40,681 nt of DNA, from positions 1-40,681 of IMG/VR virus record IMGVR_UViG_3300034104_000271, one strand, 5' to 3'. This document shows positions 1 through 40,681 of the stretch, piece after piece; positions within the stretch are counted from its first letter, which is position 1; each line of letters begins with the position of its first letter. This DNA comes from a virus. The notes under the pieces were generated by a model. The model was not told the origin of the DNA and searched no databases. It saw only the letters and a list, made by a program, of their open reading frames with translations. Made by a program: the position numbers and the translations under genes.

Positions 1-57
1 GTAGTGCTAACAACGTAACGACTACCACCGCTGCTTCGTTTATCCCAGAAGTTTGGT
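1..57 (+). CDS. Major capsid protein, exon 1 (3' part; second copy of 40492-40548)
   Basis: These bases continue the capsid reading frame that begins at 40467 and encode its residues from Gly9 to Trp27, ending FIPEVW plus one base of the next codon. The exon ends at T57, which forms the U·G pair of intron helix P1. Joining T57 to base 653 gives a TCA serine codon and the junction EVW-S-DEVIAAYKKN. Without splicing, the frame runs two codons into the intron and stops at 63-65. Confidence 0.85.
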
Positions 58-190
58 TGTCGTGATGGCCAAATAAAAACCGTTTCTGAATAACTGGGAA
101 GGGCGTAGAAAACCCTAATCAGAGGGAACACGAAATACCAAAGTCGCAATTCACTACAGGAGGTAGTATGAAGCGAGTAAGTTGGAAGTA
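1..190. repeat. Terminal direct repeat (circular-assembly overlap), left copy
   Basis: Bases 1-190 repeat as 40492-40681, an offset of 40491, with one difference: G at 64 against A at 40555. The repeat contains coding exon, intron start and the endonuclease start rather than packaging-type sequence, and it stops exactly at the window end. It is therefore best read as the overlap of a circular contig, not a physical terminal repeat. A true redundancy or permuted genome cannot be excluded from sequence alone. Confidence 0.85.
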
Positions 191-652
191 TTTAGCAGGA
201 TTGATTGACGGCGAAGGTTGTATTGACCTCGCCACGACAAAAGTAAACGAACAGTTCTACATTCAGCCGCGTATGCGTATAGGCATGGCGAATGTTGCAC
301 AGTTTTTACTGGTACAGTGTCAAGCCAACTTCGGCGGGCATCTGGAACATCGTGAAAGCAAGAACGATAAGTGGCAAAACTCCACTTCTTGGACATTATC
401 TGGCTACAAAGCAGCTTGTCCCGTTCTTCGCAATGTTGTTAATCATCTTATCTTGAAGAAAGAACAAGCTCGGTTTTGTCTTTGGATGGAGACAAACTTG
501 AAGGGTACACGGCTTCAGCAAGAAGTGCTGGATGCTGTACGAGAAGAGCTTAAGCTAATGAAGCGTGACCCGCACAGACTAAGTGAAACGGCTCAAGAGC
601 ATATTCTAATGCTTTTGGGAAGCTATAGTCGAAAGGATTGAAAAATCCTTAG
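58..652 (+). ncRNA. Group I self-splicing intron in the major capsid gene
   Basis: Helices visible by eye: P1 pairs exon UUUGGU (52-57) with GCCAAA (68-73), with the required U57·G68 wobble at the splice site. P3 is CCGUUUC (80-86) with GAAACGG (585-591). P7 is GACUA (577-581) with UAGUC (626-630). P8 is 595-602 with 609-616. P9 is a 7-bp stem (633-639/644-650) closed by a GAAA tetraloop. The intron ends in G652. AGCUAUAGUC at 621-630 fits the conserved S element. Sequence between 87 and 165 probably holds P4-P6; I could draw only a short stem there (100-103/113-116). Exon joining restores a continuous capsid frame. Subgroup is not assigned. Confidence 0.93.
168..641 (+). CDS. LAGLIDADG homing endonuclease encoded in the capsid intron
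   Basis: A 157-aa protein with one clear LAGLIDADG motif (LAGLIDGEG, residues 9-17). The acidic residue at motif position 8, here Glu16, would bind the metal ion. A single motif implies it acts as a homodimer. Family knowledge: such enzymes cut intron-less alleles near the insertion site so that repair copies the intron. It has a perfect AGGAGG ribosome site (158-163) four bases before ATG. Its 3' coding sequence doubles as intron core: P7, P3 and P8 lie inside it, and its TGA stop spans the P9 tetraloop. It could also have a splicing (maturase) role, which sequence cannot decide. Confidence 0.92.
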   Translation: MKRVSWKYLAGLIDGEGCIDLATTKVNEQFYIQPRMRIGMANVAQFLLVQCQANFGGHLEHRESKNDKWQNSTSWTLSGYKAACPVLRNVVNHLILKKEQARFCLWMETNLKGTRLQQEVLDAVREELKLMKRDPHRLSETAQEHILMLLGSYSRKD

Positions 653-1530
653 CAGACGAAGTTATCGCTGCCTACAAGAAGAATCTTGTGATGGCAAATC
701 TGGTTCGCAAGATGAACCACAAGGGCAAGAAGGGTGACACGATCAACATCCCGATGCCCAGCCGTGCTGTGGCTCAGGCTAAGGGCGCTAACGCTACCGT
801 CAAGATTCAGCAAGACACTGAGTCTAACGTGCAGGTTCTCATCAACAAGCACTTCGAAGTGTCGCGTCTGATCGAAGACATCGTGTCGGTGCAGGCTCTG
901 TCCTCGCTGCGTCGGTTCTACACTGATGACGCTGGCTACGCTCTGGCTCGTCAAGTGGACACGGATCTGATCCAGTTGGGTCGCTCTGCCAACAACGGTG
1001 CTGGCACCAACGTGTACGCTACCGCCTTTGCTGGTGGCAACGGTACGACCGCTTATGTGGCTGCTTCTAATAACGAATCCGCTCTGACCGATGCCGGTAT
1101 CCGTCGTATGATTCAGCGTCTGGACGACAACGATCTGCCGATGGAAGACCGCTTCCTGATCGTTCCTCCGTCTGCTCGCAACACGCTGATGGGCATTGCT
1201 CGTTACACTGAGCAGGCTTTCGTTGGTGAAGGCGGTGCTGCTAACACGATCCGCAATGGTCGTATTGGTAACGTGTACGGCGTGGAAGTCTACGTGACTC
1301 CTAACTGCGACACGACCTCTGGCTCTGGCGCTGCTCGTATCGCTCTGTTGTTCCAGAAGGAAGCTCTGGTGCTGGCTGAGCAAATGGGTGTGCGTTCGCA
1401 GACTCAGTACAAGCAAGAGTACCTGGGTGACCTGCTGACGGTTGACACGCTGTACGGTGTGCAGATTGTCCGTAAGGGCGATGACGCCGATGTGCCCACG
1501 GGTGCGTTCGCTATCGCTGTTCCGGCCTAA
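653..1530 (+). CDS. Major capsid protein, exon 2
   Basis: Encodes residues 28-319 of the capsid protein after splicing (exon 1 at 40467-40548). The exon begins with the last two bases of a split serine codon, then DEVIAAYKKNLVMANLV. Total length of 319 aa fits podoviral major capsid proteins, probably of HK97 fold (inference). The gene follows the scaffolding protein directly. Codon choice is strongly biased toward CTG, CGT, GGT and GCT, as expected for the most abundant phage protein. An ATG at 688 or 691 could allow internal initiation, but no good ribosome site precedes it, and it would remove the conserved N-terminus. A terminator-like hairpin follows the stop. Confidence 0.92.
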
Positions 1531-1538
1531 TTGACATA

Positions 1539-1563
1539 GGAGCCCCTACGGGGGCTTCTTTAT
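1539..1563 (+). terminator. Intrinsic terminator after the capsid gene
   Basis: An 8-bp GC-rich stem (1539-1546/1551-1558, one G·U pair) with a 4-base loop is followed by a short T-rich run. It lies nine bases after the capsid stop. It probably gives partial termination, since the downstream genes have no visible promoter of their own. Confidence 0.7.
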
Positions 1564-1578
1564 AACTTAGGAGGAATT

Positions 1579-1917
1579 ATGCCTTTTACTACCGCTACCG
1601 TCGCCAGTGTCAAGCAAGGGCGTGAACAGTTTGGTGGTGTCTTCAATGAAATGTGGCAAGCTACGTTGACGGTTGATCCGGCTTCGATTGCTGCTGGCGC
1701 AGAAGACACCGGTACGTTCACGATCCCTGGCCTTGCTCTTGGTGACATGGTTTTGGGTGTTGGTCCTGGCGTGAACTTGACTGCTGACGCAGAAGTTCTG
1801 GCCTATGTGTCTGCTGCTAACACGCTGGTTATTCGTATCTCTAACTTGAATGCTTCTGCGGCTCTTGACTTAGCTTCTTCCACTTGGAAGGTTGTCATTG
1901 GTCGTCCTGCGTTCTAA
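1579..1917 (+). CDS. Small virion-associated protein, possible capsid decoration
   Basis: A 112-aa acidic, Ala/Thr/Val-rich protein with no transmembrane segment or recognised motif. Predicted beta-rich stretches such as TLTVDPASIAAG and NTLVIRISNLN fit a small structural protein. It sits between two hairpins directly downstream of the capsid gene, the usual place for a head decoration or stabilising protein. Codon bias matches the capsid gene, suggesting high expression. Ribosome site GGAGG lies just upstream of the ATG. Function is inferred from position only. Confidence 0.7.
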   Translation: MPFTTATVASVKQGREQFGGVFNEMWQATLTVDPASIAAGAEDTGTFTIPGLALGDMVLGVGPGVNLTADAEVLAYVSAANTLVIRISNLNASAALDLASSTWKVVIGRPAF

Positions 1918-1930
1918 TTGTTAACTTTGG

Positions 1931-1948
1931 TGCCCTCTTCGGAGGGCA
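1931..1948 (+). terminator. UUCG-capped hairpin, terminator-like
   Basis: A perfect 7-bp stem TGCCCTC/GAGGGCA closed by a very stable TTCG tetraloop, lying 13 bases after the 112-aa gene stop. No T-run follows, so it may protect the 3' end of the capsid transcript or pause polymerase rather than fully terminate. Confidence 0.55.
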
Positions 1949-1973
1949 TCATCAGTCTCCTTGGAGGTAACTG

Positions 1974-2129
1974 ATGAAGTGGAAATGTAAACTTACCGGT
2001 AACGTAATTGAGTTTACCGAAGATCATGACAACGATGCAATGAAGACCCATGACGGGTATGAGCTTCTTGTCGAAGATAAAGAACAACCTGAGGTGCGTC
2101 GAGGACGACCTCCTAAAGAGGATAAGTAA
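1974..2129 (+). CDS. Small charged protein with AT-hook-like tail
   Basis: A 51-aa ORF preceded by TTGGAGG. It has a Lys/Asp/Glu-rich body and ends RRGRPPKEDK; the GRP core resembles an AT-hook DNA-binding motif. The TAA stop overlaps the ATG of the next gene by one base (TAATG), which supports real translation and coupling. Function unknown. A small DNA-binding or structural accessory protein is possible. Confidence 0.65.
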   Translation: MKWKCKLTGNVIEFTEDHDNDAMKTHDGYELLVEDKEQPEVRRGRPPKEDK

Positions 2130-4324
2130 TGATTCCTGTAACCTATCCATCGTCAGTCAGTACCAGTAAAGAATCACAGATGGTTGTATTCGCTCTGCCC
2201 AGTGTTACTGGTCTTCAGCGGTGGACGGATTACATTCCTGTGAAGTTGCAAGCAACTGGTGCGGACATTGCTAACTCTTTTAATACCAACGGATATCTTG
2301 CTTGTGACTTCTTAGTTACCACTACTGGCAAACAGGCATGGATTGACTACATTCCTGTGTTTGTAGACAATGCTGCAACTACTGCTTGGCAGGTATCAGA
2401 TACTGGTTTTATTCCTTTTAATACGCTTGCTGGTGGTGGTTTATACTACTTAGGCCCTTCGTTAGATTTGAACTTTGTTGGTTCATTGTCTAACCCTTTG
2501 TTTGCTTCTACGGCTGAAGATTACACCTTAAATACTAACTTTCTTTCTTTATTCTATCAGGTAGAAGCACAGTATTCTGTTCAAGGCCCTACCGGGATTG
2601 AACAAAAGAACTTCGCCGACATCGTGACGTTCACGCGGGGCAGTAATGCCACGCAGTTTGACTCTACCGGCACGTTGGTATACGCGCCGATGAATGCGAT
2701 CCGCAACAACATGATGGTTGGTGCGGTGCCCCCATCAACATTTCCGACCAACTGGCAAAGCGTGCTTGTGGCGGGGTTGACTTCAACTGTCGTAGGCACT
2801 GGCACGCTGAATGGCATTACCTACCTTGATGTTCGTGTCAATGGCACGCCTTCAGTCTCGTCGTACTACAACCTTGTGCCGGACATTTTGGTCGCCGGGT
2901 TGTCTGGACAGGCGTGGACAGGGAGTTTTTGGGCGGCCATAGTCGGTGGATCACTGGCTAACACAAATGCAAACATCGAACTAAGAGAGTCAGACGCTGT
3001 TCAAGGTTTCTTGACCAATTCTCTGACAAATATTGCAATTACATCATCTCTTACAAGATACTCGCAAGTTAGAACCCTGAACAACGCAGCAACAGCGTTT
3101 GTTTCAGTTCGATTTGTATGGCAGGTAACGTCTGGTCAGCCAGTTGACTTTACTCTGCGCATCGGCATGCCGCAGCTAGAGCTTGGCTCTGTGGCAACCG
3201 CGGTGAATGCGACTTCAGGCACAGCCTACTATGGCCCCCGCTTCGACTACAACCCTTCGACGCTTGCTGCACAGGGTTTGTTGATTGAGGAGTCCCGCAC
3301 CAATTCCATCCGCAATAACACCGCTCAAGGGGCGGTAGCTGGGACGCCTGGGACGCTGCCGACGAATTGGACGATTCTTGGCATCGGGCTTGGAACTTTA
3401 ACGCAGCAAGTAGTTGGAACGGGAACGACAAACGGCGTCAACTATATTGACTATCGTGTAAGCGGGACGACCAGCACAACCGGCTTCACGCTTAGTTTTG
3501 AACAAGCTGCACAAATTGTTGCAGTGAATGGTCAAACATGGGCAAGCTCGGCTTGGGCTTCTTTAATTGGCGGTTCCACAACAAACATAAATGCATTAAA
3601 TCTAACCATTGATGGGCGTACAGCGGCGGGGGCGTTTGTTGGAGCAGTCAATAATCTGAGTTTGTTAGGCGTAACTTCAACGCTTACAAGGTACACAAGT
3701 ACCGGAACTATCGCTAACGCATCTGTAGAGCGAGTCGTTTTAGGCATAGCGTTCGGATTTGCCTCCGGTGTCACCATCGACATCACCTTGCGTATTGGAT
3801 TACCTCAGCTAGAGCAAGGTGCCTTCGCAACGAGCGTGATCCCCACCACGACCACAGCCCTCACGCGCTCTGCTGATGTGGCGTCGGTGAATACGTTGTC
3901 GCCTTGGTATAACGCGACGGAAGGTACTGCTTATGCAGAGGTCGCTTTAATTGGCCTGTCTGCAACAGCAAACCAAAATGCGCTGCAATTTTCTGATGGA
4001 ACATCAAGCAATCGCATTGCGTTGTACAGACAAAGTTCGGCTCTGAGCACTGCGCTGTCGTTTGGTGCGACCATAAACGGTTCTTCATGGACCACAACTG
4101 CAATCAGAAAAATTGCACTTGGAAACAAATCTGGTGATTCAGCTTTGGCGGATAGCGGCGCGATTGCTGGGACTGGTGTTGGCACTACGGTTCAAAACGT
4201 AAATCAGTTGCGACTTGGTTCAAACCATGACGGGACTGGTGGTTTCTTCAACGGCTACCTCCGCCGCATCACCTACTACCCTCGGAGACTCAGTAACGCT
4301 GATCTCCAAACTATAACTACTTAA
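2129..4324 (+). CDS. Large tail fibre/adhesin with duplicated carbohydrate-binding-like modules
   Basis: A 731-aa protein. Residues 1-155 are unlike the rest and AT-richer. After that come two related modules of about 200 aa, starting near FADIVTFTRG and RFDYNPSTLAAQGLL, each with an IRNNT/M...PTNW stretch and an LRIGxPQLExG end. The last 130 residues (SPWYNATEG to RRITYYPRRLSNADL) resemble concanavalin/LamG-like lectin domains of phage tail proteins. The FTRxSxAT...GLLIEESRTN theme is common in phage fibres. It is paralogous to the next gene. Likely role: virion-surface receptor or polysaccharide binding. No catalytic residues seen. Confidence 0.8.
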   Translation: MIPVTYPSSVSTSKESQMVVFALPSVTGLQRWTDYIPVKLQATGADIANSFNTNGYLACDFLVTTTGKQAWIDYIPVFVDNAATTAWQVSDTGFIPFNTLAGGGLYYLGPSLDLNFVGSLSNPLFASTAEDYTLNTNFLSLFYQVEAQYSVQGPTGIEQKNFADIVTFTRGSNATQFDSTGTLVYAPMNAIRNNMMVGAVPPSTFPTNWQSVLVAGLTSTVVGTGTLNGITYLDVRVNGTPSVSSYYNLVPDILVAGLSGQAWTGSFWAAIVGGSLANTNANIELRESDAVQGFLTNSLTNIAITSSLTRYSQVRTLNNAATAFVSVRFVWQVTSGQPVDFTLRIGMPQLELGSVATAVNATSGTAYYGPRFDYNPSTLAAQGLLIEESRTNSIRNNTAQGAVAGTPGTLPTNWTILGIGLGTLTQQVVGTGTTNGVNYIDYRVSGTTSTTGFTLSFEQAAQIVAVNGQTWASSAWASLIGGSTTNINALNLTIDGRTAAGAFVGAVNNLSLLGVTSTLTRYTSTGTIANASVERVVLGIAFGFASGVTIDITLRIGLPQLEQGAFATSVIPTTTTALTRSADVASVNTLSPWYNATEGTAYAEVALIGLSATANQNALQFSDGTSSNRIALYRQSSALSTALSFGATINGSSWTTTAIRKIALGNKSGDSALADSGAIAGTGVGTTVQNVNQLRLGSNHDGTGGFFNGYLRRITYYPRRLSNADLQTITT

Positions 4325-4339
4325 CGGGAGGAGAAGATC

Positions 4340-5554
4340 ATGGCACTCGTCACTAAAAACTTCAGCGACATCATCACCTTCACCCGTGCGTCCACGGCCA
4401 CGTTCTTCAACTCGGCTGGGGTGCTGACCAGCGCAGCAACCAACGCCCCACGCCTCGACTACAACCCCAGCACGCTGGCGGCTCAGGGGCTGCTGATTGA
4501 AGAGTCCCGCACCAATTCCATCCGCAACAACACGATGGTAGGAGCGGTGGCAGGCACGCCGGGGACGTTGCCGACGAATTGGGCGACTGCAAGTCTTGGC
4601 ACGCTGACCCAGCAGGTAGTTGGCACCGGAACCAGTAATGGGATTACTTACATCGATATCCGTCTTAGTGGCACGACCAGCACAACTCAGTTTTCATTAA
4701 GGTTGGAGCCTAACGGAACCGCTGCAATTCCGGCAGTCAATGGTCAGACATGGACTGGTTCGGCGTGGTTAGCACTTGTTGGCGGAAGCACAACAAATAT
4801 CTCGCAGGTTGGTCAGAGCGGATTACTGTGGGACGCGGGGGGCGCGTTTCTTGGTGGGGGCTACGCAGGCCCACTCAGTCCATCCTCGATAACTGCAAAC
4901 CTCACAAGATTTACGGCTTCAGGCACAAACGCCATTGTCGGAACTGCTTTTATACAGCCGCAAATTTATTTCGTGTTTGCCTCTGGCGTCGCCATCGACA
5001 TCACCTTACGCATCGGCCTGCCGCAGCTAGAGCTTGGCTCGTTTGCCACCTCCGTCATCCCCACCACCACCACCGCGCTGACCCGTGCAGCCGATGTGGC
5101 TTCAGTGAATACGTTGTCGCCTTGGTATAACGCGAGTGCTGGTAGCTTTTATGTGGAAGCAACGGTGGCCCCTGGGCTGTCGGCCTTCCCTAACACCATT
5201 GCTGTTAACGATGGCACGGTTAATAACCGGATTATTTCTTACTTGTTCACAAACGGTTTTTACTCATCAATAACTACCGGCGGTGCATCTCAGGGAACAG
5301 GTGGATTAGTAACACCACCAACTGTTGGCGCGGCGTCTAAATTTGCTTTTGCTTACGCCACAAACCGCCTTCAAGGTGCTGCCAATGGCGCGGCGGGCAC
5401 AGAAGACACAACAGTCACTTTGCCGTCTGGATTGAACATTATGAGAATTGGTGCGGTTTCTGCGACCACCAATTTTTATAACTCTCACATACAGAGAATT
5501 ACTTACTATCCGCGTTCATTGTCACAAGCGGAACTCATCTCCATTACGACATGA
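4340..5554 (+). CDS. Tail fibre/adhesin paralogue with lectin-like C-terminus
   Basis: A 404-aa protein that repeats the module order of the upstream gene: FSDIITFTRASTATFF, then RLDYNPSTLAAQGLLIEESR, an IRNNTMVGAVAG stretch, an LRIGLPQLELGSFATSV segment, and a lectin-like C-terminus ending RITYYPRSLSQAELISIT. A 31-base stretch at about 5105-5135 is identical to 3887-3917 upstream, so the duplication or gene conversion is fairly recent. It starts after GGGAGGAG. Probable surface-binding fibre; host-range function is inferred. Confidence 0.8.
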   Translation: MALVTKNFSDIITFTRASTATFFNSAGVLTSAATNAPRLDYNPSTLAAQGLLIEESRTNSIRNNTMVGAVAGTPGTLPTNWATASLGTLTQQVVGTGTSNGITYIDIRLSGTTSTTQFSLRLEPNGTAAIPAVNGQTWTGSAWLALVGGSTTNISQVGQSGLLWDAGGAFLGGGYAGPLSPSSITANLTRFTASGTNAIVGTAFIQPQIYFVFASGVAIDITLRIGLPQLELGSFATSVIPTTTTALTRAADVASVNTLSPWYNASAGSFYVEATVAPGLSAFPNTIAVNDGTVNNRIISYLFTNGFYSSITTGGASQGTGGLVTPPTVGAASKFAFAYATNRLQGAANGAAGTEDTTVTLPSGLNIMRIGAVSATTNFYNSHIQRITYYPRSLSQAELISITT

Positions 5555-5628
5555 CCCACTTCCTACGCGGATTCCTAGACGGCTTGGCGTTGATGCCGCT
5601 GGTGCGCTGGATCAGGAAACGCAAATGA
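5551..5628 (+). CDS. 25-aa basic peptide between fibre genes
   Basis: An ORF with ATGA overlaps at both ends: its ATG overlaps the stop of the 404-aa fibre, and its TGA overlaps ATG 5625. The peptide starts MTHFLRGFLDGLALMPLVRW and ends in a basic tail, a pattern of one amphipathic or membrane-touching helix. The double overlap suggests translational coupling. No function can be assigned. Confidence 0.45.
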   Translation: MTHFLRGFLDGLALMPLVRWIRKRK

Positions 5629-5963
5629 ACGACCCCTTCGACCCATTCAGTGAGGCACCCATGTACTTTGACTTCTTCCTACGTTTCGACACCGAAGCCG
5701 AGGCCAACGCGGCGCTGTTCACCGAGCAGACCAACGTCCAGGGTGACACCGTGGAGACGGTCTTGTTGCCCAAGTACGCGGCGGTGGATGTCGTTGGCGT
5801 GATCTACAAGCCCACGGGCAAGACGCTGAAGACCCCGGAAGGCCCGGTGGATGAGATGGCTCCGATTGATGGCTGGCATGTCAACGTCAGACACAATGTA
5901 GAAGCACCTGAACTACAACCATTCCAAGTCTATCCTGTAGCACCTAAGAGGATGTGGGCATAA
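5625..5963 (+). CDS. Hypothetical protein in the fibre cluster
   Basis: From ATG 5625 this encodes 112 aa. An alternative ATG at 5661 (MYFDFFLRFDTEAEANAALF) has a GAGG site five bases upstream and looks more like a natural N-terminus, so the true start may be 5661. The MxFxFFLRF...EAxANAAL pattern resembles small conserved phage tail proteins of unknown role. Base composition is GC-rich like the adjacent fibre modules, suggesting the same acquisition. Its stop overlaps the next start (TAATG). Confidence 0.65.
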   Translation: MNDPFDPFSEAPMYFDFFLRFDTEAEANAALFTEQTNVQGDTVETVLLPKYAAVDVVGVIYKPTGKTLKTPEGPVDEMAPIDGWHVNVRHNVEAPELQPFQVYPVAPKRMWA

Positions 5964-6292
5964 TGAGACAATACTCCGTAGGAAACAATCTAGCAGCTAA
6001 CGTAAAAACAACTGTATACACTGTTCCTACGGGGTACTATGCTCTTTGGAATCTGTGTTACGTTGTTAATACTACAGGCAACAACAAGACAGTCGATGTG
6101 TACTGGTACGATAAGAGCGCTAACACTGAAATTGTTATTCTTGATGCTTATTTGTTAACACACACTAACTTCATCAAGTTTGATGGTGGTGCTTACATTG
6201 TACTTGAAGAAGGCGACGAAGTTCGTATTCTGTCTGAAGCTGCTTCAGTGATGAGTACTGTCAATACATTTGAAGTCTACAGGAAGGCATAA
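5963..6292 (+). CDS. Small beta-rich structural protein
   Basis: Starts at ATG 5963, overlapping the previous stop; GTG 5954 is in frame but has weaker support. The 109-aa protein alternates hydrophobic and polar residues (TTVYTVPTGYYALW, NTEIVILDAYLLT), consistent with a small beta-sandwich virion protein. AGAGGATG upstream supplies a ribosome site. It sits among tail genes. Function unknown. Confidence 0.65.
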   Translation: MRQYSVGNNLAANVKTTVYTVPTGYYALWNLCYVVNTTGNNKTVDVYWYDKSANTEIVILDAYLLTHTNFIKFDGGAYIVLEEGDEVRILSEAASVMSTVNTFEVYRKA

Positions 6293-6294
6293 TA

Positions 6295-8025
6295 ATGTGG
6301 CAATTCGATCCTGATACAAGAGAGATTATTTGGGTAGATGATTCCGCCCAGGATACTGAGAATAGTTTGTTTTATTCTCCTCAGCGATTTGATAATGCTT
6401 TATTCATGCCGCCTGCTACAGTATCTGCACCAGCGCCTGCTCCTGCTGTTTCTACTCAGACCCAGCAAAGCAACGGTGTGCCTACTCCTGAACAATGGCA
6501 GCGCATTGCTAATGGCGAGACGATGATATTGGATGGGGTGTATTACTACCCCGAGGCAACTGGTCAGACGGGTAGCATTGAGCAGGGCGATTTGTCGGGC
6601 GGTGAGCTTACCGGACGTATTCTCCGCTACACAAATACTGGCGGCGGCACCCCGTATGAAATATTGGATACGTCTGGTAACGTAATTGGTGCTGACAAAT
6701 TTAAAGGCTCTAAAGGGTTCTTTGGCGATGCGTTCAGCGGCCTTGCCGATATAGTTAAAGAAACCGCACCAATTTGGGCTACTGCATTAACAATGGGCGG
6801 TGCTGGTGGTTTGCTCGGTAGTTCTCTTTCTGGTGGATCATTAACTGGAACTGCTGCAAGTGCTTTAGGAAACGCAGCGATTGCGGGCACAGCAGGCGCT
6901 GCTACCGGACAAGATCCTCTGAAGGCTGCTCTGTTGTCTGCTGGTGGGACTTTTGCTGGTGGACTCTTTGGTGGTGCTGAAGCAGCTACTCCTTCTACGC
7001 TAACTGATGCTCAATTCATTGCTGCTGATGCTGCTCAGTTAGCTGGTCAGGGCTTAGGTGCAGCACAGATTGAACAAGTATTGCAAGCTAGTGGTGTTAA
7101 CGCTGTTGCTGCCATCGGTGCCGCTGATGCAGCTACTTCTGGTTTGTCTGTAGATCAGATTGCCAATGAGATCACGTTAGGTAATCGTGGTCTATTCACT
7201 GAAGCTGCTGCTCCTGTAGCTCCTCCACCACCCGCACCTGTAGAAGTTGCTCCAGTGGCCCCAGAAGCACTACAGACTATTTCGGTTACTGCCGCTGCTC
7301 CTGTAGCCAGCATTGCTGACATAGCTGCTGCTATCCCCGCTGCTGTGGCATCACAGCCTGAGATTGTGTCTGCTCCTTTGCCACCATTGGAGCAGCAAGT
7401 AACTATTACTGGAAGCCAGCAGCCTACTGTTACACTAGAAGACATCTTAGCTGCTGTTGCTTCTCCTGTAGCACCTACACCAGCACCTGTAGCACCGGAG
7501 CCTGCTCCTGTAGTTCTGGCTCCTGCTGAGCAAGTAGTTGAAGTCCCTGGAACTAAAGAAACTCAAAATAATCTTGAAGATGCAATTGCTGCTCTTGTTA
7601 ATCCTGTAGTTGAAGCACCTGTAGCACCTCCTGCTGATCAAGTAATTGAAACTACAGCCAAGAAAGAAGAACCTGTTTCAGTCCCAACAACGGGTGTAAG
7701 CACTGATCTTCCTTCTCAACCTTCTGGTGGTGGTGTAGAGACACAAGATCAAGCAACCAGGACTGAGAAACAGAATACTGGCTTATCATTAGACGATGTG
7801 ATGAATGCCTTAAAAGCCTTTGCTGCTTTATCAGGTACTGGCTTGTTTGGAGGCGGTGGTGGAACTTCACAGCGTCCCTTTGTAGCTCCTACAGCAACTG
7901 TACCGCAGGGCAATGAAGACTACTACAGAGCAATCCAACAATACTACAACACTTACATGCCTCAAACTCCTAGAGATGTGGCTACTCCCTTGCAACAATG
8001 GTATGAAGGTAAATTCGGAGGTTAA
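6295..8025 (+). CDS. Ala/Pro-rich virion protein
   Basis: A 576-aa protein with an acidic N-terminus (MWQFDPDTREIIWVDDSAQD). A Gly/Ala-rich hydrophobic segment (about residues 160-225) could enter membranes. A long Pro/Ala/Val linker (about 300-490) repeats the theme PVAPxPAPV, and the C-terminus is compact and aromatic (EDYYRAIQQYYNTY). Composition suggests an extended, flexible structural or ejection-associated protein. Its last codons (FGG) embed the GGAGG ribosome site of the next gene, exactly as at 12765-12777. No known domain recognised. Confidence 0.7.
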   Translation: MWQFDPDTREIIWVDDSAQDTENSLFYSPQRFDNALFMPPATVSAPAPAPAVSTQTQQSNGVPTPEQWQRIANGETMILDGVYYYPEATGQTGSIEQGDLSGGELTGRILRYTNTGGGTPYEILDTSGNVIGADKFKGSKGFFGDAFSGLADIVKETAPIWATALTMGGAGGLLGSSLSGGSLTGTAASALGNAAIAGTAGAATGQDPLKAALLSAGGTFAGGLFGGAEAATPSTLTDAQFIAADAAQLAGQGLGAAQIEQVLQASGVNAVAAIGAADAATSGLSVDQIANEITLGNRGLFTEAAAPVAPPPPAPVEVAPVAPEALQTISVTAAAPVASIADIAAAIPAAVASQPEIVSAPLPPLEQQVTITGSQQPTVTLEDILAAVASPVAPTPAPVAPEPAPVVLAPAEQVVEVPGTKETQNNLEDAIAALVNPVVEAPVAPPADQVIETTAKKEEPVSVPTTGVSTDLPSQPSGGGVETQDQATRTEKQNTGLSLDDVMNALKAFAALSGTGLFGGGGGTSQRPFVAPTATVPQGNEDYYRAIQQYYNTYMPQTPRDVATPLQQWYEGKFGG

Positions 8026-9255
8026 ATGGCAACACTGATTACAAAGAATAGTAGCACCGCTGCTGCTGTGCCGGGCACTGGTGCTCTTGTTCAGGGTGAA
8101 CTGGCTGTTAACGTTACTGATAAGCGACTGTTCACTAAGAATTCTGGCGGTACTGTTGTTGAAGTTGGTACTAATCCTTCTTCTTTGGTTGTTACTGGTG
8201 ATGTTGGAATTGGGACGAGTTCGCCTGCACAAAGATTGGACGTCTCTGGGGCAGAAAATTCTGTGCAGGCCCGGTTTGGAAAAGTTGCGGGGCGTGGTCT
8301 AGAAATATCGACGTCTGTGATTGCTGGCACTAACGACGCTGGAAGCGTTTTGAACGCAAAAGGCGCTACTTCAGGGACACTAATTTTCCAGACTGACAGC
8401 ACCGAGCGCATGCGCCTCGACGCCACCGGCAACCTCGGCTTGGGGGTGACGCCGAGTGCTCAAGGCATTTATCGAACAATGCAGTTCGGCAACTACACGA
8501 CCATTGGTCAGCAAACAACTGGTACTGCACAGTCGTTCTTTGGCTGGAATGTTCGTGGTAGCTCCACTGCAAACCAATATCTTTACAACGTAACCGCAGA
8601 CAAGGCAGCGCTCTACGAAATAGTTTCCGATGCCTCTCACCGCTGGTCTGTCACAAACACATCCGGCACCGCAGGCAACGCGATCACTTTCACGGAAGCG
8701 ATGAGGCTGGATGCTTCCGCCAACCTGCTGGTGGGCTTGGCAAGCCCCACGTTCGTCAGCACTCGGACTGAAATCCTTGCAGCAACAAACAACAACGCCT
8801 TGGGTGCCAAGACGACGCAGAACAACTATGCGCCGCTGATGGCATGGAACAGCGCAACCACGGGCGACAACCTGTTCCAGTACTTCTACACGGAAGGCAC
8901 GCTCACGCTGCGGGGCTCCATCGACTACAACCGCGCTGGCGGGCTGGTCCGGTACAACACCACCTCCGACTATCGCGCCAAGGACATCCTCGGCCCTGTT
9001 GCTGATCCCGGCGCAACTATCGACGCGCTGAAGGTCTACGAAGGCCGGATGAAGGGCGCAACGCAAAGCCGCCCGATGCTGGTGGCGCACGAGGCGCAGG
9101 AAGTTACCCCCTACGCGGTCAGCGGCGTCAAGGATGAGGTCAACGAGGACGGAACGCCGAAGTTCCAGCAGATCGATGTGTCCTCGCTGGTGCCGCTTCT
9201 GCTGGCCGAAATTCAATCCCTCCGCGCCCGCGTGGCTGCACTGGAGCAAATATGA
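8026..9255 (+). CDS. Tail fibre/spike with C-terminal S74 intramolecular chaperone
   Basis: A 409-aa protein. Residues 1-60 resemble the GELAVNVTDKRLF fibre adaptor found at the start of many phage fibres. The middle carries GIGTSSPAQRLDVSG and MRLDATGNLGLG repeats typical of trimeric fibre shafts. From about residue 312 comes a Peptidase S74-type chaperone with SDYRAKDIL (Ser314-Asp315), followed by a coiled-coil end IQSLRARVAALE. Family knowledge: this domain drives trimer folding, then cleaves itself off before the conserved serine. Composition shifts to GC-rich after about 8380, suggesting exchange of the distal half. Its stop overlaps the next ATG. Confidence 0.88.
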   Translation: MATLITKNSSTAAAVPGTGALVQGELAVNVTDKRLFTKNSGGTVVEVGTNPSSLVVTGDVGIGTSSPAQRLDVSGAENSVQARFGKVAGRGLEISTSVIAGTNDAGSVLNAKGATSGTLIFQTDSTERMRLDATGNLGLGVTPSAQGIYRTMQFGNYTTIGQQTTGTAQSFFGWNVRGSSTANQYLYNVTADKAALYEIVSDASHRWSVTNTSGTAGNAITFTEAMRLDASANLLVGLASPTFVSTRTEILAATNNNALGAKTTQNNYAPLMAWNSATTGDNLFQYFYTEGTLTLRGSIDYNRAGGLVRYNTTSDYRAKDILGPVADPGATIDALKVYEGRMKGATQSRPMLVAHEAQEVTPYAVSGVKDEVNEDGTPKFQQIDVSSLVPLLLAEIQSLRARVAALEQI

Positions 9256-9443
9256 ATTTATCTCAAATGTTAAAATCCAAGACAGTTCTGTTTGCACTGT
9301 TGTTGGCAGTTCTTAGTGTCCTCCAAGGATTCGTGTTTGCTTTACCGATTCCTCCTTGGGGACAAGCTGCTGTAGGCTGTGCAATCGCTGTTGCTGTGAC
9401 TCTTCTACGCATTGTAACCACTCAGCCTTTAAGTCAAAAATAA
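9252..9443 (+). CDS. Small two-helix membrane protein, holin candidate
   Basis: A 63-aa protein with two hydrophobic segments (about 11-30 and 36-55), short polar ends and a Lys-containing tail, the layout of a class II holin. It is separated from the lysozyme by about 6.5 kb, and a different 3-TM holin lies directly before the lysozyme. It could therefore be a second holin, an antiholin or another inner-membrane protein. ATGA overlap with the fibre gene implies coupling. Confidence 0.6.
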   Translation: MNLSQMLKSKTVLFALLLAVLSVLQGFVFALPIPPWGQAAVGCAIAVAVTLLRIVTTQPLSQK

Positions 9444-9456
9444 CTGAAGGAACAGC

Positions 9457-10107
9457 ATGTCTTCTACTTACTTACAACTTGTTAACAATGTACTTGTAAG
9501 GCTTAGGGAAAATGAAGTATCTAGTGTGTCGGATACTCCTTATAGTAGTCTTATTGGTATTTTAGTCAATGACGCTAAACGAGAAGTTGAAGACGCACAT
9601 GACTGGAATTGCCTGTCTGAGACTATTGTAATCCCTACAGTGGCAGGAACGAGTGCGTATACTTTAACAGGCTCAGGACAACGATTCACCACTGGTGATG
9701 TTCTTAACGACACCAGTGACTATGCTCTTGATCAGGCTCCTAGAGCATGGATGAATCGTCAGTTCTATATCAGTCCTACGATGAGCAAGGCACCTGAGTA
9801 CTATGTGTACGATGGTGTCTCTGGTGACGATACTGTTGTCAAGGTTTGGCCTATTCCAGACAATGTGTATAGTCTTCGCTTTGAATTAAAAGTACCTCAA
9901 GTAGACTTGTCTGCCAATGCAGATGTCCTTAAAGTTCCTGCTCACTTGATTGTACTCTTAGCGCATGCTAAGGCTATCTCAGAGCGTGGTGAAGACTCAG
10001 GACAACCTTTTGCGGAACTCTATCAGCAGTATCGTCTTGCCTTGGCTGATGCTATTGCACTGGAGCGTAACAGGTACAATGAGGATGTTGTCTGGACGGA
10101 CATCTAA
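9457..10107 (+). CDS. Head-to-tail adaptor (SU10-adaptor/gp11-like)
   Basis: A 216-aa protein. The N-terminal pattern MSSTYLQLVNNVLVRLRE...SSLIGILVNDAKREVED-HDWNCL is characteristic of podoviral adaptors that bind the portal ring and form the tail neck. Central beta-rich segments (SAYTLTGSGQRF, KVWPIPDNVYSLRFEL) and a helical C-terminus match the family and its usual length of about 200 aa. It directly precedes the nozzle-like gene, the typical pair order. Confidence 0.8.
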   Translation: MSSTYLQLVNNVLVRLRENEVSSVSDTPYSSLIGILVNDAKREVEDAHDWNCLSETIVIPTVAGTSAYTLTGSGQRFTTGDVLNDTSDYALDQAPRAWMNRQFYISPTMSKAPEYYVYDGVSGDDTVVKVWPIPDNVYSLRFELKVPQVDLSANADVLKVPAHLIVLLAHAKAISERGEDSGQPFAELYQQYRLALADAIALERNRYNEDVVWTDI

Positions 10108-11642
10108 TGGCTGCAAAACTATTAACTAATACCATCGCCGCCCCTGGCTTTCAAGGACTGAACACACAAGAAAGTTCAGTAACCTTGGAGTCAGGATTTG
10201 CAACCACTGCTGAGAATTGTGTAATTGATAAGTTTGGTCGTATTGGTGCTCGTAAAGGCTGGCTACCTAAACACTCTACGTTAGGTGCTTTAGGGTCTGC
10301 TGAAATTAAAAGCATCGGACAGCTAATCACTGAAGATGGCACTACATACACTGTAGCAGCAGGCAATAACAAGCTGTTTAAGCTCGTAGGTTCTACGCTG
10401 TCTGAGTTAACTTATGGCGGTGGTGGTGTTGCTCCAGGCATCAGTGATAGTCATTGGCAGATGTGTTCCTTGAACAACATTCTGTATCTGTATCAGTCTG
10501 GACATGATCCCTTGATCTTTGATCCTACTGTGTCTGCTGTGACGTACCGTAGGGTGTCTGAGAAGACAGGATACTTAGGCACTGTTCAGTCTGCTGCTAG
10601 TGTTATCAGCGCCTATGGTCGCACATGGTCAGCATCAACTACTTCTGACAAATCTCTGATTCAGTTCTCTGATCTCCTTCTGGGCTATGTGCTTAGCACA
10701 GGCTCTAGCGGTACTCTAGACATTACACAGATTTGGCCTCATGGGTCTGATGAGATTACTGCTTTAGCGGCCCATAACGGATTCCTGATTGTCTTTGGTA
10801 AGCGTCAGATTCTGATCTACAACAATCCTCAAGATCCTGCTGCAATGAGTCTTCAGGATGCTATCACTGGTGTGGGCTGTATCGCTAGGGATTCGGTAAT
10901 CAATACCGGTACTGATGTCATCTTCTTGTCGGACAATGGTGTACGCTCTTTGATGCGAGTGATCCAAGAGAAATCATCACCAATGCGTGATTTGAGTTCT
11001 AATATCCGTGATGACTTAGTAAGCACTATTGCTGGGGCTGTTCCTGCAACTATCAAAGCTGCTTACTCGGAAAAAGAAGCATTCTATTTGTTATCTTTTA
11101 GTGATTCATCCTTGACATATTGCTTTGATATGCGTACAATGCTTCAGAATGGAGCAGCTAGGGCAACATCTTGGACACTAGATCCTACAGCTTTTTGCTA
11201 TACAAAAGATAAAGAATTGCTCATGGGTTTTGCTGGATACATCGGGTATCATACAGGATACTTAGATAATACCAGTACCTACAACATGAGATACTTTACC
11301 AACTACTTTGACTTTGGTGCTCCCACTGTTGTTAAGATCCTAAAGAAAGTCGGTGTTGTTACTGTAGGAGGTCAGGGTTATACTGTGTCGTTGAACATTG
11401 GCTATGACTTCACAGACAACTACACTTATCGTTCCTTCTCAATTCCTGCTGGTGTGCCTTCTGAATATGGTGTTGCAGAGTATGGCATTGCTGAGTTTAC
11501 TCCTTCGTCACTGAACAGCATTGCTGTTAACGTAGGTGGTCAAGGTAAAGTTATTCAGCTAGGATTAGAGACTGTAGTAAATACCAATGCAATTTCAATC
11601 CAAAAACTAGACATATATGTTAAGACAGGAAAGACAGCATGA
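10107..11642 (+). CDS. Tail nozzle/tail tubular protein B-like
   Basis: A 511-aa beta-rich protein. Its N-terminus (GFQGLNTQESSVTLESGFATTAENCVIDKFGRIGARKGW) is the signature beginning of podoviral tail nozzle proteins. The middle contains propeller-like blades (LIVFGKRQILIYNN, DVIFLSDNGVRSL). It would form the DNA exit channel below the adaptor. It overlaps the adaptor stop by one base and the next gene by four. Shorter than T7 gp12 (about 790 aa) but similar to nozzles of other podoviruses. Confidence 0.78.
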   Translation: MAAKLLTNTIAAPGFQGLNTQESSVTLESGFATTAENCVIDKFGRIGARKGWLPKHSTLGALGSAEIKSIGQLITEDGTTYTVAAGNNKLFKLVGSTLSELTYGGGGVAPGISDSHWQMCSLNNILYLYQSGHDPLIFDPTVSAVTYRRVSEKTGYLGTVQSAASVISAYGRTWSASTTSDKSLIQFSDLLLGYVLSTGSSGTLDITQIWPHGSDEITALAAHNGFLIVFGKRQILIYNNPQDPAAMSLQDAITGVGCIARDSVINTGTDVIFLSDNGVRSLMRVIQEKSSPMRDLSSNIRDDLVSTIAGAVPATIKAAYSEKEAFYLLSFSDSSLTYCFDMRTMLQNGAARATSWTLDPTAFCYTKDKELLMGFAGYIGYHTGYLDNTSTYNMRYFTNYFDFGAPTVVKILKKVGVVTVGGQGYTVSLNIGYDFTDNYTYRSFSIPAGVPSEYGVAEYGIAEFTPSSLNSIAVNVGGQGKVIQLGLETVVNTNAISIQKLDIYVKTGKTA

Positions 11643-11869
11643 GTAATTACACAAAAACAACTAACTTTGCAGTGAAGGATTCCTTGGCAACAGGTAATCC
11701 TTCTAAGAAGGTTAAAGGAACTGAAATTGATGCTGAGTTTGTAGCTATCGCTGCTGCTATCTCTTCTAAGGTAGACGCTAATGATTCTACGCTCACTGGT
11801 ACTACTTCTGTAGTTAATATCTCAGCATCTGGAACCTACACAGGAACTATTAACGGAGGAACCTACTAA
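11639..11869 (+). CDS. Short fibre-adaptor-like virion protein
   Basis: A 76-aa protein starting MSNYTKTTNFAVKDSLATGNPSKKVKGTEIDAEF. This segment is common at the N-terminus of phage fibres, where it attaches the fibre to the tail. Here it stands alone with a short Ser/Thr-rich end. It may be a free adaptor or the remnant of a longer fibre whose distal part was lost. ATGA and TAATG overlaps link it to both neighbours. Confidence 0.65.
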   Translation: MSNYTKTTNFAVKDSLATGNPSKKVKGTEIDAEFVAIAAAISSKVDANDSTLTGTTSVVNISASGTYTGTINGGTY

Positions 11870-12774
11870 TGGCTACCCTTGGCGATGTCTTAGGACTGTT
11901 TGGTTCTATCTATTCTTCTAATAGGGCTGCTGATGCTGCTCAACAGGCAGGACAGCAGGCTGCTCAAGCCTCTCAGTTTAGGCCTGTAGGCGTAACTACT
12001 CGCTTTGGTCGTAGTGGCTTTGAGTACGATCCTAGTGGTCAACTCATCGGTGCTGGCTACCAAGCTGCTCCTGATGTGGCAGCTATGCGTGAGTCGCTGC
12101 TGGGCATCGGTGGTGGTGCTCTACAGCAAGCACAGCAGGCTCAACAGTTCTTCCCGCAGGTTCAGCAAGGCGCTCAAGGCTTGTTCAACCTAGGTGGTCA
12201 GTATGTCGCTCAGACTCCTCAAGCAGCCGCTGCTGATTGGATGAGCAAGCAACAGGCTCTACTGGCTCCTCAGCGTGAGCAACAGCTTGCTGGTGTGCGT
12301 AATCGTCTATTCCAGACAGGCCGTAGTGGTCTTGCTACGGGTGCTACTGCTGCCGGTAATATGGCTGCTACGAACCCTGAGATGGCTGCTTATTACAATG
12401 CTCTTGCACAGCAGGATGCTCAGTTGGCTGCCTCGGCTCAACAACAAGGTATGGAACAGGCTCGCTTCGGTCAAGGCCTTATGTCTGGTGCTCTTGGCTT
12501 ACAAGGCGCTGGTTACAATCTTCAGAATCAAGCATTGGCTCCGTTCACTGGTGCCTTCCAAGCTGCTACTGGTGTTGAACAGCAGGCTCTGCAACCGCTG
12601 ACTCTTGGTCAAGGCTTAGGTTCTTCTGCTGCTGCAACCGCTGCACAAGCTGCGCAGATGCAGTTACAAGGACAACAGCAAGCCAATGCAATTAACGCAG
12701 CTACCCGCAGTACTGCTATCAATCAGTTATCTGATCCTGTCGCTGCTTTGATCGGTAAGTTATTCGGAGGTTAA
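11869..12774 (+). CDS. Gln/Ala-rich internal virion (DNA ejection) protein
   Basis: A 301-aa protein very rich in Gln, Ala and Gly, with helical repeats such as AQQAGQQAAQASQ and QQAQQAQQFFPQVQQGAQG. The pattern matches internal core or ejection proteins that are released into the periplasm during infection. It is followed by two further long helical proteins, as in the T7 gp14-gp15-gp16 order, though no sequence identity is claimed. It ends GKLFGG with an embedded ribosome site for the next gene. Confidence 0.68.
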   Translation: MATLGDVLGLFGSIYSSNRAADAAQQAGQQAAQASQFRPVGVTTRFGRSGFEYDPSGQLIGAGYQAAPDVAAMRESLLGIGGGALQQAQQAQQFFPQVQQGAQGLFNLGGQYVAQTPQAAAADWMSKQQALLAPQREQQLAGVRNRLFQTGRSGLATGATAAGNMAATNPEMAAYYNALAQQDAQLAASAQQQGMEQARFGQGLMSGALGLQGAGYNLQNQALAPFTGAFQAATGVEQQALQPLTLGQGLGSSAAATAAQAAQMQLQGQQQANAINAATRSTAINQLSDPVAALIGKLFGG

Positions 12775-14040
12775 ATGGCTACTGACATGATGACACAACT
12801 GGCTACCTTGGTTCAAGGTGGCATGCCTCCTAAGCAGGCTATCCAGTACCTCCGTGACGCACAGGCTCAGCAGTTTGCTCAGATGCCCGTACAGCAGCAG
12901 TTAGCCGCTAATGTGGGTAAGTATGCTGGTCGAGTAGGTCAAGGACTGATGAGGGCTGCTGGTGTTCAAGACCCTATGCTGGCTCAGGCTTCTAAGATGC
13001 GTGATCTGGCTACTCAGTTTGACACTAGCACTGCTGATGGCATGATGCAGTATGCTAAGGCTTTGCAGAGTATTAACCCTGCATTGGCTCAGCAGGCTGC
13101 TATGAAGGCTCGGGAACTGGCCCTTGAAGAATCTAAACTGACTACTGAGAAGGCTCGTCAGGGACAGATCGCTGCTCAAGAACAACGTGCAATGGCTGAG
13201 ACTAAGGCCAAAGAAGCCCAGACCAGTAAGGCTGCTAGGTATGAAGAGGCTATCAATGCTCTTCCACCGGATGCTACCGATGCTGATGTTGAGGCTGTTA
13301 CTCGTAAATTTGGTAAGCCTGAAGATGTTCTGAAAGCTGTTTCTCGTAGACAAGAAGTAGAAGCTAAGAAACAAGCTGCTTTGGAACTTGCCAAGGAAAA
13401 GGCTTCTTTAGAGGCTGCACAGAAGGAACGTGATGCAGCGTTTAGGCGAGAATTAGCCGCTGCAACTGCGGCGAATCGCTCTGCTCTTACCGGTGTCCAA
13501 CAGCAGATTGCACAACAGCGTCTTGAAGACTTGAAAGAGAAGGCCGCTGAGCGCGTAGACAAGAAAGAAGCATCAAAGCAAGCCGCTTTGTCGCATGCTA
13601 ATAAGGTTCTTGGTGATGTCGCTGAGGCCAACACTTTGGTGAAACCAGTTACTACTGGTATCGTTGGTAAACCTACTTCATTTATTCCCGGCACGGATGC
13701 TTATAATCTGAATCAGCGTCTTTTGACAATCAAGGCTAACTTGGGTTTTGATCGTTTGCAACAAATGCGTGACGCTAGTCCTACTGGTGGTGCTCTTGGT
13801 CAGGTGGCTGTGCAAGAATTGCAGGCTCTGCAAGCAACTGTAGGTTCTCTTGATCTTGGTCAAGACAGTAAAGAACTGGCTAAGAACCTCAGCAAGATTG
13901 AGCATCATTATTCCAACTGGATCAGGACTACTCGTGGTGAGCAGCCTATCTCTTTTGAAGAGTTCCAGAAGTCTAAGCAACCTGCTCCTCAAGCCCCTCA
14001 AGCACCTGCTAGTGGCTGGTCTATCAAGCCTAAGCAATAA
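12775..14040 (+). CDS. Coiled-coil internal virion protein
   Basis: A 421-aa protein dominated by charged Ala/Glu/Lys/Gln helices. Residues about 115-270 form a long predicted coiled coil (EESKLTTEKARQGQIAAQEQ). A more compact C-terminal part contains LNQRLLTIKANLGFDRLQQM. The latter resembles C-terminal regions of phage ejection proteins and minor structural proteins. Middle gene of the three-gene ejection cluster. No enzymatic motif seen. Confidence 0.68.
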   Translation: MATDMMTQLATLVQGGMPPKQAIQYLRDAQAQQFAQMPVQQQLAANVGKYAGRVGQGLMRAAGVQDPMLAQASKMRDLATQFDTSTADGMMQYAKALQSINPALAQQAAMKARELALEESKLTTEKARQGQIAAQEQRAMAETKAKEAQTSKAARYEEAINALPPDATDADVEAVTRKFGKPEDVLKAVSRRQEVEAKKQAALELAKEKASLEAAQKERDAAFRRELAAATAANRSALTGVQQQIAQQRLEDLKEKAAERVDKKEASKQAALSHANKVLGDVAEANTLVKPVTTGIVGKPTSFIPGTDAYNLNQRLLTIKANLGFDRLQQMRDASPTGGALGQVAVQELQALQATVGSLDLGQDSKELAKNLSKIEHHYSNWIRTTRGEQPISFEEFQKSKQPAPQAPQAPASGWSIKPKQ

Positions 14041-14048
14041 GGAAACGT

Positions 14049-15533
14049 ATGCCTACATATGTCGTTACTGCCCCTGATGGCAAGGAATATGAAGTAACTG
14101 CTCCTGAAGGGGCAACACAGGACGAAGTGTTGGCATACGCTAAAGCCAACTATGGTAAACAAGAGCCTTCTATGGGCTCTAAGATTCTTCGTCAATTAGG
14201 CTTGACTGCACGGGCAGCAGGTACAGCAGCTACTGCGATTCCTTCGATGCTTGCAGACCCTTTGGCTAGTATGGTCAATCAAGCAGCAGGCAGGAAGGTT
14301 ATGGAGTTGCCTAGCCAAGGTGTTCAGAATCTGATGACTATGGCAGGCCTTCCAGAGCCTCAGGGAGGCTTAGAAAGGGCAGTACAGACCGGAGCATCAG
14401 CGATGGGCGGTGTTGCTCCTCAGGCTGCTCTGGCTAAGGGTGTGTCGGCTTTGAAGCCACTGACGCAGAACTTAGGTGCTCAAGTAGCCACTGCTGCTCC
14501 TGCTGGTATGGCTGCTCAAGTAGCTGCTGAGAAGACCAAGGAAGCCACTGACAGTGATCTTGCTGCTGTGGTTGCTGGTATGGTTGGCGGTGCTGCTATC
14601 GGTAATGTAGCAGGTAAGACTGTGGGCAGCATCAAGGATGTTGTACGCCCTAAAGTGTCCTTAGATGAGATTAAAGCCAAGGCACAGGCAAACTATCAGA
14701 AGATGGAAAATCAGGGAGTTGCTATAAAGCCTAGAAGTGTTTTGGATATGATTGATGATGCAGAAGCTAATTTGACTGCTTCTAATTTTAATCCTAAACT
14801 AGACACTCACAGGCCTGTTGCGCAGATTCTCGACCAATTAAGAGATATGGTAGGAACTCGTAGAGTGTCTTTTACCAAGTTAGAACAGATGCGATCTGCC
14901 GCAACTGATTTGAAATCTTCTAAAGAGCCAGCTACACGTAGGTATGCCGGTCAGTTAGTTGCTGAAATTGATTCATACATGGGGCGCATTGCCCCTACTG
15001 ATGTCATTACAGGAAAAGGCAATGTAGGAACAGCAGTTAAGGCTGTTCAGACAGCACGACAGGATTGGCGTAATCTGTCGAAGGCTTCTATCCTAGAGAA
15101 TGCTCTGGATGTGTCTGAAGCTAAAGCACTTGATCCTAAAGCGTCTCAGGGTGAGTTACTAAGACGACAACTGATTAACCTTGCTGCTGATAAGAACAAG
15201 ATGCGGTCTTTCACAGAGCGTGAACAGAATGCAATTAAAGCAGCAGCAAAGGGTGGCTCAGGTGATGTGCTTTTAAGTCTCTTGGCTCGGTTTAACCCTG
15301 AGCGTAGTCAGATCACAGCAGGAGCTACTGTAGCAGGCGGTATTGCCAATCCGGCTGCTGCCGCTGCTATTGCAGGTACTGGCTTTACTGCTGACAAACT
15401 TCAGAGTGCTCTTCGTGCTGCTGGTACTCGTAGGCTTGTGTCGGACATTGCTGGCGGTACATTACCGGCACCCGGTGCAGACTTGAGAATCCCCGGTCTG
15501 TTATCTTCTCTCTACACTCAAGAGGAGCAATAA
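14049..15533 (+). CDS. Internal virion/ejection protein with membrane-active segments
   Basis: A 494-aa protein. The N-terminal TYVVTAPDGKEYEVTAPEG-T-DEVLAYAKANY is a small domain frequent in phage internal virion proteins. Residues about 60-200 are Ala/Gly/Val-rich and could insert into the host envelope. The centre (about 205-400) is helical and charged, followed by another Ala/Gly segment. I find no lysozyme or transglycosylase motif, so peptidoglycan cutting is not assigned. Likely forms part of the DNA ejection conduit. Confidence 0.68.
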   Translation: MPTYVVTAPDGKEYEVTAPEGATQDEVLAYAKANYGKQEPSMGSKILRQLGLTARAAGTAATAIPSMLADPLASMVNQAAGRKVMELPSQGVQNLMTMAGLPEPQGGLERAVQTGASAMGGVAPQAALAKGVSALKPLTQNLGAQVATAAPAGMAAQVAAEKTKEATDSDLAAVVAGMVGGAAIGNVAGKTVGSIKDVVRPKVSLDEIKAKAQANYQKMENQGVAIKPRSVLDMIDDAEANLTASNFNPKLDTHRPVAQILDQLRDMVGTRRVSFTKLEQMRSAATDLKSSKEPATRRYAGQLVAEIDSYMGRIAPTDVITGKGNVGTAVKAVQTARQDWRNLSKASILENALDVSEAKALDPKASQGELLRRQLINLAADKNKMRSFTEREQNAIKAAAKGGSGDVLLSLLARFNPERSQITAGATVAGGIANPAAAAAIAGTGFTADKLQSALRAAGTRRLVSDIAGGTLPAPGADLRIPGLLSSLYTQEEQ

Positions 15534-16018
15534 TGGACTTCTTTTCAGGAGGTATTCTAGGTAGTCTCTTAGGTGGCTTGTTCCGACTAGCTCCTGAGAT
15601 CCTGAAGTTCTTTGATCGTAAAGATGAAAGACTGCATGAACTCAAGATGTTCACCTTGCAGACTGACCTAGAGAAGATTCGTGGTGAGTTCAGGATCGAA
15701 GAGCGTTATGTAGAGCATGGCGCTACACAGCTAGAAGCCATCGGTGAAGCATTCAAGCAACAAGGTGAAGCAGACAAGAAGGCCTGGAAGTGGGTTGCTA
15801 GTTTGTCTGCCCTTGTAAGGCCCGGAGTCACTTACGTTCTCTTTGGGATGTACGTTGCCTATAAGATCATTATGGTGTCTTATGCCATAGACTCTGGTGC
15901 TCCTTGGAAGGATGCACTGGTATCCCTCTGGACTGCTGAAGACTTTGGGATGTTGAACATGATCCTTACTTTCTGGTTCGTTGGTAGAACCATAGAGAAG
16001 TATCGTGGAAGCAATTAA
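15533..16018 (+). CDS. Three-TM holin (GTA-type)
   Basis: A 161-aa protein with an N-terminal hydrophobic segment (MDFFSGGILGSLLGGLFRLA), a charged helical middle (DRKDERLHELKMFTLQTDL), then KKAWKWVASLSALVRPGVTYVLFGMYVAY and a last membrane segment near residues 135-155. This order fits the 3-TM holin family described from gene transfer agents. It would permeabilise the inner membrane at lysis. The lysozyme gene overlaps its 3' end by 14 bases, strong context for a lysis cassette. Confidence 0.8.
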   Translation: MDFFSGGILGSLLGGLFRLAPEILKFFDRKDERLHELKMFTLQTDLEKIRGEFRIEERYVEHGATQLEAIGEAFKQQGEADKKAWKWVASLSALVRPGVTYVLFGMYVAYKIIMVSYAIDSGAPWKDALVSLWTAEDFGMLNMILTFWFVGRTIEKYRGSN

Positions 16019-16466
16019 GATTGCTAGGGAAGCTCTTGTGAAGCCCTTCGAGGGTTATCACAAGAGACTACCTGATGGAGGCTGTAAGGCCTATCCTGAT
16101 CCCGGCACTGGAGGCCACCCCTGGACTATTGGTTACGGCTCTACAGGGCCTGGGATCACTCCAGAGACTGTCTGGACACACCAGCAGGCTGAGGAAGGCT
16201 TAGACGAGCATCTAGAGTACTTCAACAAGGGTCTGCTGAAGCTGTCACCAAAGGTTATCAACTATCCTAACAGACACGCTGCTCTGATCTCCTTCTGCTA
16301 CAACTGCGGCTTAAGGAACTATCAGATCAGTACACTGCGTAAGATGGTTAATGAAGAGCGATGGGATGAGGCTGCTACAGAGATCCTGAAGTGGAACAAG
16401 GCTGCTGGTAGAGTCCTAAGAGGACTGACGATCAGACGACAAGCCGAAGCATTGCTATTGAAATAG
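16005..16466 (+). CDS. Endolysin, T4-type lysozyme (GH24)
   Basis: A 153-aa muramidase that cleaves the peptidoglycan MurNAc-GlcNAc bond. The catalytic Glu is Glu16 in [14 protein letters not shown], followed by the family signature [23 protein letters not shown]-terminal helices contain [10 protein letters not shown] and [13 protein letters not shown], typical of GH24 enzymes (usual length 145-165 aa). No signal peptide or SAR segment is seen, so export should depend on the adjacent holin. The start is GTG at 16005, inside the holin gene; no in-frame ATG precedes the active site. Confidence 0.92.
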
Positions 16467-16474
16467 GAGGCACT

Positions 16475-16615
16475 ATGCCATTGAAAAAGGGTTCTAGCGA
16501 CAAGACTGTCTCTGCCAATATCCGCAAGATGGTCAAAGAAGGTAAACCACAGCAACAGGCAGTAGCGATTGCTTTATCTGAAGCTGGTAAGGCAAAGCCT
16601 AAGAAGAAAAAGTAA
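16475..16615 (+). CDS. Small basic protein, DUF6496-like
   Basis: A 46-aa ORF with an ideal AGGAGG site. The sequence [34 protein letters not shown] and its Lys-rich tail match a small family frequent in phage genomes whose function is unknown. Last gene of the rightward unit; the shared terminator follows 11 bases later. Confidence 0.75.
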
Positions 16616-16626
16616 GTACAAACAAG

Positions 16627-16675
16627 AAAGCCCCTGCAAGGAACCTTAAAGGAACCTTGCAGGGGCTTTTTTATT
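16627..16675. terminator. Strong bidirectional intrinsic terminator
   Basis: A perfect 15-bp stem (AAAGCCCCTGCAAGG at 27-41 with CCTTGCAGGGGCTTT at 55-69 of 16600) is followed by TTTTATT on the plus strand and preceded by AAAG, giving a T-run on the minus strand. The 13-base loop can itself pair weakly. It lies between the ends of the rightward and leftward units and would stop both. Confidence 0.95.
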
Positions 16676-16685
16676 GTCTATTCAA

Positions 16686-17417
16686 TTATGAACACTGGTC
16701 TTCGAACTTAGTCTTGGCAATGATGTAGTCCTTGACTAAGCTGCTTCGCACAATGTCATCAGTGGTGAACTCAAACCTGCTAAACTGCTTCATGGTATCG
16801 CAGATAGACAGGAACTTAGGGAGTCCAGATTTGTCATCTTTCTTCCGTAAGTCTGTCTGCCTAACGTCACCACAGAAGATAATCTTACTGGTGTGACCTA
16901 CACGGGTAATGATTGTGTCCAGTTCCTCAAAGTTCATGTTCTGAAACTCATCCACTAACAGGATACTGTTTGTGAATGTGGTCCCACGAATGAACGATGT
17001 GGACAGGAACTCAGCATGTCCTTGCTCACAGAGTCGATCCCAAGCATCCTTGCGACTAAACAAGTCTGATGCAATCTGACGGTAAGGCTGAATGTACACC
17101 TCCATCTTGTCATCAGCATTGCCCGGTAAATGCCCCATGTCACGGCCCTGTACGGAGCTACGAATCACTACAACCTTGTCATAGGGGTTGCTACGATCCA
17201 TAACCTCTTCCAAGGCCTTGTAGAGGGCTATGTAGGACTTCCCGGTGCCTGCAACACCGTGGAGACACATGAAGTAATCTCCCTTGTTGTAGGCATCGAA
17301 GAAGTCCTGCTGTTTAGCAGTCTTAGGCTGAATCGTACTCATGTGATCCAGCTTAAGTTTCAGACTCTGTGTCTGCTTTACAGGCGTGTCGTCTTCTAAC
17401 TTCCTTCGTGTCACCAT
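16686..17417 (-). CDS. phoH: PhoH-like ATPase
   Basis: A 243-aa P-loop protein. Walker A is GVAGTGKS (54-61), Walker B ILLVDEFQNMN (about 152-162), and sensor-like GDVRQTD follows near 185. These define the PhoH/PhoH2-type helicase-like ATPases that are widespread in environmental phages; their role in infection is unresolved. The start overlaps the NrdJ stop by one base (TGATG), placing it last in the leftward operon with nucleotide metabolism genes. Confidence 0.9.
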   Translation of the reverse strand: MVTRRKLEDDTPVKQTQSLKLKLDHMSTIQPKTAKQQDFFDAYNKGDYFMCLHGVAGTGKSYIALYKALEEVMDRSNPYDKVVVIRSSVQGRDMGHLPGNADDKMEVYIQPYRQIASDLFSRKDAWDRLCEQGHAEFLSTSFIRGTTFTNSILLVDEFQNMNFEELDTIITRVGHTSKIIFCGDVRQTDLRKKDDKSGLPKFLSICDTMKQFSRFEFTTDDIVRSSLVKDYIIAKTKFEDQCS

Positions 17418-19321
17418 CAGATTTCACACCCATTTGCAGTGCAGGCCAGCGTCTGTGCTCCCTCCACGTTGTCTTGACCTTCTTGGAAGGCATCCCATTC
17501 AATACCCTTAGGCATTGTCTGCATCAGCTTGTTGTACTCCTCTTCAGTGATGGACTCATAAGGAGCCTGTTTGTAAGTACCTCCGTCCATCGGCAGGAAA
17601 CTCACACCAGTGATCTCATCAAAGTTATCCCACACCCATGCACCTACTGTAGGCCATTCAGATTCCTTGACACTGATGGTCACAGAAGGCTTATGTTCAC
17701 AGTAGTGACGCTGATACAGCAACCACAGACGCAGATGCTTAATAGCATCCAAGTCTTCCCGCAGCAATGCCCCTGGAGCAACCTTTACAGGGAAGCTGAA
17801 GACAGTGGTACTGTCAGGCTTATAGAAGTCTGCTTCAGCAGGGAACCCTTGAGACTTCAGGAAGTCAGTCAGAGGATCTTTGTTATCAGAACGAACACGG
17901 CGGATGTAAAAAGCACTATGCTGAGGATGGATACCACTAGCAGTACCTGCGAGTTGAGAGACTGTACCTTCAGGCTTAATTGCGGTGATAGCCACAGAAC
18001 GATTGATACCAATAGCATCAGCGTACTCAGCGTTAGTATCAATAGCAACACTACGAAGTTCCTCCAACAGAGCAGGCAATGCTGCGTTATCAGGATCATT
18101 GAGCAAAGCATTGTCAAGGATACCTGTCATCGACACACCAAGCAACCGTTCCTCTTCAGTGTTCGTCTGCCAGATCTTCCGAAGATACGGGAAGCTGGTC
18201 ATCGTCGATTGAAAAGTTCCAAGGATAGTTGCCATAGCAATCTTGTTCCTAAGAGAATCCACATTATCATCGCTACGAACAATGACAGAAGAAAGATTAC
18301 AGAACTGATAAGGACGGAGGATAATTTCTGAGCAAGGATTAGTGCCCCACTCTTGATCTTCTTCCCGACGACCATTCTTAGCTGCCTGTAGTTTACTTGC
18401 GTATCGATTAAAGATCCCTCGCTCACCTGAGTGTGACTCATAGATGCTAGTCCACTCACGCATGAACTGACCCACCGTAGGACGACTACCATACACAGCA
18501 GAGTTGTTAGCCAGTGCTCGTTGTCCGTTACCGTCCCACCAGTTACCTGCCTTAGCGTGTGCCATACGATCATCGCTAAGGTCAGACAAAGAGATCATTG
18601 CTGATCGGCGTACCCCACCAACAACCACCACTTCTCCGACTTTGCAAAGGATGTCGTGAGCCTCAAGGCTGTTAAGTCTACGGCCAGCTGCGCCTTTGAA
18701 CTTGCTGACCACGTACTTAAAGAGTTCAACAAGTGGCCCAGGCCCGGATGCCCGCCCACCAAAAGTCTTGAGGCGAGCACCAGCAGGGCGGACTCCTGAG
18801 ACATCCCATTTTGGGATCTCGCCTGCATACAGTAGGGCGATAACCTGTCGTAGCGCCTTGGCCCATCCTTCCTTGGAGTCTTTAACAACAATAGTAGACT
18901 CAGACTCATACAACTTACAAGGGATCTCAGGTAGCTTATTGACATACTTCTGTTCCACGCTGAAGCCCACACCAGTGCCACACAGCAAGATATACATAGC
19001 CTCATCAAAGGCCTTAGGATCATCGATAGGCAGGTACGAGCAGTTATAGCCTGCTACGTTCTGTCGTTCCAGTGCATCACCACTGGTCATGATTGAACGC
19101 ATACTTGGAACAACTTCCAAGTTAGTTACAGCCTCTTGCAATCGCTCACGCAGTCCTACAGGCATTTCATAGTCATGCTTCTTGAGCAGGTGTCCTGACA
19201 TGAAATCAAAGTACCGATTCACTGTCTCAGGCCAATGCTCACGGCGGCCCTTGTCGTCAAGGAATCGAGAGTACCGAGACTTAGCAATGTACTCGTTATA
19301 GCCGTTCATCTTAAATGTCAT
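17417..19321 (-). CDS. nrdJ: Adenosylcobalamin-dependent (class II) ribonucleotide reductase
   Basis: A 634-aa single-chain enzyme converting ribonucleotides to deoxyribonucleotides. The active-site loop NPCSEI carries the radical cysteine Cys330, with Asn328 and Glu332. The reducing pair is Cys94 (AGYNCSYLP) and Cys341 (QFCNLSS). The redox shuttle pair is Cys627/Cys632 in the tail ending GCEI. The pattern fits monomeric B12 triphosphate reductases, which need host or environmental cobalamin and no small subunit or activase. Its ATG overlaps the TGA of a small upstream gene. Confidence 0.93.
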   Translation of the reverse strand: MTFKMNGYNEYIAKSRYSRFLDDKGRREHWPETVNRYFDFMSGHLLKKHDYEMPVGLRERLQEAVTNLEVVPSMRSIMTSGDALERQNVAGYNCSYLPIDDPKAFDEAMYILLCGTGVGFSVEQKYVNKLPEIPCKLYESESTIVVKDSKEGWAKALRQVIALLYAGEIPKWDVSGVRPAGARLKTFGGRASGPGPLVELFKYVVSKFKGAAGRRLNSLEAHDILCKVGEVVVVGGVRRSAMISLSDLSDDRMAHAKAGNWWDGNGQRALANNSAVYGSRPTVGQFMREWTSIYESHSGERGIFNRYASKLQAAKNGRREEDQEWGTNPCSEIILRPYQFCNLSSVIVRSDDNVDSLRNKIAMATILGTFQSTMTSFPYLRKIWQTNTEEERLLGVSMTGILDNALLNDPDNAALPALLEELRSVAIDTNAEYADAIGINRSVAITAIKPEGTVSQLAGTASGIHPQHSAFYIRRVRSDNKDPLTDFLKSQGFPAEADFYKPDSTTVFSFPVKVAPGALLREDLDAIKHLRLWLLYQRHYCEHKPSVTISVKESEWPTVGAWVWDNFDEITGVSFLPMDGGTYKQAPYESITEEEYNKLMQTMPKGIEWDAFQEGQDNVEGAQTLACTANGCEI

Positions 19322-19476
19322 AGTTCTTCCTGTAGTTGTTCTACTTGGTCTTCAATAATGTCTGAGAATCGTTCTACGATGTCGTCACTCTTAATATCCA
19401 AGAGTTCTAAAAGCGTAACCTCGTCAAGTCTCTTCAGACATTCCTTAATCTCTTCAAACGTTAGTGGATTGCTCAA
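19318..19476 (-). CDS. 52-aa acidic protein, TTG start
   Basis: An ORF starting TTG with GGAG upstream, overlapping the DUF3310 gene by 23 bases at its start and nrdJ by three (ATGA) at its end. The sequence begins MSNPLTFEEIKECLKRLDEV and is Leu/Glu/Asp-rich, predicted two short helices. Tight overlaps on both sides support coding. Function unknown. Confidence 0.55.
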   Translation of the reverse strand: MSNPLTFEEIKECLKRLDEVTLLELLDIKSDDIVERFSDIIEDQVEQLQEEL

Positions 19477-19822
19477 GTTTGCTAATCTCCCTGTCCAGAT
19501 ACCAGCGAGCCTTCTTCAGGTCTTCTAGTTTGTTGTTCTTGTGTTCTGATCGTGCCACATATTTGACTACATTAGCAAGCCTGAAGTTCAACTGCCAAGC
19601 CTCAATGGCATCAATTACTTCAATGCTGCCTTGTGTGTAGTGCTTAGGGTGATTCACACTTTCGTCTGTTTGTTTAACGACAGGGATGATTCTTTGTTCT
19701 GTGTTATCAAAGACACCCTTAGCAACAAACTTACTGCTCCATGAACAAATCTCACAGGGTCGTTCACTGTTGCTGAACTTCTCGTAGAAGCATTCCTTAC
19801 AAGTGGTAAACTTAGTTCCCAT
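19454..19822 (-). CDS. DUF3310 protein with N-terminal Cys cluster
   Basis: A 122-aa protein. Residues 56-115 (NHPKHYTQGSIEVIDAIE...NVVKYVARSEHKNN...DLKKARWYL) are a clear DUF3310 domain, common in phages and sometimes called a nucleotide kinase from limited evidence. The N-terminal 26 residues carry Cys8, Cys11, Cys23 and Cys26, a possible zinc site. Position between thyX and nrdJ fits a role around nucleotide supply (inference). Confidence 0.82.
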   Translation of the reverse strand: MGTKFTTCKECFYEKFSNSERPCEICSWSSKFVAKGVFDNTEQRIIPVVKQTDESVNHPKHYTQGSIEVIDAIEAWQLNFRLANVVKYVARSEHKNNKLEDLKKARWYLDREISKLEQSTNV

Positions 19823-20480
19823 ACGTCATTCGTGCCTTATATGATTCAGGAAACAATTCCTCAACAATCTTAGAGATGTGCTGTGCAACTGTACGTGTTT
19901 CCTTTTGTGTGTCTGGTTTCAAGCGTAGCGTCAGCATGTCACAGAAGGCACCCAGTGTACCACTCCAGATCCATTCTGTCATGGTGTTCTGAGGAAGTAC
20001 CATCCGTGCCTGCTCTGGGCATGCTCCTACCCTAATTAGGTAGTTGTACTGTGCCAGTGCATCAGAGATTAGCACGTCCATGCCATTTAGCTTCTCTTCT
20101 TCCACCAGTTCATCGCTGCTTCCTTGCTTAACACTCTCTGCCCGCTTACGGATTGGAGGCATGTAGAACTCTGGTTCAGCATCAACGTATCGCCTACTAA
20201 CTTCATTCCAAGGCATGAACTTGTGCTTCACTAATTGACGAGCAACAAAGATCGGAGCCTTGACACGGAAGCTCATAAAGGCATGATTGAAAGGGCTAAG
20301 GTGCTGATGCTTTGCAAGATAGTTCAGTAGCTTCTTGTCCTTCTCAGGGAAGATAGGCCAACCATCGTCGTTAAGCTCCATCCCGCTTTCTTTGTTGAAA
20401 GAAACACGGGCAGCATTGACGATGGTCGTATCTGTGCCGCAGGAAGTAATCAGTTCTACTTTAATGTCAGCCGTTTGCAT
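19812..20480 (-). CDS. thyX: Flavin-dependent thymidylate synthase with variant motif
   Basis: ThyX makes dTMP from dUMP using FAD and methylene-tetrahydrofolate. From the ATG at 20480, supported by GGAGG, it is 222 aa, the usual length. Family features include HQHLSPFNHAFMSF and the signature region K85-H-K-F-M-P-W-N-E-V-S-R-R-Y98. The classical motif is RHRxxSxNExSxR; here both leading Arg are Lys and the Ser is Pro, while N-E-x-S-x-R is kept. GACPEQARMVLPQNT and the C-terminal RLKP match the substrate-binding half. An in-frame ATG at 20501 lacks a good ribosome site. Confidence 0.88.
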   Translation of the reverse strand: MQTADIKVELITSCGTDTTIVNAARVSFNKESGMELNDDGWPIFPEKDKKLLNYLAKHQHLSPFNHAFMSFRVKAPIFVARQLVKHKFMPWNEVSRRYVDAEPEFYMPPIRKRAESVKQGSSDELVEEEKLNGMDVLISDALAQYNYLIRVGACPEQARMVLPQNTMTEWIWSGTLGAFCDMLTLRLKPDTQKETRTVAQHISKIVEELFPESYKARMTYGN

Positions 20481-21237
20481 ACTTCCTCCGAAGGTATTCA
20501 ATGCTCAGGAACATCTCATCAAACTGCCCTTGTCGTACATCATTCAAGACAACAAGGCCACGCCAATGACTGTTACTGAGGCCATCCATGTAGGGCTCAT
20601 CGTGAAGATAGTAAGAGCCTGCAATGATGGAACACAAAGGAAGTCCATCAGCCCTTTTACCATATGCTACTTGTTTGCCTTGCTGATGGCCAGCAATGCA
20701 AGACATATGAAGTTTAGAGACAATAGCAGATGCAGAGGAAGCAGGCCTGCCCATAGCCCCAACAGGCCAATAATGACTGTAACCCACACCGTCAATGAAG
20801 ACAGGTTGTAGAAATCCATGTACTTCCCAATCTTTTTCATAGCCTAAGTCCTTAGTGCTGATAAGCCCGTCAAGGATAGGCGAGTTGTTAATGGCTCTGT
20901 CGATTCTGTTCTCATGGTTACCCAGGAGTAGAACCATACGAGGTTTGTATACTTTGTCCTTGTTCTTCTTCTGCTGAGCCTGCAAGTCACGTAGAGGCTT
21001 CAGGAGCATCTGCATTGCTTCCTTGGTAACATCTACGTCCTTCTTGTAGCGAAGGCCCTCAAAGACCTTGGAGCCTGCTTTATCGTGTGTCGATAGGCTA
21101 GGCATGTCCGCAAAGTCTCCGAGGTTAATCACTACGTCAGGCCTGTATTCCACGATTGCCTTACCAGCCCACTCAAGATGCTCCAGAGGAACACCCTCAC
21201 GGACTTGACAATCAGGGATAATCAGGTGTCGAGTCAT
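20467..21237 (-). CDS. Calcineurin-like metallophosphoesterase
   Basis: A 256-aa protein with the metal-binding motif set: IPDCQV (Asp9, with Gln11 where DxH enzymes have His), VINLGDFAD, LLLGNHENR, SHYWPVG and AGHQQG. Enzymes of this group cleave phosphodiesters such as nucleic acids, cyclic nucleotides or signalling nucleotides; the substrate here is unknown. The GNHE and GD motifs are intact, so activity is likely. Possible roles include DNA processing or removal of a defence-signalling nucleotide, both unproven. Confidence 0.85.
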   Translation of the reverse strand: MTRHLIIPDCQVREGVPLEHLEWAGKAIVEYRPDVVINLGDFADMPSLSTHDKAGSKVFEGLRYKKDVDVTKEAMQMLLKPLRDLQAQQKKNKDKVYKPRMVLLLGNHENRIDRAINNSPILDGLISTKDLGYEKDWEVHGFLQPVFIDGVGYSHYWPVGAMGRPASSASAIVSKLHMSCIAGHQQGKQVAYGKRADGLPLCSIIAGSYYLHDEPYMDGLSNSHWRGLVVLNDVRQGQFDEMFLSIEYLRRKYANG

Positions 21238-21530
21238 TCAGTCAGTCCTGCATTCTCTTTTTGATCGTACTCATCATACGGATTGTATTCTTCGTCTTCT
21301 TCAAGATCAAAGAAACCACCACGCCAGAACTCACCAACTTCCATCACAGGAGAATACTGAACCCGAATTTTACTCTTGATGTCGTATCCATATACGGTCC
21401 CAAGGAAGTCTACAAAGCGGTCTAGCACCTCCGTCCAAGGCTGGAAACCATCTTCAGGAGCCTCCAGCATCACCATGAATTTGCTGTGGCTTTCGGGCGT
21501 GTAGCTGAAGGTGAATACATCATTTGACAT
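21234..21530 (-). CDS. Acidic hypothetical protein
   Basis: A 98-aa protein with a mixed alpha/beta N-terminal part (MSNDVFTFSYTPESHSKFMV) and a strongly acidic C-terminus (FDLEEDEEYNPYDEYD). ATGA overlap with the downstream phosphoesterase. No family recognised. The acidic tail is compatible with an SSB-interacting or DNA-mimic protein, but this is only composition. Confidence 0.6.
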   Translation of the reverse strand: MSNDVFTFSYTPESHSKFMVMLEAPEDGFQPWTEVLDRFVDFLGTVYGYDIKSKIRVQYSPVMEVGEFWRGGFFDLEEDEEYNPYDEYDQKENAGLTE

Positions 21531-21675
21531 TGAATGCGTCCTCTGCGAGTTTTATGGTATTCTTAATAGCTTCCTTGAGTGCCCACTCAATCAACAGCTT
21601 TAATTCTTCGTTTGTTAGCTCAAAGTGCAGTGTAGCAGAGCCATCTTCATGCTCAGTGATTTCATTTACTTGCAT
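21520..21675 (-). CDS. 51-aa hypothetical protein
   Basis: A short ORF whose ATG at 21675 lies inside the end of the nuclease gene and whose stop overlaps the next start. It begins MQVNEITEHEDGSATLHFEL and continues with an amphipathic helix (EELKLLIEWALKEAIKN). The pattern, a short strand pair plus one helix, occurs in small phage proteins of unknown function. Operon position and tight overlaps support expression. Confidence 0.6.
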   Translation of the reverse strand: MQVNEITEHEDGSATLHFELTNEELKLLIEWALKEAIKNTIKLAEDAFNVK

Positions 21676-22003
21676 CGCTTATTACCTTAAAGAAATAATC
21701 AGCATCGACAACAACAAGAGGCTTGCACTGATTCTGCTTAATGACCACAACAGGCTCTTTATTACCGTGTACAGATGCCTGTTTGTAAAACTCATATACA
21801 GCTATCTTTGCGTAACTCTTGCATTCTATCTGAATCGGATAAACCTTACGTGCAGCAGGGGATAACTTAACGTCTTCCCCAGGTGCTCCCATGCTGGTAC
21901 TGACAACATCGTCAGGCTCTAGCTTGGGAGCATGCTCTAGTAGCTTCTTAGCCACCCACTGCTGCAACAGTCTACCCTTATTCTTCGCGCTGCTCGGACT
22001 CAT
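21662..22003 (-). CDS. PD-(D/E)XK-type nuclease, resolvase-like
   Basis: A 113-aa protein. After a basic N-terminal helix (KNKGRLLQQWVAKKLLEH) come GEDVKLSPAARKVYP and IQIECKSYA, which supply the Glu/Asp and E-x-K residues of a PD-(D/E)XK core; QASVHGNKEPVVVIKQN follows. The arrangement resembles small Holliday-junction resolvase or restriction-fold nucleases of phages. Its place beside exonuclease, SSB and polymerase suggests branched-DNA processing, as T7 gp3 does, though that identity is not claimed. Confidence 0.75.
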   Translation of the reverse strand: MSPSSAKNKGRLLQQWVAKKLLEHAPKLEPDDVVSTSMGAPGEDVKLSPAARKVYPIQIECKSYAKIAVYEFYKQASVHGNKEPVVVIKQNQCKPLVVVDADYFFKVISDASK

Positions 22004-22295
22004 CAGTATGGTCTTCCACAGTAGCGGAGAACTGATGCAGGAAGTTTCCGAAAGTATCTACAAAGTCTTCATCGTGACTGTTCTTACCCATAGTGAACAG
22101 GATAGCATGAACCAGCTCATGATAGAAGGTACTCAACTTAGCTTGCTCTGGCATATCCCGACGAATACGCAGAAGTGCTTGAGCAGGCTCACAGTTCCCC
22201 ATCTCCGTCAGGTGATCTACTTCGTAGACTTCCCAGAAGGTTCCTGCAAGCATGAAGGAGGAGACCAAGGTTCCGTCGCGCTTCTCCGTAGCCAT
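21978..22295 (-). CDS. Zincin-like metalloprotease domain protein
   Basis: Contains TFYHELVHAILFTMG, an HExxH zinc-binding motif with the catalytic Glu, in a small protein like SprT/ImmA-type domains found in phages. The domain seems to start near GTFWEVYEVDHL and includes MPEQAKLSTFYHELVH. The start is uncertain: ATG 22295 is chosen, with alternatives at 22358 (GAGG upstream) and 22253. All overlap the exonuclease 3' end. The C-terminus is acidic. Target unknown; DNA-protein crosslink removal or cleavage of a host factor are possibilities. Confidence 0.75.
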   Translation of the reverse strand: MATEKRDGTLVSSFMLAGTFWEVYEVDHLTEMGNCEPAQALLRIRRDMPEQAKLSTFYHELVHAILFTMGKNSHDEDFVDTFGNFLHQFSATVEDHTDESEQREE

Positions 22296-22951
22296 AGAAG
22301 GTTGGCATTCTCCAGAATCCTTGACGATTCCATTCCGTTGTCGTCGTACACTTTGCATATAACCTCGTATAGTTCTTGCTCAGTCTTGCAGTCTTTGAGC
22401 AGTTTGTTTGATTTAACAGGACCGATCCCTCTAACACCTTCAATGTTATCAGTACGATCCCCTGTTAGCATCTGTTTGTAAAAGTTCTTCAGTCCGTCAA
22501 AGGCACTGATGTAATACTTCTCGTCCTTCACAGGGTTGTAGTGCCAGCCTTCAAGTTGATCCAAATCTTTGTCAACGTGAACGATCCAGCAACCACCCTT
22601 GACAGACTCTCTAGCCACAGCATCGTCAGCCTCATCACCATCTGTCACCTCAGCCCCTAGCTTGACTAGATGTTCTCGTAAGACATCGTAGTGTGGAGGC
22701 TTTGCAACATCCTTACGATTGCCTTTGTAAGGCACATGCTTGGCTATGTCATACCTGAAATTGTTCTTGCCTGTTAAGTATGCTTTGTAGTCGTCACACT
22801 TGAGTACACGATAAACAAAGTCATTTAGAAACTCTGTCAAGTGATAGCAGACCCTATCGTTCGGTCCTTCTGGATCAGCGAAGGAGACACGATACACCAA
22901 GAAGTCTGCATCAATCAACGCTAGTTTCAGATCATCACAGGATGTCGTCAT
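22217..22951 (-). CDS. 5'-3' exonuclease (FEN-like, T7 gp6-type)
   Basis: A 244-aa flap/5' nuclease. Metal-binding acids appear in LALIDADFLVY (Asp14, Asp16), TDGDEADDAVAR and HVDKDLDQL. The helix-3-turn-helix DNA-binding element is LTGDRTDNIEGVRGIGPVKS. It would remove RNA primers and degrade host DNA. The gene lies between SSB and polymerase-linked genes, and its ATG overlaps the SSB end. The last 35 residues are unusual (Pro/Ser-rich) and overlap the metalloprotease gene in another frame. Confidence 0.88.
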   Translation of the reverse strand: MTTSCDDLKLALIDADFLVYRVSFADPEGPNDRVCYHLTEFLNDFVYRVLKCDDYKAYLTGKNNFRYDIAKHVPYKGNRKDVAKPPHYDVLREHLVKLGAEVTDGDEADDAVARESVKGGCWIVHVDKDLDQLEGWHYNPVKDEKYYISAFDGLKNFYKQMLTGDRTDNIEGVRGIGPVKSNKLLKDCKTEQELYEVICKVYDDNGMESSRILENANLLWLRRSATEPWSPPSCLQEPSGKSTK

Positions 22952-23363
22952 TCTCTTCTTCGACGCTACCCTCTGGATTGTAAGTCTTAAGATCAGTCAC
23001 AATCAACTTACGAATCGACGGAGAGGCCCCGAACTTAGACGACATCTTATGACGATAGGAAGACACCAGAGCCACAACCTTAGTGCCATTACCGATCTTC
23101 GTAATGTCAATCTTGTTACCCTCTTCGTCCACAGGCTCAAACACATACTTAGACTTAGCAACCACGTAGCGACCCATAGGGTCACGGTCTTTAACCTTGA
23201 TGCCAAGCTGACCTTCAAGAGCCTTTACAGCAGCTTCGCTGAGACCACCAAGGCAGCACTCATACTTGTTGTTTTCTTCGTCAAACTTGGTGTTGAAGGT
23301 GCTCATGAACGAAGCCCAGAACAACTCGCCTTGAACCTTGACAGGCTTGAAAACATCACTCAT
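22935..23363 (-). CDS. Single-stranded DNA-binding protein (gp2.5-like)
   Basis: A 142-aa protein with an OB-fold-like core (FWASFMSTFNTKF, GRYVVAKSKYVFEPVDEEGN, KVVALVSSYRH) and the acidic tail ending EEENDDIL that phage SSBs use to contact polymerase and helicase. Shorter than T7 gp2.5 (232 aa) but with the same plan. Ribosome site GAGG is visible. It is the first protein gene after the tRNA and its promoter, so it may be transcribed extra strongly. Confidence 0.8.
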   Translation of the reverse strand: MSDVFKPVKVQGELFWASFMSTFNTKFDEENNKYECCLGGLSEAAVKALEGQLGIKVKDRDPMGRYVVAKSKYVFEPVDEEGNKIDITKIGNGTKVVALVSSYRHKMSSKFGASPSIRKLIVTDLKTYNPEGSVEEENDDIL

Positions 23364-23387
23364 TGTTTATTCCTCTTTCGATTAAGT

Positions 23388-23472
23388 TGGTGGGCGATGA
23401 GAGTTTCGAACTCTCAAGCATTGCTGCGCTGGGGCTTAAACCCAGTGTGTTTACCAATTTCACCAATCGCCC
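23388..23472 (-). tRNA. tRNA-Leu, anticodon UAA
   Basis: Read on the minus strand: acceptor stem GGGCGAT/ATCGCCC, a D-arm with TTGGT, anticodon stem CTGGG/CCCAG with loop TTTAAGC (anticodon TAA), a long leucine-type variable arm, a T-arm GAGAGTTCGAAACTCTC, discriminator A, and encoded CCA (23388-23390). It decodes UUA, a codon that AT-rich phage genes use and GC-rich hosts seldom use. It lies between the SSB gene and a sigma70-like promoter. Confidence 0.96.
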
Positions 23473-23494
23473 TTACGCTGTTAACGTATAAATG

Positions 23495-23698
23495 TTATTG
23501 TAGCACTCGTTTATCGCTGGTGTCAAGTTCATCCATCATAAACGACAAGGCTTGTAGGGCTTTATACAACATTCCTGCAATATAAACCTGATTCAAGTCC
23601 TCCGATGCTGACACATGCAACTCTTCGTCAATGACCCGAAGGACCACTGTTTTCTTAGTGGGTGTCTCGCCATGATCGTCCAACTTTGTATTCTCCAT
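23495..23698 (-). CDS. 67-aa hypothetical protein
   Basis: Starts inside the last 44 bases of the polymerase gene and ends over the tRNA promoter. The sequence has a KKTVVLRVIDEELHV strand pair followed by a helix (LYKALQALSFMMDELD). Acidic overall. No family recognised; position suggests an accessory replication protein, unproven. Confidence 0.6.
   Translation of the reverse strand: MENTKLDDHGETPTKKTVVLRVIDEELHVSASEDLNQVYIAGMLYKALQALSFMMDELDTSDKRVLQ
23497..23526 (-). promoter_or_regulatory. Sigma70-like promoter for tRNA-Leu and replication genes
   Basis: On the minus strand, TTGACA (23521-23526), an 18-bp spacer and TACAAT (23497-23502). The initiation site would lie about 15-20 bases before the tRNA. 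It overlaps the end of the 67-aa gene. Confidence 0.75.
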
Positions 23699-25367
23699 CT
23701 AGAGGACACCTTAGCTTGAAGTATGTCCCTGCATCAATGATGCTTTGTTTAGCTGCTTTGCCTGCAAGTTCTGCAATGTCAGGATGGCATTCAAACTGCA
23801 TTTCATCATGAACATTAGCCACAAACTTCACAGTCCACTTGTTAGCCTTGATCTTGTCGTTAAACAACACCAAAGCCTTCTTCATCACTATCGCGCCTGC
23901 TCCTTGAAGTAGGCTGTTAAGTGCTGCATGTTCGGAGCGTACCCAAATCTTTCGACCATCAAGCCCCGGTACATAACCCTTGCCCGCATACTTAGAGACT
24001 CTATCACGTAGACTCTTGAGAGCGGGAGTCGCTTTAAGAAAGGCATCAATAAGTTTCTGTCCTTCTTTTGCCCCACCACCCACAATAGAACCAATCTTTG
24101 CTGGACCGGCACCGTACAAGAAAGCGTAGATGAACGTTTTTGCTTGGTCTCTCGTTTGTAACCCGGCTGCTTTCTGGTTCTTGGTGTGAATGTCGGTGCC
24201 GTCCTTAGAAGACCCTGAGACGACCGCTTTAACATAGTCTTCATCCTTCATGTAATGCGCCAACATACGAAGCTCAAGACCACTAGCATCACATCCCACA
24301 AGCACATTACCATCCTCCACTGTCCAGCACTCACGGCACTCATGCCCGTAGATGCTGCCAGAGTTAGGAATCTGTGCCATGTTAGGGCTGTGGTGCGTCA
24401 TACGGCCTGTCACAGCACCGTTAGTGATCACCCTACCGTGTACTCTGTTGTCTTCTCCTAGAGCCTCCATCCATGACTCAATCTGTGCTACACGCTTCTG
24501 GAGCATCAGATACTCTGCAATCATCTTGGCTTCAGGAAAGGACAACTTAGACAGCACCCCTTCATCGACAATAGGCTGTCCTGTCTCTGTGAAAGTCTCA
24601 GGCTTCCACCCAAGTTCTATCAGCTTTTCTCCGATCTGTTTTCTTGATCCTGGGTTGAACTCAACCAGTTTGGGTTTAAGAGACTTGCCAGTTTTCTCGG
24701 AGACTCTGGGGAGTTCATAGGCAGGCCAACGCTGCTGCATTGACTCATAAACCTCTGCCATTCTTCCTTTGATGTCAGCAAGTAGACTGGTCGAATACGG
24801 GATATCGAGTTTGAATCCATTACGTTCCTGCTGTGCTACGATGGCTGCTACTTGGTGTTCAAGCTCAATGCTTTCATCTGAGAACTCCTTCTTCTTTAGC
24901 TGGGTTGTAAGATGATTGTAGAGCAGTTCCGTTACTTCAACATCACCAACGCAATATTCAACAAGAAGATCATCAAAAGGATCATCAAAACACTCCCCAC
25001 GATAAAGTTGCTTACGGCCTGCCAGTTCTTCCCATCTGATCGCATAGTCAATCTTGTTCTTCCCTAGTGTCTTTCCCCATGCCTCTAGGCTGTGTCCGTG
25101 CTCTCTGCTCGGCTCTAGCAGTCTTGACGCTATCAAGGTGTCGAAGACTGTCTTCAAGCGTATCTTCGTCCCCCAGGTACGATTGAGGATCGGAGCATCG
25201 AACCCGATGATGTTTTGTCCGATAATCAATGTAGCGTCCTTTATATACGCCTGTAGGCTGCTTGCTTCCTTCCATATGTGTACTTTTCCAGTGTCGATGT
25301 CTTTAGTTACTACTAGGTGAATCTGCTTCGCTTTGCTGTTTGTCTCGATGTCGAGAACAATTCTCAT
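23655..25367 (-). CDS. Family A DNA polymerase with 3'-5' exonuclease (T7-like)
   Basis: A 570-aa replicative polymerase. Exonuclease residues: Asp6/Glu8 (LDIETNS), Asp58 (GQNIIGFDAPI) and Asp142 (EYCVGDVE). Polymerase motif A is CDASGLELR (Asp360), motif B RDQAKTFIYAFLYG (406-419), nearly identical to T7, and motif C VHDEMQ (519-524, Asp521). The residue equivalent to E. coli Phe762 is Tyr414, the T7-type state. Shorter than T7 gp5 (704 aa); no large thioredoxin-binding insertion is obvious. An ATG start with a weak ribosome site implies coupling to the overlapping gene upstream. Confidence 0.95.
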   Translation of the reverse strand: MRIVLDIETNSKAKQIHLVVTKDIDTGKVHIWKEASSLQAYIKDATLIIGQNIIGFDAPILNRTWGTKIRLKTVFDTLIASRLLEPSREHGHSLEAWGKTLGKNKIDYAIRWEELAGRKQLYRGECFDDPFDDLLVEYCVGDVEVTELLYNHLTTQLKKKEFSDESIELEHQVAAIVAQQERNGFKLDIPYSTSLLADIKGRMAEVYESMQQRWPAYELPRVSEKTGKSLKPKLVEFNPGSRKQIGEKLIELGWKPETFTETGQPIVDEGVLSKLSFPEAKMIAEYLMLQKRVAQIESWMEALGEDNRVHGRVITNGAVTGRMTHHSPNMAQIPNSGSIYGHECRECWTVEDGNVLVGCDASGLELRMLAHYMKDEDYVKAVVSGSSKDGTDIHTKNQKAAGLQTRDQAKTFIYAFLYGAGPAKIGSIVGGGAKEGQKLIDAFLKATPALKSLRDRVSKYAGKGYVPGLDGRKIWVRSEHAALNSLLQGAGAIVMKKALVLFNDKIKANKWTVKFVANVHDEMQFECHPDIAELAGKAAKQSIIDAGTYFKLRCPLDGEYKVGRSWRDTH

Positions 25368-25482
25368 ATGCTTCTTTCAACTGCTCATACTGGTGGATCA
25401 ATAGCTGATACTTGTGTTGAAGATCATCATACTTTCCTTGTAGCTCCCACACCCTTCCAATCAACTGTTCAAGGTTGATCAT
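25303..25482 (-). CDS. 59-aa coiled-coil protein overlapping the polymerase start
   Basis: An ORF with AGGAG upstream of ATG 25482. It starts inside the end of the 131-aa gene and runs 65 bases into the polymerase gene in another frame. Residues 1-40 show leucine/tyrosine heptads (MINLEQLIGRVWELQGKYDD, then HKYQLLIHQYEQL), a short coiled coil; the tail is polar. A good ribosome site and continuous layout support translation, but the long overlap lowers certainty. It may mainly couple translation to the polymerase. Confidence 0.5.
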   Translation of the reverse strand: MINLEQLIGRVWELQGKYDDLQHKYQLLIHQYEQLKEAYENCSRHRDKQQSEADSPSSN

Positions 25483-25864
25483 GGTTCTTGCTCCTTAAAG
25501 CGGCCTCAGCAAAGTACACACCCTTCCTGAATGACCAACTGCAAACATCTTCGGTCGGCAGTTGATCTAGCCCGTCGTTGATTTCCCACTCTTTCAGCCC
25601 TCGCCACTCGCGGCGGGGTGGGTGGGTGTAGAGGGGAATTCGCCCTTGTGACTCATCCGCGTAGATTTCGGCGTACCCGTAGAACCCCAGCGTCAATCCC
25701 TGCAAATTCTTGGGGTTGATCCACGCCGCAGGAGCCTGCTCCGGCTGATCCAGCGCGGCGCGGAGGGCTGCTTCTGCATCACAAGGCTGTTCGCAACCAA
25801 TCTCGCGGCGGTATCCGCGCAGGGACTTCAGCGCCTGCTGGGCAGCTTCGCGTAGTGTGGTCAT
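25469..25864 (-). CDS. GC-rich accessory protein of Burkholderiales-phage type
   Basis: A 131-aa protein. The N-terminal MTTLREAAQQALKSL, the DAEAALRAAL segment, the PLYTHPPRREWRGL stretch and the C-terminal EINDGLDQL pattern are familiar from poorly characterised proteins common in phages and prophages of Burkholderiales (recognition from memory). GC content and codon use are clearly higher than in the flanking polymerase and helicase genes. Probably a recently acquired cargo gene; function unknown. Confidence 0.7.
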   Translation of the reverse strand: MTTLREAAQQALKSLRGYRREIGCEQPCDAEAALRAALDQPEQAPAAWINPKNLQGLTLGFYGYAEIYADESQGRIPLYTHPPRREWRGLKEWEINDGLDQLPTEDVCSWSFRKGVYFAEAALRSKNHDQP

Positions 25865-26085
25865 GCTTGCCCCCTTGCGCGGATGGCGTTAGCGCAAGCC
25901 TCCCGCGTGTCCTGGCGACTCGTTTTGATAGGGGCGTCCAGTGCAGCCAAAGTACACTCCTCCCGCTCGGCAGCGGCAATAAGAATAGCAAAACGCAGCA
26001 ACCTATCAGCCCAAACCGAACCATAGTGCTGAGTATCAAGGCAGTCGGCTTCATGCGCCATGCGAAGGATATCTAGTCTGTTCAC
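25861..26085 (-). CDS. GC-rich small accessory protein
   Basis: A 74-aa protein starting at GTG 26085 with GAGGAG upstream, its start overlapping the helicase stop. The order MNRLDILRMAHEAD...LLRFAILIAAAEREECTLAAL is another pattern common in Burkholderiales phages. Together with the neighbouring 131-aa gene it forms a compositional island within the replication operon. Helical; function unknown. Confidence 0.68.
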   Translation of the reverse strand: MNRLDILRMAHEADCLDTQHYGSVWADRLLRFAILIAAAEREECTLAALDAPIKTSRQDTREACANAIRARGQA

Positions 26086-27692
26086 AATGTCTCCTCTTCA
26101 ACTTCACACATTCTACCGGTTTCTGTATCGAAACGCAAGTGACATGCAGGACCAGTGTAGCCATTGAATCTATTCTTAGCTACCGCAACCTTAGTCGTAT
26201 GCCTTTCTGATTCATTCTCTGCCATGCTGTTACGCTCCAATGTAATCACAGCGTCCGACAACTGAGCAATAGCACCAGAGCCTCGCAACTGTGACAACGA
26301 CACAGATTGTCCGTCTTCGTGTCCTGCATTGCCTTGGGGCCTGCGAAGGTGGGACACACAGAATAGTGTGATCTCTAGTTCCTGCACCAGAGTCCTCAGC
26401 TTCGTCATCAAGTTGTCAATGGCTTTACGCTCATCTCCAAGATCCTGACCTGAAATGACAATAGAGATATGATCCAGAAACACAACGCGGCAATCAAGAG
26501 CTTTTGCCATGTATCGTATCCGATTAAGAATGTTATCAATATCCGTTGATCCAAAATGATCAAAAAGAAAAACCCTGCCAGTACCAAGAGTAGCATCGAA
26601 AGAATCATGGAGTTCCTTGTCAGTCACTGGTGTGTCCGGTAAGTGTAGCATCTTGTTAGCATGCACTGACATGATACTACGTGCAGTCTTGCGTATAGAT
26701 TCTTCCAAGAACATCGCACCTACACGGAAGTTTGTTGATTTAAGTAGATGGTACAGAATCTCTCGAAGGAACTGACTCTTACCCAGCCCTGACCCAGCAG
26801 TGACTGTGATCAGTTCTGCTGAGCGGATACCGTACAAGAGCTTATTCAGGCCTTTCCAGGGATACTGTGCATCTGCTGGCTTTTCTGGTTTACTAACGTC
26901 TTCCCAGAGATCGGCAGCATTAACGATACCATCAGGGATGTAGGTTTCTGCCCTCCACCATTCATTGACGAACTCTTTACCAGCCCCAGCAACCAAGTAA
27001 TCACACGCATCTTTGTACCCTGTCAAGTGTTTAACGATCTTGGCTTTGGTGCCAAACAACTCTGCAACTTCCCTTGCAGCTTTCTTTCCAGGCTCATCAG
27101 CATCAAAGCAGATAACCACTGTCTCGAAGGTGTTCAGCCACTCAAAGTGTGCCTTGCAGTCCTTTAATGCAGCCTGAGCGCCATTCCTGATGCTCACTGA
27201 AGGCCACTGTGACCCTGTGAGCTGAAAGCCTGCCAGAGCGTCTAGTTCTCCTTCATAGATGGTTACGTACTTACCACCAGAGTGAAATAAATGTTGTCCA
27301 AACAGGCTAGAATTAACGAAATTTCCAGTAATTGAGAATTTTTTATCTGCTACATGCCTAGTCTTATAAGAAGATAGGGTTCCTTCGGTGTCATAGTAGG
27401 GATAGAAGTGTCTGGTGTCGTCTTGCTTGACTCCAAACTTCTCGCAGGTAGCCCTACTGATGCCCCTGTCACTGATTGCTTTGTAATCTCCTGGGATGTC
27501 CATGATCGTCTTTGCGTTGATACTTCGTGCAGCCTGTGTGTTGTAACGACAAATATCATCGAACTTTAGTTCGAATTCTTGCTTAGTTGTTCCACACTTG
27601 AAGCAATGGAAGTGTCCATCATCATAGATTGCACCAGCGTCAGAGCTACCGCAGTAACTGCACGACACATGACGCAAGAATTTAGAGGTCAT
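26082..27692 (-). CDS. Primase-helicase (T7 gp4-like)
   Basis: A 536-aa bifunctional replication protein. The zinc-binding primase domain has Cys11, Cys14, Cys30 and Cys33. TOPRIM motifs are YEGELDALAG (Glu147, Asp151) and CFDADEPG (Asp197, Asp199). The RecA-fold hexameric helicase follows with Walker A GSGLGKS (300-306), Walker B VVFLDH (403-408), a VSHLRRP switch and an arginine-bearing QLRGSGAIAQLSD end. Length and order match T7 gp4 (566 aa). It would unwind DNA and make primers for the polymerase encoded downstream. Confidence 0.95.
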   Translation of the reverse strand: MTSKFLRHVSCSYCGSSDAGAIYDDGHFHCFKCGTTKQEFELKFDDICRYNTQAARSINAKTIMDIPGDYKAISDRGISRATCEKFGVKQDDTRHFYPYYDTEGTLSSYKTRHVADKKFSITGNFVNSSLFGQHLFHSGGKYVTIYEGELDALAGFQLTGSQWPSVSIRNGAQAALKDCKAHFEWLNTFETVVICFDADEPGKKAAREVAELFGTKAKIVKHLTGYKDACDYLVAGAGKEFVNEWWRAETYIPDGIVNAADLWEDVSKPEKPADAQYPWKGLNKLLYGIRSAELITVTAGSGLGKSQFLREILYHLLKSTNFRVGAMFLEESIRKTARSIMSVHANKMLHLPDTPVTDKELHDSFDATLGTGRVFLFDHFGSTDIDNILNRIRYMAKALDCRVVFLDHISIVISGQDLGDERKAIDNLMTKLRTLVQELEITLFCVSHLRRPQGNAGHEDGQSVSLSQLRGSGAIAQLSDAVITLERNSMAENESERHTTKVAVAKNRFNGYTGPACHLRFDTETGRMCEVEEETL

Positions 27693-27895
27693 TCGTAGTC
27701 CAAAACAACACTTAAACGAAACTTGATGTCTTCCAGAATATCCAATGGAGATTCAACTTCAGGGTTATTGTACTTTAGATATCTCCTTATGCCTTCATGG
27801 CAATCAAGAATTAAACTGTGCATCTCTGCTGCTTTAGTTGCGAGATTGAATGCATGTTGATCATCTGGAAGGTCGAACTCTAACGTGGCTTTCAT
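27689..27895 (-). CDS. 68-aa hypothetical protein
   Basis: A small acidic protein, MKATLEFDLPDDQHAFNLA at the start, then an aromatic helix (SLILDCHEGIRRYLKY). The beginning resembles a family of short phage proteins whose members start with a strand plus LPDD/E. It overlaps the primase-helicase start by four bases. Unknown function. Confidence 0.65.
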   Translation of the reverse strand: MKATLEFDLPDDQHAFNLATKAAEMHSLILDCHEGIRRYLKYNNPEVESPLDILEDIKFRLSVVLDYE

Positions 27896-28131
27896 GAGTT
27901 GCTCCTAAGTTCCTGCAATGCTACAGCCTTGATCCAATTGTAGTAGTAGTCAGACAAGAATTCTGTCATATCCACACCATTGACATTGATTGCTTCGACA
28001 TCAAACTCTTCAGGCTCTGATGGCTCCCAAGTGTCAGGATGCCCATGAGAGCGTCCAGGGACGTAACGCTCATAGCATCCGACAACCTCAAAGCCTGTGT
28101 CCTCAAGGGTAACCAGTACATTAAACTTCAC
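27892..28131 (-). CDS. 79-aa hypothetical protein, GTG start
   Basis: Starts with GTG at 28131 overlapping the previous TGA. Contains an FNVLVTLEDTGFEVVGCYER strand-rich part and an acidic middle (EPSEPEEFDVEAINVNG). This motif layout recurs in small early proteins of T7-like phages, with no known function. Confidence 0.62.
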   Translation of the reverse strand: MKFNVLVTLEDTGFEVVGCYERYVPGRSHGHPDTWEPSEPEEFDVEAINVNGVDMTEFLSDYYYNWIKAVALQELRSNS

Positions 28132-28301
28132 AATAGAGCCTCTTCAAGTGATTCTAGGTATTGTTTCTGGGTTTGTTTGGGTGCTTTATTGATAACTAAC
28201 TTTCCTTTATCAAAGTCAGTGTAGACATAGAAGGGCCAATTAGGTCGATACTTGATTGTCTTTGGTTCGACAAGGGTGTCTAAGATGTTTGTATTATTCA
28301 T
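28128..28301 (-). CDS. 57-aa hypothetical protein
   Basis: An ORF beginning MNNTNILDTLVEPKTIKYRP with a basic centre and a C-terminal helix (QKQYLESLEEALL). Its stop overlaps the next GTG and its start overlaps the end of the 66-aa gene, fitting the gapless packing of this early operon. No recognised family. Confidence 0.6.
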   Translation of the reverse strand: MNNTNILDTLVEPKTIKYRPNWPFYVYTDFDKGKLVINKAPKQTQKQYLESLEEALL

Positions 28302-28494
28302 GTCCGTTAACCCTGTTCAAAGCCTCATCAATGCGGGCTTTAACATGATCCCAACCATGCTCGACAATAAGGTCTGCAACCTCGTTATAGATACCCCAGA
28401 AGTAACAATCCTTCATCATCTGATTACATTCATTGATATATTCCTGAGAAGATACAAAAGAATCGTCAATAAGATCATAGTCAGACACAATCAA
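28294..28494 (-). CDS. 66-aa acidic hypothetical protein, non-ATG start
   Basis: AGGAG precedes a TTG (28494) and an in-frame GTG (28488); either may be the start. The protein is acidic with many aromatic residues (SDYDLIDDSF, DCYFWGIYNEV) and a helical end. Small acidic early proteins of phages often bind host enzymes, but nothing here identifies a target. Downstream of an AT-rich palindrome. Confidence 0.55.
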   Translation of the reverse strand: MIVSDYDLIDDSFVSSQEYINECNQMMKDCYFWGIYNEVADLIVEHGWDHVKARIDEALNRVNGHE

Positions 28495-28545
28495 TCTCCT
28501 TAAAAGACATTAAAGAATCTTTTATTATAGTATATATACATTAAA

Positions 28546-28565
28546 ATATACATTAATGTATATTA
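28546..28565. repeat. Perfect 20-bp AT-rich palindrome
   Basis: AATATACATTAATGTATATT is its own reverse complement and sits in the short gap between two leftward genes, with other TATA-rich sequence around it. It may be an operator, a cruciform/unwinding site or a weak transcription stop. On the minus strand TATAAT-like hexamers lie nearby but no convincing -35 element. Confidence 0.7.
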
Positions 28566-28572
28566 TACTTAT

Positions 28573-28812
28573 TTATTCATCGAAGTAGGCATCAATGTAA
28601 GCATCATTGTACTCTATAGAATATAGGTTGTCAAGGTCTGGTGTGGTGTCTTCACAACACTCAAGATCACCGCGTGTCTTCACTGGGATGTCTGCATCCT
28701 GGCTCACTTCATCAAAGCAAACATTGCACAGATCAAGGAAAGCGTTAGTAAGAGCATGACGGCGGGTTGACTCAAAGTCGGATAGAGCACGATTGCAGCA
28801 GGCGCAACGAAT
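28573..28812 (-). CDS. Zinc-ribbon protein with apparent ATT start, downstream of HNH gene
   Basis: A 79-aa frame (I)RCACCNRALSDFESTRRHA with Cys pairs C-x2-C and LCNVC, then an acidic tail. Related small phage proteins normally begin Met-x-C-x2-C-x-x-x-LSDFE, so the initiating codon here should be at 28810-28812, where the sequence reads ATT. GAGGAA lies seven bases before it. The frame is open back to the HNH gene's TAA, with no ATG, GTG or TTG upstream. Either ATT is used, the start was damaged when the HNH gene arrived, or there is a sequencing error. Confidence 0.65.
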   Translation of the reverse strand: MRCACCNRALSDFESTRRHALTNAFLDLCNVCFDEVSQDADIPVKTRGDLECCEDTTPDLDNLYSIEYNDAYIDAYFDE

Positions 28813-28830
28813 TTTGGGTTCCTCTCTTTC

Positions 28831-29292
28831 TTATTTCCAGATTTTGAAATTAACAACCCGACATATTTGGGCTGGGCTTTGGTTATATTTGACGATAAGT
28901 TGTTGCTGAGTCATTCCGTTTTTGTAGTCTTCTCGTATAGCGTTTACTTTTTCCCTGTCCAAGTGATTATGTCCAGGGGTTCTAATAATAACTTGCCTAC
29001 CTTTTGCAACTTTATCTCTCGCATTATCCAAAGCCGTCCCAGCAAATAAGTGCCGTGGATTAACGCATGAGGGATTGTCGCAAGTATGGCAAACAAACAA
29101 TCCTTTATCTAACGAACCTTTAAAATACTCGTAAGAGTATCTATGTGCCTTTACCATCTTCCATTTTCCATTAACTAGTCTCCTAAAATGCCCATATCCT
29201 CCCCTGTATTTAGCAGCTTGCCATTCCCAGCATCCATCGATGTCCTCAGACTTCTGCACTTTCTCTATAAACCTATCGAATTCTTTACGCAT
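28831..29292 (-). CDS. Free-standing HNH homing endonuclease
   Basis: A 153-aa protein starting at ATG 29292 after TTGGAG; an in-frame TTG at 29304 is less likely. The N-terminal [20 protein letters not shown] and the core [12 protein letters not shown]...[20 protein letters not shown] form an HNH_3-type nuclease with paired Cys zinc ligands. The C-terminal [20 protein letters not shown] is a helix-turn-helix specificity module. Such genes spread by cutting alleles lacking them. No intron is evident around it. A dedicated promoter lies upstream. Confidence 0.9.
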
Positions 29293-29319
29293 GGTAGTCT
29301 CCAACTGTTGAAAACACCT

Positions 29320-29348
29320 ATTGTATCATATGACGCACAGAAATGCAA
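29320..29348 (-). promoter_or_regulatory. Sigma70-like promoter for the HNH gene
   Basis: On the minus strand, TTGCAT (29343-29348), a 17-bp spacer and TACAAT (29320-29325), preceded by TG one base upstream (extended -10). Predicted start is near 29313, about 20 bases before the HNH start codon. Confidence 0.75.
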
Positions 29349-29351
29349 GCG

Positions 29352-29371
29352 ACTTTACATTACTTTACATT
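29352..29371. repeat. Tandem 10-bp repeat upstream of the HNH promoter
   Basis: ACTTTACATT occurs twice back to back, one helical turn each, just upstream of the HNH -35 element. The TTACATT core also appears in the inverted repeat at 32238-32257. Could be an operator or a remnant of the insertion boundary. Confidence 0.6.
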
Positions 29372-29382
29372 GATCTAAGGGA

Positions 29383-29625
29383 CTAGGCTACCTCTCCGTA
29401 GTTGATGAAATTGTTTCGATCGATCCTAGAGGGTTCTAGGGGCCTTCTAGGCACATCGGCGAGTTGGTGCAAAGCATGCTCAAGCAAGTCTAGAGACCTT
29501 AGCGGGATTCCATGCTTGAGTTCGAGCATTGCAGCATTGATAGTCCTTGCAGCATTGTTGCAGATGTGTTGTAAAATAACAACAGTGTCCTCTAGTTCTT
29601 TTCGCGACATTCCGTATGGACTCAT
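29383..29625 (-). CDS. 80-aa helical hypothetical protein
   Basis: Two predicted helices (SRKELEDTVVILQHICNNAARTI and LRSLDLLEHALHQLADV) followed by a basic Pro/Arg segment. ATGA overlap with the preceding gene. The pattern of Leu and His resembles small regulatory or anti-host proteins, with no identifiable family. Confidence 0.58.
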   Translation of the reverse strand: MSPYGMSRKELEDTVVILQHICNNAARTINAAMLELKHGIPLRSLDLLEHALHQLADVPRRPLEPSRIDRNNFINYGEVA

Positions 29626-29768
29626 GATGGTACTTTCTTAACGACAAACAAACCCATAGAGTTGCCTTCGTGGTCTAGGTCATTAACCCATGCCCAGAAC
29701 TTAGCGTCAACTCTATCAAGAAACCTAGCAGCAATTACTCCGCTTGATTTGAAATATACTCCGTACAT
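29622..29768 (-). CDS. 48-aa hypothetical protein
   Basis: A small ORF with a strong GGAGG ribosome site that lies inside the end of the upstream gene, and an ATGA overlap downstream. Sequence begins MYGVYFKSSGVIAARFLDRV and ends with a strand-like GLFVVKKVPS. Unknown function; translation is well supported by signals. Confidence 0.6.
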   Translation of the reverse strand: MYGVYFKSSGVIAARFLDRVDAKFWAWVNDLDHEGNSMGLFVVKKVPS

Positions 29769-29918
29769 TTAATCCTCCAAGTGATTATCTGAAACGATTT
29801 GAGATACTAGATATTGTTCCTCCTCAAGTATATCAATGGATCGAATATACTCCATAGATGATAGTTCTCGATTATCTGCTTCGAATGATAGTGCTAGTCT
29901 TTCGATTATGTTATGCAT
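29769..29918 (-). CDS. 49-aa acidic hypothetical protein
   Basis: A helical, Glu/Leu/Ser-rich ORF (MHNIIERLALSFEADNRELS at the start). Its final codons LED carry the GGAGG ribosome site of the next gene. The ribosome site of its own ATG is weak (AAGGC). Function unknown. Confidence 0.5.
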   Translation of the reverse strand: MHNIIERLALSFEADNRELSSMEYIRSIDILEEEQYLVSQIVSDNHLED

Positions 29919-29926
29919 AATATGCC

Positions 29927-30250
29927 TTAGAACTGTTGGAATACGATAGTGTCTTTAGTCTTGCCCAGGATCATAGAATGATACTCAAGATGATCAATAG
30001 CAACTGTCTCAGCGTCATCGGCATCAGGATCGAAGTCGATACTGTAGGCTTCAATGATCTCCTCCGGAGTCATCTCTACGTAGTCGCAACAGATAGCGAC
30101 TACATCAAGCTCCACGGCTGAGCCGGTAGAGTCTTCGTACTCCTCAAGGTATTCAAAGATGACGCGCAGTCCATCGTAACTGAACTGGTCACGGCGACCA
30201 TGAGAACGGAAGGCGTCACGGAAGTCTGAGAGGGTTACACGAGTGAACAT
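29927..30250 (-). CDS. Conserved acidic early phage protein
   Basis: A 107-aa protein with the pattern MFTRVTLSDFRDAF...RRDQFSYDGLRVIFEYLEEYE and LDVVAICCDYVEMTPEEI, seen widely in small early proteins of lytic phages of Proteobacteria and cyanobacteria. No biochemical function is established that I can name. Very acidic, which would suit a DNA-mimic or inhibitor role (speculation). Preceded by a structured intergenic hairpin. Confidence 0.7.
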   Translation of the reverse strand: MFTRVTLSDFRDAFRSHGRRDQFSYDGLRVIFEYLEEYEDSTGSAVELDVVAICCDYVEMTPEEIIEAYSIDFDPDADDAETVAIDHLEYHSMILGKTKDTIVFQQF

Positions 30251-30280
30251 GATGAAAGGCTCCGGTTAAGTGCAAGGTGC

Positions 30281-30319
30281 ACATTTTAGAGCACTATCGT
30301 CCGACAATGCTCTAAGTGT
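30281..30319 (-). ncRNA. Structured intergenic hairpin, copy A
   Basis: Inverted repeat TTAGAGCA (30286-30293)/TGCTCTAA (30308-30315) with a 14-base loop and a possible outer ACA/TGT pair. On the plus strand it is followed by GTGTAAACCC. The same architecture with different but complementary stem bases occurs at 31334-31373. No T-run follows on either strand, so it is more likely an mRNA processing or stability element than a terminator. Confidence 0.6.
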
Positions 30320-30329
30320 AAACCCTTAG

Positions 30330-30980
30330 TCAAGCTTTAGACAATTTGATTGTGATAATTTTCTTCATGCCCTTGCCATGTGCAGGATAGGCAATCACGG
30401 GTACAGACTTATCATAGCATGCTCTGCACCCATTACACTTACCGTCATTTTCATATGCTCTGCACAATGTAGCCCCTTCAGGGACGACAGCAGCATCAGG
30501 GACGATGGTAGACCCGTGAAGGCCTGCATAGTAGTCTCCCATGATGCTGTCAGAGGAGAAACGCACGGACACATTGTCTAGTGCTTTCATGCTGTCAATG
30601 ATGGCCTTGAACTTAGCGAACTTAGCCATGCGGGTAGGTAGCCAATGCTTAACCCATGGAGTCCGAACCATAACAGCATGGATCTTCTCTGCCAATTCTA
30701 GACTATACATATCGCCAGAATCGAACCACCGAAAGTATCGGTCTGAGTCTAATTGCTTGACCATATCGTCAACCCATGAGTCTCGTTTCCAATCCTTTTT
30801 GTTCTCAATACGTGGAGCCTTGACGTTAGGATAACGATAGTTCCCTGTGGTGGCATAACAACCCTTGCAGGCATCGACCAAGCCCCCATCGTCTGCAATG
30901 GACCCTGGACAGGTCTCAAGGGCTTGCAGGGACCATGAACGAATGCCGTCAAGTTTCGAGGTAACAGAGATGCGGACCAT
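30330..30980 (-). CDS. GP88-like Cys-rich phage protein
   Basis: A 216-aa protein from ATG 30980, chosen because GAGGAG lies eight bases upstream; the GTG nine bases earlier is less likely. It contains CKGCYATTGNYRYPNVKAPR, RWFDSGDMYSLELAEKI, a WLPTRM segment and a C-terminal C-x2-C-x2-C cluster (CNGCRAC). This matches the phage gene product 88 family. The Cys clusters suggest a metal or iron-sulphur centre; the biochemical role is unknown. Confidence 0.78.
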   Translation of the reverse strand: MVRISVTSKLDGIRSWSLQALETCPGSIADDGGLVDACKGCYATTGNYRYPNVKAPRIENKKDWKRDSWVDDMVKQLDSDRYFRWFDSGDMYSLELAEKIHAVMVRTPWVKHWLPTRMAKFAKFKAIIDSMKALDNVSVRFSSDSIMGDYYAGLHGSTIVPDAAVVPEGATLCRAYENDGKCNGCRACYDKSVPVIAYPAHGKGMKKIITIKLSKA

Positions 30981-30992
30981 TGGAAACACTCC

Positions 30993-31079
30993 TCAGATGT
31001 AAGCAGCAATCAAGAGACCCAGGGCGACACCATAGGCCACGGCAAAAACACAATCAGCAAGGGTGAAGGCTTTGTTCAT
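30993..31079 (-). CDS. 28-aa single-pass membrane peptide
   Basis: ATG 31079 is preceded by GAGGAG. The peptide has a short polar start (MNKAFTLADC) and one continuous hydrophobic segment to the end. Its initiation context GGAGAACTAACATG is identical to that of the gene upstream. Very short but with excellent translation signals; may act on the host membrane. Confidence 0.6.
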   Translation of the reverse strand: MNKAFTLADCVFAVAYGVALGLLIAAYI

Positions 31080-31090
31080 GTTAGTTCTCC

Positions 31091-31297
31091 TCAGGCTGTC
31101 GCAAGCATACGCTCGCATGCGGCATCATAGATCATACGTCCGTTCTCGGTCAGGTTGTCAACGTCAAGCAACGGCGACGGCTTGAACTTACGGGACAACT
31201 TGCAGAGCCTAGCGTATTCCCGCGACCATTGGCCGCCGTGGCAGTGTGACAGGGCCAGATAGTAGGCTTCGGCGATGTCGAATCGGTCAAAATACAT
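31091..31297 (-). CDS. 68-aa hypothetical protein
   Basis: The start ATG 31297 is chosen because GGAG precedes it; the frame is open to 31348 but lacks a ribosome site there. The protein (MYFDRFDIAEAYYLALSHCH, then WSREYARLCKLSRKF) is aromatic and basic with a helical C-terminus. Similar short proteins occur in early regions of lytic phages; no function known. Confidence 0.65.
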   Translation of the reverse strand: MYFDRFDIAEAYYLALSHCHGGQWSREYARLCKLSRKFKPSPLLDVDNLTENGRMIYDAACERMLATA

Positions 31298-31333
31298 GTT
31301 AGTTCTCCAGTGTGTCAGGGTTGAGGGAAGGTG

Positions 31334-31373
31334 TACAGTGTAGGGCACCAGTGTCTGTAGTGCCCTAGGTGTA
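31334..31373 (-). ncRNA. Structured intergenic hairpin, copy B
   Basis: Inverted repeat TAGGGCAC (31341-31348)/GTGCCCTA (31360-31367) with an 11-base loop and a possible outer TACA/TGTA pair. It is followed on the plus strand by GGTGTAAACCCT, shared with copy A at 30281-30319. The stem sequence differs from copy A by compensated changes. It lies between two leftward genes. Confidence 0.62.
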
Positions 31374-31378
31374 AACCC

Positions 31379-31759
31379 TCACCAAGCATGGATTGCCCGG
31401 ATGATACCAAAGCGACCTTTAGGCGTGTCCTCGACAGTCATCCTCACATGATTCGCTGATGTCACGGGAGACTCATCAAGACGGTCGACGAAGGTGCTGT
31501 ACTTGTAAGGATTGTAAGTGATCAGCACATCGTCATCGTTGATGATACGCGGACAATCAATGTGACCGACAACCCCAGCGTGTACGTTCTTCCGCTTCTC
31601 TTTGATGACACGCTGACGACCAGCCTCAGAGACCTTGAACTGTACACCGTGGAGGAACACCTCGTCAGTGTGCTTGATAACCCTTCCCTTGTTAGGCCCC
31701 TCAAGAGCCTTGACAGAGAAGGTCCGCTTGTGAAGATTGAAGTAGACAAAGACCTTCAT
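31379..31759 (-). CDS. Conserved early phage protein
   Basis: A 126-aa protein with strand-rich N-terminus (MKVFVYFNLHKRTFSVKALE), a basic middle (RQRVIKEKRKNVHAGVVG) and a mixed C-terminus. The layout KxFSVKALEGxxKGRVIxH...FKVSEAGRQRV is familiar from unassigned early proteins of lytic podoviruses. Strong GAGGAG site. Second gene of the leftward unit. Confidence 0.68.
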   Translation of the reverse strand: MKVFVYFNLHKRTFSVKALEGPNKGRVIKHTDEVFLHGVQFKVSEAGRQRVIKEKRKNVHAGVVGHIDCPRIINDDDVLITYNPYKYSTFVDRLDESPVTSANHVRMTVEDTPKGRFGIIRAIHAW

Positions 31760-31768
31760 GGTGACTCC

Positions 31769-31957
31769 TCAGTACAGTTCAGGACGCAACAGCAGTTCGT
31801 CTGCGATGTCAATCAACATAGTGTGACTGACAACACGCCCGGTAGCGATGGCAACCAGCATGGAGATGTTGTCAAAATTCCTGTCATGCGCCTGCATTTT
31901 AGCATTCTCAATCAGACGATCCTTGATGAGTGCTTGGATGATCTCTTGCATATTCAT
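31769..31957 (-). CDS. First gene of the leftward unit, 62-aa helical protein
   Basis: Preceded by CAGGAGAAC, with an alternative ATG two codons in. The protein is helical (MNMQEIIQALIKDRLIENAK, then MLVAIATGRVV) and lies about 45 bases after the predicted leftward transcription start. First-expressed genes of this kind often counter or redirect host functions; nothing in the sequence shows which. Confidence 0.62.
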   Translation of the reverse strand: MNMQEIIQALIKDRLIENAKMQAHDRNFDNISMLVAIATGRVVSHTMLIDIADELLLRPELY

Positions 31958-32008
31958 GGTCTGTTCTCCTGGTTGCGTTGTCGCTGCGTTGTTTGCTGCG
32001 ATGAATGA

Positions 32009-32036
32009 ACTATAGCGTATCTTTTGAGCCTGTCAA
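32009..32036 (-). promoter_or_regulatory. Main leftward sigma70 promoter
   Basis: Minus strand TTGACA (32031-32036), a 16-bp spacer and TATAGT (32009-32014). Predicted start near 32002, about 45 bases before the first leftward gene. The inverted repeat at 32047-32063 sits just upstream of the -35 element. Confidence 0.85.
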
Positions 32037-32046
32037 TAACTATTTT

Positions 32047-32063
32047 CTAGGGACAAACCCTAG
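32047..32063. repeat. Inverted repeat at the leftward promoter
   Basis: CTAGGG-ACAAA-CCCTAG, a perfect 6-bp arm on each side of a 5-base centre, located 11 bp upstream of the leftward -35 box. Candidate operator for a repressor or activator. Confidence 0.55.
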
Positions 32064-32101
32064 TATCACTGTTGTATTTTTACCACACTATCATGCTGCA
32101 T

Positions 32102-32117
32102 TGTTTCACGTGGAACA
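32102..32117. promoter_or_regulatory. parS consensus site (ParB-binding)
   Basis: TGTTTCACGTGGAACA fits the bacterial chromosomal parS consensus TGTTNCACGTGNAACA at all 14 fixed positions. Its complement, TGTTCCACGTGAAACA, is the form I recall as classic for Bacillus subtilis. The site is about 66 bp upstream of the leftward -35 box. No parA or parB gene is found in the genome, so any ParB that binds it must come from the host. Confidence 0.8.
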
Positions 32118-32156
32118 CCAATGGCCTGGAGCTTGAGTGCACTATCAAGTACCTGT

Positions 32157-32176
32157 CAGGTATGCTCAGGTATGCT
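32157..32176 (+). repeat. Tandem 10-bp repeat CAGGTATGCT
   Basis: Two exact adjacent copies (32157-32166, 32167-32176), preceded by the small inverted repeat ACCTG-T-CAGGT. Spacing of one helical turn suits protein binding on one DNA face. Confidence 0.65.
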
Positions 32177-32237
32177 TCAGAGGCACCACCAATGCTCCAC
32201 ACTTCAGTGTCTCCCACGATCTAAAACGTCATTCCAT

Positions 32238-32257
32238 AATGTAAAACGCATTACATT
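32238..32257. repeat. Inverted repeat AATGTAA/TTACATT
   Basis: Seven-base arms (32238-32244, 32251-32257) around AACGCA. The half-site recurs as the tandem ACTTTACATT pair at 29352-29371, hinting at one shared DNA-binding factor. Confidence 0.5.
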
Positions 32258-32305
32258 GGTGCATCATCATAGACTTATATAAGCATATAAGCATGTACTT
32301 ATATA

Positions 32306-32351
32306 GATCGTCAGTGTACTGATGATGTGTATGCTGATCGTCAGTGTGCTG
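32306..32351 (+). repeat. Direct repeat GATCGTCAGTGTRCTG, two copies
   Basis: Copies at 32306-32321 and 32336-32351 differ at one base and are spaced 30 bp start to start, close to three helical turns. Each contains a partial palindrome. Candidate iterons or operators. Confidence 0.65.
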
Positions 32352-32407
32352 TGAAGACCCGGGGGAGGGGTCAGACTGCTGTAGTAATTGTTGATGGAGC
32401 CTCTAAC

Positions 32408-32445
32408 GCTTACAAAAAAGTAAATAGAGCTTACAAAAAAGTAAA
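32408..32445 (+). repeat. Exact 17-bp direct repeat
   Basis: GCTTACAAAAAAGTAAA occurs at 32408-32424 and 32429-32445, 21 bp start to start (two helical turns). The A6 tracts would bend DNA in phase. Candidate origin or operator element. Confidence 0.7.
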
Positions 32446-32639
32446 ACTAGAAAGACCTAAATAAGAATAATTCTCATTTACGTTTCATGCAAAAGACTAG
32501 GGTAAGTACTTATCAGATCTAGAAAAAGTAAGGAACTAGGGAGTCCAATCCGTACACCCTGGATGGGGGACTTTAAAGTTAGCCACTGTTGTAAATAAAC
32601 AACAATGTACATCTACTAAAAATAAATATTAAAAAGCTA

Positions 32640-32668
32640 TTGACAAAATGACAGAAATGTGCTATGAT
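32640..32668 (+). promoter_or_regulatory. Main rightward sigma70 promoter
   Basis: TTGACA (32640-32645), a 17-bp spacer and TATGAT (32663-32668). The transcript would begin near 32675 with a 7-bp stem-loop (32675-32681/32689-32695), then a second hairpin (GAACAG/CTGTTC, 32715-32733). It drives terminase and the virion genes after an unusually long leader of about 200 bases. Confidence 0.88.
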
Positions 32669-32881
32669 AAGTATTCTTGTACGATGAATACAAGACAGGG
32701 GCCTCAATGAAACCGAACAGTGGGCGGCTGTTCAGACACATCAAGGTTCTAACAATGATTGCATTTAAACATACTTAGGGTAGTTCATTAGGAACCCCCT
32801 GCGTTAATGCAGCATGTCAGAACTTTATAGTACTATACTTAAGCTACCGCTCACAATACCGTCTCCTATAAGGATAAAGAC

Positions 32882-33277
32882 ATGACCAAGCCTTCAGGCA
32901 ACCCTAAGGGAAGACCAAGTAAGTCTGACCTTGCAGCAATCAAAGAGAATAGACCTGTCGGTAGACCTAAGGGCACCAAGGCAATTATTGATGGGTATGT
33001 ACAGCGTATGCTTGCATCACCTAAGAGTGCTAAGGTCTTAGAGGCTATCTTTGATGCAGCATTGGATCCAGAGAATAAAAATCAAGCAGCAGCCTGGAAG
33101 CTAGTTATTGACAGAGTTGCACCCATCAGTGCCTTTGATGTTACCAATAAGAGTGGAGGTGGTGTACCTCAGATCAGCATCAACATTAGTGGGCTTAACT
33201 CACCAACGGTAAACACTGAGCAAGTGTATGATGTCAGCGATGCTGAGTACACGGAGGTGATTGATGACGAGTCTTAA
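32882..33277 (+). CDS. Putative terminase small subunit
   Basis: A 131-aa protein directly upstream of the large terminase. The N-terminus has two AT-hook-like motifs (GNPKGRPSK and VGRPKGTKA), then a helical part (YVQRMLASPKSAKVLEAIFDAAL, NQAAAWKLVIDRVAP) of the kind seen in small terminases and an acidic end. It would recognise the packaging site and regulate the motor. Ribosome site is AAGGA. Identity rests mainly on position and DNA-binding composition. Confidence 0.75.
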   Translation: MTKPSGNPKGRPSKSDLAAIKENRPVGRPKGTKAIIDGYVQRMLASPKSAKVLEAIFDAALDPENKNQAAAWKLVIDRVAPISAFDVTNKSGGGVPQISINISGLNSPTVNTEQVYDVSDAEYTEVIDDES

Positions 33278-34523
33278 CTTCCAACTACTTAAGTGGCAGC
33301 AGGATGTCTTCAAGAGCGATAAACGGTTCAAGGTTGTAGCTGCTGGTCGTCGATGTGGTAAGTCTAGGTTGTCGGCAGTAACGCTTCTCATAGAGGCTCT
33401 AAACTGTCCTGAAGGCAGTCATGTGATGTATGTGGCTCCTACGCTAGGACAAGCACGAACGATTATCTGGGATCTTCTACATGAGCTTGGAAGACCTGTA
33501 ATCAAGAGCAGTCACGTTAACAACCTTGAGATCAGTCTTATCAACGGTAGAAAGATTCTGATCAGAGGCGCAGACAATCCTGACAGTCTTCGTGGTGTGA
33601 GTTTAACATACTTAGTGTTGGACGAATGCGCCTTCATTAAAGAAGATGTATGGCAGAAGATTCTTCGTGCTGCATTGTCCGACAAAAAAGGTAGAGCTTT
33701 ATTCATCTCAACTCCTAGCGGTAGAAACTGGTTCTACGATGTTTATAAGCTAGGGTTGTCGGATGAAGATGAAGAGTGGAAGGCATGGCACTTCACCACC
33801 CAAGATAACGAAACAATCGATCCTAAAGAAATTGAAGCTGCTAAACGAACACTAAGTTCCTTTGCTTTTAAGCAAGAGTACTTGAGTAGCTTTGACAACG
33901 CAGGTGCTGATGTCTTTAAGCAAGAATGGTTCAAGACAGCACCAGAGCCGCAGTATGGCTCTTATGTCGTTGCTATTGACTTAGCAGGCTTTGAGGACGT
34001 AGGGTCTACTGCTAGCGCAGCAAAGAAGAGATTAGATGAATCAGCTATTGCTATTGTCAAGGTAACTGACAATGGTGATTGGTGGGTTAAAGAGATCAGA
34101 CATGGACGATGGGATATCAGAACCACTGCTGTGAACATCCTAAAGTCCATCAGGGATCATCAACCCATTGGTGTTGGTATTGAGCGTGGTTCATTAAAGA
34201 ATGCAGTGTTACCGTATCTAACGGATCTGATGCGTAAAAACAACATCTATTCGCACATCACTGATCTGACACACGGTAACAAGAAGAAGGCTGAAAGAGT
34301 TGTGTGGGGTCTTCAGGGAAGACTTGAGCATGGTCGTATCAGCTTTAACGAGGACGAGGATTGGGAAGAGTTTGTCGATCAGCTTATCATGTTCCCTACA
34401 GCAGGTGTGCATGACGACTTGGTTGATGCTTTGTCCTATGTAGATCAATTAGCTGTTACTCCTTATCTTCAAGATTATGAAGAAGAAGAGTACGAAGTTT
34501 TTGACAAAATAGCGGGGTATTGA
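33264..34523 (+). CDS. terL: Terminase large subunit
   Basis: A 419-aa packaging motor ATPase-nuclease. Walker A-like GRRCGKS is at residues 28-34, Walker B YLVLDE at 116-121, and the coupling motif ISTPSGRN follows. The RNase-H-like nuclease has Asp residues in VAIDLAGFEDVG, a central ERGSLKNAV segment and HDDLVDALSY near the end. ATG 33264 is chosen because GGAGG lies six bases upstream. It overlaps the small subunit by 14 bases and the portal by one. Confidence 0.93.
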   Translation: MTSLNFQLLKWQQDVFKSDKRFKVVAAGRRCGKSRLSAVTLLIEALNCPEGSHVMYVAPTLGQARTIIWDLLHELGRPVIKSSHVNNLEISLINGRKILIRGADNPDSLRGVSLTYLVLDECAFIKEDVWQKILRAALSDKKGRALFISTPSGRNWFYDVYKLGLSDEDEEWKAWHFTTQDNETIDPKEIEAAKRTLSSFAFKQEYLSSFDNAGADVFKQEWFKTAPEPQYGSYVVAIDLAGFEDVGSTASAAKKRLDESAIAIVKVTDNGDWWVKEIRHGRWDIRTTAVNILKSIRDHQPIGVGIERGSLKNAVLPYLTDLMRKNNIYSHITDLTHGNKKKAERVVWGLQGRLEHGRISFNEDEDWEEFVDQLIMFPTAGVHDDLVDALSYVDQLAVTPYLQDYEEEEYEVFDKIAGY

Positions 34524-36544
34524 TGGACGATTATAACGACAAACCGCCTGAGAGCCTCTTTGAGGAACCTTCAGAAGAGGAACGTGAGTTAACTTCCTGG
34601 GTTGTTGACCACTGTGATCGGTGGCGTGACCATAGAGATTCTAACTTCCAAGAACTGTGGGAAGAATACGAGCGTATCTTCCGTGGTATTTGGGATGCTG
34701 CGGACAAGACCAGAGACTCTGAGCGTAGTCGTATCATCAGTCCTGCCACGCAGCAGGCTGTGGAGACCCGACATGCTGAGATCATGGAAGCTATCTTTGG
34801 TAACGGAGAGTTCTTTGATATCTCTGATGACCTCAAAGACATCGATGGCAACCCTCTGGACATTGAAGCCATCCGTAAACAGCTTCATGAAGACTTCAAG
34901 AAAGACAAGATCAAGAAGTCTGTAGACCAGATTGAGTTGATGGCTGAGATCTACGGTACTGGCATCGGTGAAATCCTTGTCGGTACTGAGATGGAATACA
35001 CTCCTGCTACGCAACCGATGCCGGGGGTGCAAGCAGCAGCCATTGGTGTGTCGGAGTCTGAGCGTGTTACGGTCAAGATCAAGCCTGTAAACCCTAAGAA
35101 TTTCCTTATTGACCCTAACGCAGACAGCATTGATGATGCTTTGGGTGTCGCTATTGAGAAGTATGTCTCAATTCACAAAGTAGTTGAGAACATTGAGAAG
35201 GGTATTTACAAGAAAGCCAACATCGGACCAGTGTATTCTGACGATGACTTGGAGCCTACGCAGGAACTTCGTACCTATCACGACGATAAGGTTAAGCTAC
35301 TGACGTACTACGGCTTAGTTCCCAAAGAGTATCTGTATCCTGAAGAAGACGAATACGAAGAGTTGTTCCCTGAAGGCTCAGAAGCAGACGAGCATTGCAA
35401 CTTAGTTGAGGCTATTGTTGTGATTGCTAACGATGGTATCCTTCTAAAGGCTGAGGAAAGCCCGTACATGATGAAGGATCGTCCTGTGGTGGCCTATCAG
35501 GATGATACGGTGCCTGGACGCTTCTGGGGTCGCGGTACTGTTGAGAAGGCCTACAACATGCAGAAGGCCATTGACGGTCAACTGCGTGCTCATATGGACT
35601 CTCTGGCCCTTACAACGGCTCCTATGATCGCTATGGACGCTACGCGACTGCCGCGTGGTGCCAAGTTTGAGATCAAGCCCGGTAAGGCTATTCTGACTAA
35701 CGGTGCTCCAAGTGAAATCCTGTACCCGTTTAAGTTTGGTCAGACGGACGGTAATGCGGTGGCGGCTGCTCAGAACTTTGAGAGAATGCTTCTACAAGCT
35801 ACTGGCACCGTTGACAGTGCTGGCATGCCTAGTAACGTACCCCGTGATGCTTCTGCCGGTGGTATGTCGATGGCTATGGCAGGAATTATCAAGAAGTATA
35901 AGCGAACCTTGACTAATTTCCAAGAAGATTTCATGATTCCGTTCATTAACAAGGCTGTATTCAGGTACATGCAGTTTGATCCTGAACGTTATCCTTCTGT
36001 GGATATGACGTTTGTGCCTACGGCAACGCTTGGTATCCTTGCTCGTGAGTTTGAACAGCAACAGATGATTGCTTTGTTGCAGACTTTGGGGCCTGATACG
36101 CCTGTTCTGCCTCTGATCCTCAAGGGTATCCTTGAAAACAGTAGTTTGAGCAACCGTGGTGACTTGATTGCTGCACTGCAACAGATGAGTCAGCCTGATC
36201 CTGCTGCCCAAGAGGCTGCTATGGCTCAGCAACAGGCTCAAATGCAGCTTCTGGCAGCTCAAGTACAGGAATTGCAGGCTAAGGCTGCTAGAGAGTCTGC
36301 TGAAGCTCAAAAGGCTACTGTGGAGGCTCAGATTGCACCTCAAGTTGCACAAGCAAAATACATCGCTGCACTGTCTAACAACCTGAATGAAGACAACGAA
36401 AGCAAGGATTTTGAACGTCGAGTCAAACTTGCTGATATTGCCTTGAGGGAAAAGGACATTGACAGCAATGAACGTATTGCTTTAGCTCAAATGGAAACAA
36501 AGCGCAAGGAAACGGAACGCTTTAATACAGCATTGGGTGAATAA
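34523..36544 (+). CDS. Portal protein
   Basis: A 673-aa protein that would form the dodecameric DNA entry ring. It begins at ATG 34523, sharing one base with the terL stop. Features include acidic N-terminus, WEEYERIFRGIWD, KPVNPKNFLIDPNADSIDDA, PGRFWGRGTVEKAYNMQKAIDG and LPRGAKFEIKPGKAILTNG, common in podoviral portals of 600-750 aa. The last 130 residues are a Gln/Ala-rich coiled coil (AQQQAQMQLLAAQVQEL), likely the barrel or internal extension. It follows terL in standard order. Confidence 0.88.
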   Translation: MDDYNDKPPESLFEEPSEEERELTSWVVDHCDRWRDHRDSNFQELWEEYERIFRGIWDAADKTRDSERSRIISPATQQAVETRHAEIMEAIFGNGEFFDISDDLKDIDGNPLDIEAIRKQLHEDFKKDKIKKSVDQIELMAEIYGTGIGEILVGTEMEYTPATQPMPGVQAAAIGVSESERVTVKIKPVNPKNFLIDPNADSIDDALGVAIEKYVSIHKVVENIEKGIYKKANIGPVYSDDDLEPTQELRTYHDDKVKLLTYYGLVPKEYLYPEEDEYEELFPEGSEADEHCNLVEAIVVIANDGILLKAEESPYMMKDRPVVAYQDDTVPGRFWGRGTVEKAYNMQKAIDGQLRAHMDSLALTTAPMIAMDATRLPRGAKFEIKPGKAILTNGAPSEILYPFKFGQTDGNAVAAAQNFERMLLQATGTVDSAGMPSNVPRDASAGGMSMAMAGIIKKYKRTLTNFQEDFMIPFINKAVFRYMQFDPERYPSVDMTFVPTATLGILAREFEQQQMIALLQTLGPDTPVLPLILKGILENSSLSNRGDLIAALQQMSQPDPAAQEAAMAQQQAQMQLLAAQVQELQAKAARESAEAQKATVEAQIAPQVAQAKYIAALSNNLNEDNESKDFERRVKLADIALREKDIDSNERIALAQMETKRKETERFNTALGE

Positions 36545-36993
36545 TGGATGAAGATAAGCTCCTCATACTGGCTGAGAACATCGGTAAGCTCAAAAAACAG
36601 TTAAAGGAGCTTACCACTCAAGCTGACACAATTAAGAAGCTAGAAGGCCCTCAAGGAGTTCCTGGCAAAGAAGGAAAACAAGGTAAACAAGGCCCTTCGG
36701 GGCCTCAAGGACCGCAAGGTATTCCTGGCAAAGAAGGAAAAGAAGGGCCTGCTGGCGCTAAAGGCAAAGCAGGTGCTGATGGTGTGTCAGTAGTTGATGC
36801 CAAAGTAGACTTTGATAACTCCTTGGTGTTAAAACTGTCTGATGGATCTGAAATTGATGCTGGTCAGCTTAATGTTGGACAATCTGGAAGCAATGTTTCA
36901 GTGATTCAGCAATACTCTGGTCCTACAACAACTGTTTCTGCTACTGAGCCTGTGTCTCCTCAAGTTGGTGACATTTGGTACGATATTTCTTAA
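36544..36993 (+). CDS. Collagen-like virion protein
   Basis: A 149-aa protein. Residues 1-33 form a leucine/lysine coiled coil, residues 35-80 carry fifteen uninterrupted Gly-X-Y triplets (Gly at every third position), and the C-terminus is a small beta-rich domain ending VGDIWYDIS. Coiled coil plus collagen repeat would trimerise into a short rod, as in collagen-like phage fibres. It overlaps the portal stop by one base (TAATG). Probably a head or tail appendage. Confidence 0.8.
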   Translation: MDEDKLLILAENIGKLKKQLKELTTQADTIKKLEGPQGVPGKEGKQGKQGPSGPQGPQGIPGKEGKEGPAGAKGKAGADGVSVVDAKVDFDNSLVLKLSDGSEIDAGQLNVGQSGSNVSVIQQYSGPTTTVSATEPVSPQVGDIWYDIS

Positions 36994-37003
36994 AGGATAA
37001 ATC

Positions 37004-37378
37004 ATGGCTGTTACTTATACTACTGCTGTTAAAAATGCACGACTGAGTGCTGTGGTGTCTCAGATTGGTTCTACTGGTGTTCTTGAGATTGGAACCACTG
37101 GCATGGCTTCTGTGCTGGCTACGATTGCTCTAGACGCCACCGCAGGCACTGTAGCAAGCGGTGTGTTGACGTTCTCTGGCTTTCCTAAGTCTGATACGTC
37201 TGCCGATGCTACCGGTACTGCCGCTGCTGCACGTATTCGTACTGCTTCTGGCGGTACTGACATCGTTACTGGCTTGAGTGTTGGTACTTCTGGTTCTGAC
37301 ATTAACCTGAACAGCACCAGCATTGCTTCGGGCCAAACCGTTACGATTAACTCTGCTACCATCACGCACGCAGCATGA
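37004..37378 (+). CDS. Small Ala/Thr/Ser-rich virion protein
   Basis: A 124-aa protein with low-complexity beta-type sequence (GTVASGVLTFSGFPKS, GSDINLNSTSIASGQ). The N-terminus MAVTYTTAVKNARLSAVVSQ is shared by small structural proteins of unrelated phages. Lies in a block of appendage genes between portal and scaffold. Function unknown; decoration or fibre component likely. Confidence 0.65.
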   Translation: MAVTYTTAVKNARLSAVVSQIGSTGVLEIGTTGMASVLATIALDATAGTVASGVLTFSGFPKSDTSADATGTAAAARIRTASGGTDIVTGLSVGTSGSDINLNSTSIASGQTVTINSATITHAA

Positions 37379-38028
37379 GTTTACCTAACGACTCCATTGC
37401 TATTACCCCAGGCATCGGAGCAACAGTAGCAACACAACTTGTTTCTTCTAAAGAATATCAGGTTGTGATGCTTGCCATGCCTGATGGTCATTTAGCAAAC
37501 TCATTACCGCAATACCGGATGATTTGTCCCAGCCAAACAGTTGGTGCCAATAAGGTGTATCTTGACTTTTTTAACGCTACTGGCAGCGGTGTATCGCTTC
37601 GTATCTTATCTGCGTATTGCTTTGCAGACAACGACACTGCTGTGACGGGTACGCTGGGTGTTGAAGTCAACTTAACCCGTACAACGGCAGTAGGTACTGG
37701 TGGTACGGCAGCAACCTCAAACGGTACTGCACTAAACGCCATTACACTGAGTACGATGGACACCAACAATGCTGCATTGTCTGCAAACATTACAGCACGT
37801 TCAGCCCCTACAGGTGGTGCAACTGCTGGTGCTTTGTTGGGACAACGTTGGATCTTTACTGAAGAGACTAACGCTGCGACTGCTATTGCAGGTACGGCAG
37901 GTGCTGAGTTTGTTCGTAACGAAGGTGCTGACCTAATTGTTCGTGAAAACTCAGGCCTTCGCTTTGTGCAAGGTACTGTGGCTTCTGTCGGTAACTTATC
38001 ATTTGAAATCACATTTGAGGTGTTCTAA
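37375..38028 (+). CDS. Beta-rich virion protein
   Basis: A 217-aa protein rich in Ala, Thr and Gly with long strand-forming segments (KVYLDFFNATGSGVSLRIL, SVGNLSFEITFEVF). No transmembrane segment. Overlaps the previous gene by four bases and the next by one. Likely an exposed head or fibre protein; no family recognised. Confidence 0.65.
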   Translation: MSLPNDSIAITPGIGATVATQLVSSKEYQVVMLAMPDGHLANSLPQYRMICPSQTVGANKVYLDFFNATGSGVSLRILSAYCFADNDTAVTGTLGVEVNLTRTTAVGTGGTAATSNGTALNAITLSTMDTNNAALSANITARSAPTGGATAGALLGQRWIFTEETNAATAIAGTAGAEFVRNEGADLIVRENSGLRFVQGTVASVGNLSFEITFEVF

Positions 38029-38804
38029 TGGCACTGTTACTGCTACTTTCTCAAGGCGGTGGCAGTGCTCCTATAGGTGTAACAGGTACTTTAGCAGCTT
38101 CTGAAACAGGATCTGATGTATTTGCTTCTACCGGAACTATCAGAAGTAGCGGTACTTTAGCAGCCTCTGAAACAACTGCTGATAACTTAGCTTCTACAGG
38201 CTCAGTTAGAACTGTAGGTACTTTAGCGGCTTCTGAGACAGGTAGTGATACATTCACAGCTACCGTTGATAATGCAATTACTGGTTCCTTAGCTGTTTCA
38301 GAAGCAGGTAATGATGCTTACAGTGCTGCGGGTTCCGTAGTCACTTCTGGTTCTTTATCAGCCACTGAAGTAGGAAACGACACCCTTAGTGCTACAGGGT
38401 CAATAAGAACCACAGGTACTCTAGCAGTATCTGAAATAGGCAGTGATACCTTTACTAGTACTGGATTACTAAGTTATCAGGGAACATTAGCTACAACTGA
38501 AGGAAGCGATGTATTTGCTTCTACCGGCATCGTAGTTGTTGTTGGCTCTAAGGTAGCTAATGAATCGTTATCAGATTCTTTTGCAGCACTTGCTGAGATA
38601 TTAAGCACTGGAACTGGTGATTTAGCTGAAGTAGGTGCAGACGTTTTTGCTGCTACAGGAACAGTAGTTATTCCTGTCACAGGCTCTTTTGCTGCTACTG
38701 AATCAGGCGGAGGTGTTCCTTTCGGTGGCGTCTCTGCTGTCTTGAAGTACTGGAATGGTTCTTCATGGCAAGTTCTTTACAAAGACCCCACCATTTACAC
38801 TTAA
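38028..38804 (+). CDS. Virion protein with nine tandem 22-residue repeats
   Basis: A 258-aa protein. From residue 20 to 218 it consists of nine repeat units of consensus G(T/S)LAxSExGsDxFxaTGxxxxx, 21-24 residues each, with a tenth partial unit at 219. The regular Gly/Ser/Asp pattern suggests a beta-solenoid or stacked hairpins. The C-terminus (VSAVLKYWNGSSWQVLYKDP) is a short W-rich domain like those at the ends of phage fibres. The N-terminus is hydrophobic but short. Probably a surface appendage; repeat number may vary. Confidence 0.75.
   Translation: MALLLLLSQGGGSAPIGVTGTLAASETGSDVFASTGTIRSSGTLAASETTADNLASTGSVRTVGTLAASETGSDTFTATVDNAITGSLAVSEAGNDAYSAAGSVVTSGSLSATEVGNDTLSATGSIRTTGTLAVSEIGSDTFTSTGLLSYQGTLATTEGSDVFASTGIVVVVGSKVANESLSDSFAALAEILSTGTGDLAEVGADVFAATGTVVIPVTGSFAATESGGGVPFGGVSAVLKYWNGSSWQVLYKDPTIYT
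38085..38681 (+). repeat. 66-bp tandem coding repeats (22-aa units)
   Basis: Nine units beginning at codons 20, 42, 64, 86, 108, 130, 152, 173 and 195 of the gene. Units share GGTACTTTAGCAGC-type starts, most alike in the first three copies, which points to expansion by unequal exchange. Confidence 0.8.
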
Positions 38805-38813
38805 GGAACATCA

Positions 38814-39086
38814 ATGTCTGATCCCGTCTCACAAGATGACTTTCGTCGGTTAGAAACTAAAGTAGATAAACTTACTGATGCCATTCAAAGACTGATTCTT
38901 ATTGAAGAACGACAGTCTTCTCAGGGAGAACGAATTGGTAAATGTGAAACTAAGTTAGCAGTCCACGAAAGTACCTTAAGCAAAACCGAAAAGAAAGTTG
39001 ATCAGTGGATTAACCGAGGCATTGGTGTTTGGGTGTCTGCTGCTATTTTATTCAGTATTTTACAATTTGGTGCAAAATTTCTGTAA
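38814..39086 (+). CDS. Coiled-coil protein with C-terminal membrane anchor
   Basis: A 90-aa protein. Residues 5-65 form a charged coiled coil (RRLETKVDKLTDAIQRLI, ETKLAVHESTLSKTEKKVDQW), followed by one hydrophobic segment at 69-87. This pattern occurs in small phage membrane proteins found near structural or lysis genes; it could be a spanin-like or superinfection-related protein. No lipobox partner gene was found, so spanin is not asserted. Confidence 0.62.
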   Translation: MSDPVSQDDFRRLETKVDKLTDAIQRLILIEERQSSQGERIGKCETKLAVHESTLSKTEKKVDQWINRGIGVWVSAAILFSILQFGAKFL

Positions 39087-39092
39087 AACCTC

Positions 39093-39121
39093 TTGACAAC
39101 AAGAGCGTTTTGTGGTATGAT
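39093..39121 (+). promoter_or_regulatory. Internal rightward sigma70 promoter
   Basis: TTGACA (39093-39098), a 17-bp spacer and TATGAT (39116-39121), the same hexamers and spacing as the main rightward promoter. It would boost scaffold and capsid transcription, initiating near 39128. Confidence 0.88.
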
Positions 39122-39150
39122 GCAACACTGTTTAACAACAAGGTTTCCTT

Positions 39151-39393
39151 ATGGATAAAAGCCTAGAACGATATTACGAAGAAGCCTTTTCAATGTTTGT
39201 AACGCAAGGTTGGAAAGACCTTGTAGAAGACATGAAGGCTCTTCAATCTGAAGTTATTAAGATAGAGAACATCAAAGACGAGAAGGATCTCTGGTTCCGA
39301 AAAGGACAACTAGACATCTTAGACTTGATTGTCAATCGTAAACAGATGTGTGAAAAGGTATTTGAGGAACTTCAGAATGAGACAAATCTTTGA
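39151..39393 (+). CDS. 80-aa helical acidic protein
   Basis: First gene after the internal promoter. Sequence MDKSLERYYEEAFSMFVTQG...WFRKGQLDILDLIVNRKQMCEKVFEEL is fully helical and acidic. Similar small genes occur upstream of scaffold/capsid in other podoviruses, but their role is not known to me. Confidence 0.65.
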   Translation: MDKSLERYYEEAFSMFVTQGWKDLVEDMKALQSEVIKIENIKDEKDLWFRKGQLDILDLIVNRKQMCEKVFEELQNETNL

Positions 39394-39613
39394 ATTTGCA
39401 TGCTCTAACGGGCATCTAACAGAGAAACTTGTAGAGAGTGAAATTAGAGAGATTCAGTGCCCAAGGTGTGCTGAGCAATCTGTAAGGTTAATCTCTACGC
39501 CTAGAATCAACTTAGAAGGCTTTACCGGGGCTTTCCCTGGTGCTGCTGATAAGTGGATACGTACCCGTGCTGAAAAGTACAGACAAGCAGCCTCTGAGAA
39601 AGACTCAGACTAA
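39377..39613 (+). CDS. Zinc-ribbon (FmdB-like) small protein
   Basis: The start ATG 39377 is chosen because GAGG lies upstream and the Cys motif is close to the N-terminus. The 78-aa protein has EFACSNGHLTEKLV and IQCPRCAEQSVRLIS, giving C-x3-H and C-x2-C zinc ligands like FmdB-type ribbons, followed by a basic helical tail. FmdB-like proteins occur next to phage capsid genes; whether they regulate or take part in assembly is unknown. It overlaps the upstream gene by 17 bases. Confidence 0.72.
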   Translation: MRQIFEFACSNGHLTEKLVESEIREIQCPRCAEQSVRLISTPRINLEGFTGAFPGAADKWIRTRAEKYRQAASEKDSD

Positions 39614-39662
39614 GCTGACATTTTTATACTCCTAGAACCGCAAGGCAGGAGAAAGGTTAGGT

Positions 39663-40445
39663 ATGATTGTTGATGATGACGAACTGGGTAACGACAGTGA
39701 AATTTCTGCTGTCGAGGAACTTCAAGCTGCTCAGGCTGCAAAGCCAGAAGTCAGTGAACCACCGGTAAACATTCCTGATAAGTATCGGGGCAAAAGTGTT
39801 GAAGACATTGTACGTATGCACCAAGAGGCTGAAAAGCTCATTGGTAAGCAGGCACAAGAGGTTGGTGAAGTACGTCGATTAGCGGATGAACTGCTTAAAC
39901 AGCAACTCGCTCAAAAGCCACAAGCACAACCCAAAGAAGAACCAGAAGTTGAACTGGATTTCTTTGAAGATCCCAAACTGGCAGTTCAGAAGGCTGTAGC
40001 AAGTCACCCTGATGTCCTCGCTGCAAAGCAGGCAGCAGCACAAATGAAGCAGCTTCAGACGCAGGCAATGCTTGCTAAGAAGCACCCTGATTTTGCTGAT
40101 GTCGTGCGTGACGGTGATTTCGTTGAATGGGTGAAGGCTTCTCCGCTTCGATTGAATATGTTTGCTATGGCAGACAGTCAGTATGATTTTACTGCTGCTG
40201 ATGAACTTATCAGTACTTTTAAGCAGATCCGTGGTGTAAAGCAGACTCAGGTAACTGATAGTGCTAAGCAGACCCGAGATGCTCAGATGAAGACTGCAAT
40301 GGTCAACACGGCAGGTACAGGGGAAACTTCAAAGAAGGTTTATCGTCGTGCCGACCTTATCCGGCTACGTTTAGAAAATCCCGACCGATATGATGCCTTA
40401 TCTGACGAAATCATGAGGGCGTATTCAGAAGGTCGCGTGAAGTAA
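39663..40445 (+). CDS. Scaffolding/capsid assembly protein
   Basis: A 260-aa acidic, strongly helical protein immediately upstream of the capsid gene. Features include KYRGKSVEDIVRMHQEAEKLIGKQ, characteristic of podoviral scaffolds, a Gln/Pro/Glu linker (residues about 95-110), a middle domain (KKHPDFADVVRDGDFVEWVKASP) and a basic helical C-terminus (RRADLIRLRLENPDRYDAL) that would bind capsid protein. Expected to leave the head before DNA packaging. Confidence 0.85.
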   Translation: MIVDDDELGNDSEISAVEELQAAQAAKPEVSEPPVNIPDKYRGKSVEDIVRMHQEAEKLIGKQAQEVGEVRRLADELLKQQLAQKPQAQPKEEPEVELDFFEDPKLAVQKAVASHPDVLAAKQAAAQMKQLQTQAMLAKKHPDFADVVRDGDFVEWVKASPLRLNMFAMADSQYDFTAADELISTFKQIRGVKQTQVTDSAKQTRDAQMKTAMVNTAGTGETSKKVYRRADLIRLRLENPDRYDALSDEIMRAYSEGRVK

Positions 40446-40466
40446 ATTTAATCAAGGAGTATTAAA

Positions 40467-40548
40467 ATGGCTGTTTCCAATGGCGCTTACGGTAGTGCTA
40501 ACAACGTAACGACTACCACCGCTGCTTCGTTTATCCCAGAAGTTTGGT
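40467..40548 (+). CDS. Major capsid protein, exon 1 (complete, with start)
   Basis: ATG 40467 follows AAGGAG by seven bases. The exon encodes MAVSNGAYGSANNVTTTTAA followed by SFIPEVW and one base of the next codon, then the intron begins at 40549. Spliced to base 653 (circular map) it gives the complete 319-aa capsid protein. If unspliced, translation ends after residue 29 at a TAA (40554-40556). Confidence 0.9.
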
Positions 40549-40681
40549 TGTCGTAATGGCCAAATAAAAACCGTTTCTGAATAACTGGGAAGGGCGTAGA
40601 AAACCCTAATCAGAGGGAACACGAAATACCAAAGTCGCAATTCACTACAGGAGGTAGTATGAAGCGAGTAAGTTGGAAGTA
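40549..40681 (+). ncRNA. Group I intron, 5' part (second copy, cut by window end)
   Basis: Repeats bases 58-190, including IGS, P3 5' strand, the endonuclease ribosome site and its first codons. It differs at 40555 (A, against G at 64), in the loop of P1. Confidence 0.85.

Follow-up and report, generated by a model that had tools for sequence, protein, structure and literature searches.

A group I intron family with an embedded LAGLIDADG endonuclease gene and its probable shifts between neighbouring sites in phage capsid genes

The DNA analysed here, called the window, is the whole 40,681-nucleotide virus record IMGVR_UViG_3300034104_000271 of IMG/VR. To judge from its sequence and those of its relatives, a mobile group I intron that would splice and home has almost certainly settled in its major capsid gene, at the conserved codons FIPEVW|S. 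It is also likely that a single lineage is involved, in which the insertion point changed at least three times within one capsid endonuclease target, the guide (P1, P10) being rewritten and the intron travelling entire, endonuclease included, and in which both ends of the open reading frame (ORF) are ribozyme, with RNA pairing dictating codons and amino acids of the enzyme. The sequence-only reading had proposed a 595-nt group I intron in the capsid gene, which is borne out by pairing, covariation and frame restoration in relatives; the shifts between neighbouring sites, the two-ended embedding of the ORF and the horizontal spread go beyond it.

The final 190 bases of the record repeat its first 190 with one mismatch (position 64). 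Exon 1 therefore consists of 40467–40491 followed by 1–57, and the capsid gene crosses the record ends. Its parts, all on the plus strand, are as follows.

40467–40491, plus: capsid exon 1, first part; ATG at 40467, continuing at base 1 as the ends overlap
1–57, plus: capsid exon 1, remainder; ends in U57; the start codon is retained in exon 1 of relatives
58–652, plus: group I intron, 595 nt; ends in G652
653–1530, plus: capsid exon 2; PF19821, phrog_267

Unspliced, the capsid frame ends in EVWLS-stop. Translation with 58–652 removed reads FIPEVWSDEVIAAYKKN / MAVSNGAYGSANNVTTTTAASFIPEVWSDEVIAAYKKN and remains open to the stop at 1530, confirming the EVW-S-DE frame expected of the spliced exons; at the predicted ligated junction (57/653) ...GTTTGGT is joined to CAGACGAA. 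The identification of the host gene as capsid also held, exon 2 matching Phage_capsid_2 (PF19821, 42.5 bits) and the major-head family phrog_267. The two end copies of the record differ (G/A) at window positions 64 and 40554, in the P1 loop, which is either a real variant or an assembly error; L003, the locus that represents the window copy among the relatives and differs from it by one base in the first 1,500, has A.

The features that mark group I introns are present, namely the P1 U·G pair, the terminal G, and a pseudoknotted P3/P7 core with P4–P6 and P8. Among the helices previously drawn by eye, P1 (52–57/68–73, 6/6 paired, with U57·G68), P3 (80–86/585–591, 7/7), P7 (577–581/626–630, 5/5) and P9 (633–639/644–650, 7/7, GAAA loop) were all recovered, as was the intron-terminal G652. 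P8 exists but had been drawn too short, and in fact spans 592–602/609–619 (11 bp). Helices P4, P5, P6, P6a and P6b, a short P10 and a hairpin at the ribosome-binding site were absent from the earlier drawing. The elements, again all on the plus strand, are listed below.

52–57, plus: P1 5' strand UUUGGU, exon side of the 5' splice site; 6/6 paired with 68–73; exon-guide covariation
66–73, plus: internal guide sequence; 68–73 GCCAAA (P1) and 66–67 (P10)
66–67/653–654, plus: P10, just 2 bp in the window
80–86, plus: P3 5' strand CCGUUUC; partner 585–591 within the ORF
94–122, plus: P4 (94–97/119–122) and P5 (101–103/113–115); double changes in P5
124–132, plus: 5' strands of P6 (124–126/569–571) and P6a (129–132/564–567); partners within the ORF
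153–167, plus: hairpin ACUAC-AGGAG-GUAGU (arms 153–157/163–167); holds the ribosome-binding site of the endonuclease and ends at its ATG
168–641, plus: one-motif LAGLIDADG homing endonuclease ORF, 157 aa; PF00961, PDB profile and fold matches
192–196, plus: P6b 5' strand UUAGC; ORF codons 9–10; covaries with 554–558
554–558, plus: P6b 3' strand GCUAA; ORF codons 129–131
564–591, plus: P6a', P6', J6/7, P7 5' strand (577–581) and P3' (585–591), all within the ORF; low synonymous diversity
592–619, plus: P8, 11 bp; within the ORF
626–630, plus: P7 3' strand UAGUC; within the ORF
633–650, plus: P9 with GAAA loop; contains the ORF stop codon; five pairs, all with double changes

For site A, the window's site, an exon 1 ending at U58 with a 7-bp P1 was rejected, as it would leave C rather than G at the intron end. 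Searching the window with Rfam model RF00028 gave 13.8 bits (E 0.89), below the gathering score of 50, and at that threshold the intron escaped detection, both in the window and in each of 20 scanned relatives, the sole match there being to another stretch of L237. The sub-threshold alignment nonetheless places P7, P8 and P9 as in the present reading. Probably the large ORF in P6 breaks the model, and the cut-off is a detection threshold, not a defining feature of group I introns. Because the Rfam score falls below threshold, the case for the intron rests on comparison with relatives.

Relatives were gathered by endonuclease protein search (42 loci), by a shared-core pattern (49 stretches) and by profile search (80 loci). 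After removal of duplicates 64 loci remained, 56 of them with a readable 5' junction in the capsid gene, and in these 56 the capsid gene is broken by the same element, at the FIPEVWS codons or next to them. Applying a scripted junction (U before the intron, G at its end) restored the capsid frame past the junction in 53/56 loci; three gave no clean junction, namely L044 (the contig ends), L226 (none found) and L134 (tandem introns). Close endonuclease relatives with readable flanks all lie in the same capsid gene, even where the capsid protein is 20–24% identical to that of the window. An intron-less set was drawn from the 80 nearest capsid hits, these searches being biased as regards the share of capsid genes that carry the intron. 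The 79 nearest capsid genes without endonuclease are uninterrupted across the alignable part, and all 67 intron-less sequences used for the tree read F(I/V)PE(V/I/L/M)WSD, which agrees with the earlier statement that the insertion falls in a conserved capsid sequence. The comparison with intron-less genes, which the sequence-only reading had proposed, supports the intron: the relatives that read through lack the whole insert and have a continuous FIPE(V/I/L)WSD.

So far, the phages that carry this intron family in their capsid gene are known from metagenomes alone. A near-identity search of isolated phages with window positions 1–1530 gave no match. In the phage collection, protein searches with the endonuclease yielded nothing closer than distant LAGLIDADG genes (<60% identity); these belong to Gordonia, Streptomyces and Mycobacterium phages, and several lie inside methylase genes. 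A distant DNA search with the 5' part of one relative returned chance-level matches only, and among bacterial and archaeal genomes there were six weak relatives, none of which (0/6) had a capsid match.

The pairings are maintained across these relatives. RNAalifold recovered three helices of the 5' part (P1, P4, P5) and three of the 3' part (P7, P8, P9), with double changes at 6/7 P1 pairs, three P5 pairs and 5/5 P9 pairs. The P1 U·G pair is invariant (34/34 sequences). Eight P1 entries in the scripted P1/P3 count were off register by one base and, once shifted, all pair fully. Compared with shuffled controls, which correct for shared ancestry incompletely, P3 forms a mean of 6.9/7 pairs in 19 strand combinations from 55 loci (5.17 ± 0.19 shuffled), the P10 guide forms 3.98/5 pairs with exon 2 (2.87 ± 0.14), P6b, built from the two ends of the ORF, forms 4.84/5 pairs in 16 combinations (3.84 ± 0.17), and the arms of the ribosome-binding-site hairpin, with 43 different sequences, score 4.16 (2.96 ± 0.15). 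The P6b variants include UUAGC/GCUAA, AUGGC/GCCAU, AUCGC/GCGAU, AUUGC/GCAAU, UCAGC/GCUGA, AUAGC/GCUAU and others. Given the number of independent strand combinations, shared ancestry is unlikely to be the full explanation. In all, covariation is seen in P1, P3, P5, P8, P9, P10 and P6b. Both exons covary with the guide, exon 1 through P1 and exon 2 through P10.

The ORF had been assigned to the LAGLIDADG endonucleases, and this assignment stands: it matches PF00961 at 27.6 bits (cut-off 23.1) and has fold matches to I-CvuI, I-MsoI and I-CreI. Profile matches in the PDB were to I-CvuI and other LAGLIDADG enzymes; among the fold matches I-CvuI, I-MsoI and I-OnuI came first and I-CreI entries ranked lower. 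The predicted order of secondary structure is alpha-beta-beta-alpha-beta-beta-alpha (medium confidence, model pLDDT 69.9). I-CreI, I-MsoI and I-CvuI, which belong to introns of organellar rRNA genes, share the one-motif fold with the window's enzyme, at only 13–20% identity over the fold matches. The nearest PHROGs family is labelled 'HNH endonuclease', which seems to be a mislabel. Elsewhere in the window there is an HNH endonuclease ORF (28831–29304, minus strand; HNH_3, 39.3 bits) and a tRNA-Leu with anticodon TAA (23391–23472, minus strand) near a DNA polymerase ORF.

The start of the endonuclease ORF lies in the P6 region, and its later part covers P6', P7, P3' and P8 and reaches into P9; codons 9–10 pair with codons 129–131 as P6b. 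Synonymous diversity among 41 sequences is 0.52 in codons 21–128, against 0.00–0.10 in codons 132–139, and is likewise low (0.10) in codons 1–9. At either end the gene is part of the ribozyme, and there synonymous change nearly vanishes. In codons 1–9 (window 168–194) synonymous sites hardly vary, beyond what P6b needs, which might reflect a further RNA structure or a signal for translation. Because the ends of the ORF, placed in the P6 loop, are shared with the ribozyme core, its translation and the folding of the intron should, on sequence grounds, exclude each other, so that ribosomes and folding would compete. The covarying hairpin around the ribosome-binding site may throttle translation of the endonuclease and keep it low.

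The introns occupy four points within 10 nt, and at each of them P1 and P10 are rewritten to match. Relative to the site reference sequence TTT ATC CCT GAA GTT TGG TC, the sites are as follows.

Site B: after CCT (0 nt); 45 loci; guide GGGGAU
Site C: 6 nt further than B; L039; guide G(N)CCUC
Site D: 7 nt further than B; L134; guide GGAUUU
Site A, the window's site: 10 nt further than B; nine distinct loci; guide GCCAAA

In the endonuclease tree sites A, C and D are nested in B, with four changes in total. In a tree of the RNA core, from which the ORF, P1, P9 and P10 were left out, site A is a single group (support 92), and every shift takes just one change. The window's site A is derived from the commonest site, B, which lies 10 nt upstream. 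In nuclear rDNA, transfer of an endonuclease gene from one intron to another at a nearby site is known, according to a passage of PMC1299323 that cites Haugen et al. 2004, and sites A–D might in the same way be independent introns that swapped a common endonuclease gene. We regard this as improbable, because the RNA cores make up a single family, with A as one group within it and C and D arising by one change each, and because core segments are near-identical across sites. The trees argue instead that whole introns, and not the endonuclease gene alone, changed position. Apparently the conserved DNA target stays in place and the exact point of RNA splicing shifts; this might come about by ectopic repair after cleavage or by reverse splicing with an altered guide.

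As regards the rDNA introns, the likeness lies in related elements that sit a few nucleotides apart at sites set by guide-exon pairing (PMC1299323). There, the hosts are rRNA genes, and what is reported is either movement of the endonuclease gene alone or the spread of introns, through putative reverse splicing, to sites with the same guide target (PMC1299323). In the capsid introns, in contrast, core and ORF stay together and the guide is rewritten.

The history of the introns does not follow that of the capsid genes. Site-A introns are one clade by RNA core but are dispersed over the capsid tree. On that tree site A takes six changes, of which well-supported branches force at least five; it takes one on the RNA-core tree and two on that of the endonuclease protein. 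The presence of the intron requires 11 changes on the capsid tree, at least eight of them forced by well-supported branches. In nearly every comparison with the window's copy the intron is more similar than exon 2 (0.87 against 0.68 in L004). The conflict between capsid and intron trees, together with the closer similarity of the introns, shows that the intron passes from phage to phage; the same conflict and the patchy presence point to a mobile intron that spreads horizontally into intron-less alleles.

Splicing might persist in an intron whose endonuclease is dead and which is now inherited vertically. Homing cycles usually end in decay, which speaks for this possibility, and the endonuclease activity is a prediction from sequence. 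Even so it has a low probability, for the ORF is intact in loci with full context, D14, E16 and G17 of the motif LAGLIDGEG are invariant in 18 aligned sequences, and the capsid and intron trees conflict.

We favour an active mobile intron, and envisage its cycle as follows. The RNA would fold through P1–P9, the guide aligning exon 1 through P1 and exon 2 through P10, and the intron would excise itself and restore the capsid frame, as its anatomy and covariation suggest. The LAGLIDADG protein, which probably acts as a homodimer in the manner of I-CreI or I-CvuI, would cut capsid genes that lack the intron in co-infecting phages, close to the insertion point; repair of the cut would then copy the intron in. 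These last steps follow what is known of the enzyme family, and the tree conflict and patchy distribution fit the copying.

One alternative has next to no probability: that a free-standing endonuclease gene or debris broke the capsid gene, with an unspliced capsid made from the internal start GTG 688, where a 280-codon ORF begins. In its favour, L238 has a relative of the endonuclease gene that stands on its own immediately upstream of a capsid gene with an uninterrupted FLPEIWS region. Against it, the loci retain exon 1 with a start codon and an open reading frame, every intron-less relative examined conserves the N-terminal FIPEVWSDE segment, and the ribozyme core covaries either side of the ORF. 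The L238 gene is possibly a free-standing form of the endonuclease.

Further insertions were seen in the same capsid region, and the gene appears to be a hot spot for introns. In L134 (3365–4860) one capsid gene appears to hold two introns nearly back to back, at site D and, after a probable mini-exon GGT, at site A; the ORF of the second, site-A intron looks like a two-motif LAGLIDADG protein. In L221 (after 4558) and L207 (after the exon 2 start at 4475) capsid insertions follow shortly downstream, after EKF codons, with ORFs resembling two-motif LAGLIDADG proteins; L218, 99% identical to L221, is without the downstream insertion. In L237 (4641–4873) a separate RF00028 match of 52.7 bits, above the gathering score, lies just downstream.

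A LAGLIDADG enzyme in a capsid gene had been called less usual, a view now qualified by a precedent. Mycobacteriophage LittleE has a group I-type capsid intron with a LAGLIDADG-related ORF, whose splicing was established by RT-PCR and N-terminal sequencing (PMC3706429). As in the window, the intron lies in the major capsid gene, with U before it and G at its end; unlike the window, its ORF is on the opposite strand and the intron removes about 820 bp (PMC3706429). The window's endonuclease did not match LittleE in the phage collection, and no relationship to the window is reported for LittleE's capsid protein or insertion point. Group I introns with an endonuclease ORF overlapping the core are known (PMC3984707, Figure 2b) and resemble the window's in that the ORF extends into core helices. 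They differ in that, in the window, the first and last ORF codons form a covarying P6b and the overlap covers P6', P7, P3' and P8. In Phi-PA3, gp210 is an HNH nuclease encoded by an intron in an RNA polymerase gene, likewise an essential conserved phage gene, and was shown to act on a co-infecting phage (PMC11620839); activity of the window's LAGLIDADG enzyme is predicted. In the non-subscription literature covered, we found no report of this capsid intron family, of whole introns shifting among four points of a protein-coding target with rewritten guides, or of a covarying helix made from the two ends of an endonuclease frame.

Little is understood of how group I introns gain new sites, and rRNA genes have supplied most of the evidence. 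The four positions (0, 6, 7 and 10 nt) along one conserved protein-coding target, with matched guides and exons, are a natural series on which to weigh endonuclease repair, reverse splicing or recombination as the cause of the shift. The true start of such capsid proteins will escape gene callers. A capsid gene needs high expression, which places a demand on splicing, and the endonuclease is a plausible weapon against co-infecting phages.
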